NCBI RefSeq assembly: GCF_006210265.1
Contig: NZ_VCNC01000003.1
Location: forward strand, 372,001 to 436,000
DNA length: 64,000 nt
Reading direction: 5' to 3'
From: Desulfovibrio sp. UCD-KL4C
GTDB lineage: Bacteria; Desulfobacterota; Desulfovibrionia; Desulfovibrionales; Desulfovibrionaceae
The position numbers were made by a program, and so were the translations under genes. The notes under the pieces are model-generated. The model was not told the origin of the DNA, searched no databases, and worked only from the letters and a program-made list of their open reading frames with translations. This document shows, one piece after another, positions 1 through 64,000 of this stretch; within the stretch, counting starts at the first letter, position 1; each line of letters opens with the position of its first letter.

Positions 1-1
1 T

Positions 2-529
2 TATTGGGCAGAACTGTGGCCTGCAAGTGTTTTACTTGGTGAATGGCTTTATCGTAATAAGTACTCAATTAAGGGCAAAAAATGTCTCGATCTTGGTTGT
101 GGTCTCGGTTTAACAGCCATTATCGGAGCATCACTTGGTGCGGACGTTGTTGCATTTGATTATGAATTTCCCCCACTTGTTTTCGCAAAAGAAAATGGAG
201 TGTTAAACGGCACTCCTTCCCCGCTTTGGTTACAAATGGATTGGCGGGAAATTGCTTTAGCCGATAGTTCATTTGATTATATATGGGGTGGGGACATCCT
301 TTATGAAAAAAGATTTTTTGATCCGCTGGAAAAATTGTTTAAACAGGTGTTGAAGCCTGGTGGAATAATTTGGATGGCTGAACCAGTGAGAGATGTTTCA
401 ACCCCTGTATGGGAACAGCTTGAAAAATTAGGCTGGAAAACATCTTTGCCTCTAACTGAAAAAGCTGCCTGTTGCAGTGCAGAAATGACAGTGAATATTC
501 GGGAAGTTGTTCCCGGAACATCTAATTAA
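2..529 (+). CDS. class I SAM-dependent methyltransferase, 5'-truncated by the window edge
   Basis: The reading frame is already open at base 2 (first residues YWAELWPAS) and stops at 527-529, leaving about 175 residues. The SAM-binding motif I appears as [10 protein letters not shown], followed by an acidic residue closing strand 2 (VVAFDYE) and a strand 4-like [11 protein letters not shown]. The WAELWPAS entry and the GGDILY segment resemble the lysine/protein methyltransferase group (METTL20/nicotinamide N-methyltransferase-like). The substrate cannot be told. The stop is 14 bases before nikR on the same strand, so the two may be cotranscribed. The true start lies outside the window. Confidence 0.8.
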
Positions 530-543
530 TATGGAGGACTAAA

Positions 544-963
544 ATGGGTAAAACTATACGCTTCGGGGTCTCTCTTGATTCAGATCTGCTGGAAAAATTT
601 GACAAGCTGTGTGATGAAAAAAGTTACCAGACCCGTTCTGAGGCCATCAGAGATCTTATCCGCAATATGTTGGTAGAAAAAGAATGGGATGAAACTGACG
701 GGCAAATGGCCGGAACTTTATCTCTGGTATACGATCATCATCAGAGTGGTCTTTCACAAAGGCTCACTGAATTGCAGCATGACAGTCACAATCTCATTAT
801 GTCCACGCTTCATGTTCATTTAGATCATGACAACTGTCTGGAAGTTATTATTTTGAAAGGTGACGGCAAGGAAATTAAAGAACTTGCTCATAGACTTATT
901 TCTACCAAAGGAGTCAAGCACGGCAAACTTGGCCTGACTACCACCGGAGAAACTCTCGTATAA
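544..963 (+). CDS. nikR: nickel-responsive transcriptional regulator NikR
   Basis: 139 residues, the normal NikR length. The N-terminal ribbon-helix-helix (about residues 1-45, beginning [20 protein letters not shown]) binds DNA. The C-terminal ACT-like domain binds Ni(II). Ligands equivalent to E. coli H76, H87, H89 and C95 are visible as H79, H90, H92 and C98, with exactly the same spacing. NikR represses nickel uptake genes when nickel is sufficient, which fits an organism relying on NiFe hydrogenases. A ribosome site (GGAGG) precedes the ATG by five bases. No nickel transporter lies in the window, so its target is elsewhere. I did not find a clear GTATGA-type operator here. Confidence 0.95.
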
Positions 964-1032
964 TTATTCCCGCCTCTAAGCTTTGCGGATGGATTAAATA
1001 TGGCTTCAGTATTTTGATGCCGATGGAGTAAA

Positions 1033-1800
1033 ATGGAAGACGTTCAGAACAGCCCTTCTCAAGTGGCCATGTCAATTGACCGGGTCGGAGTCCGTGACCT
1101 TACCCTGCCTCTGCTCGTGAAAGACCGTGCGGCCAAAAGTCAGAATACAATGGCTAAAGTTGCTCTTTCTGTAGATTTGCCTGCTCATTTTAAGGGTACG
1201 CATATGAGTAGGTTTATTGAAGCTCTTGAAGATTGGTCAGAAGAACTCGACTATGAGAGTTTTTTTAATCTTTTGAATGAGATATTGAAAAGGCTTGAAG
1301 CTAAAAGTGCCCATGCAGAACTCTGTTTTCCCTTTTGCTTGCAAAAGACGTCTCCCGTCAGCGGTCGCAAAGGTTTTATGAGTTATGACTGCTCTGTTGA
1401 GGGTGAACTTATCGGCGGTCAGCTTGAATTTACTCTCGGTGTAAAAGTTCCGGTAATGACAGTTTGTCCATGTTCTAAAGCAATAAGTGATGAAGGAGCA
1501 CACAGCCAGCGTGCTGTCGTCCATATCAAAACACGTTCAAAAGGATTTGTTTGGATAGAGGATTTGATAGAAATAGCGGAAAGCTCCGGCTCATCCCAAG
1601 TTTACTCACTTCTTAAAAGAGAAGATGAAAAATATGTGACAGAGAAATCTTTTTCAAACCCCACCTTTGTTGAAGATGTTGTGAGAAATGCCGCTAATGG
1701 TCTTGAAAAACAGTCTAAAATAACATGGTACAAAGTTGACGTGGAAAGTTTTGAATCAATTCACAATCATTGTGCTTTCGCAAGTATTGAAAAAAAATAA
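1033..1800 (+). CDS. folE2: GTP cyclohydrolase FolE2 (type IB)
   Basis: 255 residues. The enzyme converts GTP to 7,8-dihydroneopterin triphosphate, the first step of folate (and queuosine precursor) synthesis. The hallmark FolE2 segment is present as [19 protein letters not shown], with C145/C147 at the metal site. The conserved N-terminal [10 protein letters not shown] segment is also present. FolE2 is the variant that works with metals other than zinc and is often a zinc-starvation backup, but no Zur-like site was recognised here. It follows nikR by 69 bases on the same strand; whether they share a transcript is unclear. Confidence 0.93.
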
Positions 1801-1821
1801 ATCGTACTTATATTATTTATA

Positions 1822-1853
1822 GGTAGCAGTGGAGCTTTACTCCGCTTGTTACT
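1822..1853. other. convergent intergenic hairpin
   Basis: Imperfect inverted repeat (AGTGGAG / CTCCGCT, extended by GTA / TAC) between the convergent folE2 and DUF1499 genes. It has no T-run on either strand. It could be an mRNA 3'-end stabiliser or a weak terminator. Confidence 0.35.
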
Positions 1854-1910
1854 GACAATAGCCGCTGTTGCTTCCTCGGAATTAGAGATGGGCGATGGCG
1901 GTAAATTGTT

Positions 1911-2369
1911 TTATTGATGTAAAGTCTCAAAGATTGTCCGCAGATGTTTAATTCTATTTCTATTTGCGGAAAAATCGGAATATCCGATGCGAGATGCTGA
2001 GCGAACGGCTATTTCGCCATTCTCTTCTTGGTAAAAGCATTCAAGGTCATCAACAAAGTGCATAATTCTGCTTGTAAATTCTGCGTGAAGATATGCTCCT
2101 TCTAGCATAATCACTTTACTGCCTTCCATCTGCTCAATACTTTTTTTAAGCTTTTCCATCACGATTTTGATATTGCCATGAGCTTTGAGTGGATCGATTT
2201 TATGTTCAGGATCGGTTGCCTGTGAAGAAACGCAATTAGGGCTGGATGGGCATGCTCTGAATTCTCCATTCACCACGCCGAGATTGTCAGGCTTTTTAGA
2301 GGAACAGGCAGATATAAAAAAAATTGCCAGTAGAACTAAAACACAAAGTATAATTAGTTTGTATGTCAT
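1911..2369 (-). CDS. DUF1499 family lipoprotein
   Basis: About 152 residues from the ATG at 2369. An in-frame TTG at 2405 would add 12 residues before the signal peptide and is less likely. The N-terminus is MTYKLIILCVLVLLAIFFISACSS: a hydrophobic segment ending in a lipobox-like ISAC, so a lipid-anchored exported protein. The mature part begins with the DUF1499 signature ACPSSPNCVSSQA and ends in a domain with SRIGYSDFSANRNRI. DUF1499 proteins have no established function. The gene lies downstream of the Rrf2 regulator on the same strand, with a structured 170-base gap between them. Confidence 0.8.
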   Translation of the reverse strand: MTYKLIILCVLVLLAIFFISACSSKKPDNLGVVNGEFRACPSSPNCVSSQATDPEHKIDPLKAHGNIKIVMEKLKKSIEQMEGSKVIMLEGAYLHAEFTSRIMHFVDDLECFYQEENGEIAVRSASRIGYSDFSANRNRIKHLRTIFETLHQ

Positions 2370-2446
2370 GCTGGAACAATAGGTTGTTTTTGGTGAAACA
2401 GGCAAGCTTTGAAATAAAAACTGATGGGGAAGGTGGAACTGAAATA

Positions 2447-2518
2447 CTTACGCAGTTATTGTATAAAAAAGGTTTCAACCTCTCGCAGTCTCAAGCCTTA
2501 AAGTTGGGACTGCGTAAG
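2447..2518 (-). other. mutually exclusive inverted repeats between rrf2 and the DUF1499 gene
   Basis: CTTACGCAGT (2447-2456) is a perfect inverted partner of ACTGCGTAAG (2509-2518). The segment 2484-2494 pairs with 2504-2514 over 11 positions, counting one G-U. The two pairings share 2509-2514 and so exclude each other. On the minus strand the inner hairpin is followed by a run of six T (2466-2471), as in a terminator. Possible rrf2 terminator or attenuator. Confidence 0.45.
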
Positions 2519-2539
2519 CTGTTTTCGCTGTGGACGTTC

Positions 2540-2971
2540 TTAAAGCGGGTTACTTTTAATGCAAAACACGCCTTCTTTCAGAATATCTGCTAAACTTATT
2601 TCATCCAGCGCGGCGTACATTGCTTTGCTTGCTTTGATCCAGACTTCTCGGGTAGGGCAATCATCAATTCTCTGGCAGAGTTTGTCGCTTTCCAGGCATT
2701 CTACAAGAGCCGCTTCACCTTCAAGGCTTCTAACAATAGCACCTATTGAAATGTCTTTAGGGACCATGGCTAGAGTATGTCCTCCGCCGGGACCGCGCTT
2801 ACTGGATATGAAACCGGCTTTTTTCAATTCACGAATCAGTTTCTCAAGATATTTAGTGGAAAGTCCCTGACGGCTGGCAATATCACTTATGCGCACAGGG
2901 CCTTTGTCGCAATGTGTCGCAATATCGAGCATCATTCTTGTTCCGTATCTGCTTCTGGTGGTAAGTCTCAT
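2540..2971 (-). CDS. Rrf2 family transcriptional regulator (IscR-like, putative Fe-S sensor)
   Basis: 143 residues from the ATG at 2971, preceded by AGGA at a good distance; an upstream in-frame start at 2998 has no such site. The winged-helix start MRLTTRSRYGTRMMLDIA and the recognition region GLSTKYLEKLI...GFISSKRGPGGGH are classic Rrf2. Three cysteines in the C-terminal half (C-x6-C-x5-C, within ECLESDKLC and IDDC) are in the place of the IscR [2Fe-2S] ligands, so it probably senses iron-sulfur status or redox/NO. No isc/suf or cysteine-synthesis genes are adjacent, so its targets are not evident. The next gene upstream is a divergent FAD oxidoreductase, a possible target. Confidence 0.88.
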   Translation of the reverse strand: MRLTTRSRYGTRMMLDIATHCDKGPVRISDIASRQGLSTKYLEKLIRELKKAGFISSKRGPGGGHTLAMVPKDISIGAIVRSLEGEAALVECLESDKLCQRIDDCPTREVWIKASKAMYAALDEISLADILKEGVFCIKSNPL

Positions 2972-3022
2972 AATCAGTTCCTTATTTTCTAACAGCATTA
3001 GGAAAGTAACGCAGTTCGGTCA

Positions 3023-3034
3023 AGTACTAGTGCT
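3023..3034. promoter_or_regulatory. candidate Rrf2 operator between rrf2 and the FAD oxidoreductase
   Basis: Imperfect palindrome AGTACTAGTGCT (10 of 12 symmetric) centred in the divergent intergenic region, about 50 bases upstream of the rrf2 start. Rrf2 regulators commonly autoregulate through AT-rich dyads. No consensus is known to me for this subfamily. Confidence 0.3.
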
Positions 3035-3209
3035 ATTTAAGTTCGTCTAGATTATAAGTTTTTTGCCACTGCAGATAGTAATCTTTCTCAAAAAAATAAA
3101 TTTAGGGATATATAAGTTGTTTTCTTGATTGTCTTTAGGTAGAAGCGTATATTGGGATGTTTGCGCGTCTTGCGTTGACGCTGAAAAAAAGACCAATTTG
3201 GAGAAATTT

Positions 3210-4613
3210 ATGTGTTCGAACAGTTCCGGGAAGAAAGAGTTTGATGTTATTATCGTTGGCGGTGGACCTGCTGGTCTTTTCGCTGCTTATTATCTTGGTG
3301 AAAACACAAACCTTGATATTCTTGTAATTGAAAAAGGAAAACCCTCACTTAAAAGAAATTGTCCTATAACCGGGGATCAGGAGTGCATTAAGTGCAAACC
3401 TTGTAATATCCTTTCAGGTGTAGGAGGGGCGGGACTGTTTTCAGACGGGAAACTTAATTACATACATAAGCTCGGTAAAACTGATTTAACTCAGTTTATG
3501 ACTGTTTCGAAAGCAAAAGAGCTTATTGATGAGACTGAAGAAATTTTTAATCGCTTCAACATGGACGGGAAAGTTTTTCCGACTGACATGGATGCAGCGA
3601 AAGATATTCGCAAGAATGCACTTAAAAACGGCATTGATCTTCTTCTGATTAAGCAAAAGCATCTTGGTAGTGACAACCTTCCTAATCATATTGCGGCAAT
3701 GGCTGAATATGTTAAAAAATGCGGTGTAACTTTTCATACTTCGGAAGAAGTCAAAGATATATTGATTGAAGATGGATCTCTTGCCGGAGTTATTACTAAT
3801 CTTGATGAATATCGCGCTAAAAACGTAATTCTTGCTCCCGGACGAGTAGGCTCTGAATGGATGGGGTCCCTTGCAAAGCGTCACGACCTTGCTATTACTC
3901 AGCGTGGTATAGAAGTTGGAGTGCGTGTTGAAGTCCCTGCTGATATCATGCGTGATCTTTGCAGTGTTATTTATGATCCGACCTTCTTTATCCGTACCAA
4001 TACATATGATGATCAGGTTCGTACATTCTGTACTAATCAGGGCGGTTTCATTGCTCTTGAAAACTATCAGGATTTTGTGTGTGTTAACGGCCATGCTTAT
4101 ATGGATAAAAAATCAGAAAATACGAACTTTGCCTTCCTTTCTAAAGTTGTGCTCGAAGAACCTGTGACGGATAACCATGCGTATGGCGAATCTATAGGTA
4201 AACTTGCAACTATTATCGGCGGCGGAAAACCTATTTTGCAACGTTTCGGAGATTTAAAACGCGGCCGTCGTTCAACATGGAATCGCGTTCATAATAGTTT
4301 TATTGAACCGACTATGAAGAATGTCACCTGTGGTGATATCGCGATGGCTCTTCCTGAACGCATTGTAAGAAATATTGTTGAAGGACTTGAAAAACTTAAT
4401 GAAGTTGTTCCCGGAGTGGCAAATGAAGAAACATTGCTCTATGCTCCTGAGATTAAATTCTTTTCAACACAGGTAGAAACAAGCAATATGCTTGAAACTG
4501 CCTATGAAGGCCTGTTTGTAGCAGGAGACGGTCCGGGGGTTGCCGGAAATATTGTTTCTGCTTCTGCTACCGGTATTATTCCAGCTAAAGAAATTGCTCG
4601 TAGAAACAGCTGA
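3210..4613 (+). CDS. NAD(P)/FAD-dependent oxidoreductase (COG2509 type)
   Basis: 467 residues from the ATG at 3210, which has GGAG seven bases upstream. An upstream in-frame start at 3129 would add a non-homologous leader. The dinucleotide-binding motif is VIIVGGGPAGLFAAYYL near the N-terminus, followed by VIEKGK at the adenosine-ribose-binding acidic position. A cysteine cluster (NCP...ECIKCKPCN) precedes SGVGGAGLFSDGKLNY. The C-terminal GLFVAGDGPGVAGNIVSASATG closes the flavin site. This matches the COG2509 'uncharacterized FAD-dependent dehydrogenase' family. The substrate is unknown, and the cysteine cluster hints at redox chemistry. It is transcribed divergently from rrf2. Confidence 0.85.
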   Translation: MCSNSSGKKEFDVIIVGGGPAGLFAAYYLGENTNLDILVIEKGKPSLKRNCPITGDQECIKCKPCNILSGVGGAGLFSDGKLNYIHKLGKTDLTQFMTVSKAKELIDETEEIFNRFNMDGKVFPTDMDAAKDIRKNALKNGIDLLLIKQKHLGSDNLPNHIAAMAEYVKKCGVTFHTSEEVKDILIEDGSLAGVITNLDEYRAKNVILAPGRVGSEWMGSLAKRHDLAITQRGIEVGVRVEVPADIMRDLCSVIYDPTFFIRTNTYDDQVRTFCTNQGGFIALENYQDFVCVNGHAYMDKKSENTNFAFLSKVVLEEPVTDNHAYGESIGKLATIIGGGKPILQRFGDLKRGRRSTWNRVHNSFIEPTMKNVTCGDIAMALPERIVRNIVEGLEKLNEVVPGVANEETLLYAPEIKFFSTQVETSNMLETAYEGLFVAGDGPGVAGNIVSASATGIIPAKEIARRNS

Positions 4614-4673
4614 TCAGGTTTCATGATGATGTAATTACGGCTTGTCGCCAGATATTAATATTAAGCTATATAG

Positions 4674-4709
4674 TCCGTCGAATACTAAATATATTCGGCG
4701 GATTTTTTT
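4674..4709 (+). terminator. intrinsic terminator after the FAD oxidoreductase
   Basis: 11-bp stem with one G-U (4674-4684 / 4692-4702) and a 7-nt loop, followed by seven T. Confidence 0.85.
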
Positions 4710-4879
4710 ATTCCTGAAATGATTAGTAAATGTAAAATGCGTGTGGCTATGATCTTATAATGGTGACACATATTACTGAGTATGTTACCTATTTTTAGAT
4801 TCTCTATTGTGTTATTTCTTAGCGTGACAGGTGAGAAATGAATTCTTGATGAAATGTTACAAGGCAGAGGCCCTTTATA

Positions 4880-6286
4880 ATGAGTGAATTTTCAATGGGG
4901 AAGCAGTCCACAAGTCTTATTTTTGTTTTTCTCATTTCTGCCGCCGCAGCTCTCGGAGGTTTTCTTTTCGGTTTTGATACTTCCGTCATCAACGGGGCGG
5001 TAGTTGCTTTGGGGGAACATTTTAAAGTTGGTCCTATTTTCATCGGTATGTCTGTATCGCTGGCTCTTATGGGGGCGGCGGTTGGAGCGTTGTCTTCCGG
5101 GGTAATTTCTGATCGTTATGGCAGAGTGAAGCCTATGCTGATTTCCGCGGTAATGTTTACTGCAAGCGGAATTGGGTCAGGGTTGCCATTTTCCGTTTGG
5201 GATTTTATTTTCTGGCGTTTTGTCGGCGGTGTTGGAATCGGTCTAGCCAGTGCAATTACACCTGCTTATATCGCAGAGATTTCACCGGCTCATTTGCGTG
5301 GACGATTTGGTTCTATCCAACAGTTAGCGATTGTGACTGGTATTTTTGTTGCCATGATCAGCAACTATGTATTGGTTAGGGTTGCCGGGGGATCTGCAGG
5401 CATGGATTTATGGTTTGGAGCAGAAACATGGCGTTGGATGTTTTGGACTGAAGTTCCTCCTGCACTATTATATGGTTTTGCGGCATTGCTGATACCGGAA
5501 TCACCTCGTTACTTAATAGGAACCGGATGTGAGGGGGAAGCTGAAAGTGTATTGCGCAAAGTTTTAGGAAAGAATATTCGTGAAAAAATAGAGGAAATTA
5601 AAATTTCACTTAGAGTTGATAAAGGTTCAACTTTCTCAGATTTAAAAGGTCGGTTCGGATTTTCACCTATAATATGGGTAGGGCTTGGACTTTCCGTGCT
5701 TCAACAATTCGTAGGTATTAATGTAATTTTTTATTATGGAAGTATGCTTTGGCGCAGTGTAGGGTTTTCAGAGGAACATTCATTGTGGATCACAGTGATT
5801 ACCGGAATTGTAAATATTGCAACTACGCTTTTGGCTATTGCTTTTATCGATTGTGTGGGGCGCAAACCTTTGCTTCTTGCAGGCTCAGCAGGAATGTTGT
5901 TTACTCTGGGGTTGCTTGCTTGCCTGTTTGGATACGCTCCGCTAGATGGAGCAGGGAATCCTGTTTTAAGCGGCTCTTCAGCTACAACAGCTCTTTTGGC
6001 TGCTAATCTGTATGTATTCTGTTTCGGATTTTCGTGGGGGCCTGTTGTGTGGGTTCTGCTAGGAGAAATGTTTAATAACCGCGTAAGAGCTTCGGCTCTA
6101 GCTTTAGGCGCAGGAGCACAGTGGATAGCTAACTTTTTAGTTTCAGCTTCTTTCCCATCAATGGTTGCTTGGGGCGGACTTGGAAAAACTTATTCAATTT
6201 ATGCGTTTTTTGCTGCTATTTCTTTTTTCTTTGTACTGTTTTGTGTGCGTGAAACCCGTGGGAAAGAATTGGAAGAGATGGAATAA
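4880..6286 (+). CDS. sugar porter family MFS transporter
   Basis: 468 residues, 12 predicted membrane spans. Family signatures of the sugar porter group (XylE/GalP/GLUT) are all present: the first-span GGFLFGFDTSVINGA, DRYGRVKPM between spans 2 and 3, PESPRYL after span 6, QQFVGINVIFYY in span 7, GRKPLLL between spans 8 and 9, and the C-terminal RETRGKELEEME. It probably imports a monosaccharide or polyol by proton symport. The specific sugar cannot be told. AGAGG lies upstream of the ATG. It stands alone between a terminator and the sigma-54 activator gene. A sugar porter is a little unusual for a classic sulfate reducer, though known in the group. Confidence 0.88.
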   Translation: MSEFSMGKQSTSLIFVFLISAAAALGGFLFGFDTSVINGAVVALGEHFKVGPIFIGMSVSLALMGAAVGALSSGVISDRYGRVKPMLISAVMFTASGIGSGLPFSVWDFIFWRFVGGVGIGLASAITPAYIAEISPAHLRGRFGSIQQLAIVTGIFVAMISNYVLVRVAGGSAGMDLWFGAETWRWMFWTEVPPALLYGFAALLIPESPRYLIGTGCEGEAESVLRKVLGKNIREKIEEIKISLRVDKGSTFSDLKGRFGFSPIIWVGLGLSVLQQFVGINVIFYYGSMLWRSVGFSEEHSLWITVITGIVNIATTLLAIAFIDCVGRKPLLLAGSAGMLFTLGLLACLFGYAPLDGAGNPVLSGSSATTALLAANLYVFCFGFSWGPVVWVLLGEMFNNRVRASALALGAGAQWIANFLVSASFPSMVAWGGLGKTYSIYAFFAAISFFFVLFCVRETRGKELEEME

Positions 6287-6414
6287 GGGAAAAGTCTTAT
6301 TTTAGATGTTTTTATTGTGATTTAATAACAAAAATCAACTTGCATATTGACTTTGTGTCATTTCATTGACAGTGAATATATAGACTTTCTCTCAACTGTT
6401 TAAAAAATAAGTAA

Positions 6415-6430
6415 TCCGGTTTAAACCGGA
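6415..6430. promoter_or_regulatory. perfect 16-bp palindrome upstream of the sigma-54 activator gene
   Basis: TCCGGTTTAAACCGGA is a perfect dyad 55 bases before the ATG of the activator. There is no T-run, so it is more likely an operator than a terminator. It could be an autoregulatory site. Confidence 0.4.
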
Positions 6431-6484
6431 ATGCAGTGGAACATTATTTAATCCGTTCCCCGGGTAGTAAATTTCGGAGGCCAG

Positions 6485-7501
6485 ATGGCTCTTAATCTTG
6501 ATGGAATAATAGGTAACAGTGTTACTCTCAAGGATGTTTTTAAAATCCTTGGAAAAGTTGCGCCTACTGACAGCACCGTGCTAGTGACCGGGGAGTCTGG
6601 TACGGGTAAAGAACTTATTGTCAGAGCTCTGCATCATAATAGTAAGCGCAGGGATAAACCTTTTGTTCCTGTCAACTGCGGCGCAATTCCTAGGGAATTG
6701 CTTGAATCAGAGCTCTTTGGGCATGAGAAAGGCGCCTTCACTCACGCAATCCGTTCACGGCCTGGTAGATTTGAACTGGCGGATGGCGGAACAATTTTCC
6801 TTGATGAAATAGGTGAAATGGATCTCAGCCTGCAGGTTAAGATTTTAAGAGTTTTGCAGGAAAAGGAAATTGAACGAGTCGGTGGTACACAGATCAAGAA
6901 AGTTGACGTTAGAATTGTTGCTGCAACTAATAGAGATCTGGAAGCCGAAGTCGCTGCCGGAAGGTTTCGCGAGGATCTTTTTTACCGTTTGAATGTTATT
7001 CCGATGCACCTGCCCCCCTTGCGTGAAAGGGGAGGGGATGTTCTAATTCTGGCTAAGCATTTTCTTTACAGTTTTTGTGCAGAAAAAGATAGATGCACTC
7101 TGAAACTCAATCCGGACACTGCGGATATGTTGGTTTCTTACTCCTGGCCCGGTAATGTCCGTGAGCTGGAAAATTTCATGGAAAGGCTGTCCATCCTCTG
7201 TGATGAGGATGAAGTTACACCCGATGATTTGCCTGAAAAAATATTGAAGGATGTCGGGGCTGAACCTAAAGTTAAGGTTGCGGAACTTGTTCAGCCAATA
7301 GGTTTTTCATGGCCGAATTTAGAGGATATGAACGAGCATAGTACCGATGGTCTTAAAGATTTTCTAGACCGGATTGAAGATAAAATTATTATTGAAGCTT
7401 TGCAAAAAGCAGATGGCGTAAAAAACAAGGCCGCAGAACTTCTTGGAGTTAAACGGACAACCCTCATTGAGAAAATCAAGAAAAGAAATCTGGAAGCGTA
7501 A
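6485..7501 (+). CDS. sigma-54-dependent transcriptional activator (AAA+ and Fis domains, no sensor domain)
   Basis: 338 residues. The protein starts almost directly with the AAA+ domain: Walker A GESGTGKE (residues 36-43), Walker B with IFLDEIGE (about 104-111), sensor and arginine-finger segments ([25 protein letters not shown]). It ends with a Fis-type helix-turn-helix ([20 protein letters not shown]). There is no receiver, GAF or PAS domain, so it is a PspF-like short activator, likely controlled by a partner protein or by expression. The surface loop normally GAFTGA, which touches sigma-54, reads GAFTHA here (residues 83-88). A GGAGG site precedes the ATG. The large TPR gene follows 47 bases later and is a possible operon partner. 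Confidence 0.92.
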
Positions 7502-7548
7502 AGATTATTTTATTTTTATTTGTTGATTATGCAGGGTAGGCAAGAATA

Positions 7549-10500
7549 TTGCAGAAATACCAGATTGTGACGATCAGCAGTTTTACCGGAATATTCCGGA
7601 CACTCTTGATGGCGGCCTTTATTTGGATCGCCTGCCCTCATTCTGGCTTGGCTATGCAGTATTATATCAATACCAAGTCAGACATGGACTCCCTTCGTTT
7701 TGTCTTTGATCAGAAGGCTCTTGATGGTTCAGTTCGTAGAACTGGGCGTCAGCAGATTACTATTTCATTCCCGGCAGGCTCATTAAAAAGTGAAAAAGCA
7801 CCTACACCAGTGCCTTTATCGGGCATGCGCGTGGTTGATTCCGTTAAAGTCGGTGCAAATTCAATTGTTATCGGAACAAGAATGAGCGGGTTTGGATTTA
7901 TTCGTCTTCCCGGTGGAAACGGTGAAATGGTTTTGCAATTTTTCCGTGATCCCATAGGTTCCAAATGGCGTTCTCCAAAAGATAAGGCAAAGCGTGCTGC
8001 AGCTCGAAAAAAGCAAATCTCGGATCGTAAGACTGCTGCTGCTAGAAAAGCTGCTGCTCAAAAAACAATTGATGAAAATATAGCGACTCAAAAGAAAGCT
8101 GTTTCTGAGGTTAAGCCTCCGATTCTTGAAGAAGTTGATATTACTCCAGAAAATTACGGACAGGCTGCTCCTGTTCAAAATTATACCGACATACCTGATT
8201 CTACTCCGCCTAAGCGACCTTTTTATTCAGTCCCGTATACTTATCGTGCTCCTGTTTCAAAAGTAGGACCGGAAGATGCTTCTGTTATTGATACTTCGAG
8301 TCCGCCTTCCAGAGCAGGTGGTAATCCCAGTTCTGCGACAGAACTTGTGCCTGCAGATTCTCCAGCCGGATCATCCGGAGGGACAGCCGGCGGCGTTGTT
8401 GCCCCGCCACCTCCAACCGATAACGGAGCAAGTTTTTCAGGTCAGATCCAGCCTGCTGAAGATCAGACGGGTGGCTCTGCTTCTGGCTCAATAACATCTC
8501 CTGAACCTGTGCAAGCAGTGGCAAATACGATAGATGGTGGAACTGCGGTTAAAGTTGTCCCGCCAGCTCCAATCGATAACGGAGCAAGTTTTTCAGGTCA
8601 GATCCAGCCTGCTGAAGGTCAGACGAGTGGCTCTGCTGCTGGCTCAATAACGCCTCCTCCTCCGGCACAGGTTTCCGGTTCGGTAGCAATTCCTCCAGAA
8701 CCAAGCGTTGCAGCTACTCCTGAGAAAGGAGAGGCTGAGATCAATTATGGGGAAGTTTATAACAGTACGGATGTGGCGGAAACTCCTATGGATAGTACTG
8801 ATGCATACCCTACGGAAGTAGCTGCTGAAGGGAAAGACGGTGAGGCAAAAGAACTGACTTTGGAAGATAAGATAAAAAGCGCCAAAGGTATTTTACTTGC
8901 TGCTGAAACTGCACTTGAAGATGGAGAAACGCAGGCCGCTGTTGATGGATTTAAAAGCGTCACGTTAATGCCTTATCTGCCTAAAGATATGAGAGTTAAA
9001 GCAGTATACGGTAAAGCTGAAGCCCTGACTGAGCTTCATAAAGATGACCTTAAAAATAATTTTGGTACAGTTTCCAATTCATGGATGGAAGCGATGAATG
9101 CTGATACCAATTCTCCAAATGTACCAATGGCTTTGCTTAATCTCGGCCTTGTAAATTTGAAAGCCGGAAATATGCCGGAGGCAAAAGCTTATTTTAATTT
9201 ATTGAAATCTCAGTACCCGAACGATTTGAATATTCCGTATATCAGCTATTATTGGGGTGAATATTATTTAGGGATGCATGAGTACGAGAAAGCTGCGGAC
9301 CAGTTCCAGAACTTGGTTCAGAGTTATCCGGACAGTAAGGTTGTGCGTGAGGCCGCTCTCGGACTGGCCAAATCTCTTGATGCTCTTGGATATAACAAAC
9401 AAGCGTATCAAATTATCGATTATATCGACAAACGCTGGCCCAGATATTACATAGAAGATCTCGACTTTTTATTAATGGCGGCTAATACTCAGAACAGACT
9501 CGGGAAGCTTGATGATGCCAAAAAAAATTATTGGGCGTTTTATAATCTGAATCCTGAATCAAAAGAAAATGATACAGTCTTAGCACGTATTGGTGATATA
9601 TATCTCAAGACTGACGATATGAGAGCTGCAAAAGAAATTTATGAAAAAGCAGCGAAAGATTATCCTGATGAAGAGGGGGGGCTCGTTGCTAAAATGCGCC
9701 TTGCTGAGGAAGGCATTTATGACGATCCGAGCATGAATCAAATGGATAAAGTTTTTGACCGTCCTTATAATCTTAGACCACAGAAAATTTATACTGAGAT
9801 TGTTAAGAATCACCCTGATAGTCCCCTTGCTCCGCTGGCTCAGCTCAAGCTTGCAATGTGGTATTACTGGAATAAAAAATATGGTGATTGCCTTGGAGCT
9901 GTACAGGATTTTATGGATAAATATCCTAGAAGCTCCATGCATGATAAAGCCAGTGAATTGGGATACAGAGTTTTTGATAAAGCTGTTCCAGATCTTGTAA
10001 AAGATGAAAATTACGGAAGAGTTGTTAAGTTCTGGGATTCTTATGCCAAGAAAAATAATGAGGGCGACGGTGTCAGCGATGAGACTAGGCTTGGCGTTGC
10101 CTTAAGCTACTGGAAAAAAGAACAGCCCGACGAAGCTCTGAAACTGATAGATCGATATTTGAAAGAGAAACAGATTCCTAAGTATTCCGCTATGGCACTT
10201 GATATGGCTCTTGGGATATATGTTGACGGGCAGGAGTGGAGTAAAGTTTCTGATCTTGTCGATATGGTTCAAAAGAACTGGAAAATAGATCCTAAACAAA
10301 AAGCCCATATTGAATACGCCAATGCAATGGCATATGAAAACCTTGGTGATACAGAATTAAGTACGCCTCTCTGGGCCGGACTTGCTGCTAATTTGCAGCT
10401 TCCAGAATCTTCAAGAGCTTACGCCATGTATTATATGGCTAAGTCTGCGATGAAGCAGAAGGAATTGAAAAAAATATTCGTTTATTCACAGGAAGCTCTT

Positions 10501-10842
10501 TCAATGCTGCTTGGAACTGGTGGCGATAGAGAGAAAATTAAAGATTGTATTTTAATGACTATCTATGCTGCTGAAAGTTCCGGCAGGTATAGAGAGGCTC
10601 TTCAGTGGGCTTCCGAGTATGATAAATATATTCCTATTTCAGATCCGGAGTGGGCTTCTTCCCGTTTCAGATTGGCTCAACTTTATGAGAAGGCCGGAGC
10701 TACTGCTGAATGGAAAAAGTTGATGGAAGAAGTTGCTAAGAAAAGTCCTGATGATCTTTATGGACGCTTGGCTAAATCCGCTCTTGAAACCAGTAAAATC
10801 GAGCGAGATGCATCAAAATTTGTGCCGAGTCCCTCTTTTTAA
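7549..10842 (+). CDS. large exported tetratricopeptide-repeat protein
   Basis: 1097 residues from a TTG start (AGG about eight bases upstream; no better ATG before the signal segment). An N-terminal hydrophobic stretch (LLMAAFIWIACPHSGLAM) looks like a signal peptide. Residues 40-140 form a small beta-rich domain resembling an AMIN-like fold. Next come a Lys/Ala-rich segment and a Pro/Ser/Gly-rich linker (about 200-420) containing a duplicated 52-residue unit. Residues 450-1080 carry many TPR/Sel1-like helical repeats (AKAYFNLLKSQYPND, AADQFQNLVQSYPDS). It is likely periplasmic and a protein-interaction scaffold, possibly for cell-envelope or motility machinery. Function unknown; it sits between the sigma-54 activator and the MEMO gene. 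Confidence 0.75.
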   Translation: MQKYQIVTISSFTGIFRTLLMAAFIWIACPHSGLAMQYYINTKSDMDSLRFVFDQKALDGSVRRTGRQQITISFPAGSLKSEKAPTPVPLSGMRVVDSVKVGANSIVIGTRMSGFGFIRLPGGNGEMVLQFFRDPIGSKWRSPKDKAKRAAARKKQISDRKTAAARKAAAQKTIDENIATQKKAVSEVKPPILEEVDITPENYGQAAPVQNYTDIPDSTPPKRPFYSVPYTYRAPVSKVGPEDASVIDTSSPPSRAGGNPSSATELVPADSPAGSSGGTAGGVVAPPPPTDNGASFSGQIQPAEDQTGGSASGSITSPEPVQAVANTIDGGTAVKVVPPAPIDNGASFSGQIQPAEGQTSGSAAGSITPPPPAQVSGSVAIPPEPSVAATPEKGEAEINYGEVYNSTDVAETPMDSTDAYPTEVAAEGKDGEAKELTLEDKIKSAKGILLAAETALEDGETQAAVDGFKSVTLMPYLPKDMRVKAVYGKAEALTELHKDDLKNNFGTVSNSWMEAMNADTNSPNVPMALLNLGLVNLKAGNMPEAKAYFNLLKSQYPNDLNIPYISYYWGEYYLGMHEYEKAADQFQNLVQSYPDSKVVREAALGLAKSLDALGYNKQAYQIIDYIDKRWPRYYIEDLDFLLMAANTQNRLGKLDDAKKNYWAFYNLNPESKENDTVLARIGDIYLKTDDMRAAKEIYEKAAKDYPDEEGGLVAKMRLAEEGIYDDPSMNQMDKVFDRPYNLRPQKIYTEIVKNHPDSPLAPLAQLKLAMWYYWNKKYGDCLGAVQDFMDKYPRSSMHDKASELGYRVFDKAVPDLVKDENYGRVVKFWDSYAKKNNEGDGVSDETRLGVALSYWKKEQPDEALKLIDRYLKEKQIPKYSAMALDMALGIYVDGQEWSKVSDLVDMVQKNWKIDPKQKAHIEYANAMAYENLGDTELSTPLWAGLAANLQLPESSRAYAMYYMAKSAMKQKELKKIFVYSQEALSMLLGTGGDREKIKDCILMTIYAAESSGRYREALQWASEYDKYIPISDPEWASSRFRLAQLYEKAGATAEWKKLMEEVAKKSPDDLYGRLAKSALETSKIERDASKFVPSPSF
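8418..8639 (+). repeat. in-gene duplicated segment with a 156-base period
   Basis: Two near-identical stretches start at 8418 and 8574 (encoding DNGASFSGQIQPAE followed by QT-GSA-GSIT). They lie in frame inside the Pro/Ser/Gly-rich linker of the TPR protein. The period is exactly 52 codons, a recent in-frame duplication. Confidence 0.85.
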
Positions 10843-10878
10843 TCGGCGATAGTTTTTGATTAGATCTTCTGGAGGCAG

Positions 10879-11697
10879 ATGGTAATGGACCGAAAACCGA
10901 TTGTTGCCGGACGTTTTTATACCAATAATCCACAAGAGCTCAGAAGCGAATTAGAGCAGTTTCTCCGAAGTGCTAAAAAGAAGCCTAAAGGACCGCATGA
11001 CAGGCTGGTTATGGTACCCCACGCCGGATATGTTTTTTCCGGTGAAACCTGTGGTAAAACTTTGGCTGCTGCCTCTCTGGCCCCTACTGTAATTCTTTTA
11101 GGTCCAAATCATACTGGCCTAGGCGCGCCTCTGGCTGTCTGGTCTAAGGGATGCTGGGATTTTCCCGGAGGCAAGCTTAATGTGGAAGAAAGCTTTGCCA
11201 CGGAGCTTGTTGAAAGCGGAGCAGGCTTTGTACACAATGAAGCTGCTCATAACAGAGAGCATTCGCTTGAAGTCCTTGTTCCTTTTCTTCATTACATTAA
11301 TCCTGCAACTAAAATTATTCCTGTTTGTGTAGCTGAATCCTCACCTAAGTCATTGAAAAGAGCCGGAGAAGCTTTGGCTGAAATTATTGAACGCAGCCAA
11401 GAGGATGTTACAATAATTGTCAGCTCTGATATGAGTCATTTTATTAGTTCAGATATGGCCAAAAAACTTGATTCTATTGCACTTGAAGCTGTGATCAGAA
11501 TGGACCCCGAAGAGTTTTATTCGGAAATAGTTTCAAATAATATAAGTATGTGTGGAGTCCTTCCCATGACTCTTGCCATGTATTCTGTGCGTAAGGCCGG
11601 GGCTGTGCGCGGCAAGCTTCTTGAATATACTAATTCCGGTAAAGTCACTGGCGATTATGAAAGTGTCGTTGCTTATGCGGGAATAATTATTTCATAA
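10879..11697 (+). CDS. amrB: MEMO family protein (AmmeMemoRadiSam system protein B)
   Basis: 272 residues from ATG 10879. A second ATG at 10885 has better spacing (nine bases) from GGAGG at 10871-10875 and may be the real start. The MEMO fold's conserved metal-site residues are visible: the His of VPHAGYVFSG (H48), the His of LGPNHTG (H78) and the Cys of NISMCGVLPM, equivalent to human MEMO1 H49, H81 and C244. MEMO proteins resemble extradiol dioxygenases and bind a metal. In bacteria they accompany AMMECR1 and a radical SAM protein, neither of which is adjacent here. It follows the TPR gene by 36 bases and ends at a terminator. Confidence 0.9.
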   Translation: MVMDRKPIVAGRFYTNNPQELRSELEQFLRSAKKKPKGPHDRLVMVPHAGYVFSGETCGKTLAAASLAPTVILLGPNHTGLGAPLAVWSKGCWDFPGGKLNVEESFATELVESGAGFVHNEAAHNREHSLEVLVPFLHYINPATKIIPVCVAESSPKSLKRAGEALAEIIERSQEDVTIIVSSDMSHFISSDMAKKLDSIALEAVIRMDPEEFYSEIVSNNISMCGVLPMTLAMYSVRKAGAVRGKLLEYTNSGKVTGDYESVVAYAGIIIS

Positions 11698-11730
11698 CCA
11701 GTTTATTTTTCGTTTGGAAATGGTTCATTT

Positions 11731-11765
11731 AACGGTCGTTATCATTAATAATGGCCGTTTTTTTT
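11731..11765 (+). terminator. intrinsic terminator after the MEMO gene
   Basis: 12-bp stem including G-U pairs (11731-11742 / 11748-11759) with a short loop, followed by eight T. Confidence 0.85.
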
Positions 11766-11825
11766 ATGGGTTTAAATAACCCTTTTATTTTAGCTGATTA
11801 TCTCAGTTATTAAAATTAAACGGTA

Positions 11826-11837
11826 GCAACAGGTTGC
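11826..11837. promoter_or_regulatory. palindrome GCAAC-AG-GTTGC upstream of the biotin gene run
   Basis: Perfect 5+2+5 dyad about 100 bases before the hydantoinase-like gene that leads the bioDAB run. It could be an operator. It does not clearly match the BirA box I know (TTGTAAACC-type), so the regulator is not assigned. Confidence 0.25.
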
Positions 11838-11934
11838 CATTGTCGCTAAGCGGCATTATCAGTACTGAGCGTTGGTTACAGATATGTTCCCGAATTTGTT
11901 GAATCTGGAATAATAATGATCGAAGGATATACAA

Positions 11935-13590
11935 ATGAATTTTGAAAACGGCTATGCAATCGGAATTGATACAGGTGGAACATACACTGATACCGTTGTG
12001 GTGAAGTGTGCTGATTTAAGCGTTGTTGCTACGGCTAAATCTCCGACCACTCATCATGATTTGAGCCTCGGGCTGGCTGCTTCTCTGGATGAAGTGTTAA
12101 AGAAAAGTAAAGTTGATCCTGCGGAGGTCAATCTTGTTGCGGTTTCAACAACTCTTGCGACAAACGCCGTAGTGGAAAATAAAGGGGCTAGAGTTGGCCT
12201 GTTCAGTATCGGTTCATCCAAGGCTGTTAAGTTACCTGTTGTGACTGCACGTTACGTTAAAGGCGGGCATAAAGTCACAGGTGACGAAGTTGATCCACTG
12301 GATATTGAATCACTTGTTGACGGTGTAATGAATATGAAAGGGTACGTGGACAGTTATGCGGTTTGCTCTGCCATGAGTATTAAGAATCCCGCACATGAAA
12401 TTATTGCAGAAAAAGCTATTTCACTTACTGATCCTAAGCCGGTGTTTTGCTCTCATAGAATAAGTACTAAGGCCGGCCACGCAGAACGCTCCGCAACAAC
12501 GGTGCTTAATGCCCGTCTTATGCCCGTTATGTCAGAATTTCTTGAAGGTGTCAGCGCAGTACTTAATGAACGAAGCCTTGGTGGATATGTTGTTGTAATC
12601 CGCGGAAATGCTACTTCGATGAGCATGGAAAAGGCTATTGAACGTGCAGCAGATACCTTTGCAAGCGGACCTGCTTCTACAGCCTATTACGGCTGTATTT
12701 ATTCTCCCGCAAAAGATGCTCTTATTGTTGACGTGGGTGGAACAACTACTGATGTTACTTTAATTAGAAATTCACAGCCTACCATTCAGGAAAACGGTAG
12801 TACGATCGGTGACTGGGAAACTCATGTTGAAGCTGTGGAAATGTTTACCGTTGGTATAGGCGGTGACAGTTATTCACGCGTTAATCGTTCCGGAAAGCTT
12901 GAAATAGGCCCCGACAGGGTTGTCCCTTTGTGTATGGCTGGTGATATTCCGCTTCCTGAAAAATGGATGGGAGTAGGAAACGATTCCCGTTTGATTAAGA
13001 TTGGTTCTACCGCTTCAAGTGTTTCTGATGACGCAATTCTTAGTTATCTTTCAAAAAATGGACCGTCTACTTACGCTCAGCTTATGGCCGGGCTTGATCT
13101 TGGCGAAATTTCACTTGGAAGTAAGCTTGAAAAACTTGTTCGGGAGCAGTTGGTTGATGAAGTAGGTTTTACTCCTACTGATGCGCTGCATGTGCTTGAT
13201 AAAATAAAAATCGGTAATCGTACGATGTCTGTTTCTGCTGCAAAAGTTCTCGGTGCTGTATTTGAAATGAGCAGTGAAGAATTTGCAGAAAAGGTTTTAA
13301 ACGATACTCGCTTTAAAATTGAAAATGCAATGCTTGAACATATCGTACGCAAAGAAATCGGTGGAAATATGGCCGGTATCGTTGCCGGGCGTTCTGCCAG
13401 TAAGCTGGTCAGCTTTGATGTTTCGCTCAATCTTCCTATTGTCGGAATCGGTGCAGCTGCTGATTGCCTGCTGTCTGAAGTTGCTGAAGAATTACATACT
13501 GAAGCTGTTTTTCCTGAGTTCCATGAGGTCGGAAATGCTCTGGGAGCAGTAAGAATGGCTCTTGATAATATGAATAAGGAGAGTGAGTAA
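11935..13590 (+). CDS. hydantoinase/oxoprolinase (HyuA) family protein
   Basis: 551 residues. The ASKHA-type N-terminus AIGIDTGGTYTDTVVV and the central IVDVGGTTTDVTLI are the two phosphate-binding signatures of the HyuA/oxoprolinase family, which use ATP to open cyclic amides. The usual B subunit (HyuB) is absent. The protein is shorter than acetone-carboxylase or full oxoprolinase alpha chains, matching the standalone group found in deltaproteobacteria and methanogens. It leads a directon with a small unknown gene (1-base overlap) and bioD-bioA-bioB. The substrate is unknown. Confidence 0.85.
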   Translation: MNFENGYAIGIDTGGTYTDTVVVKCADLSVVATAKSPTTHHDLSLGLAASLDEVLKKSKVDPAEVNLVAVSTTLATNAVVENKGARVGLFSIGSSKAVKLPVVTARYVKGGHKVTGDEVDPLDIESLVDGVMNMKGYVDSYAVCSAMSIKNPAHEIIAEKAISLTDPKPVFCSHRISTKAGHAERSATTVLNARLMPVMSEFLEGVSAVLNERSLGGYVVVIRGNATSMSMEKAIERAADTFASGPASTAYYGCIYSPAKDALIVDVGGTTTDVTLIRNSQPTIQENGSTIGDWETHVEAVEMFTVGIGGDSYSRVNRSGKLEIGPDRVVPLCMAGDIPLPEKWMGVGNDSRLIKIGSTASSVSDDAILSYLSKNGPSTYAQLMAGLDLGEISLGSKLEKLVREQLVDEVGFTPTDALHVLDKIKIGNRTMSVSAAKVLGAVFEMSSEEFAEKVLNDTRFKIENAMLEHIVRKEIGGNMAGIVAGRSASKLVSFDVSLNLPIVGIGAAADCLLSEVAEELHTEAVFPEFHEVGNALGAVRMALDNMNKESE

Positions 13591-13946
13591 TGTTTGATCG
13601 TAAACCTTCTGCATGGGAATATTGCCTTGAAGGGGCAAGTGAAAATACCGAAGTTGAAGTTGTCCACGGCTGGATTTTTAAGGAAGGCAAGTGGGTTACC
13701 CATGCATGGTGTGAGTTCGCTGATAGAGTTATTGATCTTACTGAGTCAACTCATTCCATGCCGAAATTTGAATATTATTTAAAAAACATGGTCAGTGATA
13801 AGCGTTGCAAAAGATACTCACGCATAGAATTTTTCACTTTGGTTGGTGATGAAAAGCATTTCGGACCATATGACAAAGAGTTCTTTTTTGCTGAAACGTC
13901 AGATGAAGATCCGATTGACGTGATTGAGGCAAGCAAAGCAAAATAA
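13590..13946 (+). CDS. small uncharacterised protein with a transglutaminase-like Cys/HAW/Asp pattern
   Basis: 118 residues. Its ATG overlaps the HyuA stop by one base, so the two are translationally coupled. I do not recognise a named family. Visible pattern: YCLEGAS near the N-terminus, then VVHGWIF, then THAWCEF followed by VIDLTES. A Cys, then His-Ala-Trp, then Asp-x-Thr, in this order, is how transglutaminase/papain-like cores look, but the usual helix around the Cys is short. This may be a minimal or inactive relative. It lies 11 bases before the probable bioD start. Confidence 0.7.
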   Translation: MFDRKPSAWEYCLEGASENTEVEVVHGWIFKEGKWVTHAWCEFADRVIDLTESTHSMPKFEYYLKNMVSDKRCKRYSRIEFFTLVGDEKHFGPYDKEFFFAETSDEDPIDVIEASKAK

Positions 13947-13957
13947 GGTTGGTTGCT

Positions 13958-14686
13958 GTGAATATTGTTATTCCAGGTTTATTTGTAACCGGAGTCGGAA
14001 CTGATGTTGGTAAAACTGTTGTTACAGCAGGACTAGTAAGATTACTGCAAAGTGCTGAATATAAAGTTTTACCGGTTAAGCCTGTGCAGTCTGGCGGAAT
14101 TAATAATTCTCAAGGAAAAATGGATTCTCCGGATGGCGAAGTTTATAAAAAAGCGGGAGCTGTCTGGGACATTGAGAAACAGTGTCCGTATATATTTGAG
14201 CCTGCCTGTTCTCCACATCTTGCTGCGCAGCTGTCAGGTGTGGAACTTGGCGTAGTTGATATCGCAGACAAAGTACGACAGCTTGAGGGGCAGGCAACAT
14301 TAATTGCTGAAGGTGCCGGAGGGATTTTTGTCCCTTTGAACGATGAACGGACTATGCTGGATCTGATGAAAGAGCTTTCCTATCCTGTAGTTCTTGTTGC
14401 CGGAAACAAGCTTGGCGTTATTAACGATACTTTGCTTTCAATTGCCGCATTAAAGCAAGCGGGGGTGAAGATAGCCGGAGTTATCATGACTTCCAGTGCA
14501 GGCCCTGAACCTTTAGAGTTTGGCATGGCGGAAGATAATATCCGTTCTATTGAGAGTTTTTCTGGTATTAAAGTGCTTGCTTCGATTCCTTATATTTCAA
14601 ATTGGAACCCATCCGAAAAACGTTGCTGGACCGAAGTAGACCGTGCTTTGAAGAAAATTGATCTGAATTCATTCGCAAAGAATTGA
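13958..14686 (+). CDS. bioD: dethiobiotin synthetase
   Basis: 242 residues from a GTG at 13958 (AAGG nine bases upstream). An in-frame TTG at 13949 abuts the ribosome site and is unlikely. It makes the ureido ring of dethiobiotin from DAPA, CO2 and ATP. The P-loop is FVTGVGTDVGKT. KPVQSG supplies the catalytic lysine, and EGAGGIFVPL is the family motif. It is the second step in the three-gene biotin run bioD-bioA-bioB, which covers KAPA to biotin. bioF and bioC/bioH are not in the window. Confidence 0.95.
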   Translation: MNIVIPGLFVTGVGTDVGKTVVTAGLVRLLQSAEYKVLPVKPVQSGGINNSQGKMDSPDGEVYKKAGAVWDIEKQCPYIFEPACSPHLAAQLSGVELGVVDIADKVRQLEGQATLIAEGAGGIFVPLNDERTMLDLMKELSYPVVLVAGNKLGVINDTLLSIAALKQAGVKIAGVIMTSSAGPEPLEFGMAEDNIRSIESFSGIKVLASIPYISNWNPSEKRCWTEVDRALKKIDLNSFAKN

Positions 14687-14728
14687 AACTGCCTAATCAA
14701 AGAGTCCTGACGGCTCTACTGAGTAATC

Positions 14729-16012
14729 ATGAATAATATTGAATCCATGCTTGCCTTTGATCGCGAGCATCTCTGGCATCCCTATACATCCGCTGTAAAT
14801 CCTCTTACTGCCTATCCTGTTGTTAAAACTGACGGGGTAAAGATCATTCTTGAAGACGGCAGAGAACTTATTGACGGCATGGCTTCGTGGTGGTGTGCTA
14901 TTCACGGATATAATAATCCTGTACTGAATAAAGCTGTTTGTAATCAGGCTCAGACTATGTCGCATGTCATGTTTGGTGGTATAACTCATGAACCTGCTGT
15001 TTCTCTAGCTCGTAAGCTTATTGATCTTTCTCCAACCCCACTACAACATGTTTTTTTTGCTGATTCAGGTTCTGTCTCTGTAGAAGTCGCCCTTAAAATG
15101 GCTATTCAGTATTTTCAGGCCACTGGAAAAGCTGAAAAGAATAGAATTATGACAATCCGTAACGGATATCACGGTGACACCTTGGGTGCTATGTCTGTGT
15201 GTGATCCGGTAAATGGAATGCACTCTTTGTTTGCTTCAGTTCTTCCAAAACATATTTTTGCAGATGCTCCTTGCTGCGGTTATGAAGACGGTTGCTCTGA
15301 TGCTGATTTTGCTGATTTTGAAAGCAAGATTGAAGCTCACGCGCATGAACTTGCTGCAGTAATCTTAGAGCCTGTTGTTCAAGGTGCGGGGGGGATGCGT
15401 TTTTATTCTCCGCAGTATCTTAAAAGAGTGAGGCAAGCATGTGATGAGCATGATGTTCTGCTGATCTGTGATGAAATCGCTACCGGATTTTGCCGTGCAG
15501 GGGCTATGTTTGCCAGTGAGCTTGCTGGGATATGTCCAGATATTATGTGCGTAGGAAAGGCCATAACCGGCGGTTATATGACTCTCGCTGCAACTCTTGC
15601 CACTGTTAAAGTTGCAGAGGGAATTTCGTCAGACGGCGGTGTTTTTATGCATGGGCCGACTTTTATGGCGAATCCTCTTGCCTGCGCTGTTGCCAATGCA
15701 TCCCTTGATTTGCTTGTGGAAAGTAATTGGCATGAACGCATACCGCAGATCACAGATATGCTCAGAGCTGGATTTACTCCTTGTGCAAAGCTTCCAACTG
15801 TTGCGGATGTGCGCTGTATTGGTGCTATCGGCGTTGTTGAAATGAAAAATCCCGTGGATTTAGATTCTATACAACTCGAATTTGTGAAGCGCGGAGTGTG
15901 GGTAAGACCTTTTGGCAAGCTTATTTATATAATGCCTCCTTATATTATTTCCAACCTTGAGCTTGAAGCTCTCACTTCCGCTATTTGTGAAGTGGTCAGT
16001 TTGCAGAGGTAA
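14729..16012 (+). CDS. bioA: adenosylmethionine-8-amino-7-oxononanoate aminotransferase
   Basis: 427 residues, normal length. A PLP-dependent class III aminotransferase that converts KAPA to DAPA with SAM as amino donor. Visible: the N-terminal LWHPYTSAVNPL and MASWWCAIHGYNNP typical of BioA, the DSGSVSVEVALKMA PLP phosphate site, CDEIATGFCRAG, and the Schiff-base lysine in CVGKAITGGYMTLAATL. It sits between bioD (42-base gap) and bioB (5-base gap). Confidence 0.96.
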   Translation: MNNIESMLAFDREHLWHPYTSAVNPLTAYPVVKTDGVKIILEDGRELIDGMASWWCAIHGYNNPVLNKAVCNQAQTMSHVMFGGITHEPAVSLARKLIDLSPTPLQHVFFADSGSVSVEVALKMAIQYFQATGKAEKNRIMTIRNGYHGDTLGAMSVCDPVNGMHSLFASVLPKHIFADAPCCGYEDGCSDADFADFESKIEAHAHELAAVILEPVVQGAGGMRFYSPQYLKRVRQACDEHDVLLICDEIATGFCRAGAMFASELAGICPDIMCVGKAITGGYMTLAATLATVKVAEGISSDGGVFMHGPTFMANPLACAVANASLDLLVESNWHERIPQITDMLRAGFTPCAKLPTVADVRCIGAIGVVEMKNPVDLDSIQLEFVKRGVWVRPFGKLIYIMPPYIISNLELEALTSAICEVVSLQR

Positions 16013-16017
16013 CTTCG

Positions 16018-17007
16018 ATGAATAGACAGGAAAAACAGGCTTTATGGGACGCTGTTCATGCAGGTAAAGCCATAGACAACAGCACAGCGTTTGCAGTTCT
16101 TAAAGCTTCACATGGAGAACTTGCGGAAATTCTTCATGCTGCGCACAATGTTACTTCGCGCCGTTTCGGCAATGAAGTAAGTTTGTGTTCCATAGCCAAT
16201 GTGCGGAGTGGAAACTGTTCTGAAAATTGTTCATTCTGCGCTCAGTCCAGCCATTTTAATGGAGTGCCTGCTCCTAAGTATCCGTTAATGTCCGTTGATG
16301 AAATTAGAAAATGCGCGGAAAAGGGCGGAAAAGCTCCTGTTGAATTTTTTAGTTATGTGACCAGCGGCAGGGCTCTTGAGGATAAATCCTTGGGTAATGT
16401 TTGTGAAGCTGTTAGCGGAATGGACTCCTCAAAAGAATCTTTCAACCATTGTGCTTCGCTCGGTTGCCTGAGTTTTGAATCTTTAATGAAACTTAAAGAT
16501 TCAGGGGTGACGCGTTACCATCATAACCTTGAATCCTCTGAGAGTTTTTTCCCTTCTGTGTGTACTACTCATACTTATGCGGAAAGAATCAGAACCGTGC
16601 GTGATGCAAGAAGAGCAGGTCTTCAAGTCTGTTGCGGAGGACTCTTGGGACTTGGCGAAAATCTTGAGCAAAGAGTGGAGCTTGCAGTGGCTATTGCTGC
16701 TGAGAAAGTTGATTCAATTCCGCTTAACTTTCTTGTCCCGATTCCAGGCACGCCAATGGAAGATTGTCCACAACTTGAACCTCTTGAAATTTTACTTACC
16801 ATCGCTATGTTCCGTCTTGTAAATCCCGATTCAGAAGTAAGGATGGCTGCCGGACGCGGTGCTTTGCGCTCTCTACAATCATATATATTCCACGCAGGGT
16901 GTAATGGTCTTATGGTCGGAGATTTTCTGACTGTTTCAGGTCAGGGACTTGAAAATGATCTTACAATGCTTAGTGATTTAGGACTGAAGGTAAAGAGGAA
17001 AGACTAA
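16018..17007 (+). CDS. bioB: biotin synthase
   Basis: 329 residues. A radical SAM enzyme that inserts sulfur into dethiobiotin. The [4Fe-4S] motif CSENCSFCAQSS gives C67, C71 and C74. Residues for the second cluster are present downstream (YHHNLESS region and RMAAGRG). AGAGG precedes the ATG. It is the last gene of the biotin run and is followed by a strong bidirectional terminator. Confidence 0.96.
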   Translation: MNRQEKQALWDAVHAGKAIDNSTAFAVLKASHGELAEILHAAHNVTSRRFGNEVSLCSIANVRSGNCSENCSFCAQSSHFNGVPAPKYPLMSVDEIRKCAEKGGKAPVEFFSYVTSGRALEDKSLGNVCEAVSGMDSSKESFNHCASLGCLSFESLMKLKDSGVTRYHHNLESSESFFPSVCTTHTYAERIRTVRDARRAGLQVCCGGLLGLGENLEQRVELAVAIAAEKVDSIPLNFLVPIPGTPMEDCPQLEPLEILLTIAMFRLVNPDSEVRMAAGRGALRSLQSYIFHAGCNGLMVGDFLTVSGQGLENDLTMLSDLGLKVKRKD

Positions 17008-17039
17008 CGGGAAATTCTTATAAATGTTCGATTAAAATT

Positions 17040-17088
17040 AAAAGATCAATTTACGAATACAAGGCTTGTTCGTAGGTTGATCTTTTTT
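17040..17088. terminator. bidirectional intrinsic terminator between bioB and the PilZ gene
   Basis: 18-bp stem with two G-U pairs (17040-17057 / 17069-17086), T-run on the plus strand and A-run on the other side. It serves bioB and the convergent PilZ gene. Confidence 0.85.
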
Positions 17089-17125
17089 AATGGGTTTAAT
17101 TTCAGCGTAGATATTAGTAATCGCG

Positions 17126-17779
17126 CTACATTGAGTGCTGTAGTACTGTCGTAACGTAATCCTGAATCTTTACAAGAATATCCGGTGCCGGCTTATCAAA
17201 GGTTAAGCCAAGTTCTATTTTACGGCTATCTTTTGTAGCTCTTTGAACTTTGCAGGGTATGAAGCCGTCATGATCTTCGATAAAGTAAGGGCAAAAGATT
17301 TTAACATCAGCGCCGATTTCAGGGAAAAAAGAATTATCATCTTTTAGGTAGGTAATCCCGCATCCGCTACTACTCAAATCTTCGACAATTGCCAAAGTCT
17401 TTTGCTCATTGATCATTATTTCAGCTTCTAGAAAACAGTTAATTCTCTTATGTCTTCTGAGATTATATGTTTCTATACGTTTAGGATATTTTAAGAAAAG
17501 TATTTTGTCTGGTGAGTTTATTAATTTGACGATGCGGGTTTTAAAACCGGAGGCAACACCTTCAAAGATATATCTGACAGTGGCTTCATTTCCAGAGTAG
17601 AGGTATTCTGACCAGATTGCTTTGTCATTGGGATGAACCATCGGTTCTTTAAGGAGTATATACTTAGACGGATCGCCTCCTATGACAATGGAAGGAGCTT
17701 TGTCATTAAGGCCGCCGAGTTCAATAGCTACCCGTAATCCTGGCGTACATGCTGCTTTAAGTTTTGCACTTTGGTTCAT
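17126..17779 (-). CDS. PilZ domain protein (putative c-di-GMP receptor)
   Basis: 217 residues. The C-terminal half is a PilZ domain: RRHKRINCFLEAEI carries the RxxxR c-di-GMP-binding motif and EDLSSSGCGITY the D/NxSxxG motif. The N-terminal half (about 1-100) resembles a YcgR-N-like beta barrel (YSGNEATVRYIFEGVASGFKTRIVKL). YcgR-type proteins couple c-di-GMP to flagellar motor braking or envelope processes. Its start overlaps the stop of the upstream TPR gene by one base, so they form an operon. Confidence 0.88.
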   Translation of the reverse strand: MNQSAKLKAACTPGLRVAIELGGLNDKAPSIVIGGDPSKYILLKEPMVHPNDKAIWSEYLYSGNEATVRYIFEGVASGFKTRIVKLINSPDKILFLKYPKRIETYNLRRHKRINCFLEAEIMINEQKTLAIVEDLSSSGCGITYLKDDNSFFPEIGADVKIFCPYFIEDHDGFIPCKVQRATKDSRKIELGLTFDKPAPDILVKIQDYVTTVLQHSM

Positions 17780-18513
17780 TATTTTTTTATTTGTTTGATT
17801 ATATATTTTTTAAACTTATGAGCCCATTCAAGTTTCGGCTGAATGGTTAATGCTTCATCAATATGTTTTAAAGCTTCATCTGTATTTCCTGAATCAAAAA
17901 ATGATCTTGCAAGGTTGAAATGCAGGTTTTCATCATTTTTATTAATTTCTAGCGCTTTTTGGTAGAAATTAATTGATTCTTCAAAAAGCTCCTGCTTGCG
18001 TAATGAAATCGCAAAGACGTTAAATTCCTGTCTTTGAGATTCTAAAAAGACAGCATCACTGTTTAAGAGTTTGCTAACTATTTTAGAAAGCTTTTGGAAA
18101 TTCTGTTTGTTGCATAAAACTGATCCTATTCCCAGACTTGCTTTTGGATTTTCAGGGTCCAGCAGAAGTGCCTTTGCAAAAGACTGTTCCGCTTCATCCA
18201 GATTTCCTTCTGCAAATAATTCCTCTCCTTTTAAAATTTTCGCTTGTAGAGATTTTAGCGCAGGGAGAGTTTTCTTTTCATAGTAATCCATTTCAGGAGT
18301 AAAAGATGTAAGAAATTGGCGTTTTGTTAAACTTGTTACAATGCCGGAAGGAATATGCTGTTCATTTAATGGCTGCACATGGTATTCATCTATTCCGGAA
18401 CGGGTTATATAGTAGAATGTTTTGTGTGCTGCTTTTTGGAGGGTTATACCCGTACCTGTCTTTTCATGGGTATTTTTTGAGTAGACTCCAAGCACTTGAT
18501 TTATTTCAGCCAT
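17779..18513 (-). CDS. TPR protein with a conserved N-terminal domain, paralogue of the gene at 46696
   Basis: 244 residues. The N-terminal 85 residues form a domain with VQPLN--HIPSG, a conserved F...F.PE and Y....LPAL. The same pattern occurs in the protein at 46696-47532. From about residue 95 there are at least three TPR units (AEQSFAKALLLDPENPKA, SINFYQKALEINKNDENL, ALKHIDEALTIQPKLEWA). It is cytosolic. It is coupled to the PilZ gene downstream, suggesting a role in c-di-GMP-linked signalling or motility. The specific function is unknown. Confidence 0.8.
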   Translation of the reverse strand: MAEINQVLGVYSKNTHEKTGTGITLQKAAHKTFYYITRSGIDEYHVQPLNEQHIPSGIVTSLTKRQFLTSFTPEMDYYEKKTLPALKSLQAKILKGEELFAEGNLDEAEQSFAKALLLDPENPKASLGIGSVLCNKQNFQKLSKIVSKLLNSDAVFLESQRQEFNVFAISLRKQELFEESINFYQKALEINKNDENLHFNLARSFFDSGNTDEALKHIDEALTIQPKLEWAHKFKKYIIKQIKK

Positions 18514-18552
18514 ATGTATTCTTTCCCTAAAGGTGTGAGCTTATAGTCGCGT

Positions 18553-18594
18553 AAGCACATAAAAAATAATGTGCTTTTTCAAGCATGTCAAAAG
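18553..18594 (-). promoter_or_regulatory. candidate sigma-70 promoter and hairpin upstream of the TPR/PilZ operon
   Basis: On the minus strand TTGACA (about 18587-18592) is followed 17 bases later by TATTTT. The spacer and -10 region overlap an inverted repeat AAGCACAT / ATGTGCTT (18553-18560 / 18569-18576). It is suggestive of a regulated promoter only. Confidence 0.35.
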
Positions 18595-18702
18595 AGTAAA
18601 ACTGATCGTTTATAAAAATCAAATTATTTTCTAATTAATTTTTTACAATATTATTAAAGGCAAAGATTTTATCTAATTATCAGAGCATGGTAGGAGCACC
18701 GG

Positions 18703-18747
18703 ATAAAAACCATTTTTGATTTTGTTTAACCAAAATCAAAAATGGTT
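18703..18747 (-). terminator. intrinsic terminator of the peptide ABC transporter operon
   Basis: Perfect 17-bp stem (18708-18724 / 18731-18747) with a six-base loop. On the minus strand it is followed by TTTTTA and lies about 50 bases after the last stop codon. Confidence 0.9.
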
Positions 18748-18796
18748 GAAATCCAAGGCAATATAAGCAGATTTTTAAGCTATGTCGATTAGAATG

Positions 18797-19810
18797 TTAT
18801 ATTCTTCCTTCTTCAAAGGCATGGCAGGAAACTAATCCTTCATTTCCGACTTGAATGGCTTGCGGTATTTCTTCACGACAGCGGTCATTAGCATGAGGGC
18901 ATCTACCGTTAAATACGCAGCCAGTTGGTAGATTAATCGGGGTAGGCACATCACCTGAAAGGTGAATATGTTTTTTACGTTTACTACCAAGTGTCGGTAT
19001 AGCTGAGAGAAGAGCTTGTGTGTACGGGTGTTTAGGAGATGAGAACAGTTCTTTTGCCGGAGCAAGTTCGCATAAACATCCGAGGTACATAACAGCAACT
19101 CTTGTGCTGATATGCTCAACTACCGAAAGGTCATGGCTGATAAACAGGTAGGTTAGATTACGTTCTGCTTGTGCGTCCATCATTAGGTTTAGAACCTGTG
19201 CTTGAATAGAAACATCAAGAGCCGCTATAGGTTCATCTGCGACAATGAACTCAGGATCTACAGCCAGAGCACGGGCAATGCTGATGCGTTGCCTCTGCCC
19301 TCCTGAGAACTCATGCGGATAATTATTTGCCCATTCGGGGTCCATACCTACACTTTTCATTACATTGTGAAGGCGTTCTTTGGCATCTCCGCGGGATATT
19401 CCTTTATTGTGAAAGTAGATAGGTTCTTCAATGATCTGGCGGACTCTCATGCGGGGATTAAGGGAAGCATAAGGATCCTGAAAAACCATCTGCATTTTTG
19501 TGCGGTATGGCAGCATCTTTGAAGAGGACAGTTTATCAATGCGCTGTCCGTCGTAATAAATTTCGCCGCTGTTAGGAGGGTAAAGTCCCATAACAGTTCT
19601 CGCGAGAGTTGATTTGCCGCAACCTGATTCCCCTACCACGCTCAAGGTTTCGCCTTTTTTTATTGCAAAGCTGACATTGTTTACAGCCTGAACAATTGAG
19701 TGCTGGCGAGTGATGCGCCCTTTTTCTATTGATAACTGATCAAGCAATCCACCGGAAATATCAAAGTGCTTAACCAGATTTTTTACTTCTACAAGGGAGT
19801 CGGTCTTCAT
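18797..19810 (-). CDS. peptide ABC transporter ATP-binding protein (OppF/DppF type)
   Basis: 337 residues. Walker A GESGCGKST, Q-loop QMVFQDPYASLNP, signature FSGGQRQRISIARAL, Walker B FIVADEPIAALDV and the switch histidine in LFISHDLSV are all visible. The C-terminal oligopeptide-transporter extension has a cysteine motif (GCVFNGRCPHANDRC) that in this family can hold an Fe-S cluster. It is the last gene of a five-gene importer operon and pairs with the adjacent OppD/DppD-type ATPase. Confidence 0.95.
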   Translation of the reverse strand: MKTDSLVEVKNLVKHFDISGGLLDQLSIEKGRITRQHSIVQAVNNVSFAIKKGETLSVVGESGCGKSTLARTVMGLYPPNSGEIYYDGQRIDKLSSSKMLPYRTKMQMVFQDPYASLNPRMRVRQIIEEPIYFHNKGISRGDAKERLHNVMKSVGMDPEWANNYPHEFSGGQRQRISIARALAVDPEFIVADEPIAALDVSIQAQVLNLMMDAQAERNLTYLFISHDLSVVEHISTRVAVMYLGCLCELAPAKELFSSPKHPYTQALLSAIPTLGSKRKKHIHLSGDVPTPINLPTGCVFNGRCPHANDRCREEIPQAIQVGNEGLVSCHAFEEGRI

Positions 19811-19822
19811 GACGATTCTCTA

Positions 19823-20788
19823 TTATTTATCGGCATGGTGGCAGGCCACCAGAATACCGGATTTATTTTCAATAAGTTTAGGAACTTCTTTTTCACAAAT
19901 ATCTGTACAGATTGAGCATCTTGAATGGAACGGACAACCGGAAGGCATATTCAGTAAAGAAGGCATGGCTCCGGGAATCTGAGTCAATCTATTGCCGGTA
20001 CCTCCGCTCTGCGGCAAAGCCGCGATAAGTCCTTTGGTATAAGGATGAGCAGGGTTACCTGTAACCTGACTGGTCAGACCTGTTTCAACAATACTTCCTG
20101 CATACATAACAGCGATTCTTTGCGTAACTTCTGAAACAACTGCAAGGTCATGAGTAATCAGGATGAGTGCCATATCATCAGACTGGCAAAGTTCAAGGAG
20201 CAGGTCCATTATCTCAGCCTGAATCGTTACATCAAGAGCTGTTGTCGGTTCATCCGCAATAATCAGAGACGGCTCAGTTAGCAACGAAATTGCAATTACA
20301 ATGCGCTGACGCATTCCTCCAGAAAACTCATGCGGGTATTGGCTGAGTCTTTTTCGCGGAGATGGAATATAAACTTTTTTAAGTTTTTCAAGAGCAATCT
20401 CTTCAGCTTCTTTGTGAGTGACATCCATATGGGCTAAAACAGTTTCTATCATCTGTGTGCCGATGGTCAGAACCGGATTAAGAGTCATCATTGGGTCCTG
20501 AAAAATCATTGAGATTCTGTTACCGCGTATCTTGCGCATTTCTTCGCTGGGAAGTTTCGCCAGATTTCTACCTTCAAACAGGATTGATCCGTTTGAGATA
20601 TAGCCCGGCTGTGAAATCAGATTAATGATTGAAAAACCGGTAACGGATTTTCCTGCACCTGATTCTCCTACTAGCCCAAGTCTTTCACCTTTATCCAGAT
20701 TAAAACTTACATTACGCACAGCTGTTAAAGAACCTGCCCGCAAAGCGAAGTCTACGCTTAAGTCTTTTACTTCGAGTAGATGTTGCAT
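19823..20788 (-). CDS. peptide ABC transporter ATP-binding protein (OppD/DppD type)
   Basis: 321 residues. Walker A GESGAGKS, FQDPMMTLNPV, signature FSGGMRQRIVIAI, Walker B LIIADEPTTALDV and LILITHDLAVV. The C-terminal extension ends GCPFHSRC...CE with the family's conserved cysteines. It is 3 bases from the permease stop and 12 bases from the next ATPase, and together they form the NBD heterodimer that powers peptide or nickel-peptide uptake. Confidence 0.95.
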   Translation of the reverse strand: MQHLLEVKDLSVDFALRAGSLTAVRNVSFNLDKGERLGLVGESGAGKSVTGFSIINLISQPGYISNGSILFEGRNLAKLPSEEMRKIRGNRISMIFQDPMMTLNPVLTIGTQMIETVLAHMDVTHKEAEEIALEKLKKVYIPSPRKRLSQYPHEFSGGMRQRIVIAISLLTEPSLIIADEPTTALDVTIQAEIMDLLLELCQSDDMALILITHDLAVVSEVTQRIAVMYAGSIVETGLTSQVTGNPAHPYTKGLIAALPQSGGTGNRLTQIPGAMPSLLNMPSGCPFHSRCSICTDICEKEVPKLIENKSGILVACHHADK

Positions 20789-20791
20789 GCT

Positions 20792-21718
20792 TTATCCTTT
20801 ATACAGCTTGGGGTTCAGAAAATCGCGTAACCAATCACCAAGAAGGTTGATGACCAGAATCAGGAGTACAAGTATTAATCCGGGGAACATGGTAATCCAC
20901 CATGATCCGCTGAATATGTACTCAAACCCGACATTAATCAGCGATCCTAAAGAAGGCTGTGTTGAAGGCATGCCTAGTCCGACGAAGGAAAGAGCAGCTT
21001 CACTCATGATAGCATTTGCAACCTGAATGGTGGAAATGACGAATACCGGCGAAAGAGTGTTAGGGAGAATATGTCTCCACATAATACGTTTTTTAGAAAG
21101 GCCGATGACCTTAGCAGCTTCAACATATTCTTTTTTCTTTTCAGCCAGCACGGAAGCTCTGACAGTACGGGCGTATTGAGGCCATTCCGCAAATCCGATA
21201 ATGAGGATTAGGAGTGGTACAGCAATTTCTTCATACTGTGCTACACCGAACGCGGCCTGAAAGATTGCAGAAATAAAGATAGCTACCATATAAGTAGAAA
21301 ACGATAGCTGAATATCTGCAACACGCATTAAAATTGACTCAGTTTTTTTCCCCATGAATCCGGCGATAAGGCCGACCAGAATTCCCAGAAAAGCTTGAAG
21401 TGCAACTGCACCGAAACCAATAATTAAAGATACCCGCATGCCGTAAAGCATCGTGGAGTATAGGTCGCGCCCTTGTCCATCGGTACCAAGTAGAAAAGCC
21501 GAATGCCCTCCTGCAAGCCATGATGGAGGAATTTCCGCATTCATAATGCTTATGTTAGCGGAATCATATGGATTAAAAGGCGCAATAAGCGGCGCCGCAA
21601 AACCTAAAAATAAGAGCACGACCAAAATACAGAAGCTTGTAAGAGCAACGGGGTCGCGAAGGAAATCATGCAGAAAATATGATTCTTTGAATCTCTGCCA
21701 GCGAGATCTGGTTATCAT
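20792..21718 (-). CDS. peptide ABC transporter permease (OppC/DppC type)
   Basis: 308 residues, six membrane spans. The typical DppC N-terminus (F..DPVAL and a first span followed by APFNPYD) and the EAA loop (EYVEAAKVIGLSKKRIMWRHILPN) that contacts the ATPases are visible. It overlaps the preceding permease gene by four bases (ATGA), as usual in this operon type. Confidence 0.95.
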   Translation of the reverse strand: MITRSRWQRFKESYFLHDFLRDPVALTSFCILVVLLFLGFAAPLIAPFNPYDSANISIMNAEIPPSWLAGGHSAFLLGTDGQGRDLYSTMLYGMRVSLIIGFGAVALQAFLGILVGLIAGFMGKKTESILMRVADIQLSFSTYMVAIFISAIFQAAFGVAQYEEIAVPLLILIIGFAEWPQYARTVRASVLAEKKKEYVEAAKVIGLSKKRIMWRHILPNTLSPVFVISTIQVANAIMSEAALSFVGLGMPSTQPSLGSLINVGFEYIFSGSWWITMFPGLILVLLILVINLLGDWLRDFLNPKLYKG

Positions 21719-22695
21719 TTTTGCCCCGTAATTCTAACTTGTGGGTTGACCAATCCGTAAATAACATCAACCAGAGTGTTAACAACAACAAATATAAAGC
21801 CGACAACAACTAGATAAGCAACCATCAATGGTGCATCTCCGCGTTCAACCGCTTCAATAAACATGAACCCCATGCCCTGCCACTGAAAAACTGTTTCAGT
21901 CAGTATGGTGAATGCTATCATGGTTCCAAGCTGTACACCGCCGACGGTAATAACTGGGAGCAGGGTATTCTTGAAAGCATGAACAATCCATACTCGGCGC
22001 GGAGTGAGACCTTTTGCCCATGCGAATTTAATGTAGTCGTTTTGCAAAACTTCCATCATTTCAGAGCGAATAAGGCGGATAAACAAAGGTAGCATGATTG
22101 ATGACAAGGCTATTGAAGGCATAATTAAATGCTTAAGGCCGTCAAGAGTCAGGAGTCCTGTACGCCACCAACCAAGGTTTATGGTTTCACCGCGCCCATA
22201 AGAGGGTAGCCAGTGTAATTCAACCGCGAAAATGTAAATCATCAAAATTGCGGTCAGAAAGACCGGGATAGAAACACCCAGAGTCGAGCCGCCCATGACA
22301 ATTCGCGAGAATATGGATCTAGGTTTTATGGCTGAATATATCCCGAGAGGTATAGATAAAAATACAATTAGTATTGCAGAGCAGAAAACAAGTTCTAAGG
22401 TCGCAGGAGCTTTTGCAATAATTACAGCGAGAGCAGATTTTTTATAGAAAAAAGACCTACCTATATCACCGTGGGCAGCTCCTTTTAGAAACCTTCCGAA
22501 TTGAACTAAAAAAGGGTCGTTAAGCCCAAGTTCATCTCTGAGTTTTGTGCGTTCTGCTACCGAAACTGAAACTCCGGTAATTTCCCTAATCGGATCACCG
22601 AAGCTTTGCTTTATTGCAAAGCCGATGAAGCCGATAACCAACATAACTATTATCGCCTGCGCGATTCGTCGAACTATAAAAGCAAACATAGGCAC
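21715..22695 (-). CDS. peptide ABC transporter permease (OppB/DppB type)
   Basis: 326 residues, six membrane spans. The OppB/DppB N-terminus (FIVRRIAQAIIVMLVIGFIGF), the GDIGRSFFYKKS loop and the EAA loop (DYIKFAWAKGLTPRRVWIVHAFKN) are visible. It pairs with the DppC-type permease to form the translocation channel. It is separated from the binding-protein gene upstream by a GC-rich hairpin. Confidence 0.95.
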   Translation of the reverse strand: MPMFAFIVRRIAQAIIVMLVIGFIGFAIKQSFGDPIREITGVSVSVAERTKLRDELGLNDPFLVQFGRFLKGAAHGDIGRSFFYKKSALAVIIAKAPATLELVFCSAILIVFLSIPLGIYSAIKPRSIFSRIVMGGSTLGVSIPVFLTAILMIYIFAVELHWLPSYGRGETINLGWWRTGLLTLDGLKHLIMPSIALSSIMLPLFIRLIRSEMMEVLQNDYIKFAWAKGLTPRRVWIVHAFKNTLLPVITVGGVQLGTMIAFTILTETVFQWQGMGFMFIEAVERGDAPLMVAYLVVVGFIFVVVNTLVDVIYGLVNPQVRITGQK

Positions 22696-22702
22696 TTCAT
22701 TT

Positions 22703-22735
22703 CAGAGGGGAGCTCCATTACGGGGCTCCCCTCTG
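22703..22735 (-). other. intercistronic hairpin between the binding-protein and permease genes
   Basis: 14-bp stem with one wobble (22703-22716 / 22722-22735) and no T-run on the minus strand. Hairpins in this place often protect the abundant binding-protein mRNA from 3' decay, giving more binding protein than permease. Confidence 0.6.
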
Positions 22736-22758
22736 TTTCTGTATTAGGTTATGGTAGG

Positions 22759-24366
22759 CTATTTGATGACAAGGTCGCCAAAGTAAGGGAAGTTCTGAAT
22801 ATTTACAATGTCTTCAGTATTCATGTTGTTCTTGCTGGCCCAGGAAAGGTTCTGCCAGTGAAGAGGTACAAATGCTGCGTCATCGTAAAGAATTTTTTCA
22901 GTTTTCTGGAGGATAGCTTTACGTTTTGCAAGGTCAGTTTCAGTCTGGCTTTCAAGAGTCAAAGCATCAACTTCAGGGTTGCAGTAGTTGCCGCTGTTGT
23001 ACTGTCCGTAACCTGTTTTCTTGTTGGGGCACATAAGCAGGAATTCTGTATAGTTTGCAGAATCTTCAGTATCTGCATGCCAGCCGATCATTTCGATGTC
23101 AGCAACCTGAGCGTCAAACTGATCCCAGTACTGTGCTTTAGGCATAGTTTTGAGGTTAACTTTAATACCGATTTTACCGAGCATGGAAACAAAAGCTTCA
23201 CATATTTTTTCGTCGTTAACATAACGGTTGTTAGGTGCGATCATTGTGCATTCAAAACCGTCTGCGTAGCCTGCTTCTTTCATAAGCTTTTTAGCTTTTT
23301 CAAGGTCATAACGAGGAGTCAGTGCTGGGTTATAACCTGCATATCCTTTTGGACCCTGCTGACAAGCAACAGTTGCGAAGCCTTTCATTACTTTTTTTAC
23401 AATTCCGGTATTGTCTGTTGCGTAACAAATAGCCTGACGTACTTTAATATTTCTGAATGGTTCGAAACGTTTCTGATTAAGCTGGAAGGTGATAACACGT
23501 GAACCGGACATGGTTACGAGATTAAGACCTTCTGTTTTTTGGATGCGGTCCAGATCCTGAGGAGGAACCGGCATGATGAAATCGACATCACCTGAGAGGA
23601 GAGCCGCTACGCGTGTAGCATCGTTCTTGATTGGAGTAAGGATGATAGTGTCAACATTACCGGTGTTTTTGTCCCAGTACTGAGGGAAAGCTTTGAAAAC
23701 AACACGAACGCCCTGTTCGCGTTCAGCTACTACATATTTACCGGTGCCGGATTCGTGTGTGTTTGCATAAGAAGGTCCGGTTTTAACAATAGCATCTTTA
23801 GGCTGTCCGTTTTCGTCATTGCCTGAATAGAATTTTTTATCCATGGGGCAAATATAAGTAGCCATGTTAAGCAGCAATCCGTAAGGCTTGTTGGTAACGA
23901 TATCTACAGTATGTTCGTCTACTGCAACTGCCTGCCCGAAAGGTTCAAAGAGTCCTTTGAAATCAGAACTTTTTTTGAGGCGGTCGATAGACCATACAAC
24001 GTCTTCAGCGGTAAAAGGATTTCCGCTGTGAAATTTTACATCCTTACGAAGGTGGAAACGCATGGTAGTCGGGTTGATCTGCTCCCATGATTCTGCGAGG
24101 CGAGGTTCAAATGAACCGTCTTTTTTCCAGCGCAGGAGTGGATCAAAAACCATGTGTGCGTACTGCATCATCCCACCGGAAAGCTGGACCTGAGGGTCGA
24201 GAGAAACCGGGTCGGCATCCATAGCAAGTTTAAGGGTTTTTCCGCCGGTTGCGCTTTCAGCGGTTTCCTGTTTAGTCTTTGTTTCTTCTTTTTTTTCTGA
24301 GCTACAGCCGATTAGGCCGAGAGCCAGAACGGCGACAATCACCAGAAATACTAATGAACGTTTCAT
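22759..24366 (-). CDS. peptide ABC transporter substrate-binding lipoprotein (SBP family 5)
   Basis: 535 residues from the ATG at 24366 (AGGAG seven bases upstream; a GTG two codons earlier abuts the site). The lipoprotein signal MKRSLVFLVIVAVLALGLIGCSSEK has lipobox LIGC. SBP_bac_5 features: LKLAMDADPVSLDPQ, LAESWEQINPTTMRFHLRKDVKFHSG, and a C-terminal FVPLHWQNLSWASK. It captures peptides (or another organic ligand such as a metallophore) for the DppBCDF-type importer encoded downstream. The ligand cannot be read from sequence. Confidence 0.94.
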   Translation of the reverse strand: MKRSLVFLVIVAVLALGLIGCSSEKKEETKTKQETAESATGGKTLKLAMDADPVSLDPQVQLSGGMMQYAHMVFDPLLRWKKDGSFEPRLAESWEQINPTTMRFHLRKDVKFHSGNPFTAEDVVWSIDRLKKSSDFKGLFEPFGQAVAVDEHTVDIVTNKPYGLLLNMATYICPMDKKFYSGNDENGQPKDAIVKTGPSYANTHESGTGKYVVAEREQGVRVVFKAFPQYWDKNTGNVDTIILTPIKNDATRVAALLSGDVDFIMPVPPQDLDRIQKTEGLNLVTMSGSRVITFQLNQKRFEPFRNIKVRQAICYATDNTGIVKKVMKGFATVACQQGPKGYAGYNPALTPRYDLEKAKKLMKEAGYADGFECTMIAPNNRYVNDEKICEAFVSMLGKIGIKVNLKTMPKAQYWDQFDAQVADIEMIGWHADTEDSANYTEFLLMCPNKKTGYGQYNSGNYCNPEVDALTLESQTETDLAKRKAILQKTEKILYDDAAFVPLHWQNLSWASKNNMNTEDIVNIQNFPYFGDLVIK

Positions 24367-24415
24367 CGTCACACTCCTTGAAAAGTAAAATCGGTAATAA
24401 AAACAGGTAGACCTT

Positions 24416-24444
24416 TTACATGTTACACTTGAAAAAGGTTACAT
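24416..24444 (-). promoter_or_regulatory. three TGTAA repeats upstream of the peptide transporter operon
   Basis: On the minus strand three TGTAA motifs lie within 30 bases, about 50-80 bases before the binding-protein start. This could be a repressor or activator site. No regulator is assigned. Confidence 0.2.
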
Positions 24445-24563
24445 CAAGACATTACGATACTGCAAAAAAAGGCGAGCTACACGGCTTCCCCTTGCCGTAA
24501 GTGCTCTATAGTATTACGCTTGAATTAGTTTTTTCTCAAATCTTTAACAACTTGAAATTACTT

Positions 24564-25064
24564 ATGAAAAATAATTTGTTCGAAAAAAACTATAAAAATC
24601 TTAATAAAAGTCGGTGGTTGCTGCAATTGAGGTTTAAGAATATAATTATAATTGTTTTAATGTTTGCTGTTGTCGCTATGAGCGCAGGTGGTTGTGCATA
24701 CATTAATCCTTTTGTCTCTTCTGTTCCGGAGTATGATCTTGATGGAGTGCACGAACTTAAGCTGATTATGATGCCTGGAGATTCTGTTATCTTTGAAATG
24801 AGGAATCCTGGATCAGGAGGATATATGTTTGACGGGGTTACGTTTGACCCTAAACTGATTAAGCTTGAGAAGTTTAAAATAGTAAAGCCAGATTCAGGCA
24901 TGATGGGTGATTTCGGCCGCTGGCAGTTTAAGTTTAATGTTTTGGCAATAGGAGAAGTTCCAATTGTTATAAATATTAAACGGGCGAATGATACACAGCG
25001 TGACGCTTATAAGATAATAAAATTAAATATTACAAAAGACGGTGAGCCTTTTTTTAAATGGTAA
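24564..25064 (+). CDS. exported chagasin-like (I42) protease inhibitor, putative lipoprotein
   Basis: 166 residues from ATG 24564; an upstream GTG at 24501 would lengthen the cytoplasmic leader. A positively charged leader of about 25 residues precedes a hydrophobic span (IIIIVLMFAVVAMSAGGC) ending in a cysteine, so it may be a lipoprotein. The mature domain has GDSVIFEMRNPGSGGYMFDG, close to the NPTTGY loop of chagasin-type cysteine-protease inhibitors, followed by GRWQFKFNV in the place of the family's RPW loop. The assignment is by motif resemblance only. It is divergent from the peptide transporter operon, which would fit control of extracellular proteolysis, but this is a guess. Confidence 0.55.
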   Translation: MKNNLFEKNYKNLNKSRWLLQLRFKNIIIIVLMFAVVAMSAGGCAYINPFVSSVPEYDLDGVHELKLIMMPGDSVIFEMRNPGSGGYMFDGVTFDPKLIKLEKFKIVKPDSGMMGDFGRWQFKFNVLAIGEVPIVINIKRANDTQRDAYKIIKLNITKDGEPFFKW

Positions 25065-25080
25065 TTAACTTTTTTCTCAA

Positions 25081-25121
25081 AAAAAAGGGTGCATTTCATA
25101 ATATGAAATGCACCCTTTTTT
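25081..25121. terminator. bidirectional intrinsic terminator
   Basis: Perfect stem of 19 bp including the A/T runs (25081-25099 / 25103-25121) and a three-base loop, between the convergent chagasin-like and radical SAM genes. Confidence 0.92.
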
Positions 25122-25139
25122 AATATTAACGATTATCAG

Positions 25140-27653
25140 CTAGAACCGTTGATCGGTTTTTATTAAGGAGTAGTCCAGTAATGTTGTTTCTGGGCAAATC
25201 GCAGCAATAATTTTTGTCGGGCTGATGTAAAGGTCGGTCCAGTTAAAAGTCATTTTTATTGTATTATTACCTAGATCTTCGTAACTGCTTAGACATGATC
25301 TGGCATTTTTTTCTTTAAATCCCTTTTTCGACTTATGCTGAATGATATATTCTTCAGATTCAAGGTATTCACGCCACTTTGCAACTCGTTGGGATGTTTT
25401 TTCGTCATCACCTCTGAAAGATAGAAGGAAATCTTCAATTTGCGGTTGCTTCTGCTTGTGAGAAAGAGAAAGCGTGTCAGCTTTAATAATGACAATGCCG
25501 ATAGGCATTTGTTTGTTTAATTCTTCTACCAGAACACTTTCTTGAATTTCGGTACGGAACATTACGTTCATCCATTCAGCCTGACTTTCCACGGCAACAG
25601 GAAGTGCGCGGCCGAAGGAAATTCGTGGCATCGGATGGAATCCTTGGGAGAAGGTCAACGGCAACTTGGCTCTGCGTATTGCCCGTTCGAAAACTGGCTG
25701 CAGATCAAGCTGGCTTAAGTAAGCTGTTGTTCCAGTTTTGGTATACCAAATTCTGAAATGACTGCCTTTAAGGCCGAGGTCCGGCTTTTCCTTTTGAACA
25801 AACGGTGGGACATCTTCACTTGCCTGATCTCTTTGAGTAAAGACCATTTTAGGGCGTATATCTTTTTGGACTGCTTGTTTTGATAAAAGAGATTTGCGTC
25901 CGTCAAATTCACATACCCCACAATTACGACATTCTTCGTAGCGACAATCTCCGGTAACTTTTTCTTTAAAGCCGCGATCTCTTTCAGTCAGTAGGAATTT
26001 TTTGCTTACACCGCTGGAAATATGATCCCAAGGGAGTCTGCTTTCAACTGGACGTTCTGCAAGAAATTCTTCTGGAGTGAGTCCTTCTTCTTTCATCGCT
26101 TCAAGGTACGGATCTAAATTCAAATGATCCTTCCAGCTTGAAAAAAGAGCACCGCGTTCGTACGCCTTTTGAATAACAGGACCGAGACGACGGTCACCGC
26201 GTGAAAAAATACCTTCAAGGAAGCTCATGCGTGGAATATGGAATTTGAGCTTAATTCGTTTGTATTTGCTGAACTTATCGCGCAGATAGTCGAGTCTTTC
26301 ATTAATTTCATCCAGTGAAATTTGACGTTCCCACTGGAAGGGAGTGTGCGGTTTAGGTACAAACGGAGAAATTGCAGCTGTTATCTGCATGAGTTTAACA
26401 TGCGGACCTGCAATATCACGGACTTTGAGGCAAAGGTCTAAGATTGCATCAAGGTCTTCAAATGTTTCTGTGGGCAAACCGATCATAAAATAAAGTTTGA
26501 TGCTCTGCCATCCGTTCTCGAAGAGCATCAACGAGTGGTCCAGTAAACCTTGTTCGGTAATACCTTTGTTGATGACATCACGTAAACGCTGGCTTCCTGC
26601 TTCCGGTGCAAGAGTTGCCCCTGTGCGCCTGATGGTTGCAATGCGTTCCATAATAGGCTGAGAAAGTGAACCTACACGCAGGGATGGAAGTGAAATTGAA
26701 ATTTGTTCGGCAGCGCAGTGGTCGAAACTTTTTGCAAATAAAGCATCAAGAGCAGAGTAGTCTCCGGTGCTGAGTGAAAGCAGAGAAGTTTCTTCATAAC
26801 CAGTTTCATTAAGTCCCTGCATCAGGGTATTGTTTAAAACTTCAGGTGTACGCTCTCTTACTGGACGATAAATAATTCCTGCCTGACAGAATCTGCAACC
26901 TCGCGTACAGCCTCTGGCAATTTCAAGAGTCAGTCTGTCATGAATGGCGTTGCCGTATGGAAGAACCTGATCTTTTGGGAAATCAATAGGATTAAGATCA
27001 TCTACAATAGCTTTTTCAACTAGAAAATCACCGGGATTTTCAGGGTCGAAAAATGAAGGGACGTAAATCCCGGGAAGTTTTGACAATGCTGTCAGCTTGT
27101 CAGCTCTGGAGAGACCTTTTTCTTTACAGTCCGCGATGGTTTCAATAACGGAGATAATTGATTCTTCACCATCTCCGATCATCATTATATCTAGAAAATC
27201 TGCCATCGGCTCAGCGTTAAAACAGGCTCCGCCTCCGCCCATAATGATCGGGCAGTCTTCAGCTCTATCAGTTGATTTAAGTGGTATTCCGGCAAGGTCC
27301 AGCATGTACAGCACATTTGTATAGCATAACTCATGTGTGAGGCTTACACCTACTGCGTCAATATCTTTGAGAGGCGTATCGCTTTCCATGGTGCATAGCA
27401 ATTCGCCATGTTTGCGCATTATTTCGGCAGTTTCTTCACATGGCACGTAAGCACGTTCAGCATAGAAATCAGGATTTTTGTTTACAATTTCATATAGAAT
27501 TTTCTGTCCGAGGTATGACATGCCGATTTCATACAGATCTGGAAATCCCAAAGCTATATGAGCCTTAACAGAGGCCGGGTCTTTGTGGACAGTGCCCCAT
27601 TCAGAACCAAGGTAACGGGTAGGGCGTGTAAGGAGGGGGAGTAGCTTTTTCAA
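25140..27653 (-). CDS. B12-binding-type radical SAM protein fused to a DUF2344 domain (TIGR03960/TIGR03936)
   Basis: 837 residues from a TTG start with AGG about ten bases upstream; no ATG is available nearby and the start aligns with the family (TRPTRYLGSEW...FPDLYEIGMSYLG). The N-terminal part has a cobalamin-binding-like Rossmann region. The radical SAM cluster motif is CTRGCRFCQAG, followed by RPVRERTPE. A cysteine-rich patch (CRYEECRNCGVCEF) precedes the C-terminal DUF2344 'radical SAM-linked' domain (SHFRIWYTKTGTTAYLSQLDL). Family members are widespread but uncharacterised, and an RNA-modification role has been suggested for relatives. It stands alone, ending at a bidirectional terminator. 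Confidence 0.9.
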   Translation of the reverse strand: MKKLLPLLTRPTRYLGSEWGTVHKDPASVKAHIALGFPDLYEIGMSYLGQKILYEIVNKNPDFYAERAYVPCEETAEIMRKHGELLCTMESDTPLKDIDAVGVSLTHELCYTNVLYMLDLAGIPLKSTDRAEDCPIIMGGGGACFNAEPMADFLDIMMIGDGEESIISVIETIADCKEKGLSRADKLTALSKLPGIYVPSFFDPENPGDFLVEKAIVDDLNPIDFPKDQVLPYGNAIHDRLTLEIARGCTRGCRFCQAGIIYRPVRERTPEVLNNTLMQGLNETGYEETSLLSLSTGDYSALDALFAKSFDHCAAEQISISLPSLRVGSLSQPIMERIATIRRTGATLAPEAGSQRLRDVINKGITEQGLLDHSLMLFENGWQSIKLYFMIGLPTETFEDLDAILDLCLKVRDIAGPHVKLMQITAAISPFVPKPHTPFQWERQISLDEINERLDYLRDKFSKYKRIKLKFHIPRMSFLEGIFSRGDRRLGPVIQKAYERGALFSSWKDHLNLDPYLEAMKEEGLTPEEFLAERPVESRLPWDHISSGVSKKFLLTERDRGFKEKVTGDCRYEECRNCGVCEFDGRKSLLSKQAVQKDIRPKMVFTQRDQASEDVPPFVQKEKPDLGLKGSHFRIWYTKTGTTAYLSQLDLQPVFERAIRRAKLPLTFSQGFHPMPRISFGRALPVAVESQAEWMNVMFRTEIQESVLVEELNKQMPIGIVIIKADTLSLSHKQKQPQIEDFLLSFRGDDEKTSQRVAKWREYLESEEYIIQHKSKKGFKEKNARSCLSSYEDLGNNTIKMTFNWTDLYISPTKIIAAICPETTLLDYSLIKTDQRF

Positions 27654-27746
27654 ATGTATTGCCTGTAAAAAAAGATTTATACGTGACGTTGCGTAAAAGA
27701 CCGCGTTAAAATTACCAAAGTCTTAATGGCACGGAAAATTTTAAGC

Positions 27747-27770
27747 GGGGAGTTTAATATTAAACTCCCC
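27747..27770 (-). terminator. perfect palindromic hairpin downstream of the small unknown gene
   Basis: GGGGAGTTTAAT / ATTAAACTCCCC, a perfect 12-bp inverted repeat just after the stop at 27781. The minus-strand T-run is weak (CTTAAAATTTT), so termination may be partial. Confidence 0.55.
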
Positions 27771-27780
27771 GTCAGAATTA

Positions 27781-28107
27781 TTATTTTATCAGTCCGGAAA
27801 TATCGGAAAGATTTCCGCCTAATCCACCTGAAGAAAGGGTTAGCTTGCTTACGGCTTCAAGATATTTATTAGAAACATCTTCAGGGCAGTTTTTATATTC
27901 AAACATAATATGTTTGCCGTCAATTTCGCCTTCTATATCGTTGTCAAATGGGTAACCGAAAGGCAAAATCATCATTTGCACACCGCCCTGCTGTGCAGGG
28001 ACCGTTTGCAGTATTGCAGGATCATTGATGATATTTTTTTCAGCATCCCATTTTCCGATAACCATTTCGCCATTAATCAGTTTAAAAAGCTTTACATCGT
28101 AAGCCAC
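27781..28107 (-). CDS. small conserved-type hypothetical protein, LSm-like N-terminus
   Basis: 108 residues. The start VKLFKLINGEMVIGKW followed by INDPAILQTVP looks like the short strand-turn-strand of Sm/LSm-type small beta barrels. Similar 'K-L-x-x-GE-x-I-G ... NPA' proteins are, as I recall, common in phages and marine bacteria, with no known role. The C-terminus is a Gly/Leu/Ser-rich tail. A good AAGGAGA ribosome site precedes the start. The 5' leader contains a terminator-like hairpin (28140-28172). Confidence 0.65.
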   Translation of the reverse strand: MAYDVKLFKLINGEMVIGKWDAEKNIINDPAILQTVPAQQGGVQMMILPFGYPFDNDIEGEIDGKHIMFEYKNCPEDVSNKYLEAVSKLTLSSGGLGGNLSDISGLIK

Positions 28108-28139
28108 AGAAACTCTCCTTAGGATTGATTGTCATTATA

Positions 28140-28172
28140 AAAAAAGGCCGGAAGTAAAAAGTTGTTCCGGCT
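28140..28172 (-). terminator. terminator-like hairpin in the leader of the LSm-like gene
   Basis: Stem GCCGGAA / TTCCGGC (28147-28153 / 28165-28171), with a T-run on the minus strand. It ends only about 33 bases before the gene start, so it could act as an attenuator. Alternatively it is a second terminator for satP. Confidence 0.5.
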
Positions 28173-28288
28173 TCTAATGTTGCGTATTGCTGTAATCTAT
28201 AAGAGCTAGTGACTGACCACAGCCATGTCAAGCTAAGGCTGGATGAAAAATGTTAGTGGGAAGTTGATTTCTTCAAGAAAATATAAAT

Positions 28289-28322
28289 AAAAAAGACCTC
28301 CATGTTTTTTCATTAAGGTCTT
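28289..28322 (-). terminator. intrinsic terminator after the acetate transporter gene
   Basis: AAGACCT (28293-28299) pairs with AGGTCTT (28316-28322). A T-run follows on the minus strand, about 20 bases after the satP stop. Confidence 0.65.
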
Positions 28323-28341
28323 ATATATTAGCTGAAAAAAA

Positions 28342-28896
28342 TTAACCTATCGGCAGCACAGTACGATCATAAACTTCATTTATAACCTCTGCCATAGCAA
28401 GATAGAAGGCTGATGCTCCGCAGATAATACCTTCATACCCGGCAAGAGTTCCAATTGCTTCATTACCGGTAAAGTCGCGGGCGGCAAGCATAAAGAACAA
28501 AATAGTAAGTGACAGGAAGATAAACTGTAAAACTTTGTTGCTCTTAAATGTTCCTAGGAACATGAAAAATGTAAAAATTCCCCAAACGACAAGATACCAT
28601 GCCATAAATCCATGCGGAGTAGGTTCAGCCCAACCTATTTTGGGTAAAACAATAAGAGCTACAAGGCTGAGCCAGAAAAATCCATAAGATACAAATGCTG
28701 TCATGCCGAATGTATTTCCTTTTTTAAATTCCAGTATTCCGGCAATGACCTGAGCTATGCCTCCATAACATATCCCCATAGCAAGAATCATCGCACTGAT
28801 AGGATAAAACCCTGCATTGTGGATGTTAAGCAAAATGGTTGTCATGCCGAAGCCCATAAGACCCAAAGGTGCCGGATTTGCTAATTTCTTTTCCAT
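28342..28896 (-). CDS. satP: acetate/succinate transporter of the GPR1/FUN34/YaaH (SatP) family
   Basis: 184 residues, six membrane spans, close to E. coli SatP in length. The family signature NPAPLGLMGFGMTT is at the N-terminus, and MAIL-type spans with AGILEFKKGNTFGMTAF follow. It moves acetate (or succinate) with protons. Sulfate reducers of this type make acetate as an end product. An acetyl-CoA synthetase gene 4 kb upstream on the same strand could use imported acetate. A GGAGA site precedes the ATG. Confidence 0.92.
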   Translation of the reverse strand: MEKKLANPAPLGLMGFGMTTILLNIHNAGFYPISAMILAMGICYGGIAQVIAGILEFKKGNTFGMTAFVSYGFFWLSLVALIVLPKIGWAEPTPHGFMAWYLVVWGIFTFFMFLGTFKSNKVLQFIFLSLTILFFMLAARDFTGNEAIGTLAGYEGIICGASAFYLAMAEVINEVYDRTVLPIG

Positions 28897-29225
28897 TTCA
28901 ATTCTCCTCTTTTGTTTTTTGCATTTTTCTTGTTCAAGTGTTGTTGTGGATCACTCCTTTTTATAGAGAAGTGTACAATCACTAAAAACTCCTATGCATC
29001 TCTTTTTCGGTGAGCGGACCGGATAACCTGAAGGCTGGTGTGAGCATATTTTGTATACCATCCATCGTAATATTAAAGCCGTTTATGGGGCGATGAGTAG
29101 ATATCTTATAATGAAAGAAGAAGTTGGGATAGGAATTTTTATAATAAATAGGTTGAAACTGTTTTGCTTAATATAAAAAAAGGCGGCCCTGAATTCATCA
29201 GGGCCGCCTTTTAAGTGCTTACTTG
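28897..29225. other. 329-base intergenic region
   Basis: Upstream region of satP and 3' end of the nitroreductase gene. Apart from the terminator at 29178-29212 I see no further gene. I found no convincing -10/-35 or -24/-12 promoter for satP by eye. Confidence 0.5.
29178..29212 (-). terminator. intrinsic terminator after the pirin-nitroreductase operon
   Basis: Perfect 15-bp stem (29178-29192 / 29198-29212) with a five-base loop and a T-run on the minus strand. Confidence 0.92.
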
Positions 29226-29852
29226 TTATTTTATGACCATTTCCTCGTAGGATTGTCGCCATCCTTTGGGGTTGATTTCAACTCCAGGCTTTAAATATCC
29301 AACGGCAATGAGCATAGGAATCCAATAATTATCAGATATATTGAGTTCTTTTTTTACGCCGTCATGATCGAAACCGTCCATGGGGTGAGTTTCAAGTCCA
29401 TGTGCAGATGCTGCATACATGAGAGACATGCAGAATAAACCTGCATTTTTATTGGCAAAAGCTTGTGAAGATTCACTGCTTTTACCGTATAAACCCTGTG
29501 TTGCACCTAAAAACCATTCTCTTTGTTCCGGTTGCATTTTTCCGGAAGTAACATGGTTTTTAAAAACAGATTCCAGTGTGCTGTTTCCTTCTTTCCATCC
29601 GTCACGGTCAGCTAAAACTACGAGTATAACCGGAGCTTCAGTTACTTTCGGCTGGTCAAAAGCAAGAGGTTGAAGTTTTGATTTTTTGTCATGATCTCTC
29701 AGTATCATGAGTTTCCAAGGCTGGAGGTTATAACTTGAAGGAGCTTTGGCTGCATCCTCGATAACCGTTTTTAAGAGAGACTCTTCTACATCACGGTCAG
29801 GATCAAAAAAATTAATTGCTCTTCTTTTGATGAGAATATCCTTGAAATCCAT
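29226..29852 (-). CDS. nitroreductase family FMN-dependent oxidoreductase
   Basis: 208 residues. The N-terminal KRRAINFFDPDRDV and DAAKAPSSYNLQPWKLMIL are the FMN-phosphate binding signatures of the nitroreductase fold. The C-terminal IPMLIAVGYLKPG completes the site. It is likely a flavoprotein that reduces nitro compounds or quinones with NAD(P)H. It lies 16 bases behind the pirin gene in an operon; such pairs are commonly part of quinone/electrophile stress responses. Confidence 0.9.
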   Translation of the reverse strand: MDFKDILIKRRAINFFDPDRDVEESLLKTVIEDAAKAPSSYNLQPWKLMILRDHDKKSKLQPLAFDQPKVTEAPVILVVLADRDGWKEGNSTLESVFKNHVTSGKMQPEQREWFLGATQGLYGKSSESSQAFANKNAGLFCMSLMYAASAHGLETHPMDGFDHDGVKKELNISDNYWIPMLIAVGYLKPGVEINPKGWRQSYEEMVIK

Positions 29853-29868
29853 TAAAGTGTCCTCCTAA

Positions 29869-30711
29869 TTAGTTGTGTTTTATAAATGTTCCGTCCTTAT
29901 ACTCTTGAAATGCCTGATCCAATTCTTCCATGGAACTCATGACGATAGGACCACGCCAAAAAATAGGTTCATTTAATGGTTTGCCGGAAATAAGTAGAAA
30001 ACGTAAATTTTCTTTATCTGCGGTTACGGCAAGCTCGTCACCTTTATCAAACAGAACAAGTGATCTATTCTTCACTTTAGAACCGTTCACTATACCTTGC
30101 CCATCAATTATATAGATGAAAGCAGTGTACTCATTGTTTGTTTGATGCACGAATTCCAATCCTGTCGGAACGGTGCAATCCAGATATTCAGGGTCAATAG
30201 CAATGTTTTGCGCCGGACCTTTTATTCCGTCCACAGTTCCTGCAATAATTTTTATTTTAGTACCGTCTTCTCGCACAATTTCAGGGATTTCATCTTTGTT
30301 GATTTCGCGGTAGCTGGGCTCAATCATTTTATGAGATGCAGGCAGATTTGCCCACAGCTGGAACCCGAGCATAGAACCGTTTTTATCACCTTTCGGCATT
30401 TCCTGATGAATAATGCCGCTTCCGGCAGTCATCCATTGCACACTGCCAGATGAAATTATTCCCTTGTTACCGAGACTGTCACTATGTTCTACATCACCAC
30501 TGTGAATATAGGTTATGGTTTCAATTCCACGGTGAGGATGCCATGTAAAACCTTTGAGATAGTCCTCTGGATTATGCGAACGAAAATCGTCCAGCATGAG
30601 GAATGGGTCAAAAAGCGATGCTTCGAAATATCCGAAAGCACGATGTAGCTTTACACCAGCCCCTTCAGTCACCGGCTCACCTTTAAATATTTGACCTATC
30701 TCACGCCTCAC
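29869..30711 (-). CDS. pirin family protein (cupin)
   Basis: 280 residues. The pirin N-terminal cupin motif is clear: FDPFLMLDDFRSH, then HPHRGIETITYI with metal-ligand histidines, GDVEHSDSLGNKG, and HQEMP. A second cupin domain follows (EYTAFIYIIDGQGIVNG). Bacterial pirins can act as quercetin 2,3-dioxygenase-like enzymes or as regulators. It is the first gene of the pirin-nitroreductase operon. Confidence 0.92.
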   Translation of the reverse strand: MRREIGQIFKGEPVTEGAGVKLHRAFGYFEASLFDPFLMLDDFRSHNPEDYLKGFTWHPHRGIETITYIHSGDVEHSDSLGNKGIISSGSVQWMTAGSGIIHQEMPKGDKNGSMLGFQLWANLPASHKMIEPSYREINKDEIPEIVREDGTKIKIIAGTVDGIKGPAQNIAIDPEYLDCTVPTGLEFVHQTNNEYTAFIYIIDGQGIVNGSKVKNRSLVLFDKGDELAVTADKENLRFLLISGKPLNEPIFWRGPIVMSSMEELDQAFQEYKDGTFIKHN

Positions 30712-30735
30712 AAAGTGCTCCTTTGTTTAAAATAT

Positions 30736-30749
30736 CTATGTCTACATAG
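30736..30749. promoter_or_regulatory. operator-like palindrome upstream of the pirin gene
   Basis: CTATGT-CT-ACATAG, a perfect 6+2+6 dyad 25 bases upstream of the pirin start. On the minus strand it overlaps a possible -10 (TACTAT), 16 bases after TTGCAA. It fits repression by a MarR/HxlR/TetR-type regulator or by the neighbouring MerR-fusion protein. Confidence 0.4.
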
Positions 30750-30817
30750 TAGCTCTTAGAGTCTATTTTGCAAGTATGAATATGAAAACTTAAGAAAAAA
30801 ATCTTTTCTGCTTTTAT

Positions 30818-32113
30818 CTATATGTTCTGCATTATATAAAATTCGTAACCGTAGTACCCCTTATGCTTTCGGTATAGTTCAATTTCTCTGCGGGTAAGTT
30901 CTATAATCATGTGTCCATCTGTTCCTTTGGTATATTGTGTCGCAAGATTGTTGATGTGTGTTTCTAATGAATCGTAGAAACTATCCCAATCACATTGCGG
31001 TATAGTAAAATTACCAAGTATTTTATATCCTTCTTTCTTTATCGCTTTGATGTTTTCTTTTGAATCGCGCATCATTGGGTAAGCTTCAGTCCAAAACGAA
31101 AGAAGCTCTTCGGGGATATCCTGTTTAAGCCAGACAGCCTCGCTAATCGCTATATACCCATTAGGCTTGAGAAAACTTTTCCAATATTTTAGAGCGACAT
31201 CAAATCCCATTATATAGGCTGCGCCTTCGGACCATATTAAGTCAAAGCTTTCCTTATGATAACATAAGTCTGCCATATCGGCTTTTTGGGTGATGATACG
31301 ATCGCTTAATCCTGCGGTTTTAGCATTACGTTGCACTTCCTGTAAGTATGGCTCATATATGTCTACAGCAATAATATTTGCATTATTTAATGCTGCCAGA
31401 TCAATTGCATTTCTGCCGTTTCCACAACCGATATCAATAATGCTGGGGTTGTCAGGTAAATTTTTACACAGCTTAAAAGCTCGCTGTGTACTTTGGTAAT
31501 CGCCGGGCCCTTTTCGGTCGACATTTTCATATATATGAAAGAATGATGTCATAAAATCTTCTGATGCTTTTTTTAATTTAAGTATTTTTTGGGGTGCAGA
31601 TGACCATGCGCGAATAATTCCAATTTCTTCTTCAGGAATATTTAAAAAGCGAAGAAAACGAGCATGTTTATCTGGGCTTATGCGCTCAAAATCAACATGC
31701 CAACGTCGCATTTCTTTTGTGCTGATGCCTGCTTCTTGAAATATTGTTTTCCACGTGTCTTTATTCATAGCGCAGGTATCTGGAAGATCTGACTTGTTGA
31801 GAAGGTCCACAACTATTTGTTGCTGGTTTTGAAGTGTAATCATCTCTTCGCTGAGCTCGTCCAATCTTTGTTCCAAGACTGTAGCCAGTTCAGATTTATT
31901 TTTTGAATTAAGGAGTTGGGCTATGTTTTTAAGGCTTAGTCCAGCTTCCCGGTATGCACATATTTTATCTAATTTTTCAGCATCTTCGTCGGAGTATTGT
32001 CGATATTTGTTTTTTGCATGTTGTATCGGTCTTAACAGACCAATATAATCATAATATAGAAGAGTGCTTCTTGATAATCCATACCTTTTGGCCATTTTGC
32101 CTACCGTATACAT
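30818..32113 (-). CDS. MerR-type regulator fused to a SAM-dependent methyltransferase
   Basis: 431 residues. Residues 1-70 are a MerR winged helix (YTVGKMAKRYGLSRSTLLYYDYIGLL...). A coiled-coil (about 75-105) normally joins the MerR dimer. Residues 110-215 are a helical linker that I do not recognise. Residues 220-345 are a class I methyltransferase with motif I DIGCGNGR (227-234), IIAVDIYEP and FDLIWSEGAAYIMGF. The protein probably senses a small molecule that it also methylates, or uses SAM as ligand. It is upstream of the pirin-nitroreductase operon on the same strand, about 100 bases away. Confidence 0.9.
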   Translation of the reverse strand: MYTVGKMAKRYGLSRSTLLYYDYIGLLRPIQHAKNKYRQYSDEDAEKLDKICAYREAGLSLKNIAQLLNSKNKSELATVLEQRLDELSEEMITLQNQQQIVVDLLNKSDLPDTCAMNKDTWKTIFQEAGISTKEMRRWHVDFERISPDKHARFLRFLNIPEEEIGIIRAWSSAPQKILKLKKASEDFMTSFFHIYENVDRKGPGDYQSTQRAFKLCKNLPDNPSIIDIGCGNGRNAIDLAALNNANIIAVDIYEPYLQEVQRNAKTAGLSDRIITQKADMADLCYHKESFDLIWSEGAAYIMGFDVALKYWKSFLKPNGYIAISEAVWLKQDIPEELLSFWTEAYPMMRDSKENIKAIKKEGYKILGNFTIPQCDWDSFYDSLETHINNLATQYTKGTDGHMIIELTRREIELYRKHKGYYGYEFYIMQNI

Positions 32114-32126
32114 AGCGCCTCATAAT

Positions 32127-32150
32127 CCCCGCAGAATCTCAGCTGCGGGG
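32127..32150. other. GC-rich hairpin just upstream of the MerR-methyltransferase start
   Basis: CCCCGCAG / CTGCGGGG, a perfect 8-bp stem with an eight-base loop ending about 13 bases before the ATG. The T-run lies on the plus strand side only, so for the minus-strand genes it may affect translation or mRNA stability. Confidence 0.45.
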
Positions 32151-32194
32151 ATATTTTTCAATGGGTTGTATGGTTTGATGTCTGTGTAATTCTT

Positions 32195-32731
32195 TTATTC
32201 ACGCCAATGTTCAGGTCGATTCAGTTCGTCAGCGCAAACAACTGTACCTTGTGTTGAAGTTAGGTCAGTTCCGTTCAAAGCTTGAACCATCCATGCGTCC
32301 CAATGTATTTCGGGGATTGGATAAGGCGCTTTTAGCCCATAACTATGGGCAGGAATGAATCCATATTTGGGGTAGTATGTTGGATGGCCAAGCACAAAAA
32401 CGAAGTCAAAGTCTAATTCTGTAAGATGTTTCAATCCTGCTTTAATCAGCATACCACCAATGCCTTTACTTTGGTATTCAGGGATAACGGCTAGAGGAGC
32501 TAATAGCGAAACCTTTTTATTACTATTTATTATCTTACCTGCTGTGAACAATATGTGTCCTACAGGTTTTTTTTCTTGGTACGCAATCAGTGATATTTTC
32601 GGATTAGCACTGGGGTCTCCTAGTAATGATTCAACTAGTTTGGCTTCTTTCTCATATCCGAATGCTTCAGCCTGTACTTTAAAAATGTCGCTCAAATCTG
32701 CTTCTGTCGTTTGTTTAATGTTCAGTGTCAT
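32195..32731 (-). CDS. GNAT family N-acetyltransferase
   Basis: 178 residues. Acetyl-CoA-binding motif A is present as LAPLAVIPEYQSKGIGGMLIKAGL. The downstream VFVLGHPTYYPKYGFIPA segment is typical of the YhbS-like subgroup. It acetylates an unknown amine, perhaps on a protein or small molecule. It is followed on the same strand by the MerR-methyltransferase gene, 81 bases away. Confidence 0.9.
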   Translation of the reverse strand: MTLNIKQTTEADLSDIFKVQAEAFGYEKEAKLVESLLGDPSANPKISLIAYQEKKPVGHILFTAGKIINSNKKVSLLAPLAVIPEYQSKGIGGMLIKAGLKHLTELDFDFVFVLGHPTYYPKYGFIPAHSYGLKAPYPIPEIHWDAWMVQALNGTDLTSTQGTVVCADELNRPEHWRE

Positions 32732-32897
32732 TTTTTTCCTTCTTATATTTTGTTACCTGAATGTATAATTACATTTATTATGTGCGATTGATTTAATTTA
32801 AGCACATCAGGATTAAGAAGATTATAAACTATTAAGCTGTAGACAGGTCAATCAACTATATGCAGATAGGTTAAGGTTAATCAATAGACATAAGAAA

Positions 32898-32958
32898 GCC
32901 GGGGTTCAGAATACTTTTGTGCTACCTTTCAATAAGCAAAAGTGTCTGAACTCCCGGC
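32898..32958 (-). terminator. long hairpin downstream of acs
   Basis: Two 22-base arms (32898-32919 / 32937-32958) pair with small bulges, starting about 25 bases after the acs stop on the minus strand. The T-run is short (TTTCTT). Probable terminator or 3' stabiliser. Confidence 0.65.
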
Positions 32959-32982
32959 CTGATCCGGAATATTTAAGTTTTA

Positions 32983-34965
32983 TTAAGGTTTCATAATTTC
33001 ATCATACCCTTCGATAAGAGCTGTGACTACTGATGGATCAGCCAGTGTTGAAGTGTCACCGAGGTTTGCAGTGTCACCTTCAACAATCTTGCGAAGGATG
33101 CGGCGCATAATTTTACCACTTCTGGTTTTAGGCAGCGATGGTGAGAATTGAATCACTTGTGGTGCGGCCAGAGGTCCAATTTCTTTGCGGACGTGATTAC
33201 GCAGTTCTTTGGTGATATCTTCGTCTTCATCAAATTCTGCTTTAAGAGTTACATAGGCGTAAATTGATTGTCCTTTAATTTCGTGTGGCATTCCTACAAC
33301 TGCTGCTTCTGAAACAGCGGGATGTGAAACAAGAGCTGATTCTATTTCAGCTGTTCCAAGTCTGTGACCGGATACGTTGATAACGTCATCAACGCGTCCC
33401 ATGATCCAGAAATAGCCGTCTTTGTCTCTACGTGCTCCGTCTCCTGATTCGTATACACCAGGGAAACCTTGGAAGTATTGTTGTTTGAATCTTTCTTGGT
33501 TTCCCCAAACACCGCGAAGCATTCCGGGCCAAGGTTTTCTGATGACAAGGAATCCTCCTTCATTAGGTTCGACTTCTTTGCCATGTCTATCCACAATTAC
33601 AGCATCAATACCTGGCAACGGTAGTGTTGCGGACCCTGGTTTGAGCGGTGTGGCATATGGCAGTGGCGAAAGAACATGTCCACCTGTTTCAGTCTGCCAC
33701 CATGTATCCACGATAGGGAGTTTTCCATCGCCTATCTGGTTATGATACCACATCCATGCCTCAGGATTGATCGGTTCGCCGACTGTTCCAAGAATGCGCA
33801 GGCTGGAGAGATCATATTTTTCAGTCCATTGATCTCCTTCACGCATCAATGCGCGAATGGCCGTCGGTGCAGTATAGAAAATATTAACTCTGAATTTTTC
33901 ACAGATCTGCCAGAATCTTGCTGGGTCAGGATATGTTGGGACAGATTCGAACATCACACTGGTAGCTCCGAGAGCGAGCGGGCCGTATACAATATAAGAA
34001 TGTCCGGTTACCCAACCGATATCCGCTGTGCACCAGTGAACATCGTCGTCTTTAAGATCGAACACCCACTGGCAGGTATGTGCTGCGTAAGTCATGTAAC
34101 CACCGGTTGTGTGGAAAACACCTTTCGGTTTTCCAGTACTGCCGGAAGTATAGAGGATGAAAATAGGATCTTCTGAGTCCATCAGTTCATAAGGGCAGTT
34201 GTCTGTGATGTCAGGGGCGGACATGAGTTCTGCCCACAGGTGATCTCTTCCTTCAACCATTTCAACTTCATTTCCCGCTCTCGGTACGACAACACATTGT
34301 TCAACTGTAGGGCATTCTTTAAGAGCTTCATCTGAGTTTGGTTTCAAAGGAATTACTCTACCGCCTCTAAGAACTCCGTCACCAGTGATGTGAACTTTTA
34401 CGCCGCAGTCGTTGATGCGGTCACGTAGGCTGTTGGAGCTGAAGCCTGCAAAAATGATTGTGTGAGGTGCTCCTATTCTGGTACATGCCAACATTGCAAT
34501 TGCCAGTTCCGGTATCATGGGCAGATAGATTGAAACTCGGTCGCCTTTTTCGACTCCCAGTTTTTTAAGCACGTTTGCAAAACGGCAGACTTCACGATGA
34601 AGCATATCGTATGTATAAACTTTTACTTCATTGTCCTGTTCACCTTGCCAGATGAGTGCTGCTTTGTTGCGGCGTCCATTCTTAAGGTGTCGATCAAGGC
34701 AGTTTGCAGATGCATTGAGTTTTCCGCCTTCAAACCATTTGATTTCGGGTTTATCGAAATCGTACTCAAGGACGGTGTCCCATTTACGGTCCCATGTGAG
34801 GAGTTCCTCTGCGCGTTCAGCCCAGAATCCATCCATATCGTTGATGGAACGATCATAAATGGCTTTATATTCCTCAAGACTTTTTACACATGCAGTCGGA
34901 TTAGACGGAGGAGTAAAAAGTCTGTGTTCTGTGGAAAGGCTTTCAATTTTATTTTCTTCTTTCAT
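32983..34965 (-). CDS. acs: acetate--CoA ligase (acetyl-CoA synthetase)
   Basis: 660 residues, the normal Acs length. It converts acetate, ATP and CoA to acetyl-CoA via acetyl-AMP. Visible: the P-loop [11 protein letters not shown], the acetate-pocket/adenylate region WWQTETGG, the hinge [13 protein letters not shown], and the C-terminal [11 protein letters not shown] whose lysine is the catalytic and regulatory acetylation site. AGGAGG precedes the ATG. It is encoded alone, divergent from a glycosyltransferase. A GNAT gene is the next gene downstream on the same strand, but I see no evidence that it is the Acs acetylase. Confidence 0.97.
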
Positions 34966-35278
34966 CTCCTGAACCTCCTGAGAATTTTTGCAAATGTCTG
35001 TTTATGTAGATAAGTTGTATTCGGTCAGTCGCCTGTAGCACAGTCCTTTTGACCAGATGAGTTATTTATATACGTTTTGTTAAGATGGTGCACATGTTTT
35101 TCGATAAACGGTATCGTAAAAAATCTATGCAGGAGGAAGTACCGTTTGGCGGAGTGAAAGGCCCGTTCACCTAAATAAGCTACCGTTAATGGATATTTGT
35201 AACCCTTGCCCGAGTCTGTAGACTGGTGTTATCGGTGTATAATAGTCCAAAAAAGATGAAAAAAGGAAGTTTTACTCG
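34966..35278. other. 313-base divergent intergenic region with several inverted repeats
   Basis: Contains AAACGGTA / TACCGTTT (35106-35113 / 35140-35147, 26-base loop), GTGAA / TTCAC just after it, the dyad AGTCT-GT-AGACT (35213-35224), and TATAAT at 35238-35243, a likely -10 about 36 bases before the glycosyltransferase start. No open frame of note. It could hold a structured leader or small RNA; I do not recognise a riboswitch class. Confidence 0.45.
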
Positions 35279-36838
35279 ATGAAAGCTCTTGTCATAAATC
35301 TTACTCGTTTCGGGGATTTACTCCAAACTCAACCAGTGGTTTCCGGTCTTGTGCAAAACGGATATGAGACCAGTATTCTGTGTCTTGAAAATTTTGCCGG
35401 AACAATGGATCTTATGCAGGATGTTTTCTCAACTTTTGCATTGCCTGGAGCTTCTGTTCTTGCCGCTCTTGACCGTGATTGGCGGGAATCATTGAAACTA
35501 TTTGAAACATTTTGCGCTGAAGTATTGATACAGGTTGATCCTGATTTGATCGTGAATTTGACCCCGTCGCTTCCTGCTCGCCTGCTGGCGATGCGGTTTA
35601 GTCGAATGGAGGGGAAGGTTCGCAAAGTACGCGGTTTTGCCATTGATAGTTTCGGTTTTAACGCTGATACCACGCCGTGGGCAGGGTTTCTGCAAGTCGC
35701 TTCGACTAACCGGGGGGCAAGTCCTTTTAACGTCGTTGATCTGTTTAGCCGAGTAGCAGGGCTAGGGGATACAGTCCCTTTTAAATTGGCTGATCCTTCT
35801 CCCAAAATGAAGGCGGCGGCTGACATACTTTTGGGCGGCATTATAGAGGGAGCAGAAGGTTTTGTGGGTTTTCAACCGGGGGCGAGTGAAGAGCGTAGAC
35901 GCTGGCCTGTTAAATATTTCAGAGAACTTGGTGAGCGTTTATGGAGAGAGTTGCGGAAAATTCCTGTGCTTTTAGGGACCAAGGGAGAACAAACTCTCGG
36001 AGACAGAATTCTTGAGGGGGCTTCTTTTCCTTCCTTGAATTTGATGGGTAAAACAGGGCTTCCTGAACTTGCAGCTGTGCTTGGCAAACTTGATGTACTT
36101 GTGACAAACGATACCGGAACAATGCATCTTGCCGCTGGAGAAGGTACTCCTGTTGCAGCTGTTTTTCTGGCTACAGCTCAGCCTTGGGATACAGGGCCGG
36201 CTGCAGCCAACTCACTTTGCTTAGAGCCTGAAGTCGATTGTCATCCTTGCCCGTTTGGAGTTCCATGTCCGCATGATAATATGTGCCGACATGCGATAAA
36301 GGCTGATGTTGTTTTTGAGGCTGTCTCTAAGTTCATTATTAAAGGGGAATGGGTACCTTCAACTGTGAAGGGAGCTCGTCAGTATTTGACAGGTCATGAT
36401 GAGCTTGGTTTTATGTCTCTATCATCGCTTTCAGGGCATGACGAGACGGATCGTTATAAGTGGATAACTTTGCAAAGAGAGTTGTATCGTCGTTTTCTTG
36501 ACGAAGAAGATATTTCCGCATTGATACTTACTAGCACACCTCCGTCTCTTGAATTTCGTTTAAGGCTAACTAAGTCTCTATCAGAAGTAAGAGATCTTCT
36601 CTTTTTGCTGAGTAAACAAGCAGAGCTTTTACAGGGCAATCCAATGGAGAGTCTTAAAATTAAATTTTTGGCTAACCTACAGAAAATTCAAGATATTTTG
36701 TCTTCATGTCCTGAGCTGACTGTCCTATCTTCTCTTTGGTCTTTTGAGTCCAGAGCAAATGATACAATGGATGGGCTTGCGCTACTTTTAAAACGTTACA
36801 GATCTTTGGTTTTTGCTCTTCATGTCTCTTTTGAATAG
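35279..36838 (+). CDS. glycosyltransferase family 9 (heptosyltransferase-like) protein with a C-terminal extension
   Basis: 519 residues. The GT9/heptosyltransferase N-terminus VINLTRFGDLLQTQPV, the nucleotide-sugar half with VGFQPGASEERRRWP, and DVLVTNDTGTMHLAAGEGTPVAAVF are clear. A cysteine-rich loop follows (DCHPCPFGVPCPHDNMC), as in several GT9 proteins of this group. About 150 extra residues at the C-terminus are predominantly helical and of unknown use. It probably adds a sugar to lipopolysaccharide core or to a protein. The next genes are two small unknowns that may be motility-related, so flagellin glycosylation is a possibility, not shown. Confidence 0.85.
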   Translation: MKALVINLTRFGDLLQTQPVVSGLVQNGYETSILCLENFAGTMDLMQDVFSTFALPGASVLAALDRDWRESLKLFETFCAEVLIQVDPDLIVNLTPSLPARLLAMRFSRMEGKVRKVRGFAIDSFGFNADTTPWAGFLQVASTNRGASPFNVVDLFSRVAGLGDTVPFKLADPSPKMKAAADILLGGIIEGAEGFVGFQPGASEERRRWPVKYFRELGERLWRELRKIPVLLGTKGEQTLGDRILEGASFPSLNLMGKTGLPELAAVLGKLDVLVTNDTGTMHLAAGEGTPVAAVFLATAQPWDTGPAAANSLCLEPEVDCHPCPFGVPCPHDNMCRHAIKADVVFEAVSKFIIKGEWVPSTVKGARQYLTGHDELGFMSLSSLSGHDETDRYKWITLQRELYRRFLDEEDISALILTSTPPSLEFRLRLTKSLSEVRDLLFLLSKQAELLQGNPMESLKIKFLANLQKIQDILSSCPELTVLSSLWSFESRANDTMDGLALLLKRYRSLVFALHVSFE

Positions 36839-36841
36839 AAT

Positions 36842-36857
36842 TGGCACAACTCTTGTA
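36842..36857 (+). promoter_or_regulatory. sigma-54-like promoter upstream of the two small unknown genes
   Basis: TGGCAC-AACTC-TTGTA with the GG and the -12 G at canonical spacing; only the -12 C is replaced by T. The predicted start near 36868 would give a leader of about 54 bases to the ATG at 36922. It lies in the 83-base gap after the glycosyltransferase gene. Confidence 0.5.
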
Positions 36858-36921
36858 TAGCCTTCTGTGTATCGGACCAACCGGAAATAATTACGTACCT
36901 AATTTAAGAAGGAGATTAATC

Positions 36922-37521
36922 ATGATCGTCATCGATGGGCAAAAAAGAGACTTGGATGTTAGAAGTTTTGAAAATTTGGAGCAGGTTTTTGATAGTGTTT
37001 TGGAACAGGGATTTCTTGATGACCGCATCGTAACTGATGTTTTTGTAAATGAGGAACCATTCAGCGAAATTTATCCCAACCAGTCCGAAGATATTGAAAC
37101 TACCGAAATAGAAAGCCTCGAAATCAAGAGCGCTTCAACAGTTGAAATTGCAAGCAGCATTACCATTGAACTGTATAAAGTGGTCAACATTATGGCTGGC
37201 GGCGGTAAGCAGGTCGCAGAACTTTTCAGGCAGGCAGATGATGCAGAAGCTCTTGAATTATATCAGGATCTGCTTGATGTAACCAGAGATTTTCTTAATA
37301 TGCTGGGTAGTCTCAGAGACAATTTTTCCCTTAAAGACAGCAATGGTTTCGGTGAAGTACTGGAAGAATTCTCCAGCCTTTTCACTGAAATGACTGAAGT
37401 CCTTGAAAATGAAGACTGGATTTTACTTGCAGATTTACTTGAATATGAATTTCTGCCTTCAGTTGAAAAGTGGAAAAGTGTTATTTCCGCAATTCGTGAA
37501 GATATCAGAAAGTCCGCATAG
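36922..37521 (+). CDS. uncharacterised acidic protein, possibly flagellum-associated
   Basis: 199 residues from the ATG at 36922 (AAGGAGA ribosome site); the open frame extends upstream to 36841 without a ribosome site. I do not recognise the family. The sequence is acidic, begins with a short beta-rich segment (MIVIDGQKRDLDVRSFENLEQVF) and is mostly helical after residue 60, with VAELFRQADDAEALELYQDLLDVT. It is 11 bases before the next small gene, and a sigma-54-like site is upstream. In this group sigma-54 often drives flagellar genes, so a motility link is an inference. Confidence 0.7.
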   Translation: MIVIDGQKRDLDVRSFENLEQVFDSVLEQGFLDDRIVTDVFVNEEPFSEIYPNQSEDIETTEIESLEIKSASTVEIASSITIELYKVVNIMAGGGKQVAELFRQADDAEALELYQDLLDVTRDFLNMLGSLRDNFSLKDSNGFGEVLEEFSSLFTEMTEVLENEDWILLADLLEYEFLPSVEKWKSVISAIREDIRKSA

Positions 37522-37532
37522 GGGTAAATATT

Positions 37533-37886
37533 ATGGCTGATACGCTACATCTTTTGGATCAGGCTTTGGATCTCGGGCATAAGGAACTGAAACTTTTACT
37601 AGTCGGAGAAGTTGATGAAGCTTTTGAGGCTGCTGAAAAAAGAGGTCATTATACTAGTCAAGCTCTTGAAACGAAAGCAAGCGTAAGTCTTAATGATGTT
37701 CTTAGCAGGATTGAAAAACTCAAGTCGCTTCAGGGACAGCTGACTACAGAAGCTAAGAAGCTACATGCTTCACTCAAAGCTGACCTGGGGCGAACAAAGA
37801 AAGAACATGTCAGGTTTAAGGGGTATCTAGGCGCAGCTAAAGGTACTCCTCGCATGACAAATATGTTTATCAATAAGATTGGATAA
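37533..37886 (+). CDS. small helical protein, FlgN/FliT-like in appearance
   Basis: 117 residues, almost entirely helical (LLDQALDLGHKELKLLLVGEVDEAFEAAEKR, then a long coiled-coil-like segment). Size and pattern recall flagellar chaperones such as FlgN or FliT, which bind hook-associated proteins, but no diagnostic motif is present. The C-terminal GYLGAAKGTPRMTNMFINKIG is basic and may be flexible. It is translated behind the acidic unknown gene. Confidence 0.6.
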   Translation: MADTLHLLDQALDLGHKELKLLLVGEVDEAFEAAEKRGHYTSQALETKASVSLNDVLSRIEKLKSLQGQLTTEAKKLHASLKADLGRTKKEHVRFKGYLGAAKGTPRMTNMFINKIG

Positions 37887-37943
37887 CTTCCAAGCAGGTT
37901 TTTAGTTTAATCTTTATGCGGTAGATGACGGTACGACATGATT

Positions 37944-37977
37944 AACCCCGGCAGGAATTATATTCCGGTCGGGGGTT
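37944..37977. terminator. convergent hairpin without T-run
   Basis: Imperfect inverted repeat (37944-37958 / 37962-37977) between convergent genes. It lacks a T-run on both sides, so it is a weak terminator or stabiliser. Confidence 0.45.
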
Positions 37978-37995
37978 ATCGTCAAATGTAGCAAA

Positions 37996-38940
37996 TTAAA
38001 TTTTGATCCAATCAATAAATTGTTCATTTTCATCTCGGATAGTTCCGCTCATGGTGAAACCAACGCCAAGTCTGCATGATGTCCTGTCGATGTTCTCAAC
38101 TGTGCGGATTTTTCCTGCATACCAATATGGTTTGAAGATTTTCTGACGGAAATTGAACATAAAAATATTGATTAGTACACTGGTATTCGTATCAAATTTA
38201 TTTTCACTTAAGATGAGCGGCGTGCTGACTGCGAGCCCTCCGTTTGAAATATTAATCACTTCATTGTCTTCATGTCCGCCGGATCTTGGATCATAGGAAT
38301 TAACAGCCAGATCAGGAATGGTGTCAGCAAAAGAAGCATCATCTGTATCCGGCTTTCCTAGCCAGATTTTAACCCGTATGAACTGCTGATCAATAACTTT
38401 TTTGCGCTTATGCCGGCGGCGGATAACAGTTGAAAAAGATTGCGGAAGAGTTGTGCTTAGTCTGCCGCATCCATCTTTTTTACATTGAAGATTTGCTATA
38501 GTTACTTTGAAACTGTTAACTGTTCCTGTTGTTATTTTTTCCGGTGGAAACATGACCAGTATCCGTCCGTATTCTGGTTGCCCAGACAGTCCCATATCGT
38601 CAACTATTTCTAAGTTTACTCGGTCCTCTTTTATTTCTGTAATGACAGCTCTTGCCAGAACATTTTCATGCGCATCAGGAAGAGCAATGTCCAAAATTAT
38701 TCCGTTATCTTTAAAAGTTGATATCAAACTTTCTTTGCCGGAAATTTCATTGCCTTGTTTTTTTGAAGAAGGCCGTATTATGAGATACGCAATCAACGCA
38801 GCAAGTAAGGCTACAGCTCCGGCTGCGGCAAGTATGATAGGTATAGCCTCCGGAGGCATGGTCTTATAAATTTTCATAGCCGGAGTTACTATAGCTGTAT
38901 TTAATTTGTCTAATAAAAGCTGAAGGTTTAATTTATCCAT
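37996..38940 (-). CDS. membrane-anchored PilZ domain protein
   Basis: 314 residues. One membrane span near residues 30-52 (AIPIILAAAGAVALLAALIAY) is followed by a basic stretch, leaving most of the protein cytoplasmic. A YcgR-N-like beta domain (about 70-165) precedes a PilZ-like domain with RRRHKRKK (RxxxR-type) and NISNGGLAVS (N/DxSxxG). The insertion between the two motifs is unusually long. It probably binds c-di-GMP at the membrane, perhaps to act on motility. It is convergent with the two small unknowns. Confidence 0.82.
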   Translation of the reverse strand: MDKLNLQLLLDKLNTAIVTPAMKIYKTMPPEAIPIILAAAGAVALLAALIAYLIIRPSSKKQGNEISGKESLISTFKDNGIILDIALPDAHENVLARAVITEIKEDRVNLEIVDDMGLSGQPEYGRILVMFPPEKITTGTVNSFKVTIANLQCKKDGCGRLSTTLPQSFSTVIRRRHKRKKVIDQQFIRVKIWLGKPDTDDASFADTIPDLAVNSYDPRSGGHEDNEVINISNGGLAVSTPLILSENKFDTNTSVLINIFMFNFRQKIFKPYWYAGKIRTVENIDRTSCRLGVGFTMSGTIRDENEQFIDWIKI

Positions 38941-39131
38941 TATTGATATCCTGTTGTGAATATATATGTACTCTAAATTTTATTCTTATTATCTTTCTAT
39001 GTAGTTGCCGAAACGTTAAAATGTCAATGTCGGTTTACTCTGGACTATAATGATTATTGCGGCTATTCACCTCCACAATAAATGGTTATTGTGACGTATG
39101 TGATAACATTGATTAATAAAGGGTTTGTGAA

Positions 39132-39989
39132 ATGCTCGAAAGGACTTTTTGTCATCTTAAGGGAATCGGAGCCGCGTCCGAGGCTAAAATTTGGGAAGCC
39201 GGAGTAAGTCATTGGAAGGATGTCCTTGGCGGAACTGATATTCCTTTTTCCCCTGCGAAGGTGGACGAGCTTGAAAAAGGGTGCAGTGAATCTCTGGACA
39301 GACTTGAGAAATGTGATCCCATTTGGTTTGCAGATAGGCTTCCTGCCTCTGATCAATGGCGTCTTTTTCCCCATTTTAGAAATAACATTGCATATATAGA
39401 TATAGAAACCACCGGGACTGATTCTCATAGCTGCGATATTACAACTATTGCGTTATGGAATGGGCATGAAATTAAAACTTACGTTCAAGGTCGAAATCTT
39501 TATGATTTTGAAGATGAAATTGCCAAGTATTCAATGATAGTAAGTTTTAATGGAAAATGTTTTGATGTTCCGTTTATTGAAAAGTATTTTGGTATCAAAG
39601 TTAAAGCCGCTCATATTGATTTACGTTTTGTCTTCCGGTCACTCGGTATTACCGGCGGTCTTAAAGGTATTGAGCATTACTTCGGTATGGATCGCGGAGA
39701 TGCGGAAGGGCTTGATGGATATTTTGCAGTCCTTTTATGGAATGAATACGAAATGTCCGGTAATGATAAAGCTCTTGAAACATTACTTGCGTATAATGTT
39801 TTGGACAGTGTTAATCTCGAAAATTTAATGATTAGAGGATATAACCTGCATATTGAAAGATTTCCGCAACATGATCTTAAGCCGCTTGCAGAAGCTATGG
39901 AGCCGCTGAATCCTTTCAAGGCACATCTTGATGTGGTGGATTCCATAAGACGTAGATATCTCTCTGGAGGGGCATTCAGGAAATTTTAG
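39132..39989 (+). CDS. RNase H-fold 3'-5' exonuclease-like protein (YprB family)
   Basis: 285 residues. The N-terminal helix-hairpin-helix-like segment (GIGAASEAKIWEAGVSHWKDVL) is typical. The exonuclease core shows IAYIDIETTG (DxE catalytic pair), then SFNGKCFDVPFIEKYF and HIDLRFVFRSLG, and YNVLDSVNL with the late acidic residue, matching RNase_H_2/YprB proteins. The substrate (ssDNA or RNA) is unknown. It stands alone and ends at a terminator. Confidence 0.87.
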   Translation: MLERTFCHLKGIGAASEAKIWEAGVSHWKDVLGGTDIPFSPAKVDELEKGCSESLDRLEKCDPIWFADRLPASDQWRLFPHFRNNIAYIDIETTGTDSHSCDITTIALWNGHEIKTYVQGRNLYDFEDEIAKYSMIVSFNGKCFDVPFIEKYFGIKVKAAHIDLRFVFRSLGITGGLKGIEHYFGMDRGDAEGLDGYFAVLLWNEYEMSGNDKALETLLAYNVLDSVNLENLMIRGYNLHIERFPQHDLKPLAEAMEPLNPFKAHLDVVDSIRRRYLSGGAFRKF

Positions 39990-40049
39990 ATAGAAGAACG
40001 GAACCTTTTTATAAGAAGAGTTGCCGTCAGAGTGAATTTATTTCCCATT

Positions 40050-40085
40050 AAGGTCGTTTTCAATTTTGAAGACGACCTTTTTTAC
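40050..40085 (+). terminator. intrinsic terminator after the YprB-like gene
   Basis: 12-bp stem with one G-U (AAGGTCGTTTTC / GAAGACGACCTT) followed by a run of T. Confidence 0.85.
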
Positions 40086-40176
40086 GCGATTCTAAAATAA
40101 TTTTAGATAATTAAATTGTTAAAATATAAGTATAAATATAAAAAATAATAGCTTTGAGTGATGATCATAAAAGATT

Positions 40177-40193
40177 GGGTACGTTCTATGCAA
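40177..40193 (+). promoter_or_regulatory. weak sigma-54-like site upstream of the methyltransferase gene
   Basis: GG-N10-GC spacing is kept (GG 40178-40179, GC 40190-40191), but the flanks deviate (GGGTAC, ATGCA). Its predicted start near 40203 would leave a 60-base leader. Confidence 0.25.
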
Positions 40194-40263
40194 TGAGCGA
40201 ATAGGGAAGGCAAAGGCTGCCTGCCTGATTAACATATTGATGATTTTAAGGGGGGGGATATAT

Positions 40264-41253
40264 ATGCATGAACATTCCGCTGCAGAAATAGAGAAAGCTC
40301 GTCATCAGCACAGATTTATTCAGGACATGGTAATCGAGCCATCATTTTATACTAAAAGCTCATTCTTGAAAGATGTTGGCATGATGAGTGATCCTTCTAT
40401 TGTTGTAACGGATTCTATGATTATGGGGCTGGTTCTCAAATATTTCTATTGTTATGTTCATAAGGGGCATTTTGATGAAGTTGTTCCGCTGGAAGAAGTA
40501 AGCTCTCTTTGCGATATGTTCAGCCGTCATCGCAGTCTTAATGAACCTGATGATGACATAGAATTGATGAATTATCTTCGTCAGTGGTCCTTTTCTCTCC
40601 GAATGCTCGCTGATATTCCAAAAACAAGCCATATTATCCGTTCAATTATTGGGCATAAGATTTCTTCTAGTTTAATTAATTCAGATGAATATGTCGGACT
40701 TGATATTGGAACAGGAACCGGAATTTTACTCATTGCACAGTATATCCATGCCCGCAGATTGGGCTTTGAAAATATAAATCTTTTCGGGATGGAATATGAC
40801 AAAATGGTTGGGTTGCAGAGTTATAAAATATTTAAAGAGCTGGGTATTGCAGAGATTGTTCTTGCTGATGCACGGGATTGTCGTAACTATGATTTTTTAA
40901 AAAATAAAAAGGTCACGTTTGTTTCAAATGAGAATGTTGCCGCAATGCATCAGCCCCTGCGGCGTGATCATTTGGTAGCAATTTGCAGTACTCTTTTTAG
41001 AACTGTTGGTGAAAATATTAAAGATGCCGGTTTTTTTCCGGAAGGATTGATAGCCTTTTGCTCTGAAATGAATGTTTCTGTACTGCTTTCAAAAAATACA
41101 GCTTTTTTGGGTCCTAAAGAATATCATGATATGCATCTTCTGCCGCAGGGTATTATAATAGAAGGAAATATTGTTCCTCTTCACCAGCTTGGCGAGGAAT
41201 TGCTGCCGCATATGGCGGAATGGGCACGTGAAAGTCTATCACGCAGGTGGTAA
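40264..41253 (+). CDS. SAM-dependent methyltransferase of unknown substrate
   Basis: 329 residues from ATG 40264, behind a long poly-G ribosome-site stretch (40248-40257); a frame start at 40237 precedes that stretch and is rejected. Motif I is LDIGTGTGILLIAQY, the acidic strand-2 end is GMEYDKM, and LADARDCRNYDF is motif II-like. VTFVSNENVAAMHQPL is the region where arginine methyltransferases carry their catalytic acidic loop. The N-terminal 130 residues are helical and unrecognised. The architecture recalls PRMT-like or small-molecule methyltransferases. It ends at a terminator. Confidence 0.8.
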   Translation: MHEHSAAEIEKARHQHRFIQDMVIEPSFYTKSSFLKDVGMMSDPSIVVTDSMIMGLVLKYFYCYVHKGHFDEVVPLEEVSSLCDMFSRHRSLNEPDDDIELMNYLRQWSFSLRMLADIPKTSHIIRSIIGHKISSSLINSDEYVGLDIGTGTGILLIAQYIHARRLGFENINLFGMEYDKMVGLQSYKIFKELGIAEIVLADARDCRNYDFLKNKKVTFVSNENVAAMHQPLRRDHLVAICSTLFRTVGENIKDAGFFPEGLIAFCSEMNVSVLLSKNTAFLGPKEYHDMHLLPQGIIIEGNIVPLHQLGEELLPHMAEWARESLSRRW

Positions 41254-41313
41254 AAATATTAGCTCAAGTTTTCTAACTGACTTGTTTTAAGTAAAATATT
41301 TACAATTTTTTTT

Positions 41314-41361
41314 GAATCTCCTTCTGCGTATTTTATGATATGTTGAAGGAGATTCTTTATA
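41314..41361 (+). terminator. intrinsic terminator after the methyltransferase gene
   Basis: Perfect 11-bp stem (GAATCTCCTTC / GAAGGAGATTC, 41314-41324 / 41345-41355) with a 20-base loop and a T-rich tail. Confidence 0.8.
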
Positions 41362-41416
41362 TTTATTGCCCGCCCATTTAGCTTTACAGTGTGCAATAAA
41401 TATATGATAGTCCGCG

Positions 41417-41434
41417 CGCTCGCGTGGCTGAGCG
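41417..41434 (+). other. hairpin in the leader of the DEAD-box gene
   Basis: CGCTC / GAGCG around an eight-base loop, about 60 bases before the helicase start. Cold-shock and helicase mRNAs often have structured leaders. The importance here is unknown. Confidence 0.25.
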
Positions 41435-41494
41435 TATAGCTTTTTGATACCGTGAAGGGCGTGCTGTAATTTTAATGTAATAATGGAGAACTAC

Positions 41495-42748
41495 TTGAAT
41501 TTTGAATCGTTTTGCTTTGACTCCCGCATATCTTCAGGGATTCGTGCGACTGGTTATAGCTCTCCGACATCTGTTCAGGTAAAAGCTATCCCCTTAATTT
41601 TGGGTGGTTGTGATCTTCTCGGTTTAACTCAGTCCGGAACCGGAAAAACTTCTGCTTTTGTGCTGCCTGTTCTCCAACGTTTAATCAATGCCGAGGCCCA
41701 TACGCGCGGCCCTGTACGAGTTCTAGTATTTGCACCCATGGCTGCTCAGGCCATAAAAATTCACGAAAAATTTATTTCACTCGGCAAGCAGACTGGAATA
41801 CGTAGCGGCGTAGTTTTTAGTGGTGACGATACTGAATTAATAAAGCATACCAAATTGAAAGATCTTTTCCATGTGACAGTGCTTGTAGCCGTCCCTGACA
41901 GGCTTATGGAGCTGGTTAACAGGGCGGAAGTAGATTTATCGCAGGTTGATACGCTTATTCTCGACGATGCTGATCGTCTGCTTGAAATGGGTTTTTCTTT
42001 TGAAATTAAGTCTATACTTACTAAGCTTTCAAAGATTTGCCAGAACTTAATGTTCTCAGCAACGCTTCCGTCTGGCGTGAGTAGTTTATCTGCTGCGGTC
42101 CTAAAAAATCCGAAAATATTTCAAATTGCTAACACTGCGCCTGTTGAAACTGTGAAGCATATCTGCTGTCCTGTTCCTGTGCATCTTAAACAGGAATTTT
42201 TAAAAGCGCTGCTTGGAGATATTGAATTTGAAAGTGTTATTGTTTTTGTCAGAACAAAACGTTGGGCTGACCGGCTTGGATCACGGCTTGTAAAAGCAGG
42301 TTTGAATGCGGTATCACTTCACGGTGATTTATCCCAAAGTAAGCGGAAGATTGTTTTGGAAGGATTTAAATCCGGAAAATTTAAAATTATGGTCGCAACC
42401 GATCTTGCTTCCTGCAGTATCGAGTGCTCATCTATTAGTCATGTCATTAATTATGATGTTCCGGATACCATTGAAATATATAACCATCGTATAGAAAAGG
42501 CTGAAATTAATGGTAAGAAAGGTGTGGTCTTCCTTTTCGCGGCAGATGAAGACATTGACCAGATTGAAGAGATTGATAAATTAATCGGCGGACACCTTTC
42601 GTTACATCATCTTGAAAATTTTGATTATAAAATGACTAAGCCTGAACCTGTTTTACCTGTGCCTATTTTGAAAAAAAATCATAATAAATCCTTTCGCGCA
42701 AAGAAGGGCGAAAAACGACAGGATCATGCCCCTAAGATCCAGATTTAA
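41495..42748 (+). CDS. degenerate DEAD-box RNA helicase
   Basis: 417 residues from a TTG at 41495, eight bases after GGAG, which makes the protein begin MNFESFCFDSRI like other DEAD-box proteins. An ATG at 41483 overlaps that ribosome site. The Q motif region, Walker A QSGTGKT (about 46-52) and SAT (188-190) are intact. Motif Ia reads APMAAQ instead of PTRELA, motif II DDAD (157-160) instead of DEAD, motif V ATDLASCSIE and motif VI HRIEKAE instead of HRxGRxGR. Loss of the motif VI arginines predicts weak or absent ATPase-coupled unwinding, so it may serve as an RNA-binding cofactor. The tail is Lys-rich. Confidence 0.88.
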   Translation: MNFESFCFDSRISSGIRATGYSSPTSVQVKAIPLILGGCDLLGLTQSGTGKTSAFVLPVLQRLINAEAHTRGPVRVLVFAPMAAQAIKIHEKFISLGKQTGIRSGVVFSGDDTELIKHTKLKDLFHVTVLVAVPDRLMELVNRAEVDLSQVDTLILDDADRLLEMGFSFEIKSILTKLSKICQNLMFSATLPSGVSSLSAAVLKNPKIFQIANTAPVETVKHICCPVPVHLKQEFLKALLGDIEFESVIVFVRTKRWADRLGSRLVKAGLNAVSLHGDLSQSKRKIVLEGFKSGKFKIMVATDLASCSIECSSISHVINYDVPDTIEIYNHRIEKAEINGKKGVVFLFAADEDIDQIEEIDKLIGGHLSLHHLENFDYKMTKPEPVLPVPILKKNHNKSFRAKKGEKRQDHAPKIQI

Positions 42749-42818
42749 CAGGAATAAGTAAAATTGTTCAATATCTTGGTCCTCCATGATATATGATTGA
42801 AATGAATCGGATATAAAT

Positions 42819-44120
42819 ATGAAAAAATTTTGGATTACTACACTTGGTTGCAAGATCAATCAATATGAAAGCGAATCAATTCGCCAGCGTTGGGAACAGA
42901 TGGGGTTTGAGCTGGCTTTAAATGATGCACAGGCTCACGAGGTAGTTGTTAACTCGTGTGCTGTAACTTCGTCGGCTTTACGTGATTTGCGGCAATTGGT
43001 CCGTGGTATAAATCGCCGTAATCCTGAAGCTGATATTGTAATTACCGGATGCGCCGCGCAGGTCTTTGCTGAAGAGTTAAAAGAACTTCCCGGTGTAAGT
43101 GAAGTTATTCCTCAAGAGCGTAAAGCTGATATTTTAAGGCTTGGCGATGATTATAAAGCAAAAAGTAACGGCGAATCTTCAGATGGTTTAACAATTTTTC
43201 AGCCGTTTGAGGTTAAAGATTATCAGCGGGCAAGAGCTGTTGTTAAAGTTCAGGATGGCTGTTCGCATCGCTGTACTTATTGTATTGTTCCAATTACTCG
43301 CGGTCCCAGCGTTAGCAGAAAGGGGCAAGATATTATAAGTGAGATTCAAAGACTGTTGGATGCTGGATTCAGAGAAATGGTGATTAGCGGTATCAACCTT
43401 AGTCACTATGGACGAGAATTCAAAGAGCATTCAGATTTTTGGGATCTCATGGAAAGGATTGAAAAAGAATTCGGTGCAGAGTGGGGCGGAAAAGCCAGAC
43501 TGCGTATCAGCTCACTTGAACCTGGACAGCTTAAAGAACGTGCACTTGAAATTTTTACCTCTTCTAAATTGATATGTCCGCAGTTGCATTTGTCTTTGCA
43601 GAGCGGAGATAATTCTGTTTTGAAAAGGATGGGGAGAGGTCATTACAAGGCTGAAGATGCGCTTCTTTTTGTAGAAAAATTAAGTAAAATATGGCCTGTT
43701 TTCGGACTAGGAGCTGATATTTTAACTTGTTTTCCGGGGGAAACTGAAGAAGAATTTAATAATACTCTTGAATTCTGCCGAAAGCTTCCTTTAACGTATG
43801 CGCATGTTTTTCCGTATTCAATCAGGCCGGGAACAGCTGCGGCAAAGATGAAAGGGCAGCTCCCAAGTTTAATTAAAAAAGAACGCGGGGCCAAACTGCG
43901 AGCACTTGTTGAAGATAAAAAACAGAATTTTTTACAAAAAATTTCCAAGTTGGATTCATTGAATGTTCTTTTTCAGGATAAGGATAAAGGAATTTGTGAG
44001 TTTTATTCGACATGTGAATTGGAAAATAGTTTTGAAGGAACTGTTCCGCGTGAACTAGTGAAAGTGGTTCCTGTAAAAGTTTTGGACGATAAATTGTTGG
44101 TTCGTCCTTTCGAACCTTAA
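42819..44120 (+). CDS. mtaB: tRNA methylthiotransferase, MtaB type
   Basis: 433 residues. The MiaB/MtaB family domains are visible: N-terminal UPF0004 with TLGCKINQYESE, VNSCAVT and ITGCAAQ giving the three cysteines of the auxiliary Fe-S cluster; the radical SAM motif CSHRCTYCIVPITRG; and a short TRAM-like C-terminus (LVKVVPVKVLDDKLLV). LGCKINQYES is the MtaB-like form of this motif, suggesting it converts t6A37 to ms2t6A37 in tRNA. It is preceded by the degenerate helicase gene at 70 bases. Confidence 0.88.
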   Translation: MKKFWITTLGCKINQYESESIRQRWEQMGFELALNDAQAHEVVVNSCAVTSSALRDLRQLVRGINRRNPEADIVITGCAAQVFAEELKELPGVSEVIPQERKADILRLGDDYKAKSNGESSDGLTIFQPFEVKDYQRARAVVKVQDGCSHRCTYCIVPITRGPSVSRKGQDIISEIQRLLDAGFREMVISGINLSHYGREFKEHSDFWDLMERIEKEFGAEWGGKARLRISSLEPGQLKERALEIFTSSKLICPQLHLSLQSGDNSVLKRMGRGHYKAEDALLFVEKLSKIWPVFGLGADILTCFPGETEEEFNNTLEFCRKLPLTYAHVFPYSIRPGTAAAKMKGQLPSLIKKERGAKLRALVEDKKQNFLQKISKLDSLNVLFQDKDKGICEFYSTCELENSFEGTVPRELVKVVPVKVLDDKLLVRPFEP

Positions 44121-44203
44121 TGTTGTAGAAAATTTGTTCTTATAAAATTGATGAGCATCTTAAGCAGATGCTGCTTGAATGATATTTAAACGAAGGAGGC
44201 ACA

Positions 44204-45085
44204 ATGCCTGTTAGCATGACTGGATTCGGACGTTTTGAGACTACTGAAGATAAATGGAGCCATTGCTGGGAAATCCGTAGCGTAAATTCACGTTACCTTG
44301 ATCTTAAATGGAGACTTCCCGGCTTTCTGCGCGGTTATGAATCACGTTGGGAAAAACTTGTCAGAAAGTATGGTTCCCGTGGTAGAGTTGATATTTCTTT
44401 AAATCTTGAAGTTTTTAGCGCAGAACTTATGGGGATAGGGCTGAACAAACTTCAGGCTGAAGCTATGATTAATCAGGTTCGTGAAATGGCTGACGCTGAT
44501 GGTGTTGCTTTCACCCCTGACTACAATAAACTTTTCAGTCTTTCTTCTTTATGGAGAGATGCTTTGAGCGAGCCAGATCCAAAGCTTGCTGCAAGTATTA
44601 CTGCCGGACTTGAAGGAGCTCTTGCCAATTGGCGTGAGTCCAGAGAAGCTGAGGGAGCAGATCTTGTAAAAGATCTTGAAGAACGTTTCACTCTGCTTAA
44701 AGAATATGGTGAAACTGTTAAAACAAAAGTTCCTGAAATACTTGAAACAAGGCGTGCCGCTCTTATTGAAAGGGTTACCGGCATGATGGAAACCTTAGGT
44801 GCTGAATATTCAGAAGATAGAATGATTCAGGAAGTAGCCATCCTTACTGATAAACTTGATGTTTCAGAAGAAGCTACTCGCCTTGATGCTCATCTTGACC
44901 GTATCTTTGAAGTGCTTAGAAGTAACAAAGACGCTGGTAAGAGGCTTGATTTCCTTTTGCAGGAAACTTTTAGAGAGATCAACACCTGTGGTAATAAATG
45001 TCAGGATTCTGATGTCAGCCGTGTTGTTGTAGAGTTCAAGGCTGAGCTTGAAAAATGCCGTGAGCAGGTCCAAAACATCGAATAA
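44204..45085 (+). CDS. yicC: YicC/YloC family endoribonuclease
   Basis: 293 residues. N-terminal [12 protein letters not shown] and the [12 protein letters not shown] segment are the YicC-N signature. The C-terminal DUF1732 part ends with [36 protein letters not shown]-type sequence. YicC proteins are RNases that act with partners such as RNase PH/PNPase. A GAAGGAGG site precedes the ATG. It starts the yicC-remA-gmk-pyrF run, the usual gene neighbourhood in deltaproteobacteria and Firmicutes. Confidence 0.93.
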
Positions 45086-45096
45086 TTATATTTGAA

Positions 45097-45357
45097 ATGC
45101 AAAAGCAGACATTACTCAATATAGGTTTTGGTAATTACGTGGTTTCCAGCCGCGTAATTACCATTGTTAATCCTTCATCTTCTCCGATGCGCAGACTTCG
45201 TGAAGATGCAAGGCAGGAAGGCCGTCTTGTTGATGCTACGCAGGGACGTAAAACTAGATCAATTATAGTTATGGATTCTAATCATGTAATCCTTTCAGCT
45301 ATACAGGCGGAAACCATTGGACATCGTTATACATCCGGAGAAGCTGATAGTGAGTGA
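45097..45357 (+). CDS. remA: RemA-like DUF370 regulator
   Basis: 86 residues. The DUF370/RemA hallmarks [26 protein letters not shown] and [22 protein letters not shown] are present. RemA of Bacillus forms ring-shaped DNA-binding oligomers that regulate matrix and osmoprotection genes. In this lineage its role is not known. It lies between yicC (11 bases) and gmk, whose GTG start overlaps it by eight bases. Confidence 0.93.
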
Positions 45358-45982
45358 TACTCCTTTCCCCCCACGAAAAGGACAGGTTCTGGTGCTTTGC
45401 GCGCCATCAGGTACTGGTAAAAGCACGCTTGTAAAGAGTTTGCGTAGTGAATTTCAAGAAGTTGGTTTTTCAATTTCGTGTACGACTCGTGAACCCAGAC
45501 AGGGTGAAGCACACGGCAGGGAATATTATTTTTTATCTGTTGAAGAATTTAAGGCGAAACGTGATGCTGGGGAGTTTGCTGAATGGGCCGAGGTTCATGG
45601 CAATTATTACGGAACTCCTAAAAAGCCTGTTGAAAAAATGTTGTTTAAAGGCATGGATATTTTTTTTGACATTGATTTTCAGGGAGCTATGCAGCTTATG
45701 GAAACAATGCCGGATGCAATATTTGTTTTTTTAATGCCTCCGTCTTATACAGAATTGAAAGCTCGTCTTGAAGGTCGGAATACCGATTCTAAAGAGGTTA
45801 TTGGGCGTAGACTTAGAAATGCCATGAGTGAAATGGCCTCAGCTCCTCAATTTCAGTTCTGGATCGTAAATGATGATCTTGAAAAGGCCTATTCTGAGCT
45901 GAGATCAATTTATCTTGCCGGAAAAAATCGTCCCTGTACAAATCCGGGACTTCTAGAAAGTATATTAAGCACCTGGGAGTAG
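45350..45982 (+). CDS. gmk: guanylate kinase
   Basis: 210 residues from a GTG at 45350 (GGAG ten bases upstream), giving [21 protein letters not shown]; an ATG at 45317 lies deep in remA and lacks a ribosome site. It phosphorylates GMP to GDP. P-loop APSGTGKST, the GMP-binding [27 protein letters not shown] and the lid region [11 protein letters not shown] are visible. It is coupled to remA by overlap, and one base separates it from pyrF. Confidence 0.95.
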
Positions 45983-45983
45983 T

Positions 45984-46676
45984 ATGTCTGAATTAGTTGT
46001 AGCCCTTGATTTTAAAGATGCAAAATCTGCCATAGCCATGGCTGAAAAAGTCCGCGGGGTTGCTCCATGGGTAAAAGTAGGTCTTGAACTTTTTTGCGCC
46101 GAAGGGCCTCAAATCGTGACTACGTTTAAGGAAATGGGGTTTAATGTTTTTATTGATCTTAAATTTTTTGATATACCTAATACTGTAAAAGGTGCTGTGC
46201 GTTCCGCAACGCTTGCCGGAGCTGATATGCTCAGTCTGCATGCTATGGGCGGAGAGCGTATGGCCATTGCTGCTCGTGAAGGTAGAGCTGAGGCAGCTGT
46301 CGGCGGCGAAGGACCATTGCTCATGGCTATTACTGTTCTTACAAGTATGAGTGAAGAAGATCTGCCTTTTGCTGTTCCAAACGGACTTGGCGATGCTGTG
46401 CTTGATCTTGCTCTTGCTTCTTCACAGGCAGGTCTTGACGGAGTTGTATGTTCAGGTCTTGAAGTTGAAGCTGTTAAAGATAAGTGCGGAAGCGATTTCT
46501 TGTGCTTGACCCCTGGGATCAGACCTGCATCCGTATCGGATGACCAGCGTAGAGTCGTTACTCCGGCCCAAGCTGTCAGCAGAGGTTCAAACTTTTTAGT
46601 TGTGGGTAGACCTATTACCGGCGCAGACAATCCGGCTGAAGCTGCCCGTAGAATTATTGATGAAATGAATTCCTAG
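45984..46676 (+). CDS. pyrF: orotidine 5'-phosphate decarboxylase
   Basis: 230 residues. It makes UMP from OMP in de novo pyrimidine synthesis. The VALDF start, VKVGLELF, and the catalytic DLKFFDIPNTV (the K and D pair) are clear, and the C-terminal phosphate-binding LVVGRPIT follows. It starts one base after the gmk stop. Confidence 0.96.
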   Translation: MSELVVALDFKDAKSAIAMAEKVRGVAPWVKVGLELFCAEGPQIVTTFKEMGFNVFIDLKFFDIPNTVKGAVRSATLAGADMLSLHAMGGERMAIAAREGRAEAAVGGEGPLLMAITVLTSMSEEDLPFAVPNGLGDAVLDLALASSQAGLDGVVCSGLEVEAVKDKCGSDFLCLTPGIRPASVSDDQRRVVTPAQAVSRGSNFLVVGRPITGADNPAEAARRIIDEMNS

Positions 46677-46695
46677 ATGGAGGATGTGCGGTAAA

Positions 46696-47532
46696 ATGTC
46701 TACCGGGCAACATGATAAAATTACGGGCGTTTTCTCTACTCTGATTCGTTCAAAAGTCGGAATAGGGACTACAACCAAGCGGATTCTGCAAAAAACTTAC
46801 TTGTTTGTAAGCGAGCTTGAAGCGGATGTTTTTGAGGTGCAGCCTTTAAATAGTCATGATGTCCCTTCTGGGCTTAAAAAAAAGATCAGCAGGGCTGAAT
46901 TTTTGAATAATTTTGACCCTGAACCTGAACATTACGCTGATGTTGTTTTACCGCAGATCAATGCACTCGAAGCCACAATTAAGCGCGGTGAGAAGCACCG
47001 TGATCGTTCTGAGAATTACAGCGCAGAACATGAATTCAGTTCTGCTGTAGAAATTGATAAATATAGTATCAAGGCGAATTTCGGCTTGGGATTGGTATAT
47101 CTTGACCGAGGGGAAACTGAGCGGGCTAGTGCTCTTTTCGAACGGCTCATTAATCTTGAAGCTATATATGAAGCTGAACATAAACATTTATTCAATGAAT
47201 TTGGGATGGGGCTTCGTAAAAATGGTATGTTTGATCAGGCTTTGGAATATTATCACAAAGCAGAAAGTCTTAGTAAAAAAGATGAAAACTTATGTCTTAA
47301 TATTGCTCGTGCATATTTTGAAAAATCAGATGTTGAGGGTTGCCTGAAATATCTTAATAAAAGTCTTAAAATTAATCCGAACCATGAAGAAGCCTGCCTT
47401 TTTTTAGAATATATGAGGAGTGCCGGTTACGGAAAGGATACTGCTGCTCAACCTGAAGAAGCTGTTCTTCCTAAAACTAAAAAAAGTAAAAGTAAAAAAA
47501 GCATTGTTAAAGACTTTAAGATTAATTTCTAA
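46696..47532 (+). CDS. TPR protein, paralogue of the gene at 17779
   Basis: 278 residues from ATG 46696, 12 bases after GGAGG; an ATG at 46684 abuts the site. It shares the N-terminal domain of the protein at 17779-18513: GTGIT/GIGTTT-K, a Y/F strand, VQPLN--(H)DVPSG, F...FDPEPEHY and a LP..NALEA helix. Two or three TPR units follow (YSAEHEFSSAVEIDKYSIKANFGLG, DQALEYYHKAESLSKKDENL, CLKYLNKSLKINPNHEEA). The tail is Lys/Ser-rich. The shared N-terminal domain is not one I can name. It follows pyrF by 19 bases. Confidence 0.8.
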   Translation: MSTGQHDKITGVFSTLIRSKVGIGTTTKRILQKTYLFVSELEADVFEVQPLNSHDVPSGLKKKISRAEFLNNFDPEPEHYADVVLPQINALEATIKRGEKHRDRSENYSAEHEFSSAVEIDKYSIKANFGLGLVYLDRGETERASALFERLINLEAIYEAEHKHLFNEFGMGLRKNGMFDQALEYYHKAESLSKKDENLCLNIARAYFEKSDVEGCLKYLNKSLKINPNHEEACLFLEYMRSAGYGKDTAAQPEEAVLPKTKKSKSKKSIVKDFKINF

Positions 47533-47589
47533 CCGCAGTAGAGAGCCGCTCCTTAGAGACTCACCTCACAAAGAATAACGGAGTTAGAT

Positions 47590-49323
47590 TTGCCATCCAT
47601 TTGGAAGCAGAGAAGCGAAGAGGAATTGCCTTCGTCGTTAAGATCATTGGCGGCGGAGTTAAATATTACTGAACTTTTAGCTGAAATATTATGGAACAGA
47701 GGTTTTCATACTCGTAGCGAAATGGATTATTTCTTGTCCCCAGGTCTTAGAAATCTATGTAAGCCTACAGAAATACCCGGCATTGAAGAGGCCGCGAATG
47801 TTCTGACTAAGGGACTTACAGAAGGTAAAAAGTTTGCAGTGTGGGGAGACTACGATGTTGACGGCATAACCTCTACAGCTCTTGTCATATCTTTCCTTGA
47901 ATCACGTGGTTTTACATGCGCGCATCATCTCCCTAATCGAATTGAAGAAGGGTATGGTCTCAATGTTCCTCAGCTTAAAAAGCTTAGTGAAGAAGGGATC
48001 GAACTTCTACTTACTGTTGACTGCGGTATCAGTAATAATGCTGAAATAGCTGCTGCAAATGAAATGGGAATGACCGTTGTTGTTTCCGATCACCATTTGC
48101 CAAGCGAAGTGTTACCTCCGGCTGCGGCTGTATGCAATCCGCGTATCACTTCAATGAACGGTAAAGCCTATGACTGTCCTTGTGCCACTTTGGCTGGGGT
48201 CGGCGTTGCCTTCATGCTTATGGCGCAGATGAACAGGCTTCTTCCCGGTGAACCTGCCGATCTCAGAGAATATCTTGATTTTGTAGCCCTTGGGACTATT
48301 GCCGATGTCGTGGAGTTGCAAGGGAACAACCGCATTCTGGTTAAAAATGGATTACTTCTTTTGAAAGAAGCAAAACGTCCCGGTCTGGCTGCTCTTAAAG
48401 TTGCCAGCGGATATGATATGTTTGCCGCAATCGGTGCCGGACAGGTAGGATTCGGACTGGCTCCGCGGATAAATGCTTCCGGCAGAATGGGGGATCCCGG
48501 TAAAGCCCTTAAGCTTTTGCTTGCAGCAGATATGGAAACAGCCCGTCCTATTGCAAAAGAACTTGATGCGTTAAACTCTGAACGGCGTGCAGAAGAAGAC
48601 AAAATCCTTAAAGAAGCTTTGGCTCAGGCTGAAACTCAATCAAAACCTCCGCATAATCGTGCCGGACTGGTATTGTTTTCAAAGGATTGGCACCCTGGAA
48701 TTATTGGAATTGTTGCTTCAAGAGTTGTAGAAAAATATTATCGCCCGACTGTTATGTTGTGTGAAGATGATGGCGTTATCAAAGGCTCAGCACGTTCTAT
48801 CCGTGAATTTCATATGCATGAAGCTTTAACTGGAATGTCTGAGTTATTTACTAATTTCGGTGGGCATAAACTTGCCGCAGGCATGTCTTTTCCCTCAGCT
48901 AATTTTAAAGAATTCTACAAAAGGTTTGATACTGCAGTAGTAGATGTTGTCGGTACTGAACCGCTTAAGCCTACTTTGAAAGTCGACAAAGAATTGCCGC
49001 TGGAAAATATAGACTTTGTTCTGCTCAAAGAACTTGAGCTTATGCAACCTTTCGGTATGGGGAACCCTGAACCTGTGTTCACAACTCCTCCTGTGGAAAT
49101 ATTAGAGCGCAGACCTATGGGTAAAGAGCACGTAAAACTTACTTTAGCTGATTTAGGCAAAACTCGCAGAATGCCAGCTAAAGCTTGGCGTTTGTCTGAA
49201 AAATTAGGCTCAGAATTAATCGGTAAAAAAATGCGATTTGCGTTTTCACCTAAAATAGACAAATTCAGCGGTATTCCTACTATTGAGCTTACAATTCGGG
49301 ATTTTACGAGAAAGCTTAAATAG
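47590..49323 (+). CDS. recJ: single-stranded-DNA-specific exonuclease RecJ
   Basis: 577 residues from a TTG start with GGAG seven bases upstream. The 5'-3' exonuclease acts in recombination and mismatch repair. DHH-family motifs are visible: WGDYDVDGITSTAL (motif I), TVDCGISNN, VVSDHHLPS (the DHH motif) and the DHHA1 domain ending GGHKLAAGMSFP. The C-terminal OB-fold part (VKLTLADLGKTRRMPAKAWR) is present. It is the last gene of the plus-strand run and is followed by a bidirectional terminator. Confidence 0.95.
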   Translation: MPSIWKQRSEEELPSSLRSLAAELNITELLAEILWNRGFHTRSEMDYFLSPGLRNLCKPTEIPGIEEAANVLTKGLTEGKKFAVWGDYDVDGITSTALVISFLESRGFTCAHHLPNRIEEGYGLNVPQLKKLSEEGIELLLTVDCGISNNAEIAAANEMGMTVVVSDHHLPSEVLPPAAAVCNPRITSMNGKAYDCPCATLAGVGVAFMLMAQMNRLLPGEPADLREYLDFVALGTIADVVELQGNNRILVKNGLLLLKEAKRPGLAALKVASGYDMFAAIGAGQVGFGLAPRINASGRMGDPGKALKLLLAADMETARPIAKELDALNSERRAEEDKILKEALAQAETQSKPPHNRAGLVLFSKDWHPGIIGIVASRVVEKYYRPTVMLCEDDGVIKGSARSIREFHMHEALTGMSELFTNFGGHKLAAGMSFPSANFKEFYKRFDTAVVDVVGTEPLKPTLKVDKELPLENIDFVLLKELELMQPFGMGNPEPVFTTPPVEILERRPMGKEHVKLTLADLGKTRRMPAKAWRLSEKLGSELIGKKMRFAFSPKIDKFSGIPTIELTIRDFTRKLK

Positions 49324-49375
49324 GGGAGACTCGCTGGTGTTCTTAGTAACATGTAAGCTTTTTGATTTAATTACA

Positions 49376-49409
49376 AAAAAGGTTAGCTAAATCAATAGCT
49401 AACCTTTTT
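49376..49409. terminator. bidirectional intrinsic terminator between recJ and the DUF4242 gene
   Basis: Perfect 14-bp stem including A/T runs (49376-49389 / 49396-49409) with a six-base loop between convergent genes. Confidence 0.92.
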
Positions 49410-49413
49410 AAAT

Positions 49414-49686
49414 TTATTCAGCGGTAGTTGGGTCTATAATAGATCTTACTTCAGATACTTTATTCGCAGGGAACCCTCCCATTTCGGCATGTTTGCGAAC
49501 AGATGCTTCATCCGGTGCAATATATACACAATATATTTTGTCATCTGTTACGTAGCTTTGAACCCATTGAACTTGTGGTCCAAGTTCTTTCAAAACTCCA
49601 CATGATGTTTGCGAAATCCCTTTCAATTCTTCCGGTTTAAGAGCCCCGGCGTTGGGTATTTCACGTTCAATAACAAACTTTGGCAC
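49414..49686 (-). CDS. DUF4242 domain protein (SCO4226-like, putative metal binder)
   Basis: 90 residues, a complete small ferredoxin-like fold: KFVIEREIPNAG, WVQSYVTDDKIYCVYIAPDEASVRKHAEMGGFP. This is the DUF4242 pattern; Streptomyces SCO4226, a relative, binds nickel. The His of RKHAE and nearby acidic residues fit the site. The function is unknown. GGAG precedes the ATG. It is divergent from the Fur-box operon. Confidence 0.88.
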   Translation of the reverse strand: MPKFVIEREIPNAGALKPEELKGISQTSCGVLKELGPQVQWVQSYVTDDKIYCVYIAPDEASVRKHAEMGGFPANKVSEVRSIIDPTTAE

Positions 49687-50018
49687 TTCCTTCTCCTTTT
49701 TTTGAGGTAATTTTCAGGGCATGCGGCAAGTGGTGTATTCAGGATGTATTCAAACGATTAATAAGCTGTTGAATACTTCAACCTTCTATTATTGCGTAGG
49801 TCTTTGCATCTTCTTTTGTCAATCTTTTGTTATCGAGAGTAGTCGTTATAAAATTATTTATTAGGATAAATAGTTAAGACATCAATCGCTAAAGAAATAA
49901 TAGTAGGAGCTGTAAAAAAAGAATGTTTTGTATTTTTTACGTTGACATTATTTTGCTAATTCGTTTATTGAAAATGATATTCAATTTCAACAAATAGATT
50001 AACAGTAAGGAGAGTTGC
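49687..50018. other. 332-base AT-rich divergent intergenic region
   Basis: Holds the promoter region of the DUF4242 gene (minus strand) and the Fur-box promoter of the unknown/flavodoxin pair (plus strand). TTGACA at 49942-49947 followed 17-18 bases later by TTATTG/TATTGA is a plausible -35/-10. No open frame of note. Confidence 0.5.
49970..49988. promoter_or_regulatory. Fur box upstream of the unknown gene and flavodoxin
   Basis: GAAAATGATATTCAATTTC matches the 19-bp E. coli Fur consensus (GATAATGATAATCATTATC) at 15 positions. It overlaps the likely -10 and start region of a TTGACA promoter and lies 30 bases before the ATG at 50019. Iron-bound Fur would block transcription, so the genes should rise in iron limitation. 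Confidence 0.8.
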
Positions 50019-50348
50019 ATGTTTATAGATGAGTCATTTTGCGGTTGCGGTGGGGAAGTTAAGCTAAATAAGCGTAAAGCTACCAGAGTGTTATTGTTTG
50101 ATGTTCTATTTACCCAAAAGGCTATGGTCCTTATCGGTCTCGGAATAAAGTCTTTCTCTGAGAAGCATGGTCTACCTGAAGGTATTATTAAGCAGCATAT
50201 GAAGCATAATCTTTATTTTGTGCCCCCCTCAGACCATTTATATTTCCTGTTTCATATACCAGAGCTTGAAGCTGATATGCATATCAGTATTCCATCGTGT
50301 CATTGGCAATTTGTAGGGGATGCAAAAGAAAAATATATTCTCAGTTAG
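50019..50348 (+). CDS. uncharacterised protein, predicted Fur-controlled
   Basis: 109 residues. I do not recognise it. It starts with FCGCGGEVKLNKRKATRV, with a C-G-C pair that could bind metal or iron-sulfur. A hydrophobic stretch follows (VLIGLGIKSF), then a histidine-rich part (KQHMKHNLYF, HLYFLFHIPELEADMHISIPSCHWQF). GGAG precedes the ATG. The upstream Fur box and the flavodoxin gene 96 bases downstream suggest a role in iron starvation, perhaps handling iron or a ferredoxin/flavodoxin switch. This is inferred only from context. Confidence 0.75.
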   Translation: MFIDESFCGCGGEVKLNKRKATRVLLFDVLFTQKAMVLIGLGIKSFSEKHGLPEGIIKQHMKHNLYFVPPSDHLYFLFHIPELEADMHISIPSCHWQFVGDAKEKYILS

Positions 50349-50372
50349 TAGACGTTAATAATCTTAAACTAA

Positions 50373-50885
<513 letters not shown>

Positions 50886-50918
50886 ATATTTTACCTTTAA
50901 CTAGTTGCTAAAAGTGAA

Positions 50919-50962
50919 CGGCCAGCTTTTCTTAAATTAAATAGGAAAAGCTGGCCGAATTT
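50919..50962 (+). terminator. intrinsic terminator after flavodoxin
   Basis: Perfect 13-bp stem (50919-50931 / 50945-50957) with a 13-base loop, followed by AATTTTT. Confidence 0.85.
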
Positions 50963-51061
50963 TTACTGAAAATATTTATACTATAAAATATTATATATTT
51001 TTATCTTGGTTACTGTGATTTGTATAATATTCAGTCACAATTAGCGATGTCAATGACAACA

Positions 51062-51940
51062 TTATAATTTGTCAAATGATTCCGCAGCATTATAGCTGCT
51101 TCTAACTAAAGGTGCACAGAACATATGTTTTATGCCCAGTGACTTTCCGTACTTGGCATATTCATCGAAAACTTTGGGTTCAACATATCTCTTTACAGCC
51201 GGATGGTCTGTTGAGGGGCGCATGTATTGTCCGATAGTTACGATGTCGCAGTTAATTTCTGCCAGATCATTAATGACTTTGTAGACCTGTTCATCCGTTT
51301 CACCAAGTCCCACCATCAAGCCTGATTTAGCAGGGATGCCATCGCTTAAATCTTTTACTCTGCGTAGTAATTCCAAGCTCTGTTTGTAATCAGCTTGCGG
51401 TCTGATTTCAGAGTAGAGATCCGGTGAGGTTTCAACATTGTGGTTAATAACATTAGGTCTTGCAGCAATTACGGTTTTGAGTGCTTCTAAATTTCCTTGG
51501 AAATCCGGAATGAGAACTTCGACAGCGCAGTCAGGGTGATCGGTGCGGATGCGAGTGATGGTTTCCGCGTAATGTGCGGCTCCGCCGTCCGGCAAATCGT
51601 CTCTGGTGACAGAGGTGATGACCGTATATTTTAGTTTCAGACGCGAGACAGCTTCGGACACGCGGCGCGGTTCGTCCATGTCGAGTGGATCTATATCACC
51701 GGAAGTGATGTTGCAGAATGCACAGTTGCGGGTGCAGACGAATCCCATAATCAGAAAAGTGGCCACCTTGCGTGAAAAGCAGTCCCATGTGTTGGGGCAT
51801 TTTGCGTTCTGGCAGACTGTGTTCAAATTTAAGTCCGCAAGCAAGCTTGCTGTATCATTGAAAGTTCTGCCAGATGGAAGCTTAACTCTAAGCCACTGTG
51901 GAATCCGTAAATATTCTTCTGAATTCTTCTTTGAAGGCAT
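51062..51940 (-). CDS. lipA: lipoyl synthase
   Basis: 292 residues from ATG 51940 (AAGG nine bases upstream); upstream in-frame starts lie deep in lipB. A radical SAM enzyme that inserts two sulfurs into octanoyl chains. The auxiliary cluster motif CQNAKCPNTWDC and the SAM cluster motif CTRNCAFCNI are both clear. The C-terminal RSSYNA holds the conserved Ser that ligates the auxiliary cluster. Its start overlaps the lipB end by 53 bases. Confidence 0.96.
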   Translation of the reverse strand: MPSKKNSEEYLRIPQWLRVKLPSGRTFNDTASLLADLNLNTVCQNAKCPNTWDCFSRKVATFLIMGFVCTRNCAFCNITSGDIDPLDMDEPRRVSEAVSRLKLKYTVITSVTRDDLPDGGAAHYAETITRIRTDHPDCAVEVLIPDFQGNLEALKTVIAARPNVINHNVETSPDLYSEIRPQADYKQSLELLRRVKDLSDGIPAKSGLMVGLGETDEQVYKVINDLAEINCDIVTIGQYMRPSTDHPAVKRYVEPKVFDEYAKYGKSLGIKHMFCAPLVRSSYNAAESFDKL

Positions 51941-52529
51941 TTTTAACATCCTTGATGTCAATATCCCTGCCAGCTTCAACTGAAAGGGAAGTAGGGTGTG
52001 CGCCATGTAACCCGCAGAGGGTGATGGCTTTGAAAAGTGTCATATCATGTGAAATATTAAATGAAAGTCCGTGGTAGGTTATCCATTTTTTTACGCCGAT
52101 GCCAATTGAGCAGAGTTTGCCTTCGCCGACCCATACACCGGGTTTACCTTCGCATCGTGTGGCTACCACATCAAAACGAGCCGCAGTACGGATAGCAGTT
52201 TCTTCCATGTCATGAAAGAATTTCTTAATGCCTCCGGTTCTTTTTTCAATGCGCATAACGGGGTAGACAACAAGTTGCCCAGGGTAGTGGCAGGTTATGT
52301 TGCCGCCTCGCGAAGTGTGCACAACCTGTGCACCCATTTTATGTAGGGCTTCTTCACTTATCAGCAAATTATCCAGTCCACCTTGTCTGCCGAGAGTCAC
52401 TACAGGAGGATGTTCCAACAGGTATAGAGCGTCTGGAGCAGCAGATTGCATAAGCTGATTCAACCTTTCAAGCTGAATCTTTTCAGCCTCAGCATGCGGA
52501 ATAATTCCAAGATCAATAAAATCCATCAA
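51888..52529 (-). CDS. lipB: octanoyltransferase LipB
   Basis: 213 residues. It moves octanoate from ACP to lipoyl domains. The LipB signature is present: LYLLEHPPVVTLGRQG, RGGNITCHYPGQLVVYPV, and KWITYHGLSFNISHDMTLF with the catalytic Lys. The Cys of TLCGLHGAHPTSL is the acyl-enzyme site. It pairs with lipA for lipoate synthesis, feeding 2-oxoacid dehydrogenase or glycine-cleavage enzymes elsewhere. Confidence 0.95.
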   Translation of the reverse strand: MMDFIDLGIIPHAEAEKIQLERLNQLMQSAAPDALYLLEHPPVVTLGRQGGLDNLLISEEALHKMGAQVVHTSRGGNITCHYPGQLVVYPVMRIEKRTGGIKKFFHDMEETAIRTAARFDVVATRCEGKPGVWVGEGKLCSIGIGVKKWITYHGLSFNISHDMTLFKAITLCGLHGAHPTSLSVEAGRDIDIKDVKNAFKEEFRRIFTDSTVA

Positions 52530-52547
52530 AATTATCCTTAAATATAA

Positions 52548-52579
52548 GAGGAGAAACTTTAATAAAAAAGTTTCTCCTC
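52548..52579 (-). other. perfect 13-bp hairpin immediately upstream of lipB
   Basis: GAGGAGAAACTTT / AAAGTTTCTCCTC around a six-base loop, ending 19 bases before the lipB start on the minus strand. The T-run is weak. It could terminate upstream transcription or regulate lipB translation. Confidence 0.55.
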
Positions 52580-52601
52580 AGTTTAATTTTTAAAATCTTA
52601 T

Positions 52602-52626
52602 ATAACTTATCGTGTTGATAAGTTAT
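52602..52626. other. perfect 10-bp inverted repeat between the Rsm22 gene and lipB
   Basis: ATAACTTATC / GATAAGTTAT around a five-base loop. No gene function is visible; possibly part of a structured intercistronic region or an operator. Confidence 0.4.
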
Positions 52627-52687
52627 CCCGACTATCCCCAAAAAATGCCGATTTATAAAATAACCCGCTAAAAAGTTTTGGGATTCT

Positions 52688-52726
52688 TAAACCCTTTTTC
52701 AAAAGGGGTTAAGCCTCCGGAGGCTT
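52688..52726. repeat. REP-like palindromic element after the Rsm22 gene
   Basis: Two adjacent hairpins: AAACCCTTTTTC / AAAAGGGGTT, then the perfect palindrome AAGCCTCCGGAGGCTT (52711-52726). I recall similar 'GCCTCCGG..., CCCTTTT/AAAAGGG' extragenic repeats from other Desulfovibrio genomes; only one copy is seen in this window. Confidence 0.5.
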
Positions 52727-52734
52727 TCTTGGTC

Positions 52735-53910
52735 TTAATCTTTATTCTGACCTTTGTCTTTATGAACCAAGCGTGTAGGCAGTTCAACAATTTTTGCGCC
52801 TGATTTCATATCCTCAGCCATTTCTTCTGGCCGCGGCATTCCAATAAGTCCGCCGGGGAAAATTGATCTTGCTCCGCCTTTTGCAAGAAGCATGATGAGC
52901 CCTTGCGCCGCACAGGCATACTGACCGAATCCGCCATCATCAATCCTGAAAGAATCAGAAATAGTACGGATGAGCATTTCGCCTTCTCGCGGTTCAGTTA
53001 CCGGAGTTCCGGGCTGGGCTACATAGAGAAAGCTCATGCTGACGTTGTTTTTTTCCAAACGACAGCGGGTAGAAAGTTTCTGTAACCACATTGGGGCATG
53101 CTCGGAATCAAAGTTGAAATGACACCATGATTTACCCTGATCACCGCTGAGAGGACATTCTTCATGGTGTGGGCATGGAGCAAGGATTGAACAGCCGTGT
53201 TCAATAAATTCGTTACGCATGACTGAAAGAACACGTCCTGAACGGCGTATTCCCGGTTCGATAATTAGTATTTTGCCGTTTGGAGCAAGCATTCTGCTGA
53301 GTTGTTGGCAGAATTTTGAAGCCCATACGGGAAGTGGTGTGCGATTTCCAGAAGAGGCTTCGTTGACCATGTTTGCGGTAACAAGAAGATCAGCTTTCTC
53401 GCGAATTTTGGAAGAAGGACCACCTTTGACGTTAACATGGCGCCATTTACTGTTACCAGCTAAAGCTTCGAAAAGTTTTACCCCTTCGCGCATTGGTTTC
53501 GGTGTGCGGTCAACGTTTACAAAGGTAAGCTTCTTTTCACGAAGATCCGGTCTGGCAATCCAGAGAGCCTGTGCCACAGTCAAAGGACCTGCACCTAGAT
53601 CTATAACAACGCCGCCGTCAGGCAGGTTGATTTCAAGCCCTTGAAAAAGGCGTGTCATGCGGTAAAGGTTCCAAGGCAGAAAATAGCGCATGTATGCGTT
53701 AAGACTGCGTGGCTCACTCATATAATCTTTGGGCATGTTGGAACGTTCTTCGGTAAGCATGTTTGAAAGATCCCGAATTGCGTAAGGAAGCTCGGCCTTG
53801 TGCTTAGGGTGCAGCGGAGAAGCAATGTCAAGAATATTTAAGTAGTTTTCCAGCTTCTTGGTCAATTTTTCTTGAGGAAGCGGAAATAGTGAAGTGACTC
53901 TAATAGACAT
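52735..53910 (-). CDS. Rsm22-like small ribosomal subunit methyltransferase family protein
   Basis: 391 residues. Motif I is VVIDLGAGPLTVAQAL, with the FVNVDRT strand-2 end and LVTANMVNEA at motif IV. A cysteine group (APCPHHEECPL...SWCHFNF) is the hallmark of the Rsm22 (mitoribosome) family and holds a proposed Fe-S cluster. It probably methylates or assists assembly of 16S rRNA. It overlaps the RACE-like gene by 11 bases. Confidence 0.87.
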   Translation of the reverse strand: MSIRVTSLFPLPQEKLTKKLENYLNILDIASPLHPKHKAELPYAIRDLSNMLTEERSNMPKDYMSEPRSLNAYMRYFLPWNLYRMTRLFQGLEINLPDGGVVIDLGAGPLTVAQALWIARPDLREKKLTFVNVDRTPKPMREGVKLFEALAGNSKWRHVNVKGGPSSKIREKADLLVTANMVNEASSGNRTPLPVWASKFCQQLSRMLAPNGKILIIEPGIRRSGRVLSVMRNEFIEHGCSILAPCPHHEECPLSGDQGKSWCHFNFDSEHAPMWLQKLSTRCRLEKNNVSMSFLYVAQPGTPVTEPREGEMLIRTISDSFRIDDGGFGQYACAAQGLIMLLAKGGARSIFPGGLIGMPRPEEMAEDMKSGAKIVELPTRLVHKDKGQNKD

Positions 53911-55468
53911 ATTGAAATATCATCCTTTCGAGAAATTTTTGTCCAAAGTCTTCACCGCCTGCTAACTCCAGAACGGAAGTAAGGACGGGGAGAGATGAAG
54001 CAAAATCTCGAGCATTTTTATTATTTGTGAGAATTACAGCTCCTGCAAGGGAGGTGTTGCCTGCGGCGCGGGTTATAGGACCTGTTTCAGCAGGGATAAA
54101 TCCGGTCGTTACAAGATCATTAATATTTACATGCTGACCCATGGCTCCGCCAAGAATTAATGAATTCAGTGACGAAGGTGACAGGCCCGCTTTATCTAAA
54201 AGGGCTGTCATAGCCAAATTAAAAGCAGCTTTTACTTTTAATATTTCTTCTATATCAGAAGCCAGCAGCAAAAGCTCGGTATTTAAGCCCAGATCAAGGG
54301 CCGGAGAACCTTTGTGCTGAGTTATATTGCGAGCTAGTCGCGCGGCAAAGGGGGTGTTTCCTGTTGAAAACTGCCCTTCGCGTGTAAGCACTCCAGATTT
54401 TAGTAAAAGGGAGCAGATAGACAAATATCCGGTACCGGTAATGCCGGGAGCGGTTGTTTTGTCAGGTTCACTTATAAATGAGGGAGAAAGTCCGGCCGGA
54501 GTGAGGGTGAAAGATGAAATCGCGCCGGGCCCGGCAGTTCTTCCGTTGGTCAGTCCTACTCCTTCAAGGGCAGGACCCATCGGGACCGATGAGACAATAT
54601 ATTCATCCTGTGAAAGGCAGAGAACAAATTCTCCGTTGGTTCCAAGATCCGCGAAAAGATATGGCGGCTCAGGAATATTCGTTGAAAATTTAAGTGCAAC
54701 AAGTCCGGCAGTGATATCAGCCCCTACAAACGGAGCAAGGTGATTGGGAACGTAAGTATCAGGAAGATTTTTGCCAAGGCTGGTAATTTCTCCGCCACCG
54801 CTTGGAAGAGAGTACGGAGCGCTACTTAAACCTTCAATATTCTCCTGAGCAAGAATAGACATCATAGAAGGGTTTCCAGCAATGACCATTTCTTTAACCG
54901 GACCTGTTTGCTCAATAATAGATGTAAGCCGCTTTGTTATCAAATTGGATAAAATTTTACACTGCTTTGGTTTTTGGGCAAAGGCCAGTCTGGACATCAC
55001 TTCGCTGCCCAGCCCTATTTGCGGGTTTAGTTCTTGCCCTGATGAAATTATCTCACCGTTTACCGTAAAGGCCCATTGCATTCCTGTGGTCCCAAGGTCA
55101 ACGGCAAGGCAGAGATTCTCCGGAAGGTTGCTGGCAAACTTTCCTATGATATTACCGGATATTTTCGGAACAACCCGTTCCGGTTCTGGAAGATAAACTG
55201 TTGCGGAACATGCTTTATGAAGGCATGAAAGTCTCCATCCTGATTCTATTTCTGTTGCGGAAAATTTTTTAAGATCTTCTTTGAGCGGAGTCGGAGCATT
55301 TGATTCAAACTGAACTTTGCAAAGACCGCACCTGCCCATTCCTGAACAGAGAGGTACTCCGGTGAAGGCTCCATTCAGAAATAAAAGTTGAGCAAGGTTA
55401 AGCTCACTTGAGGGTGTGAGTTCAAGGACGGTTCCGTCATGAACTTTGATAGTTAGAATATTTTGCAT
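53900..55468 (-). CDS. ferredoxin-ASKHA (DUF4445) protein, RACE-like activator
   Basis: 522 residues. Residues 1-95 are a [2Fe-2S] ferredoxin domain with C41, C47, C50 and C82 (CSGMGRCGLC, then LSCLHKAC). An ASKHA-like ATPase domain starts with LAVDLGTTGMQW (from about 121) and LFADLGTNGEFVL. This is the architecture of proteins that reductively activate corrinoid methyltransferases (RACo, RamA-like). No corrinoid methyltransferase is adjacent, though CbiK downstream makes corrinoid or siroheme precursors. The target is unknown. Confidence 0.87.
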   Translation of the reverse strand: MQNILTIKVHDGTVLELTPSSELNLAQLLFLNGAFTGVPLCSGMGRCGLCKVQFESNAPTPLKEDLKKFSATEIESGWRLSCLHKACSATVYLPEPERVVPKISGNIIGKFASNLPENLCLAVDLGTTGMQWAFTVNGEIISSGQELNPQIGLGSEVMSRLAFAQKPKQCKILSNLITKRLTSIIEQTGPVKEMVIAGNPSMMSILAQENIEGLSSAPYSLPSGGGEITSLGKNLPDTYVPNHLAPFVGADITAGLVALKFSTNIPEPPYLFADLGTNGEFVLCLSQDEYIVSSVPMGPALEGVGLTNGRTAGPGAISSFTLTPAGLSPSFISEPDKTTAPGITGTGYLSICSLLLKSGVLTREGQFSTGNTPFAARLARNITQHKGSPALDLGLNTELLLLASDIEEILKVKAAFNLAMTALLDKAGLSPSSLNSLILGGAMGQHVNINDLVTTGFIPAETGPITRAAGNTSLAGAVILTNNKNARDFASSLPVLTSVLELAGGEDFGQKFLERMIFQYVY

Positions 55469-55584
55469 TGCAATAGTTTTTTAGGAAAAGGTTATCCGTT
55501 CCCGCACAACATATATGCGGGGCACATCTTTAGCAAGAGCGGGGGGAGTGTCTGTATAGGATGAACTTTGAGCAGGGCGTGAGT

Positions 55585-56376
55585 CTAATCGTCCAGTTCT
55601 TTAATGGCTACACGTAGGTTTTCCATCCAACGATCTGCAAAAATTCCGAATTCGCCTATTCCTTTAATCTCCGGAACAGGTTCTATCCCACTGGATGAAA
55701 CTATATTTTTCCATGAATCGTCAGCTTCTCCTGCCATATCTTTTTGAACATGATTTCCTGCGCCAAAGAGTAAAGGCAGAAGAAAAGCTCTTTTCAATCC
55801 AGCTTTTTTTATTTTTCCGGATATTTCTACGATGTCGGTTGGTGAACTGACTGCTCCTAAAAAGGCGTGCTTATCTTTGCCCTCAAGTACAAGTTTAAAT
55901 TTGTGGTAAAAAATGTTGCCGGAATGTTTGGACCCGTGAGCAACAAGAATCAGCGCATCCTTTTCTGGATCGCGGTCTTGCAGAAGAGATAAAATTAATT
56001 CAGAAACTTCTTCTACATCTTTATCATCGCTAAGCAGAGGCTGACCGAATACTGCTTTTTGGAAAGGGGTTTCACCTTTTTTAATTTTATTAAGTATGCG
56101 AGTAATATGATGAAATTCAATGCCAGGAATAACGTGAAGAGATTGAATTACCACATGAGTAATCCCTTCTTCGTGCATAGATTTGAGTGTCTCGCCTACT
56201 GACGGAAGGTATTGCCCCTGTTTATTCATCATTTTGCGAATATGATTTGATGTAAAAGCTGTTCTAATAAGGAGGTCAGGATATTCAGCCTGAGTTAATC
56301 TGAGTATGTTACCAAGAGCAGTGTTTGCGGCGCGGTTATTCGATCCGTGCGCAGCGAGAAGAATGGCTTTTTTCAT
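55585..56376 (-). CDS. cbiK: sirohydrochlorin cobaltochelatase CbiK
   Basis: 263 residues from ATG 56376 (AGGA upstream); the frame extends to 56460 but a signal peptide is not evident there. It inserts Co2+ (or Fe2+) into sirohydrochlorin for B12 or siroheme. The AHGSNNRAANTAL motif and HGSKHSGN / GAGNHVQKDM hold the metal-binding histidines of the CbiK/CbiX chelatase fold. Absence of a signal peptide suggests the cytoplasmic form; Desulfovibrio also has a periplasmic CbiK. Siroheme is needed for dissimilatory sulfite reductase. Confidence 0.92.
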   Translation of the reverse strand: MKKAILLAAHGSNNRAANTALGNILRLTQAEYPDLLIRTAFTSNHIRKMMNKQGQYLPSVGETLKSMHEEGITHVVIQSLHVIPGIEFHHITRILNKIKKGETPFQKAVFGQPLLSDDKDVEEVSELILSLLQDRDPEKDALILVAHGSKHSGNIFYHKFKLVLEGKDKHAFLGAVSSPTDIVEISGKIKKAGLKRAFLLPLLFGAGNHVQKDMAGEADDSWKNIVSSSGIEPVPEIKGIGEFGIFADRWMENLRVAIKELDD

Positions 56377-56522
56377 GAAATAATATCCTATGAAAGTTGG
56401 TCTGTATTTATAGCGTTTTGTGTGAACAGAAGTGTATAGCAGACAAATATCATAGCGCAAAGTCTTTTGAATGTGTCTAAAAAATTAGGATTTGATATTA
56501 TTTGCATGGATAATGGTATTAT

Positions 56523-58256
56523 TTATTGAGTTTCTTTAATACCAAGTTGTTTTGTAATAAGAACTTCTGTGTCCACAACCAACGCATCATTTTCACCCAT
56601 CATTCCAAAGCCGAGAATCGGCAGATGGTAAATATTATTTATAGGTAAAGTGAAACCGGTGACAACAGCTTTTTGTTGCCGTAGAACATCGTCGACAAGA
56701 ATTGCGGCACTGTACTGTCCCATTTTTATCAAAATTACCTTTGAAAGTTGCCCTTCAGGTGGCTGCGGAAAATCTAAAACTGTATGCATGCGGATAAGAG
56801 GGTGGACTTTTCCTCTTATAGACACGGTCTCGCGTCCATCCGGTAGTGTTGTGAATTCCTTAGTCTCAGGTTCATATACTTCAAGAACCTCTCTACTTGG
56901 GAATATGAAGGTTTCATTTCCGACTAGGGTTATAAGTGCGTCGACAATGCCTTCATTAACTGAACGACTAAGCGGAATGGCAATCGTAAATGTAGAGCCG
57001 TGTCCAAGCTCGCTTTTGATTGAAACTTTACCGTCCAGCGTATTGTGGATGGAGCTGACGACCGCATCCATTCCTACTCCGCGGCCTGAAATGTTTGTTA
57101 CAGCTTCAGCTGTGGAAAATCCTGATTGTAGAATAAACTCAAAAATTTCTTCTTGCGTATAATTTTTTTCAGGATCGGCAAGGCCGCGTTCTAGGGCTTT
57201 TTGAAGTAGAATTTCAGAGTCCAGTCCTTTTCCGTCGTCAATAATTTCAATGTATGCGAATTCACCTTTTCTGCTTGCGCTAAGCGTAACTGAACCGTCT
57301 TTCTGCTTGCCGCACATTTCGCGATCTTCAGGGGACTCTATTCCATGGTCGAGAGCATTTCTAAGTAAATGAACAAGCGGTTCATTTAGGCATTCGACAA
57401 TGGTTTTATCAAGGGCCAGATCTTCGCCGAGAATCGTAAATTTGATTCGCTTATTGAGTTTTTGTGAAGTGGACTTCACCAGCCTGTGCATGGGCATGAA
57501 AATTTGTTTTAACGGTACAAGTCTTATTTGATCTACTTCGGACTGCAAATTGTGAATAACTTTGTCCAATTCGCTTAGGCTGACAGAAATTTTAGCAATA
57601 CTATCTGTTCCGGTTTGTGCAATAACGGCGTGCGTGACCATTAGTTTGCCGACTAGTTCGATGATAGAATCAAGCTGCTGTGTGGATACTCGAATGGAAG
57701 AAATAGCTTGTGATTTATCTTTTTTAACAGGCGAATCTGGAGTTGTTTTTTCTGATATATCTTCAGTTTTTAAGGTAGACGCGGCTGTAGCATGTTCTGA
57801 CTGATCTTTATCCGCAGGTACATTTGTATCTGTTTCAGTAGTAACTTCAAGTTTATTTTCAATCGTTTTTTCTAGGCTTGGCTCTGTTGGAACTGGGATG
57901 TTAGAGGGATCAGTTTCCAGTTCAATGTTTTCCTGAATTATTTCCGACAATTCTTCAACGGGTTCACTTTTAACACAATCAACAGGGGCAGCACCTTTAT
58001 CTAATAATCCGGCAATGCAGTAAAAGAATTTTTTCTGAGCTTCGGTAATCTCCAGTAGAGTTGTAATCAGGTCCGGCGTTATGGGGGTAATGCCATCTGA
58101 AAGCATATCAAGCAGAGCTATGACCTGCGCAGAAGGCATTTTCACATGCTCAAGCCCAAGAGATTTCATGACATTGTTTATGTCACCTGTCCCTTGCTCT
58201 AAATCTATGATTGTTTTCTGTATATCTTCAATACAGCTTGCAATACTGTCTTTCAT
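56523..58256 (-). CDS. CheA-type histidine kinase without its own HPt domain
   Basis: 577 residues. The N-terminal 90 residues are helical and lack the phosphorylatable histidine motif. An acidic, low-complexity linker follows (about 90-185). Residues 188-250 are the dimerisation domain (RVSTQQLDSIIELVGKLMVTHAVI). The ATPase domain shows the N box HLLRNALDHGIE (296-307), DDGKGLD and GRGVGMD (391-397). The C-terminal CheW-like coupling domain runs to the end. The missing HPt is encoded by the next gene upstream, so this is a split CheA. It is in an operon with an HPt/STAS-like protein and a receiver. Confidence 0.92.
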   Translation of the reverse strand: MKDSIASCIEDIQKTIIDLEQGTGDINNVMKSLGLEHVKMPSAQVIALLDMLSDGITPITPDLITTLLEITEAQKKFFYCIAGLLDKGAAPVDCVKSEPVEELSEIIQENIELETDPSNIPVPTEPSLEKTIENKLEVTTETDTNVPADKDQSEHATAASTLKTEDISEKTTPDSPVKKDKSQAISSIRVSTQQLDSIIELVGKLMVTHAVIAQTGTDSIAKISVSLSELDKVIHNLQSEVDQIRLVPLKQIFMPMHRLVKSTSQKLNKRIKFTILGEDLALDKTIVECLNEPLVHLLRNALDHGIESPEDREMCGKQKDGSVTLSASRKGEFAYIEIIDDGKGLDSEILLQKALERGLADPEKNYTQEEIFEFILQSGFSTAEAVTNISGRGVGMDAVVSSIHNTLDGKVSIKSELGHGSTFTIAIPLSRSVNEGIVDALITLVGNETFIFPSREVLEVYEPETKEFTTLPDGRETVSIRGKVHPLIRMHTVLDFPQPPEGQLSKVILIKMGQYSAAILVDDVLRQQKAVVTGFTLPINNIYHLPILGFGMMGENDALVVDTEVLITKQLGIKETQ

Positions 58257-59005
58257 TATCCGTTTGCTCCGGAGATAGTTTCCGTAAGGAATGTTTCCCG
58301 GTTGTCATATTCAGTGATATATCTGGAAAATCCCCAAGAATAAAATGTTGATGAGCATAAATTATTCATTCCGGTAACACTGATTTCAAGTCTGTCTGAA
58401 AAAGATGCAATAAGTTCAAAAAGAGATGATCCTACAGATAGAGTATTAGTAAAATCAAATAATACTCTGCTGTTGTCGATTATATCATGCAGACTTTGTC
58501 TAACCGTTTCACGTTGTTCGGAAAGATACAACCTATTAACAGATATGGTAATAATTTTATTATCATCAATGGATTCAATTTCTATGGGAGAAAGACCGTT
58601 GTCGGTTGGGCCTAGAACAGCTTTGCCTTCACCTAAAAGCCTTTCTTCGATCTCTGCTGTAAAATCTGTATCGTAAGTTCCGGTATTTCTGAGTTGTTCA
58701 ATAAGAATAAATATGGAGTTCACGGATTCAATAGCAAGGGCTATTTGAGGTAAGTTCCTTCCTATTTCTCCTGACTGCATTTTTTTTAGAAAGCTTTCAA
58801 CTTTATGAGTAAAGGTAGAGGCCGGTTCAAAGCCGGACATAAATCCTGTAACACCTTTTATTGTGTGAAGAGGACGAGAAAGTATTTCTATGCCTTCTTC
58901 AATCTGCTGCTCATCAAGAAGGTCGATACCCTCAAGAACTTGAGGATAGTATTTATCATTAACTTCAGAAAAGAATTCTTCAATTAAAGAATCGTCTTCA
59001 CTCAT
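58256..59005 (-). CDS. HPt domain protein with a STAS-like C-terminus
   Basis: 249 residues. The N-terminal HPt domain has RPLHTIKGVTGFMSGF with the phosphorylatable H47, the signature of CheA P1. The C-terminal half (ITISVNRLYLSEQRETVRQSLHDII, LFDFTNTLSVGSSLFELIASFSD) resembles a STAS domain, which usually acts as an anti-anti-sigma or switch. It probably accepts phosphate from the kinase gene that starts at its last base and passes it to the receiver. The STAS reading is weaker than the HPt. Confidence 0.85.
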   Translation of the reverse strand: MSEDDSLIEEFFSEVNDKYYPQVLEGIDLLDEQQIEEGIEILSRPLHTIKGVTGFMSGFEPASTFTHKVESFLKKMQSGEIGRNLPQIALAIESVNSIFILIEQLRNTGTYDTDFTAEIEERLLGEGKAVLGPTDNGLSPIEIESIDDNKIITISVNRLYLSEQRETVRQSLHDIIDNSRVLFDFTNTLSVGSSLFELIASFSDRLEISVTGMNNLCSSTFYSWGFSRYITEYDNRETFLTETISGANG

Positions 59006-59028
59006 TACCGGCTCCGTTTAAATCTATT

Positions 59029-59430
59029 TTATTTATGCAGCAAACCTAATTTTTCAAGTTCTTCAAAAAGTTTTTCTTTTAAAACCGGTTTTACAAGAAA
59101 AGCCGAAGCTTCAACATCATGAAATGAACGGATGACTGTTTTAGGGTCATTAAGTGCTGTTGTCATGAAAACTTTTGCACACTTTTTGTTTGGAATTGAG
59201 TTCATTTTTTCAAAATCTCGAATTGCTTCAAGAGATGATAGCCCATCCATTTCAGGCATCATTATATCCATGCATACCAGTGTGTAAGGCTTTCCTTCGT
59301 CAAAGGCAATTTTATATGCCTCAAAAGCTTCTTTTCCATTTACTACAATATCTACTTCAAAGAGGGGGGATATAAAAGTGGAGATAAGCTTTCTGCTCAC
59401 AAATTCATCTTCTGCTATAAGAGCTCGCAT
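59029..59430 (-). CDS. CheY-like single-domain response regulator
   Basis: 133 residues. AEDE provides the Mg-binding acids (E7, D8, E9), CMDIMMPEMDG the phospho-acceptor D55, MTTA the switch Thr, and VKP the conserved K114. There is no output domain. It heads the receiver-HPt-kinase operon (23-base gap to the HPt gene), so it is the likely phosphate output. GGAGG precedes the ATG. Confidence 0.93.
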   Translation of the reverse strand: MRALIAEDEFVSRKLISTFISPLFEVDIVVNGKEAFEAYKIAFDEGKPYTLVCMDIMMPEMDGLSSLEAIRDFEKMNSIPNKKCAKVFMTTALNDPKTVIRSFHDVEASAFLVKPVLKEKLFEELEKLGLLHK

Positions 59431-59582
59431 TCATGCCTCCGTTGGTGATAAGTCTCAATTGATATTCTCATAACACGTTTTTTAAATCAATATAATGTCA
59501 ATTAATATTACTCAGCTATAGTTCATATTGCCTTTTCAGGCTTTTCTTGCAAACCTTTGAAAGGTTGAGTACCTAAAACTCC

Positions 59583-60173
59583 ATGGAAAAAAAGAGAACA
59601 CCCCAAAGAGAAGCAAGAATTAGGCAAGTTCTGGAAAAACGCCAGAAAGATCTTACACTTATTGTTGATAATGTGTGGGATCCTCATAATGTTTCAGCTA
59701 TTTTGCGTAGTTGTGACGCTTTCGGTATTTACGGCATCCATTTATACTATACTGACTCAGAGTGGCCTGATTTCGACAACAAATCTTCTGCTTCCGGTAA
59801 AAAATGGGTTGAGCGCACTATGCACTCAGATGCAGCTGAGATGGTCGGATCGCTCCGCAATCAGGGATATCAGGTTTTAAGAACCGGTTTTTCAGAAAAA
59901 GCACGACCTCTCATGGATTTTGACTTAAGCAAACCTTCGGCTGTTATTCTCAGCAATGAACATAGCGGAACTGCTCCTGAACTGTTACAGCTTGTTCCTG
60001 ATGAAGTCTATATTCCTATGCAGGGGATGATACAAAGTTTTAATGTGTCCGTTGCCGCCGGGCTCATTTTGTATCATGGCTTTACGCAGCGATACGCCAA
60101 AGGAATGTATGACACGCCGTCTTTCTCGCAGGAAGAAATGGATGTGATTGTAGAGGACTGGCTGTCCCGCTAA
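59583..60173 (+). CDS. TrmH-like RNA 2'-O-methyltransferase (SpoU family)
   Basis: 196 residues. The SPOUT trefoil signature is visible: VDNVWDPHNVSAILRSCDAFG (motif 1), AVILSNEHSGTAPELL (motif 2) and YIPMQGMIQSFNVSVAAGLILY (motif 3). It closely resembles tRNA Gm18 methyltransferase TrmH in length and in the basic N-terminus. Its end overlaps the convergent GT2 gene by four bases. Confidence 0.88.
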   Translation: MEKKRTPQREARIRQVLEKRQKDLTLIVDNVWDPHNVSAILRSCDAFGIYGIHLYYTDSEWPDFDNKSSASGKKWVERTMHSDAAEMVGSLRNQGYQVLRTGFSEKARPLMDFDLSKPSAVILSNEHSGTAPELLQLVPDEVYIPMQGMIQSFNVSVAAGLILYHGFTQRYAKGMYDTPSFSQEEMDVIVEDWLSR

Positions 60174-61834
60174 AGTTTCTCTGCCAACTCTTTCCATTTT
60201 TTTTCAATATCGGACCAGAGGGATATTAAATCTCTTGAGAAAATATTGTTTATATCTTGCTCTGAAAATTTGCTTTCCAGTTTGATTTTATTTCCGAATA
60301 CTTGAGCCATTCCTTTTATATTGCTGGCCTTTGCAAGGCTTGAATGCTGTATATGGCCTATACTGAGCTGGCCTGCATATATGTGATTGCATCCGCTAAG
60401 GTATGCTCTTAAATCCCGCTCAAGATCATCGAATTGAGTAGGATTAAAACGTACATCAAACGGTCCGCTTTTATTTATAGATTCAAGGTTAAGCATATGA
60501 CAACAGCCGGAAACATGCACAGCCGGGCGGGTGTATGAAAATTGTCCGCAATCAAATGCCGAGCGGCAGTTGTCGAAAACCATTATTCTTTCTGTTAATC
60601 CTTCTATCTGTGAAGTCCCTGCCCCAGGCGGGAAGAGATGATAGTCTGCTGACTGTACACAGGTTGGGGCAGTGGTGGATGTTATTTTGCATCCCACAGC
60701 TCCGGGATCTTCGTATTGTTTTGCTGTAGCAAGCAATTCTTCAAGCCAGTTTTGTGGAAGCTCTACATCGTCATCTAGAAATACAGCCCATTTACCCTTG
60801 CGGACTTCCGGTTCTGCAAGCAGCCAGTTACGGGCCGCCGGAGCTCCGACGTTAACCGGAAGGTGAATAGAGTGATATTGTCCTTTGTCAAAAAGATTTT
60901 CAGCAGTGGTGATTACGTTTCCAGTGCTGTCACTTGATCCGTTGTTGAGTGCAAAGACTTTTGCTCTGCCAATTCTTGAGCTGGCTACATTCTTAAGCGT
61001 ATTCTCGATTAATTTAGCATTGTTCCAAGAGTAAAGCAGGATAGAAACTTCATCAGACGAAGCTAAAATATTTTTTGTCTGAACAGGGTTTAAAAGGCTG
61101 TGTAATTTTTGACCCCAATTTAGATTCCAGATATTTTTTCTCCAGAGTTCGGACAGTATCGCAATTGCTTCTTCCTGTTCGCCAAGTTTTAAGAGTAATT
61201 CACATTTAGTGAACTCTTTCCAACATCCCCAAATTTTTCCGTCCAGTGTGGAAACCGCGTCTAATGCTTCCTGATGGGGTAAGTATAAAAAACTGTACTG
61301 AGCAAATAATCTTTGTTTTACAGGTAGTAACTCGTCATTCCACGGGACAAGATCTAAAGCTGTTTTCGGCAGTTCTGAGTTCCCGAGGCGAAGTAGCATA
61401 TCCCACGAATGTGTTAGCCAAGTTATTCCCTCAGGTCCGCGAAACAAGGGGAATAAATGCTTAATTATAAGCGCCTTATTGTTTGCCTGAAGAAGGGTTT
61501 CTAAATCATCAAGTGGAATATTGTGTTTCGGGCTGTTTGCTAGGAAATCAACAATATTTTTAATCTGTTTCGGAAGGTTGTTTTTATTTATTTCTAAAAG
61601 TTTGCGTGCAGCAAGAATATCAAGGGGGTTTTGTAACCACATCCACATGGCAAGGCTATGGCAGGGGTGCAAAAAAAACGGATTCTTTTCTGAAAGAATT
61701 TTAAATGTATTAATAAGACCGCGTTGATGTGATATTTCTTCTGTGCCGAGTGCCCATAAGGGAACACTTTCTTTTATTTCCAAAAGAAATTTTTTAATAT
61801 CAGAATTAATTAAATTTATACTTTGCTGGGGCAT
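60170..61834 (-). CDS. glycosyltransferase family 2 protein with a helical N-terminal domain
   Basis: 554 residues from ATG 61834 (GGAGA six bases upstream); an ATG at 61846 overlaps the ribosome site. The first 255 residues are helical repeats, possibly TPR-like. The GT-A domain starts at EVSILLYSWNNAKLIENTL and includes the donor-binding DxD region FLDDDVELPQNW. The C-terminal part (GPFDVRFNPTQFDDLERDLRAYLSG) completes a GT2 fold. It could glycosylate a surface polymer or protein. Substrate unknown. Confidence 0.85.
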   Translation of the reverse strand: MPQQSINLINSDIKKFLLEIKESVPLWALGTEEISHQRGLINTFKILSEKNPFFLHPCHSLAMWMWLQNPLDILAARKLLEINKNNLPKQIKNIVDFLANSPKHNIPLDDLETLLQANNKALIIKHLFPLFRGPEGITWLTHSWDMLLRLGNSELPKTALDLVPWNDELLPVKQRLFAQYSFLYLPHQEALDAVSTLDGKIWGCWKEFTKCELLLKLGEQEEAIAILSELWRKNIWNLNWGQKLHSLLNPVQTKNILASSDEVSILLYSWNNAKLIENTLKNVASSRIGRAKVFALNNGSSDSTGNVITTAENLFDKGQYHSIHLPVNVGAPAARNWLLAEPEVRKGKWAVFLDDDVELPQNWLEELLATAKQYEDPGAVGCKITSTTAPTCVQSADYHLFPPGAGTSQIEGLTERIMVFDNCRSAFDCGQFSYTRPAVHVSGCCHMLNLESINKSGPFDVRFNPTQFDDLERDLRAYLSGCNHIYAGQLSIGHIQHSSLAKASNIKGMAQVFGNKIKLESKFSEQDINNIFSRDLISLWSDIEKKWKELAEKL

Positions 61835-61980
61835 CCGACTCTCCATAAATCCGTTTCTTGTTTACAGTATGACTGGTTGATACTTTATTTCTGTCTGTTG
61901 TAAAAGATGTTGGACATACGTTTTAAAACTGGTATGAATAATCGCTTCCTATTCACTATAAATTGAGCGGAGAATTTTCG

Positions 61981-62589
61981 ATGACTGACGTCGATGCTGT
62001 AAAAATAATAAGATCAGGCGGGGTACTTATATATCCTACCGAAACTTTGTTTGCCATAGGGGCGGATGCAAGTGATGAAGTTGCTGCAAATCGTGTTGCT
62101 CTTGTTAAAGGACGGCCTGTTTCTAAGCCGTTACCACTTATTATAGGTAGCATGGAGCAACTCGACCTTGTTACCAAGTTTGCATCTTCTGATGTTCTTA
62201 AACTTGCAGAGTTTTTCTGGCCCGGGCCTCTTTCTATTTTGGTTAAAGGTCGAGATGAATTGCCTTACGCAGTTAAAGATTCAGATGGATATACGTCTGT
62301 GAGATGGACTGATCATCCTGTTGCTGCAAAAATCTGTCTTGCGGCTCGAACTCCGCTTATTGCAACCAGTGCAAATCTTAGCGGTAATAAAGCTGCGGAG
62401 AAAATTGAAGATCTTGATGTAGAGTTAGTGAAGCTGGTCGAGGGGGTCTTTGACGGCAAGCCTGCTCCGCGCGGTGGAAGTCCTTCAACGGTGATTGAAC
62501 CGCTTAGCGGTGGAAAAGTACGAGTCCTCAGGGATGGAGTAATATCCAAAGAATCTTTGATCCAAGCTGGATTTACTGTTGTAGATTAA
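61981..62589 (+). CDS. tsaC: L-threonylcarbamoyladenylate synthase (Sua5/YciO/YrdC family)
   Basis: 202 residues from ATG 61981 (GGAG nine bases upstream; a TTG at 61963 lies before it). It makes threonylcarbamoyl-AMP for t6A37 tRNA modification. GGVLIYPTETLFAIGADAS, KGRPVSKPLPLII, FWPGPLSILVKG, VRWTDHPVA and TSANLSG are the family's binding-site motifs. MtaB, also in this window, acts on t6A. It ends at a strong terminator. Confidence 0.92.
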   Translation: MTDVDAVKIIRSGGVLIYPTETLFAIGADASDEVAANRVALVKGRPVSKPLPLIIGSMEQLDLVTKFASSDVLKLAEFFWPGPLSILVKGRDELPYAVKDSDGYTSVRWTDHPVAAKICLAARTPLIATSANLSGNKAAEKIEDLDVELVKLVEGVFDGKPAPRGGSPSTVIEPLSGGKVRVLRDGVISKESLIQAGFTVVD

Positions 62590-62630
62590 TCACTTTAGAC
62601 TGATTTTACTATTTACCAAGGTTCTTTTTT

Positions 62631-62661
62631 AACCTGCTCTTTGTTTAAGAGCAGGTTTTTT
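62631..62661 (+). terminator. intrinsic terminator after tsaC
   Basis: Perfect 11-bp stem (AACCTGCTCTT / AAGAGCAGGTT) with a five-base loop followed by T's. Confidence 0.93.
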
Positions 62662-62713
62662 AGTAAAAAAAATTAAACTCTAATTGGGATGAATAGTTGT
62701 GATGTGATAGCTC

Positions 62714-62737
62714 AGTATAAAATATTGAACTTTTTGT
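62714..62737 (+). promoter_or_regulatory. conserved upstream element of sRNA unit A
   Basis: 24-base block identical at 21 positions to 63103-63126. Both begin exactly 105 bases before their TGGCAC. The position is right for a bacterial enhancer-binding protein site. Confidence 0.6.
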
Positions 62738-62818
62738 ATGATTTAAGAAAGTTTATTTTTTAAATAAAAATACATTTATTACATGGTGTTATGAGTAAAA
62801 TGTATGTATTTTAAATTT

Positions 62819-62834
62819 TGGCACGCGAGTTGCT
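62819..62834 (+). promoter_or_regulatory. sigma-54 promoter of sRNA unit A
   Basis: TGGCAC-GCGAG-TTGCT: GG (62820-62821) and GC (62832-62833) at the exact 10-base spacing of -24/-12 promoters. The predicted transcription start is near 62845. Confidence 0.88.
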
Positions 62835-62844
62835 ATATTTAAAT

Positions 62845-62914
62845 TACCTTCATTCTTTTGCTGAGATTAAATCGAAAACAGGCCTCGCCGGATACCACCG
62901 GCGGGGCCTTTTCG
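62845..62914 (+). ncRNA. putative sigma-54-dependent small RNA A
   Basis: Predicted RNA of about 70 nt, from the -24/-12 promoter start to a terminator with stem GGCCTCGCCGG / CCGGCGGGGCC (62881-62891 / 62898-62908, one G-U) and TTTT. The first 20 nt are pyrimidine-rich and include CCUUC, complementary to GAAGG-type ribosome sites. A small hairpin (GAT-TAA-ATC, 62865-62873) and UUUU/AAAA flanks lie between. There is no ATG. It is nearly identical to unit B. I do not recognise the family. Confidence 0.72.
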
Positions 62915-63055
62915 ATTTTGTAGTAAAATATAATTTAATTGCGGGATAATTCTGAGTGAAGTTGTCGAGTGGGATTTAAATTTTGAAAAATCAGTTGAGC
63001 ATAAATCTTTAGTGATCAAATTGCGTGTCGCTTTATAATACAGCTTAATCGGTTC

Positions 63056-63121
63056 AAAAAATTTAACTTAGACCCCTTGTTAATGCTGTATAGTTTCGGA
63101 TTAGTATAAAAAATTTAACTT
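63056..63121 (+). repeat. 14-bp direct repeat upstream of sRNA unit B
   Basis: AAAAAATTTAACTT occurs at 63056-63069 and 63108-63121, the second inside the conserved upstream block. This may be a doubled regulator site. Confidence 0.55.
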
Positions 63122-63126
63122 TCTGT
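63103..63126 (+). promoter_or_regulatory. conserved upstream element of sRNA unit B
   Basis: Counterpart of 62714-62737 with three differences, again 105 bases before TGGCAC. Confidence 0.6.
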
Positions 63127-63207
63127 TTATGTAGTAAAGTTTGTTGTTTTTGTATAAAATGCAAATATATTAGTACCTTAAAGTTTTATTTTTATTCTCT
63201 TAGATTT

Positions 63208-63223
63208 TGGCACGCGAGTTGCT
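63208..63223 (+). promoter_or_regulatory. sigma-54 promoter of sRNA unit B
   Basis: TGGCAC-GCGAG-TTGCT, identical to unit A, inside a 50-base block (63204-63253) identical to 62815-62864. The predicted start is near 63234. Confidence 0.88.
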
Positions 63224-63233
63224 ATATTTAAAT

Positions 63234-63304
63234 TACCTTCATTCTTTTGCTGATATAAATATCGAAAACAGGCCTCGTCGGATACCACCGGCGGGGCCTT
63301 TTCG
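63234..63304 (+). ncRNA. putative sigma-54-dependent small RNA B
   Basis: Second copy, about 71 nt. It differs from A only in an 11-12 base central stretch, where the sequence becomes GATA-TAAA-TATC and still forms a hairpin, and in one terminator base (63278 T, making a second G-U). Terminator stem 63271-63281 / 63288-63298, then TTTT. A Nudix gene begins 225 bases later on the same strand. Confidence 0.72.
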
Positions 63305-63528
63305 TTTGAAGCTTATACTCCATCAGGTAAATTCCTACTTAAGCGTTGCTACATATAAGTTCTTAAGCCTGTTTAATAATTTATACCTTAATTCCATTTG
63401 TCTTGTTTTCTTTCTCAAAAATAAATCGTATTATCTTGTCATAAAAAAACATATGCGTTAACAATCATAATGGAGTACTGATTGTAAGTACTCTTATTTT
63501 GTCTACTACATAATAAGGTTGTATTTAG

Positions 63529-64000
63529 ATGATTGGATCTAAACCATGTCCCCATTGCGGCAATGATATTGTCATTTATCGCAATCCAGTTCCCACTGTA
63601 GATATTGTCATTTATGACCCATGTCAGGGGGTTGTATTGATTAAGAGAAATAACCCTCCGCTTGGTTGGGCTTTACCCGGAGGGTTTGTTGATTATGGAG
63701 AAACTCTTGAACATGCAGCTGTACGCGAAGCAAAAGAAGAGACTAATCTTGATGTTGTGCTGACCGGACTTGTCGGAGTTTATTCAGTGCCGTGCCGTGA
63801 TGATAGACAGCATTCAATTAGTATCACTTATAGCGCTGTCGCATGTGATTCACAAATTATTAAAGCCGGTGATGATGCTGGAACCGCATGTTTTTTTCAG
63901 TTGGACGATCTTCCGGATTTAGTCTTTGACCATAGAGATATTTTGCATGATTTTTCGTCTAAAATTCTTTCGTTACAAACTTCGGCCTCGGTAGGGGCTT
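63529..64000 (+). CDS. Nudix hydrolase, truncated at the window end
   Basis: 157 codons are visible and the frame is open at base 64000. An N-terminal CPHCG pair may be half of a zinc ribbon. The Nudix box is [25 protein letters not shown]-x5-E-x7-REAKEE fits, with Asn in place of the usual Gly near the end. Relatives hydrolyse ADP-ribose, NADH or other nucleoside diphosphate derivatives. The start ATG follows a weak AAGG. It may be unrelated to the sRNA pair upstream. Confidence 0.88.

Follow-up and report, generated by a model that had tools for sequence, protein, structure and literature searches.

Two units of the same layout, 389 bp apart, are located close to the end of the window, that is, the whole 64,000-nucleotide stretch of Desulfovibrio sp. 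UCD-KL4C DNA analyzed here. They lie between a Sua5/YciO/YrdC (tsaC-type) gene (61981–62589, plus strand), followed by a terminator-like hairpin detected by the terminator scan (62631–62657), and a Nudix gene (63529–64000, plus strand) that runs off the window; each of these two genes is found close by at 15 of the 16 loci tested in the genus. No tRNA genes are present in the region 58000–64000. The arrangement is evident from direct reading and from a repeat search of the window, in which positions 62811–62870 match 63200–63259 with 95% identity at a spacing of 389 bp. Two units of this layout and distance had been described in an earlier note on this DNA.

Between the two units, the 50 bases at 62815–62864 show no difference, and a 44-base block (62871–62914 and 63261–63304) carries a single substitution. 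Each unit extends in the 5' direction to include two further conserved 16-bp sites, and the unit of copy 1 thus begins at about 62663. The identity between the units is 13/16 and 14/16 in these candidate activator sites, 16/16 in the promoter, 11/11 from −11 to −1, 20/20 from +1 to +20 and 45/50 in the hairpin. Lower values are found between the two sites (12/36), in the stretch separating the second site from the promoter (43/87), farther upstream (49/163) and downstream (14/65). Since the units have diverged outside the conserved elements, they do not resemble each other in the way that recently duplicated sequences do. The near-identity ascribed to the copies in the earlier note applies to the promoter, seed and hairpin, but not to the DNA outside these elements.

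Sigma-54 promoters and candidate activator sites

The putative sigma-54 promoters, TTGGCACGCGAGTTGC in both copies, are located on the plus strand at 62818–62833 and 63207–63222; both were read directly, and that of copy 1 is conserved in relatives. The pattern TGGCAC-N5-TTGCT with GG-N10-GC spacing, present at 62819 and 63208 and situated, as described earlier, inside the 50 identical bases, has no other exact match in the 64 kb. With up to one mismatch allowed, the promoter box is found three times in the window versus 3.9 times in shuffled sequences, which is the level of chance, and the case therefore rests on conservation and not on the box alone. Both units have the −24/−12 promoter with GG-N10-GC that serves as a criterion for sigma-54-dependent small RNA (sRNA) genes. 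An IHF-like element about 40 bp before the promoter is suggestive only: with at most one mismatch to the consensus, such an element occurs anywhere in the 90 bp upstream in 10 of 25 genus copies.

Two predicted activator sites, absent from the earlier note, precede each promoter. They are 16-bp palindrome-like sequences of the form GTWNAA-N4-TTNWAC, located on the plus strand and found by a motif scan: site A (GTAAAAAAAATTAAAC, 62663–62678) and site B (GTATAAAATATTGAAC, 62715–62730) in copy 1, and site A (GTTCAAAAAATTTAAC, 63052–63067) and site B (GTATAAAAAATTTAAC, 63104–63119) in copy 2. Site B of copy 1 also falls within a repeat recovered by the repeat search, and all four are supported by conservation in the genus. 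In both units site B follows site A at exactly 52 bp, or about five helical turns, with the nearer site 104 bp before TGGCAC and the farther one about 155 bp before the promoter box. The window contains six such sequences, four of them at the two units, versus 0.5 in shuffles of the whole window, a control in which local AT-richness is lost.

Paired sites exactly 52 bp apart precede all 36 genus copies examined, and outside the genus there is often a single site per copy. Overall, at least one site, defined by a match at 9 or more of 10 positions within −170 to −70, precedes 107 of 115 copies (the 116 distinct copies minus one with too little upstream sequence) versus 2.4% in shuffles, and the remaining 8 of the 115 have none. 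Since the motif was derived from the upstream DNA of the window and of some relatives, the 49 copies unseen when it was written provide a fair test, and 41 of them carry the site versus 1.8% in shuffles. In 20 regions around copies in other genera, all 16 exact combinations of site and box are sRNA copies. The promoters and conserved sites support the predicted control of these genes by sigma-54 and an enhancer-binding activator, as had been put forward earlier.

A further exact activator-site sequence (GTTTAATAATTTATAC) is located at 63371–63386, after copy 2 and before the Nudix gene. No sigma-54 box is present at the usual distance from it, and it either arose by chance or is what is left of a third copy that has been lost.

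The predicted RNA and its possible mode of action

The predicted sRNAs are 73–74 nt long and extend over 62845–62918 (copy 1) and 63234–63306 (copy 2) on the plus strand, the start of the first being placed by promoter spacing and the onset of conservation. In the relatives, conservation sets in at the expected +1: positions −6 and −5 are variable and are followed by YA[CY]CUUC, with A at +2 in all 116 copies, a count that is partly selected by the queries and is also seen in the genus set collected by BLAST. The 5' seed (UACCUUCAUUCUUUUGCUGA, 62845–62864 on the plus strand in copy 1; 63234–63253 in copy 2) is conserved and predicted to be mostly single-stranded. Folding leaves the first 15 nt mostly unpaired (0.66–0.97), and the mean unpaired value over the first 25 nt of 115 copies is 0.64 versus 0.52 in one shuffle each. 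Across relatives this pyrimidine-rich end is kept as YACCUUC...CUUUUGC, which is anti-Shine-Dalgarno-like and complementary to GAAGGU. In relatives the promoter is likewise kept, and the stretch between seed and hairpin drifts.

The hairpin and T-run previously seen in the 44-base block with one substitution are borne out by folding (z = −7.4 in copy 1 and −5.0 in copy 2) and by the terminator scan, which picks up both hairpins and finds five in the region versus 0.4 expected in shuffles. The terminator of copy 1, including its T-rich tail, is predicted at 62880–62917 on the plus strand, and that of copy 2 at 63270–63306. A strict terminator test is passed by 95 of 116 copies, the 21 failures including one copy cut by a contig end and several hairpins with a poor T-run. 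Pairing in the hairpin is kept, with compensatory changes on both sides at 6 of 12 stem pairs in an alignment of 30 genus copies; this alignment omits the three copies of G002, whose hairpin sequence differs, as well as several other or near-identical ones. No reading frame is conserved, as single-base indels between the copies shift the frame. The combination of an intrinsic terminator about 75 nt downstream with the lack of a conserved frame, a further criterion for sigma-54-dependent sRNA genes, is found in both window copies, and the earlier prediction of RNAs of about 70 nt without an open frame agrees with these results.

In copies of another genus, g40 (L143, L131, and others), a second conserved anti-Shine-Dalgarno-like element, CAGCCUCCUCC, is located between the seed and the terminator; it is absent in the genus of the window.

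The reading that we favor, with a probability of about 0.78, is that each unit represents a free-standing gene for an sRNA of about 74 nt. An enhancer-binding activator would bind the palindrome-like GTWNAA-N4-TTNWAC sites, two per copy in the genus of the window, and open the RNA polymerase held by sigma-54 at the −24/−12 promoter, and the GC-rich hairpin would end transcription. The activator is presumably a response regulator of near-universal occurrence and very probably a member of the DVU3220 family. The exposed 5' end would most likely pair with ribosome-binding regions and repress target mRNAs; such antisense pairing is postulated because other sRNAs act in this way. Sequence and comparison support the layout of the gene, its sites, the way in which conservation is distributed and the spread within Desulfovibrionales.

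A search of eight genus genomes for the 19-mer complementary to the seed, with up to three mismatches, gave 36 matches in all, of which 16 are the sRNA genes themselves; the 20 non-self matches compare with 17 for a reversed-pattern control. Nine of these loci were inspected and no target was named. One match recurs in five genomes and, in the three that were read by eye, lies inside a release-factor-1-like frame; it was rejected as coding conservation.

Several properties of these RNAs would also suit titration of a protein, the role of CrcZ, in place of pairing with mRNA: there are several copies, a pyrimidine-rich single-stranded stretch is exposed, and no target was found. However, the extreme 5' end is the most conserved part, as in seed-pairing sRNAs, and the CrcZ-type AANAANAA motif is present in neither RNA, so that titration appears unlikely. 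That the units encode a short peptide or form an mRNA leader is highly improbable: a TTG-started frame of 84 amino acids overlaps copy 2, but no equivalent frame is listed at copy 1, the copies differ by indels, and a terminator follows within about 75 nt, ahead of any gene. Tandem near-identical copies could also point to a repeat or mobile element of the REP type that merely resembles a promoter–terminator pair. Such an element, however, would hardly be present only twice in a 3.9-Mb genome (E = 0.11 for the next match), be kept beside the tsaC and Nudix genes across the genus, and have separate conserved activator sites, and we give this explanation almost no weight.

Spread in Desulfovibrionales and relation to known systems

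BLAST with the 115-base unit detected matches at E ≤ 0.01 in 28 of 148 genomes, including the window's own and 15 of the 16 congeneric ones; nine of the 28 match in the hairpin alone and were not counted as members on that ground. The sixteenth genus genome was also found by R1, a sequence-only model of the promoter and seed built from 33 sequences, so that all 17 genus genomes searched carry the family. R1 matches 163 of 247 genomes of the bacterial family at E ≤ 0.01, and 93 of 199 genomes of the order at 1e-4, seven of which lie outside the family. In a sample of the phylum it matches 6 of 247 genomes, all six within the family of the window. Searches of more than 40 genomes were run under stricter filters, and weak members are thus undercounted; copies outside the genus were gathered by queries with promoter and seed, and the likeness of these two elements there is partly selected.

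Named genomes were also scanned with a sequence pattern, which yielded 34 loci. By their titles, 28 of these belong to Desulfovibrionales (Desulfovibrio, Nitratidesulfovibrio, Salidesulfovibrio, Desulfovibrionaceae, and Desulfohalobiaceae), and one is titled only Deltaproteobacteria, with a copy that matches a genome of the family. Loci L067, L068, L081, L082, and L094 from gammaproteobacteria, Chitinophagaceae and Bacillus were judged to be chance matches from their hosts and downstream sequences and were not counted later. Locus L194 (G062), which has the promoter without seed, site or hairpin, was kept in the counts as a miss. No match was found in viral contigs. Together, these comparisons support a real family spread across Desulfovibrionales.

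Each of the 14 genus genomes included in the search at E ≤ 1e-4 has two or three copies, as do G003, G008, and G009, and at least five were seen by inspection in G254. In the consensus of 36 units from 16 genomes the sites, promoter, seed and hairpin are conserved, and the sequences between them largely drift. All eight copies in the clade of G000 (the genome of the window), G014, G005, and G006 are most closely related to their positional orthologues, and 25 of the other 28 copies to a paralogue in the same genome. This paralogue-first kinship indicates that the copies were multiplied or homogenized repeatedly.

A Nitratidesulfovibrio-type genome contains an additional sRNA, weaker but alike in layout, with only a poor activator site (L136:9436–9479, minus strand), located between genes for a family-9 glycosyltransferase and a SPOUT methyltransferase. 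It is possibly under another activator.

In Rfam, the window matches no family at the gathering score, and the 13 matches obtained with permissive settings, all below gathering, include none to Qrr, GlmY, CrcZ, or NrsZ. The Qrr sRNAs of Vibrio depend on LuxO and sigma-54, the consensus of the LuxO site being TTGCAW3TGCAA, and GlmY, CrcZ, and NrsZ are sigma-54-driven sRNAs under two-component activators. The family described here resembles Qrr in working principle only, as a probable switch by response regulator and sigma-54 acting on several near-identical sRNAs with terminators, and differs from it in the activator site and in the lack of an Rfam match. No LuxO site of this consensus is present at copy 1, and one with three mismatches occurs at copy 2. 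The luxR/hapR mRNA is among the targets of Qrr, and for the RNAs of the window the seed search named no target. The likeness to GlmY, CrcZ, and NrsZ likewise consists in a sigma-54-driven sRNA with a presumed two-component activator, while the window locus has no Rfam match. A search of Rfam and of relatives, as suggested in the earlier note, gave no Rfam match and, with R1, 93 genomes of the order. The note's view of an undescribed Qrr-like system is upheld insofar as no Rfam match and, in the open-access literature, no description were found. Membership in Qrr is not supported, and sigma-54-dependent non-coding RNAs (ncRNAs) as a class are already known in Desulfovibrio vulgaris.

Four such ncRNAs have been counted in D. 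vulgaris (PMC4641369), located downstream of DVU0679 (Dv_sRNA2), downstream of DVU0653, upstream of DVU2357 and upstream of DVU3282 (PMC3333781; PMC4641369). They share with the family of the window the bacterial order and, as predicted for the latter, a sigma-54 promoter, an enhancer-binding activator and a small non-coding product. Three of the four, however, adjoin activator genes (of the DVU0653, DVU0679, and DVU2359 types), unlike the family of the window in 40 stretches around its copies. Compared by description and neighborhood only, this family may be identical with one of the D. vulgaris ncRNAs, above all with that at DVU3282. DVU3284 is a lactate permease (PMC3333781) and would be expected near the ncRNA at DVU3282; at two Nitratidesulfovibrio-type loci (L135 and L136), no lactate permease is present among the 8 neighbors scanned of 14 predicted.

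A description of the sRNA family of the window was not found in the open-access literature, where accounts of regulatory RNAs from sulfate reducers proved scarce in general, and the passages found of a study of ncRNAs in Oleidesulfovibrio alaskensis contain no sigma-54 sRNA (PMC11124144). Its members occur across the order, and the promoter, the seed and the arrangement of the activator sites are now known in sufficient detail for immediate tests.

The candidate activator

Among the proteins of the window's genome, 26 match PF00158 clearly and two weakly; reduced genomes that keep the sRNA offer a narrower choice. G275 (one contig, 1.4 Mb) encodes RpoN, an sRNA with a 10/10 site and two clear PF00158 activators. 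One of these (L154) is a response regulator with a receiver domain, a GSFTGA motif and a Fis domain, 65% identical to L105 of the window's genome. The other (L161) is a GAFTEA protein with a 93% identical orthologue in G289, for which Pfam shows a weak match to Cache but no Fis domain; no orthologue of L161 is present among the 26 activators of the window's genome, the best of which shows 45% identity over the activation domain. In G269 (1.6 Mb), RpoN and an sRNA with a 10/10 site are accompanied by three activators, and the regulator alone matches one of those of G275. The same regulator is the sole activator common to G275, G269 and the genome of the window. Because the reduced genomes G275 and G269 share one sigma-54 activator, we infer that a DVU3220-like response regulator drives the sRNA.

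L105 is encoded at G000:C7:49601–50971, after a histidine kinase gene and with a glutamine synthetase gene 1.2 kb on. DVU3220 is listed with GSFTGA, and according to the same study no motif was predicted for it (PMC4641369); it has been reported to bind an ammonium-transporter operon (PMC3333781). Since both the gene context and GSFTGA fit these descriptions, L105 very probably belongs to the DVU3220 family, an assignment made from descriptions rather than from the sequence of DVU3220. GSFTGA is not specific to L105 and is also present in L107, L116, and L118.

Two reduced symbionts of Trichonympha, acquired independently, have been described: Rs-N31, with a complete genome of 1.4 Mb, and ZnDsv-02, with 1.6 Mb in 43 contigs (99.2% complete). 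Both are reported to lack ammonium transporters, and many of their response-regulator genes have been lost or disrupted (PMC7608387). In size, G275 and G269 fit these two genomes. If they are indeed those symbionts, the only published target of the regulator has gone there, and the sRNA and its site remain. DVU3220 has so far been taken as a nitrogen regulator lacking a known binding motif. It is conceivable, though we hold it only tentatively, that for the DVU3220 family, the best conserved among the sigma-54 response regulators in Desulfovibrionales, the sRNA is the core, ancestral output, and that reduced symbionts keep sigma-54, the regulator and the sRNA after the loss of ammonium transporters and many response regulators for the sake of an indispensable post-transcriptional role. 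A true link to the regulator would explain why reduced termite-gut symbionts retain sigma-54 and this protein. The sRNA family points to a conserved control circuit, and would provide a candidate binding motif and main output for a near-universal regulator with no motif predicted so far (PMC4641369).

Alternatively, the sRNA family may be real but driven by another activator, possibly by lineage-specific ones, and this has a considerable, if somewhat less than even, chance of being correct. The 26 clear activators in the genome of the window leave room for it, and G289 (98% complete, 70 contigs) keeps the sRNA and the site without the regulator, its only clear activator being the GAFTEA protein. 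The regulator is matched at E ≤ 1e-130 in 233 of 247 genomes of the family and in 186 of 188 good ones, and, being near-universal, it adds little by its co-occurrence with the sRNA. The two exceptions among the good genomes are G289 and G171, both of which have R1 matches (2.8e-4 in G171). In the genome of the window, no activator site was found near the regulator gene itself or at two ammonium-transporter loci, where sigma-54-like boxes occur, and no exact site is present in the loci of its 28 PF00158 matches or in the other activator loci scanned. Against another activator, a Fis domain is present in just one of the activators of G275, and the same site in G275, G269 and the genus of the window suggests one conserved activator.

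An activator gene adjoining the sRNA was also considered and rejected. No activator motif was detected in 20 regions of 15–19 kb in other genera by a scan that is incomplete, a like pattern missing 4 of the 26 activators of the window's genome, and no tblastn match (E ≤ 1e-15) was obtained with these 26 activators against the 40 stretches around copies.

Among other sigma-54 activators, L155 and L161 of two reduced genomes have a membrane-like N-terminus and an activation domain with GAFTEA, and L155 matches Cache weakly and lacks a Fis domain. The window itself encodes, at 6452–7498, a sigma-54 activator of 349 amino acids with GAFTHA and a Fis domain and with no receiver domain in Pfam. GAFTHA is listed for DVU2894, a flagellar regulator similar to FlrA/FleQ (PMC4641369). 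Proteins similar to the activator at 6452–7498 are present in other genera (L151, L153, L176, and L177).
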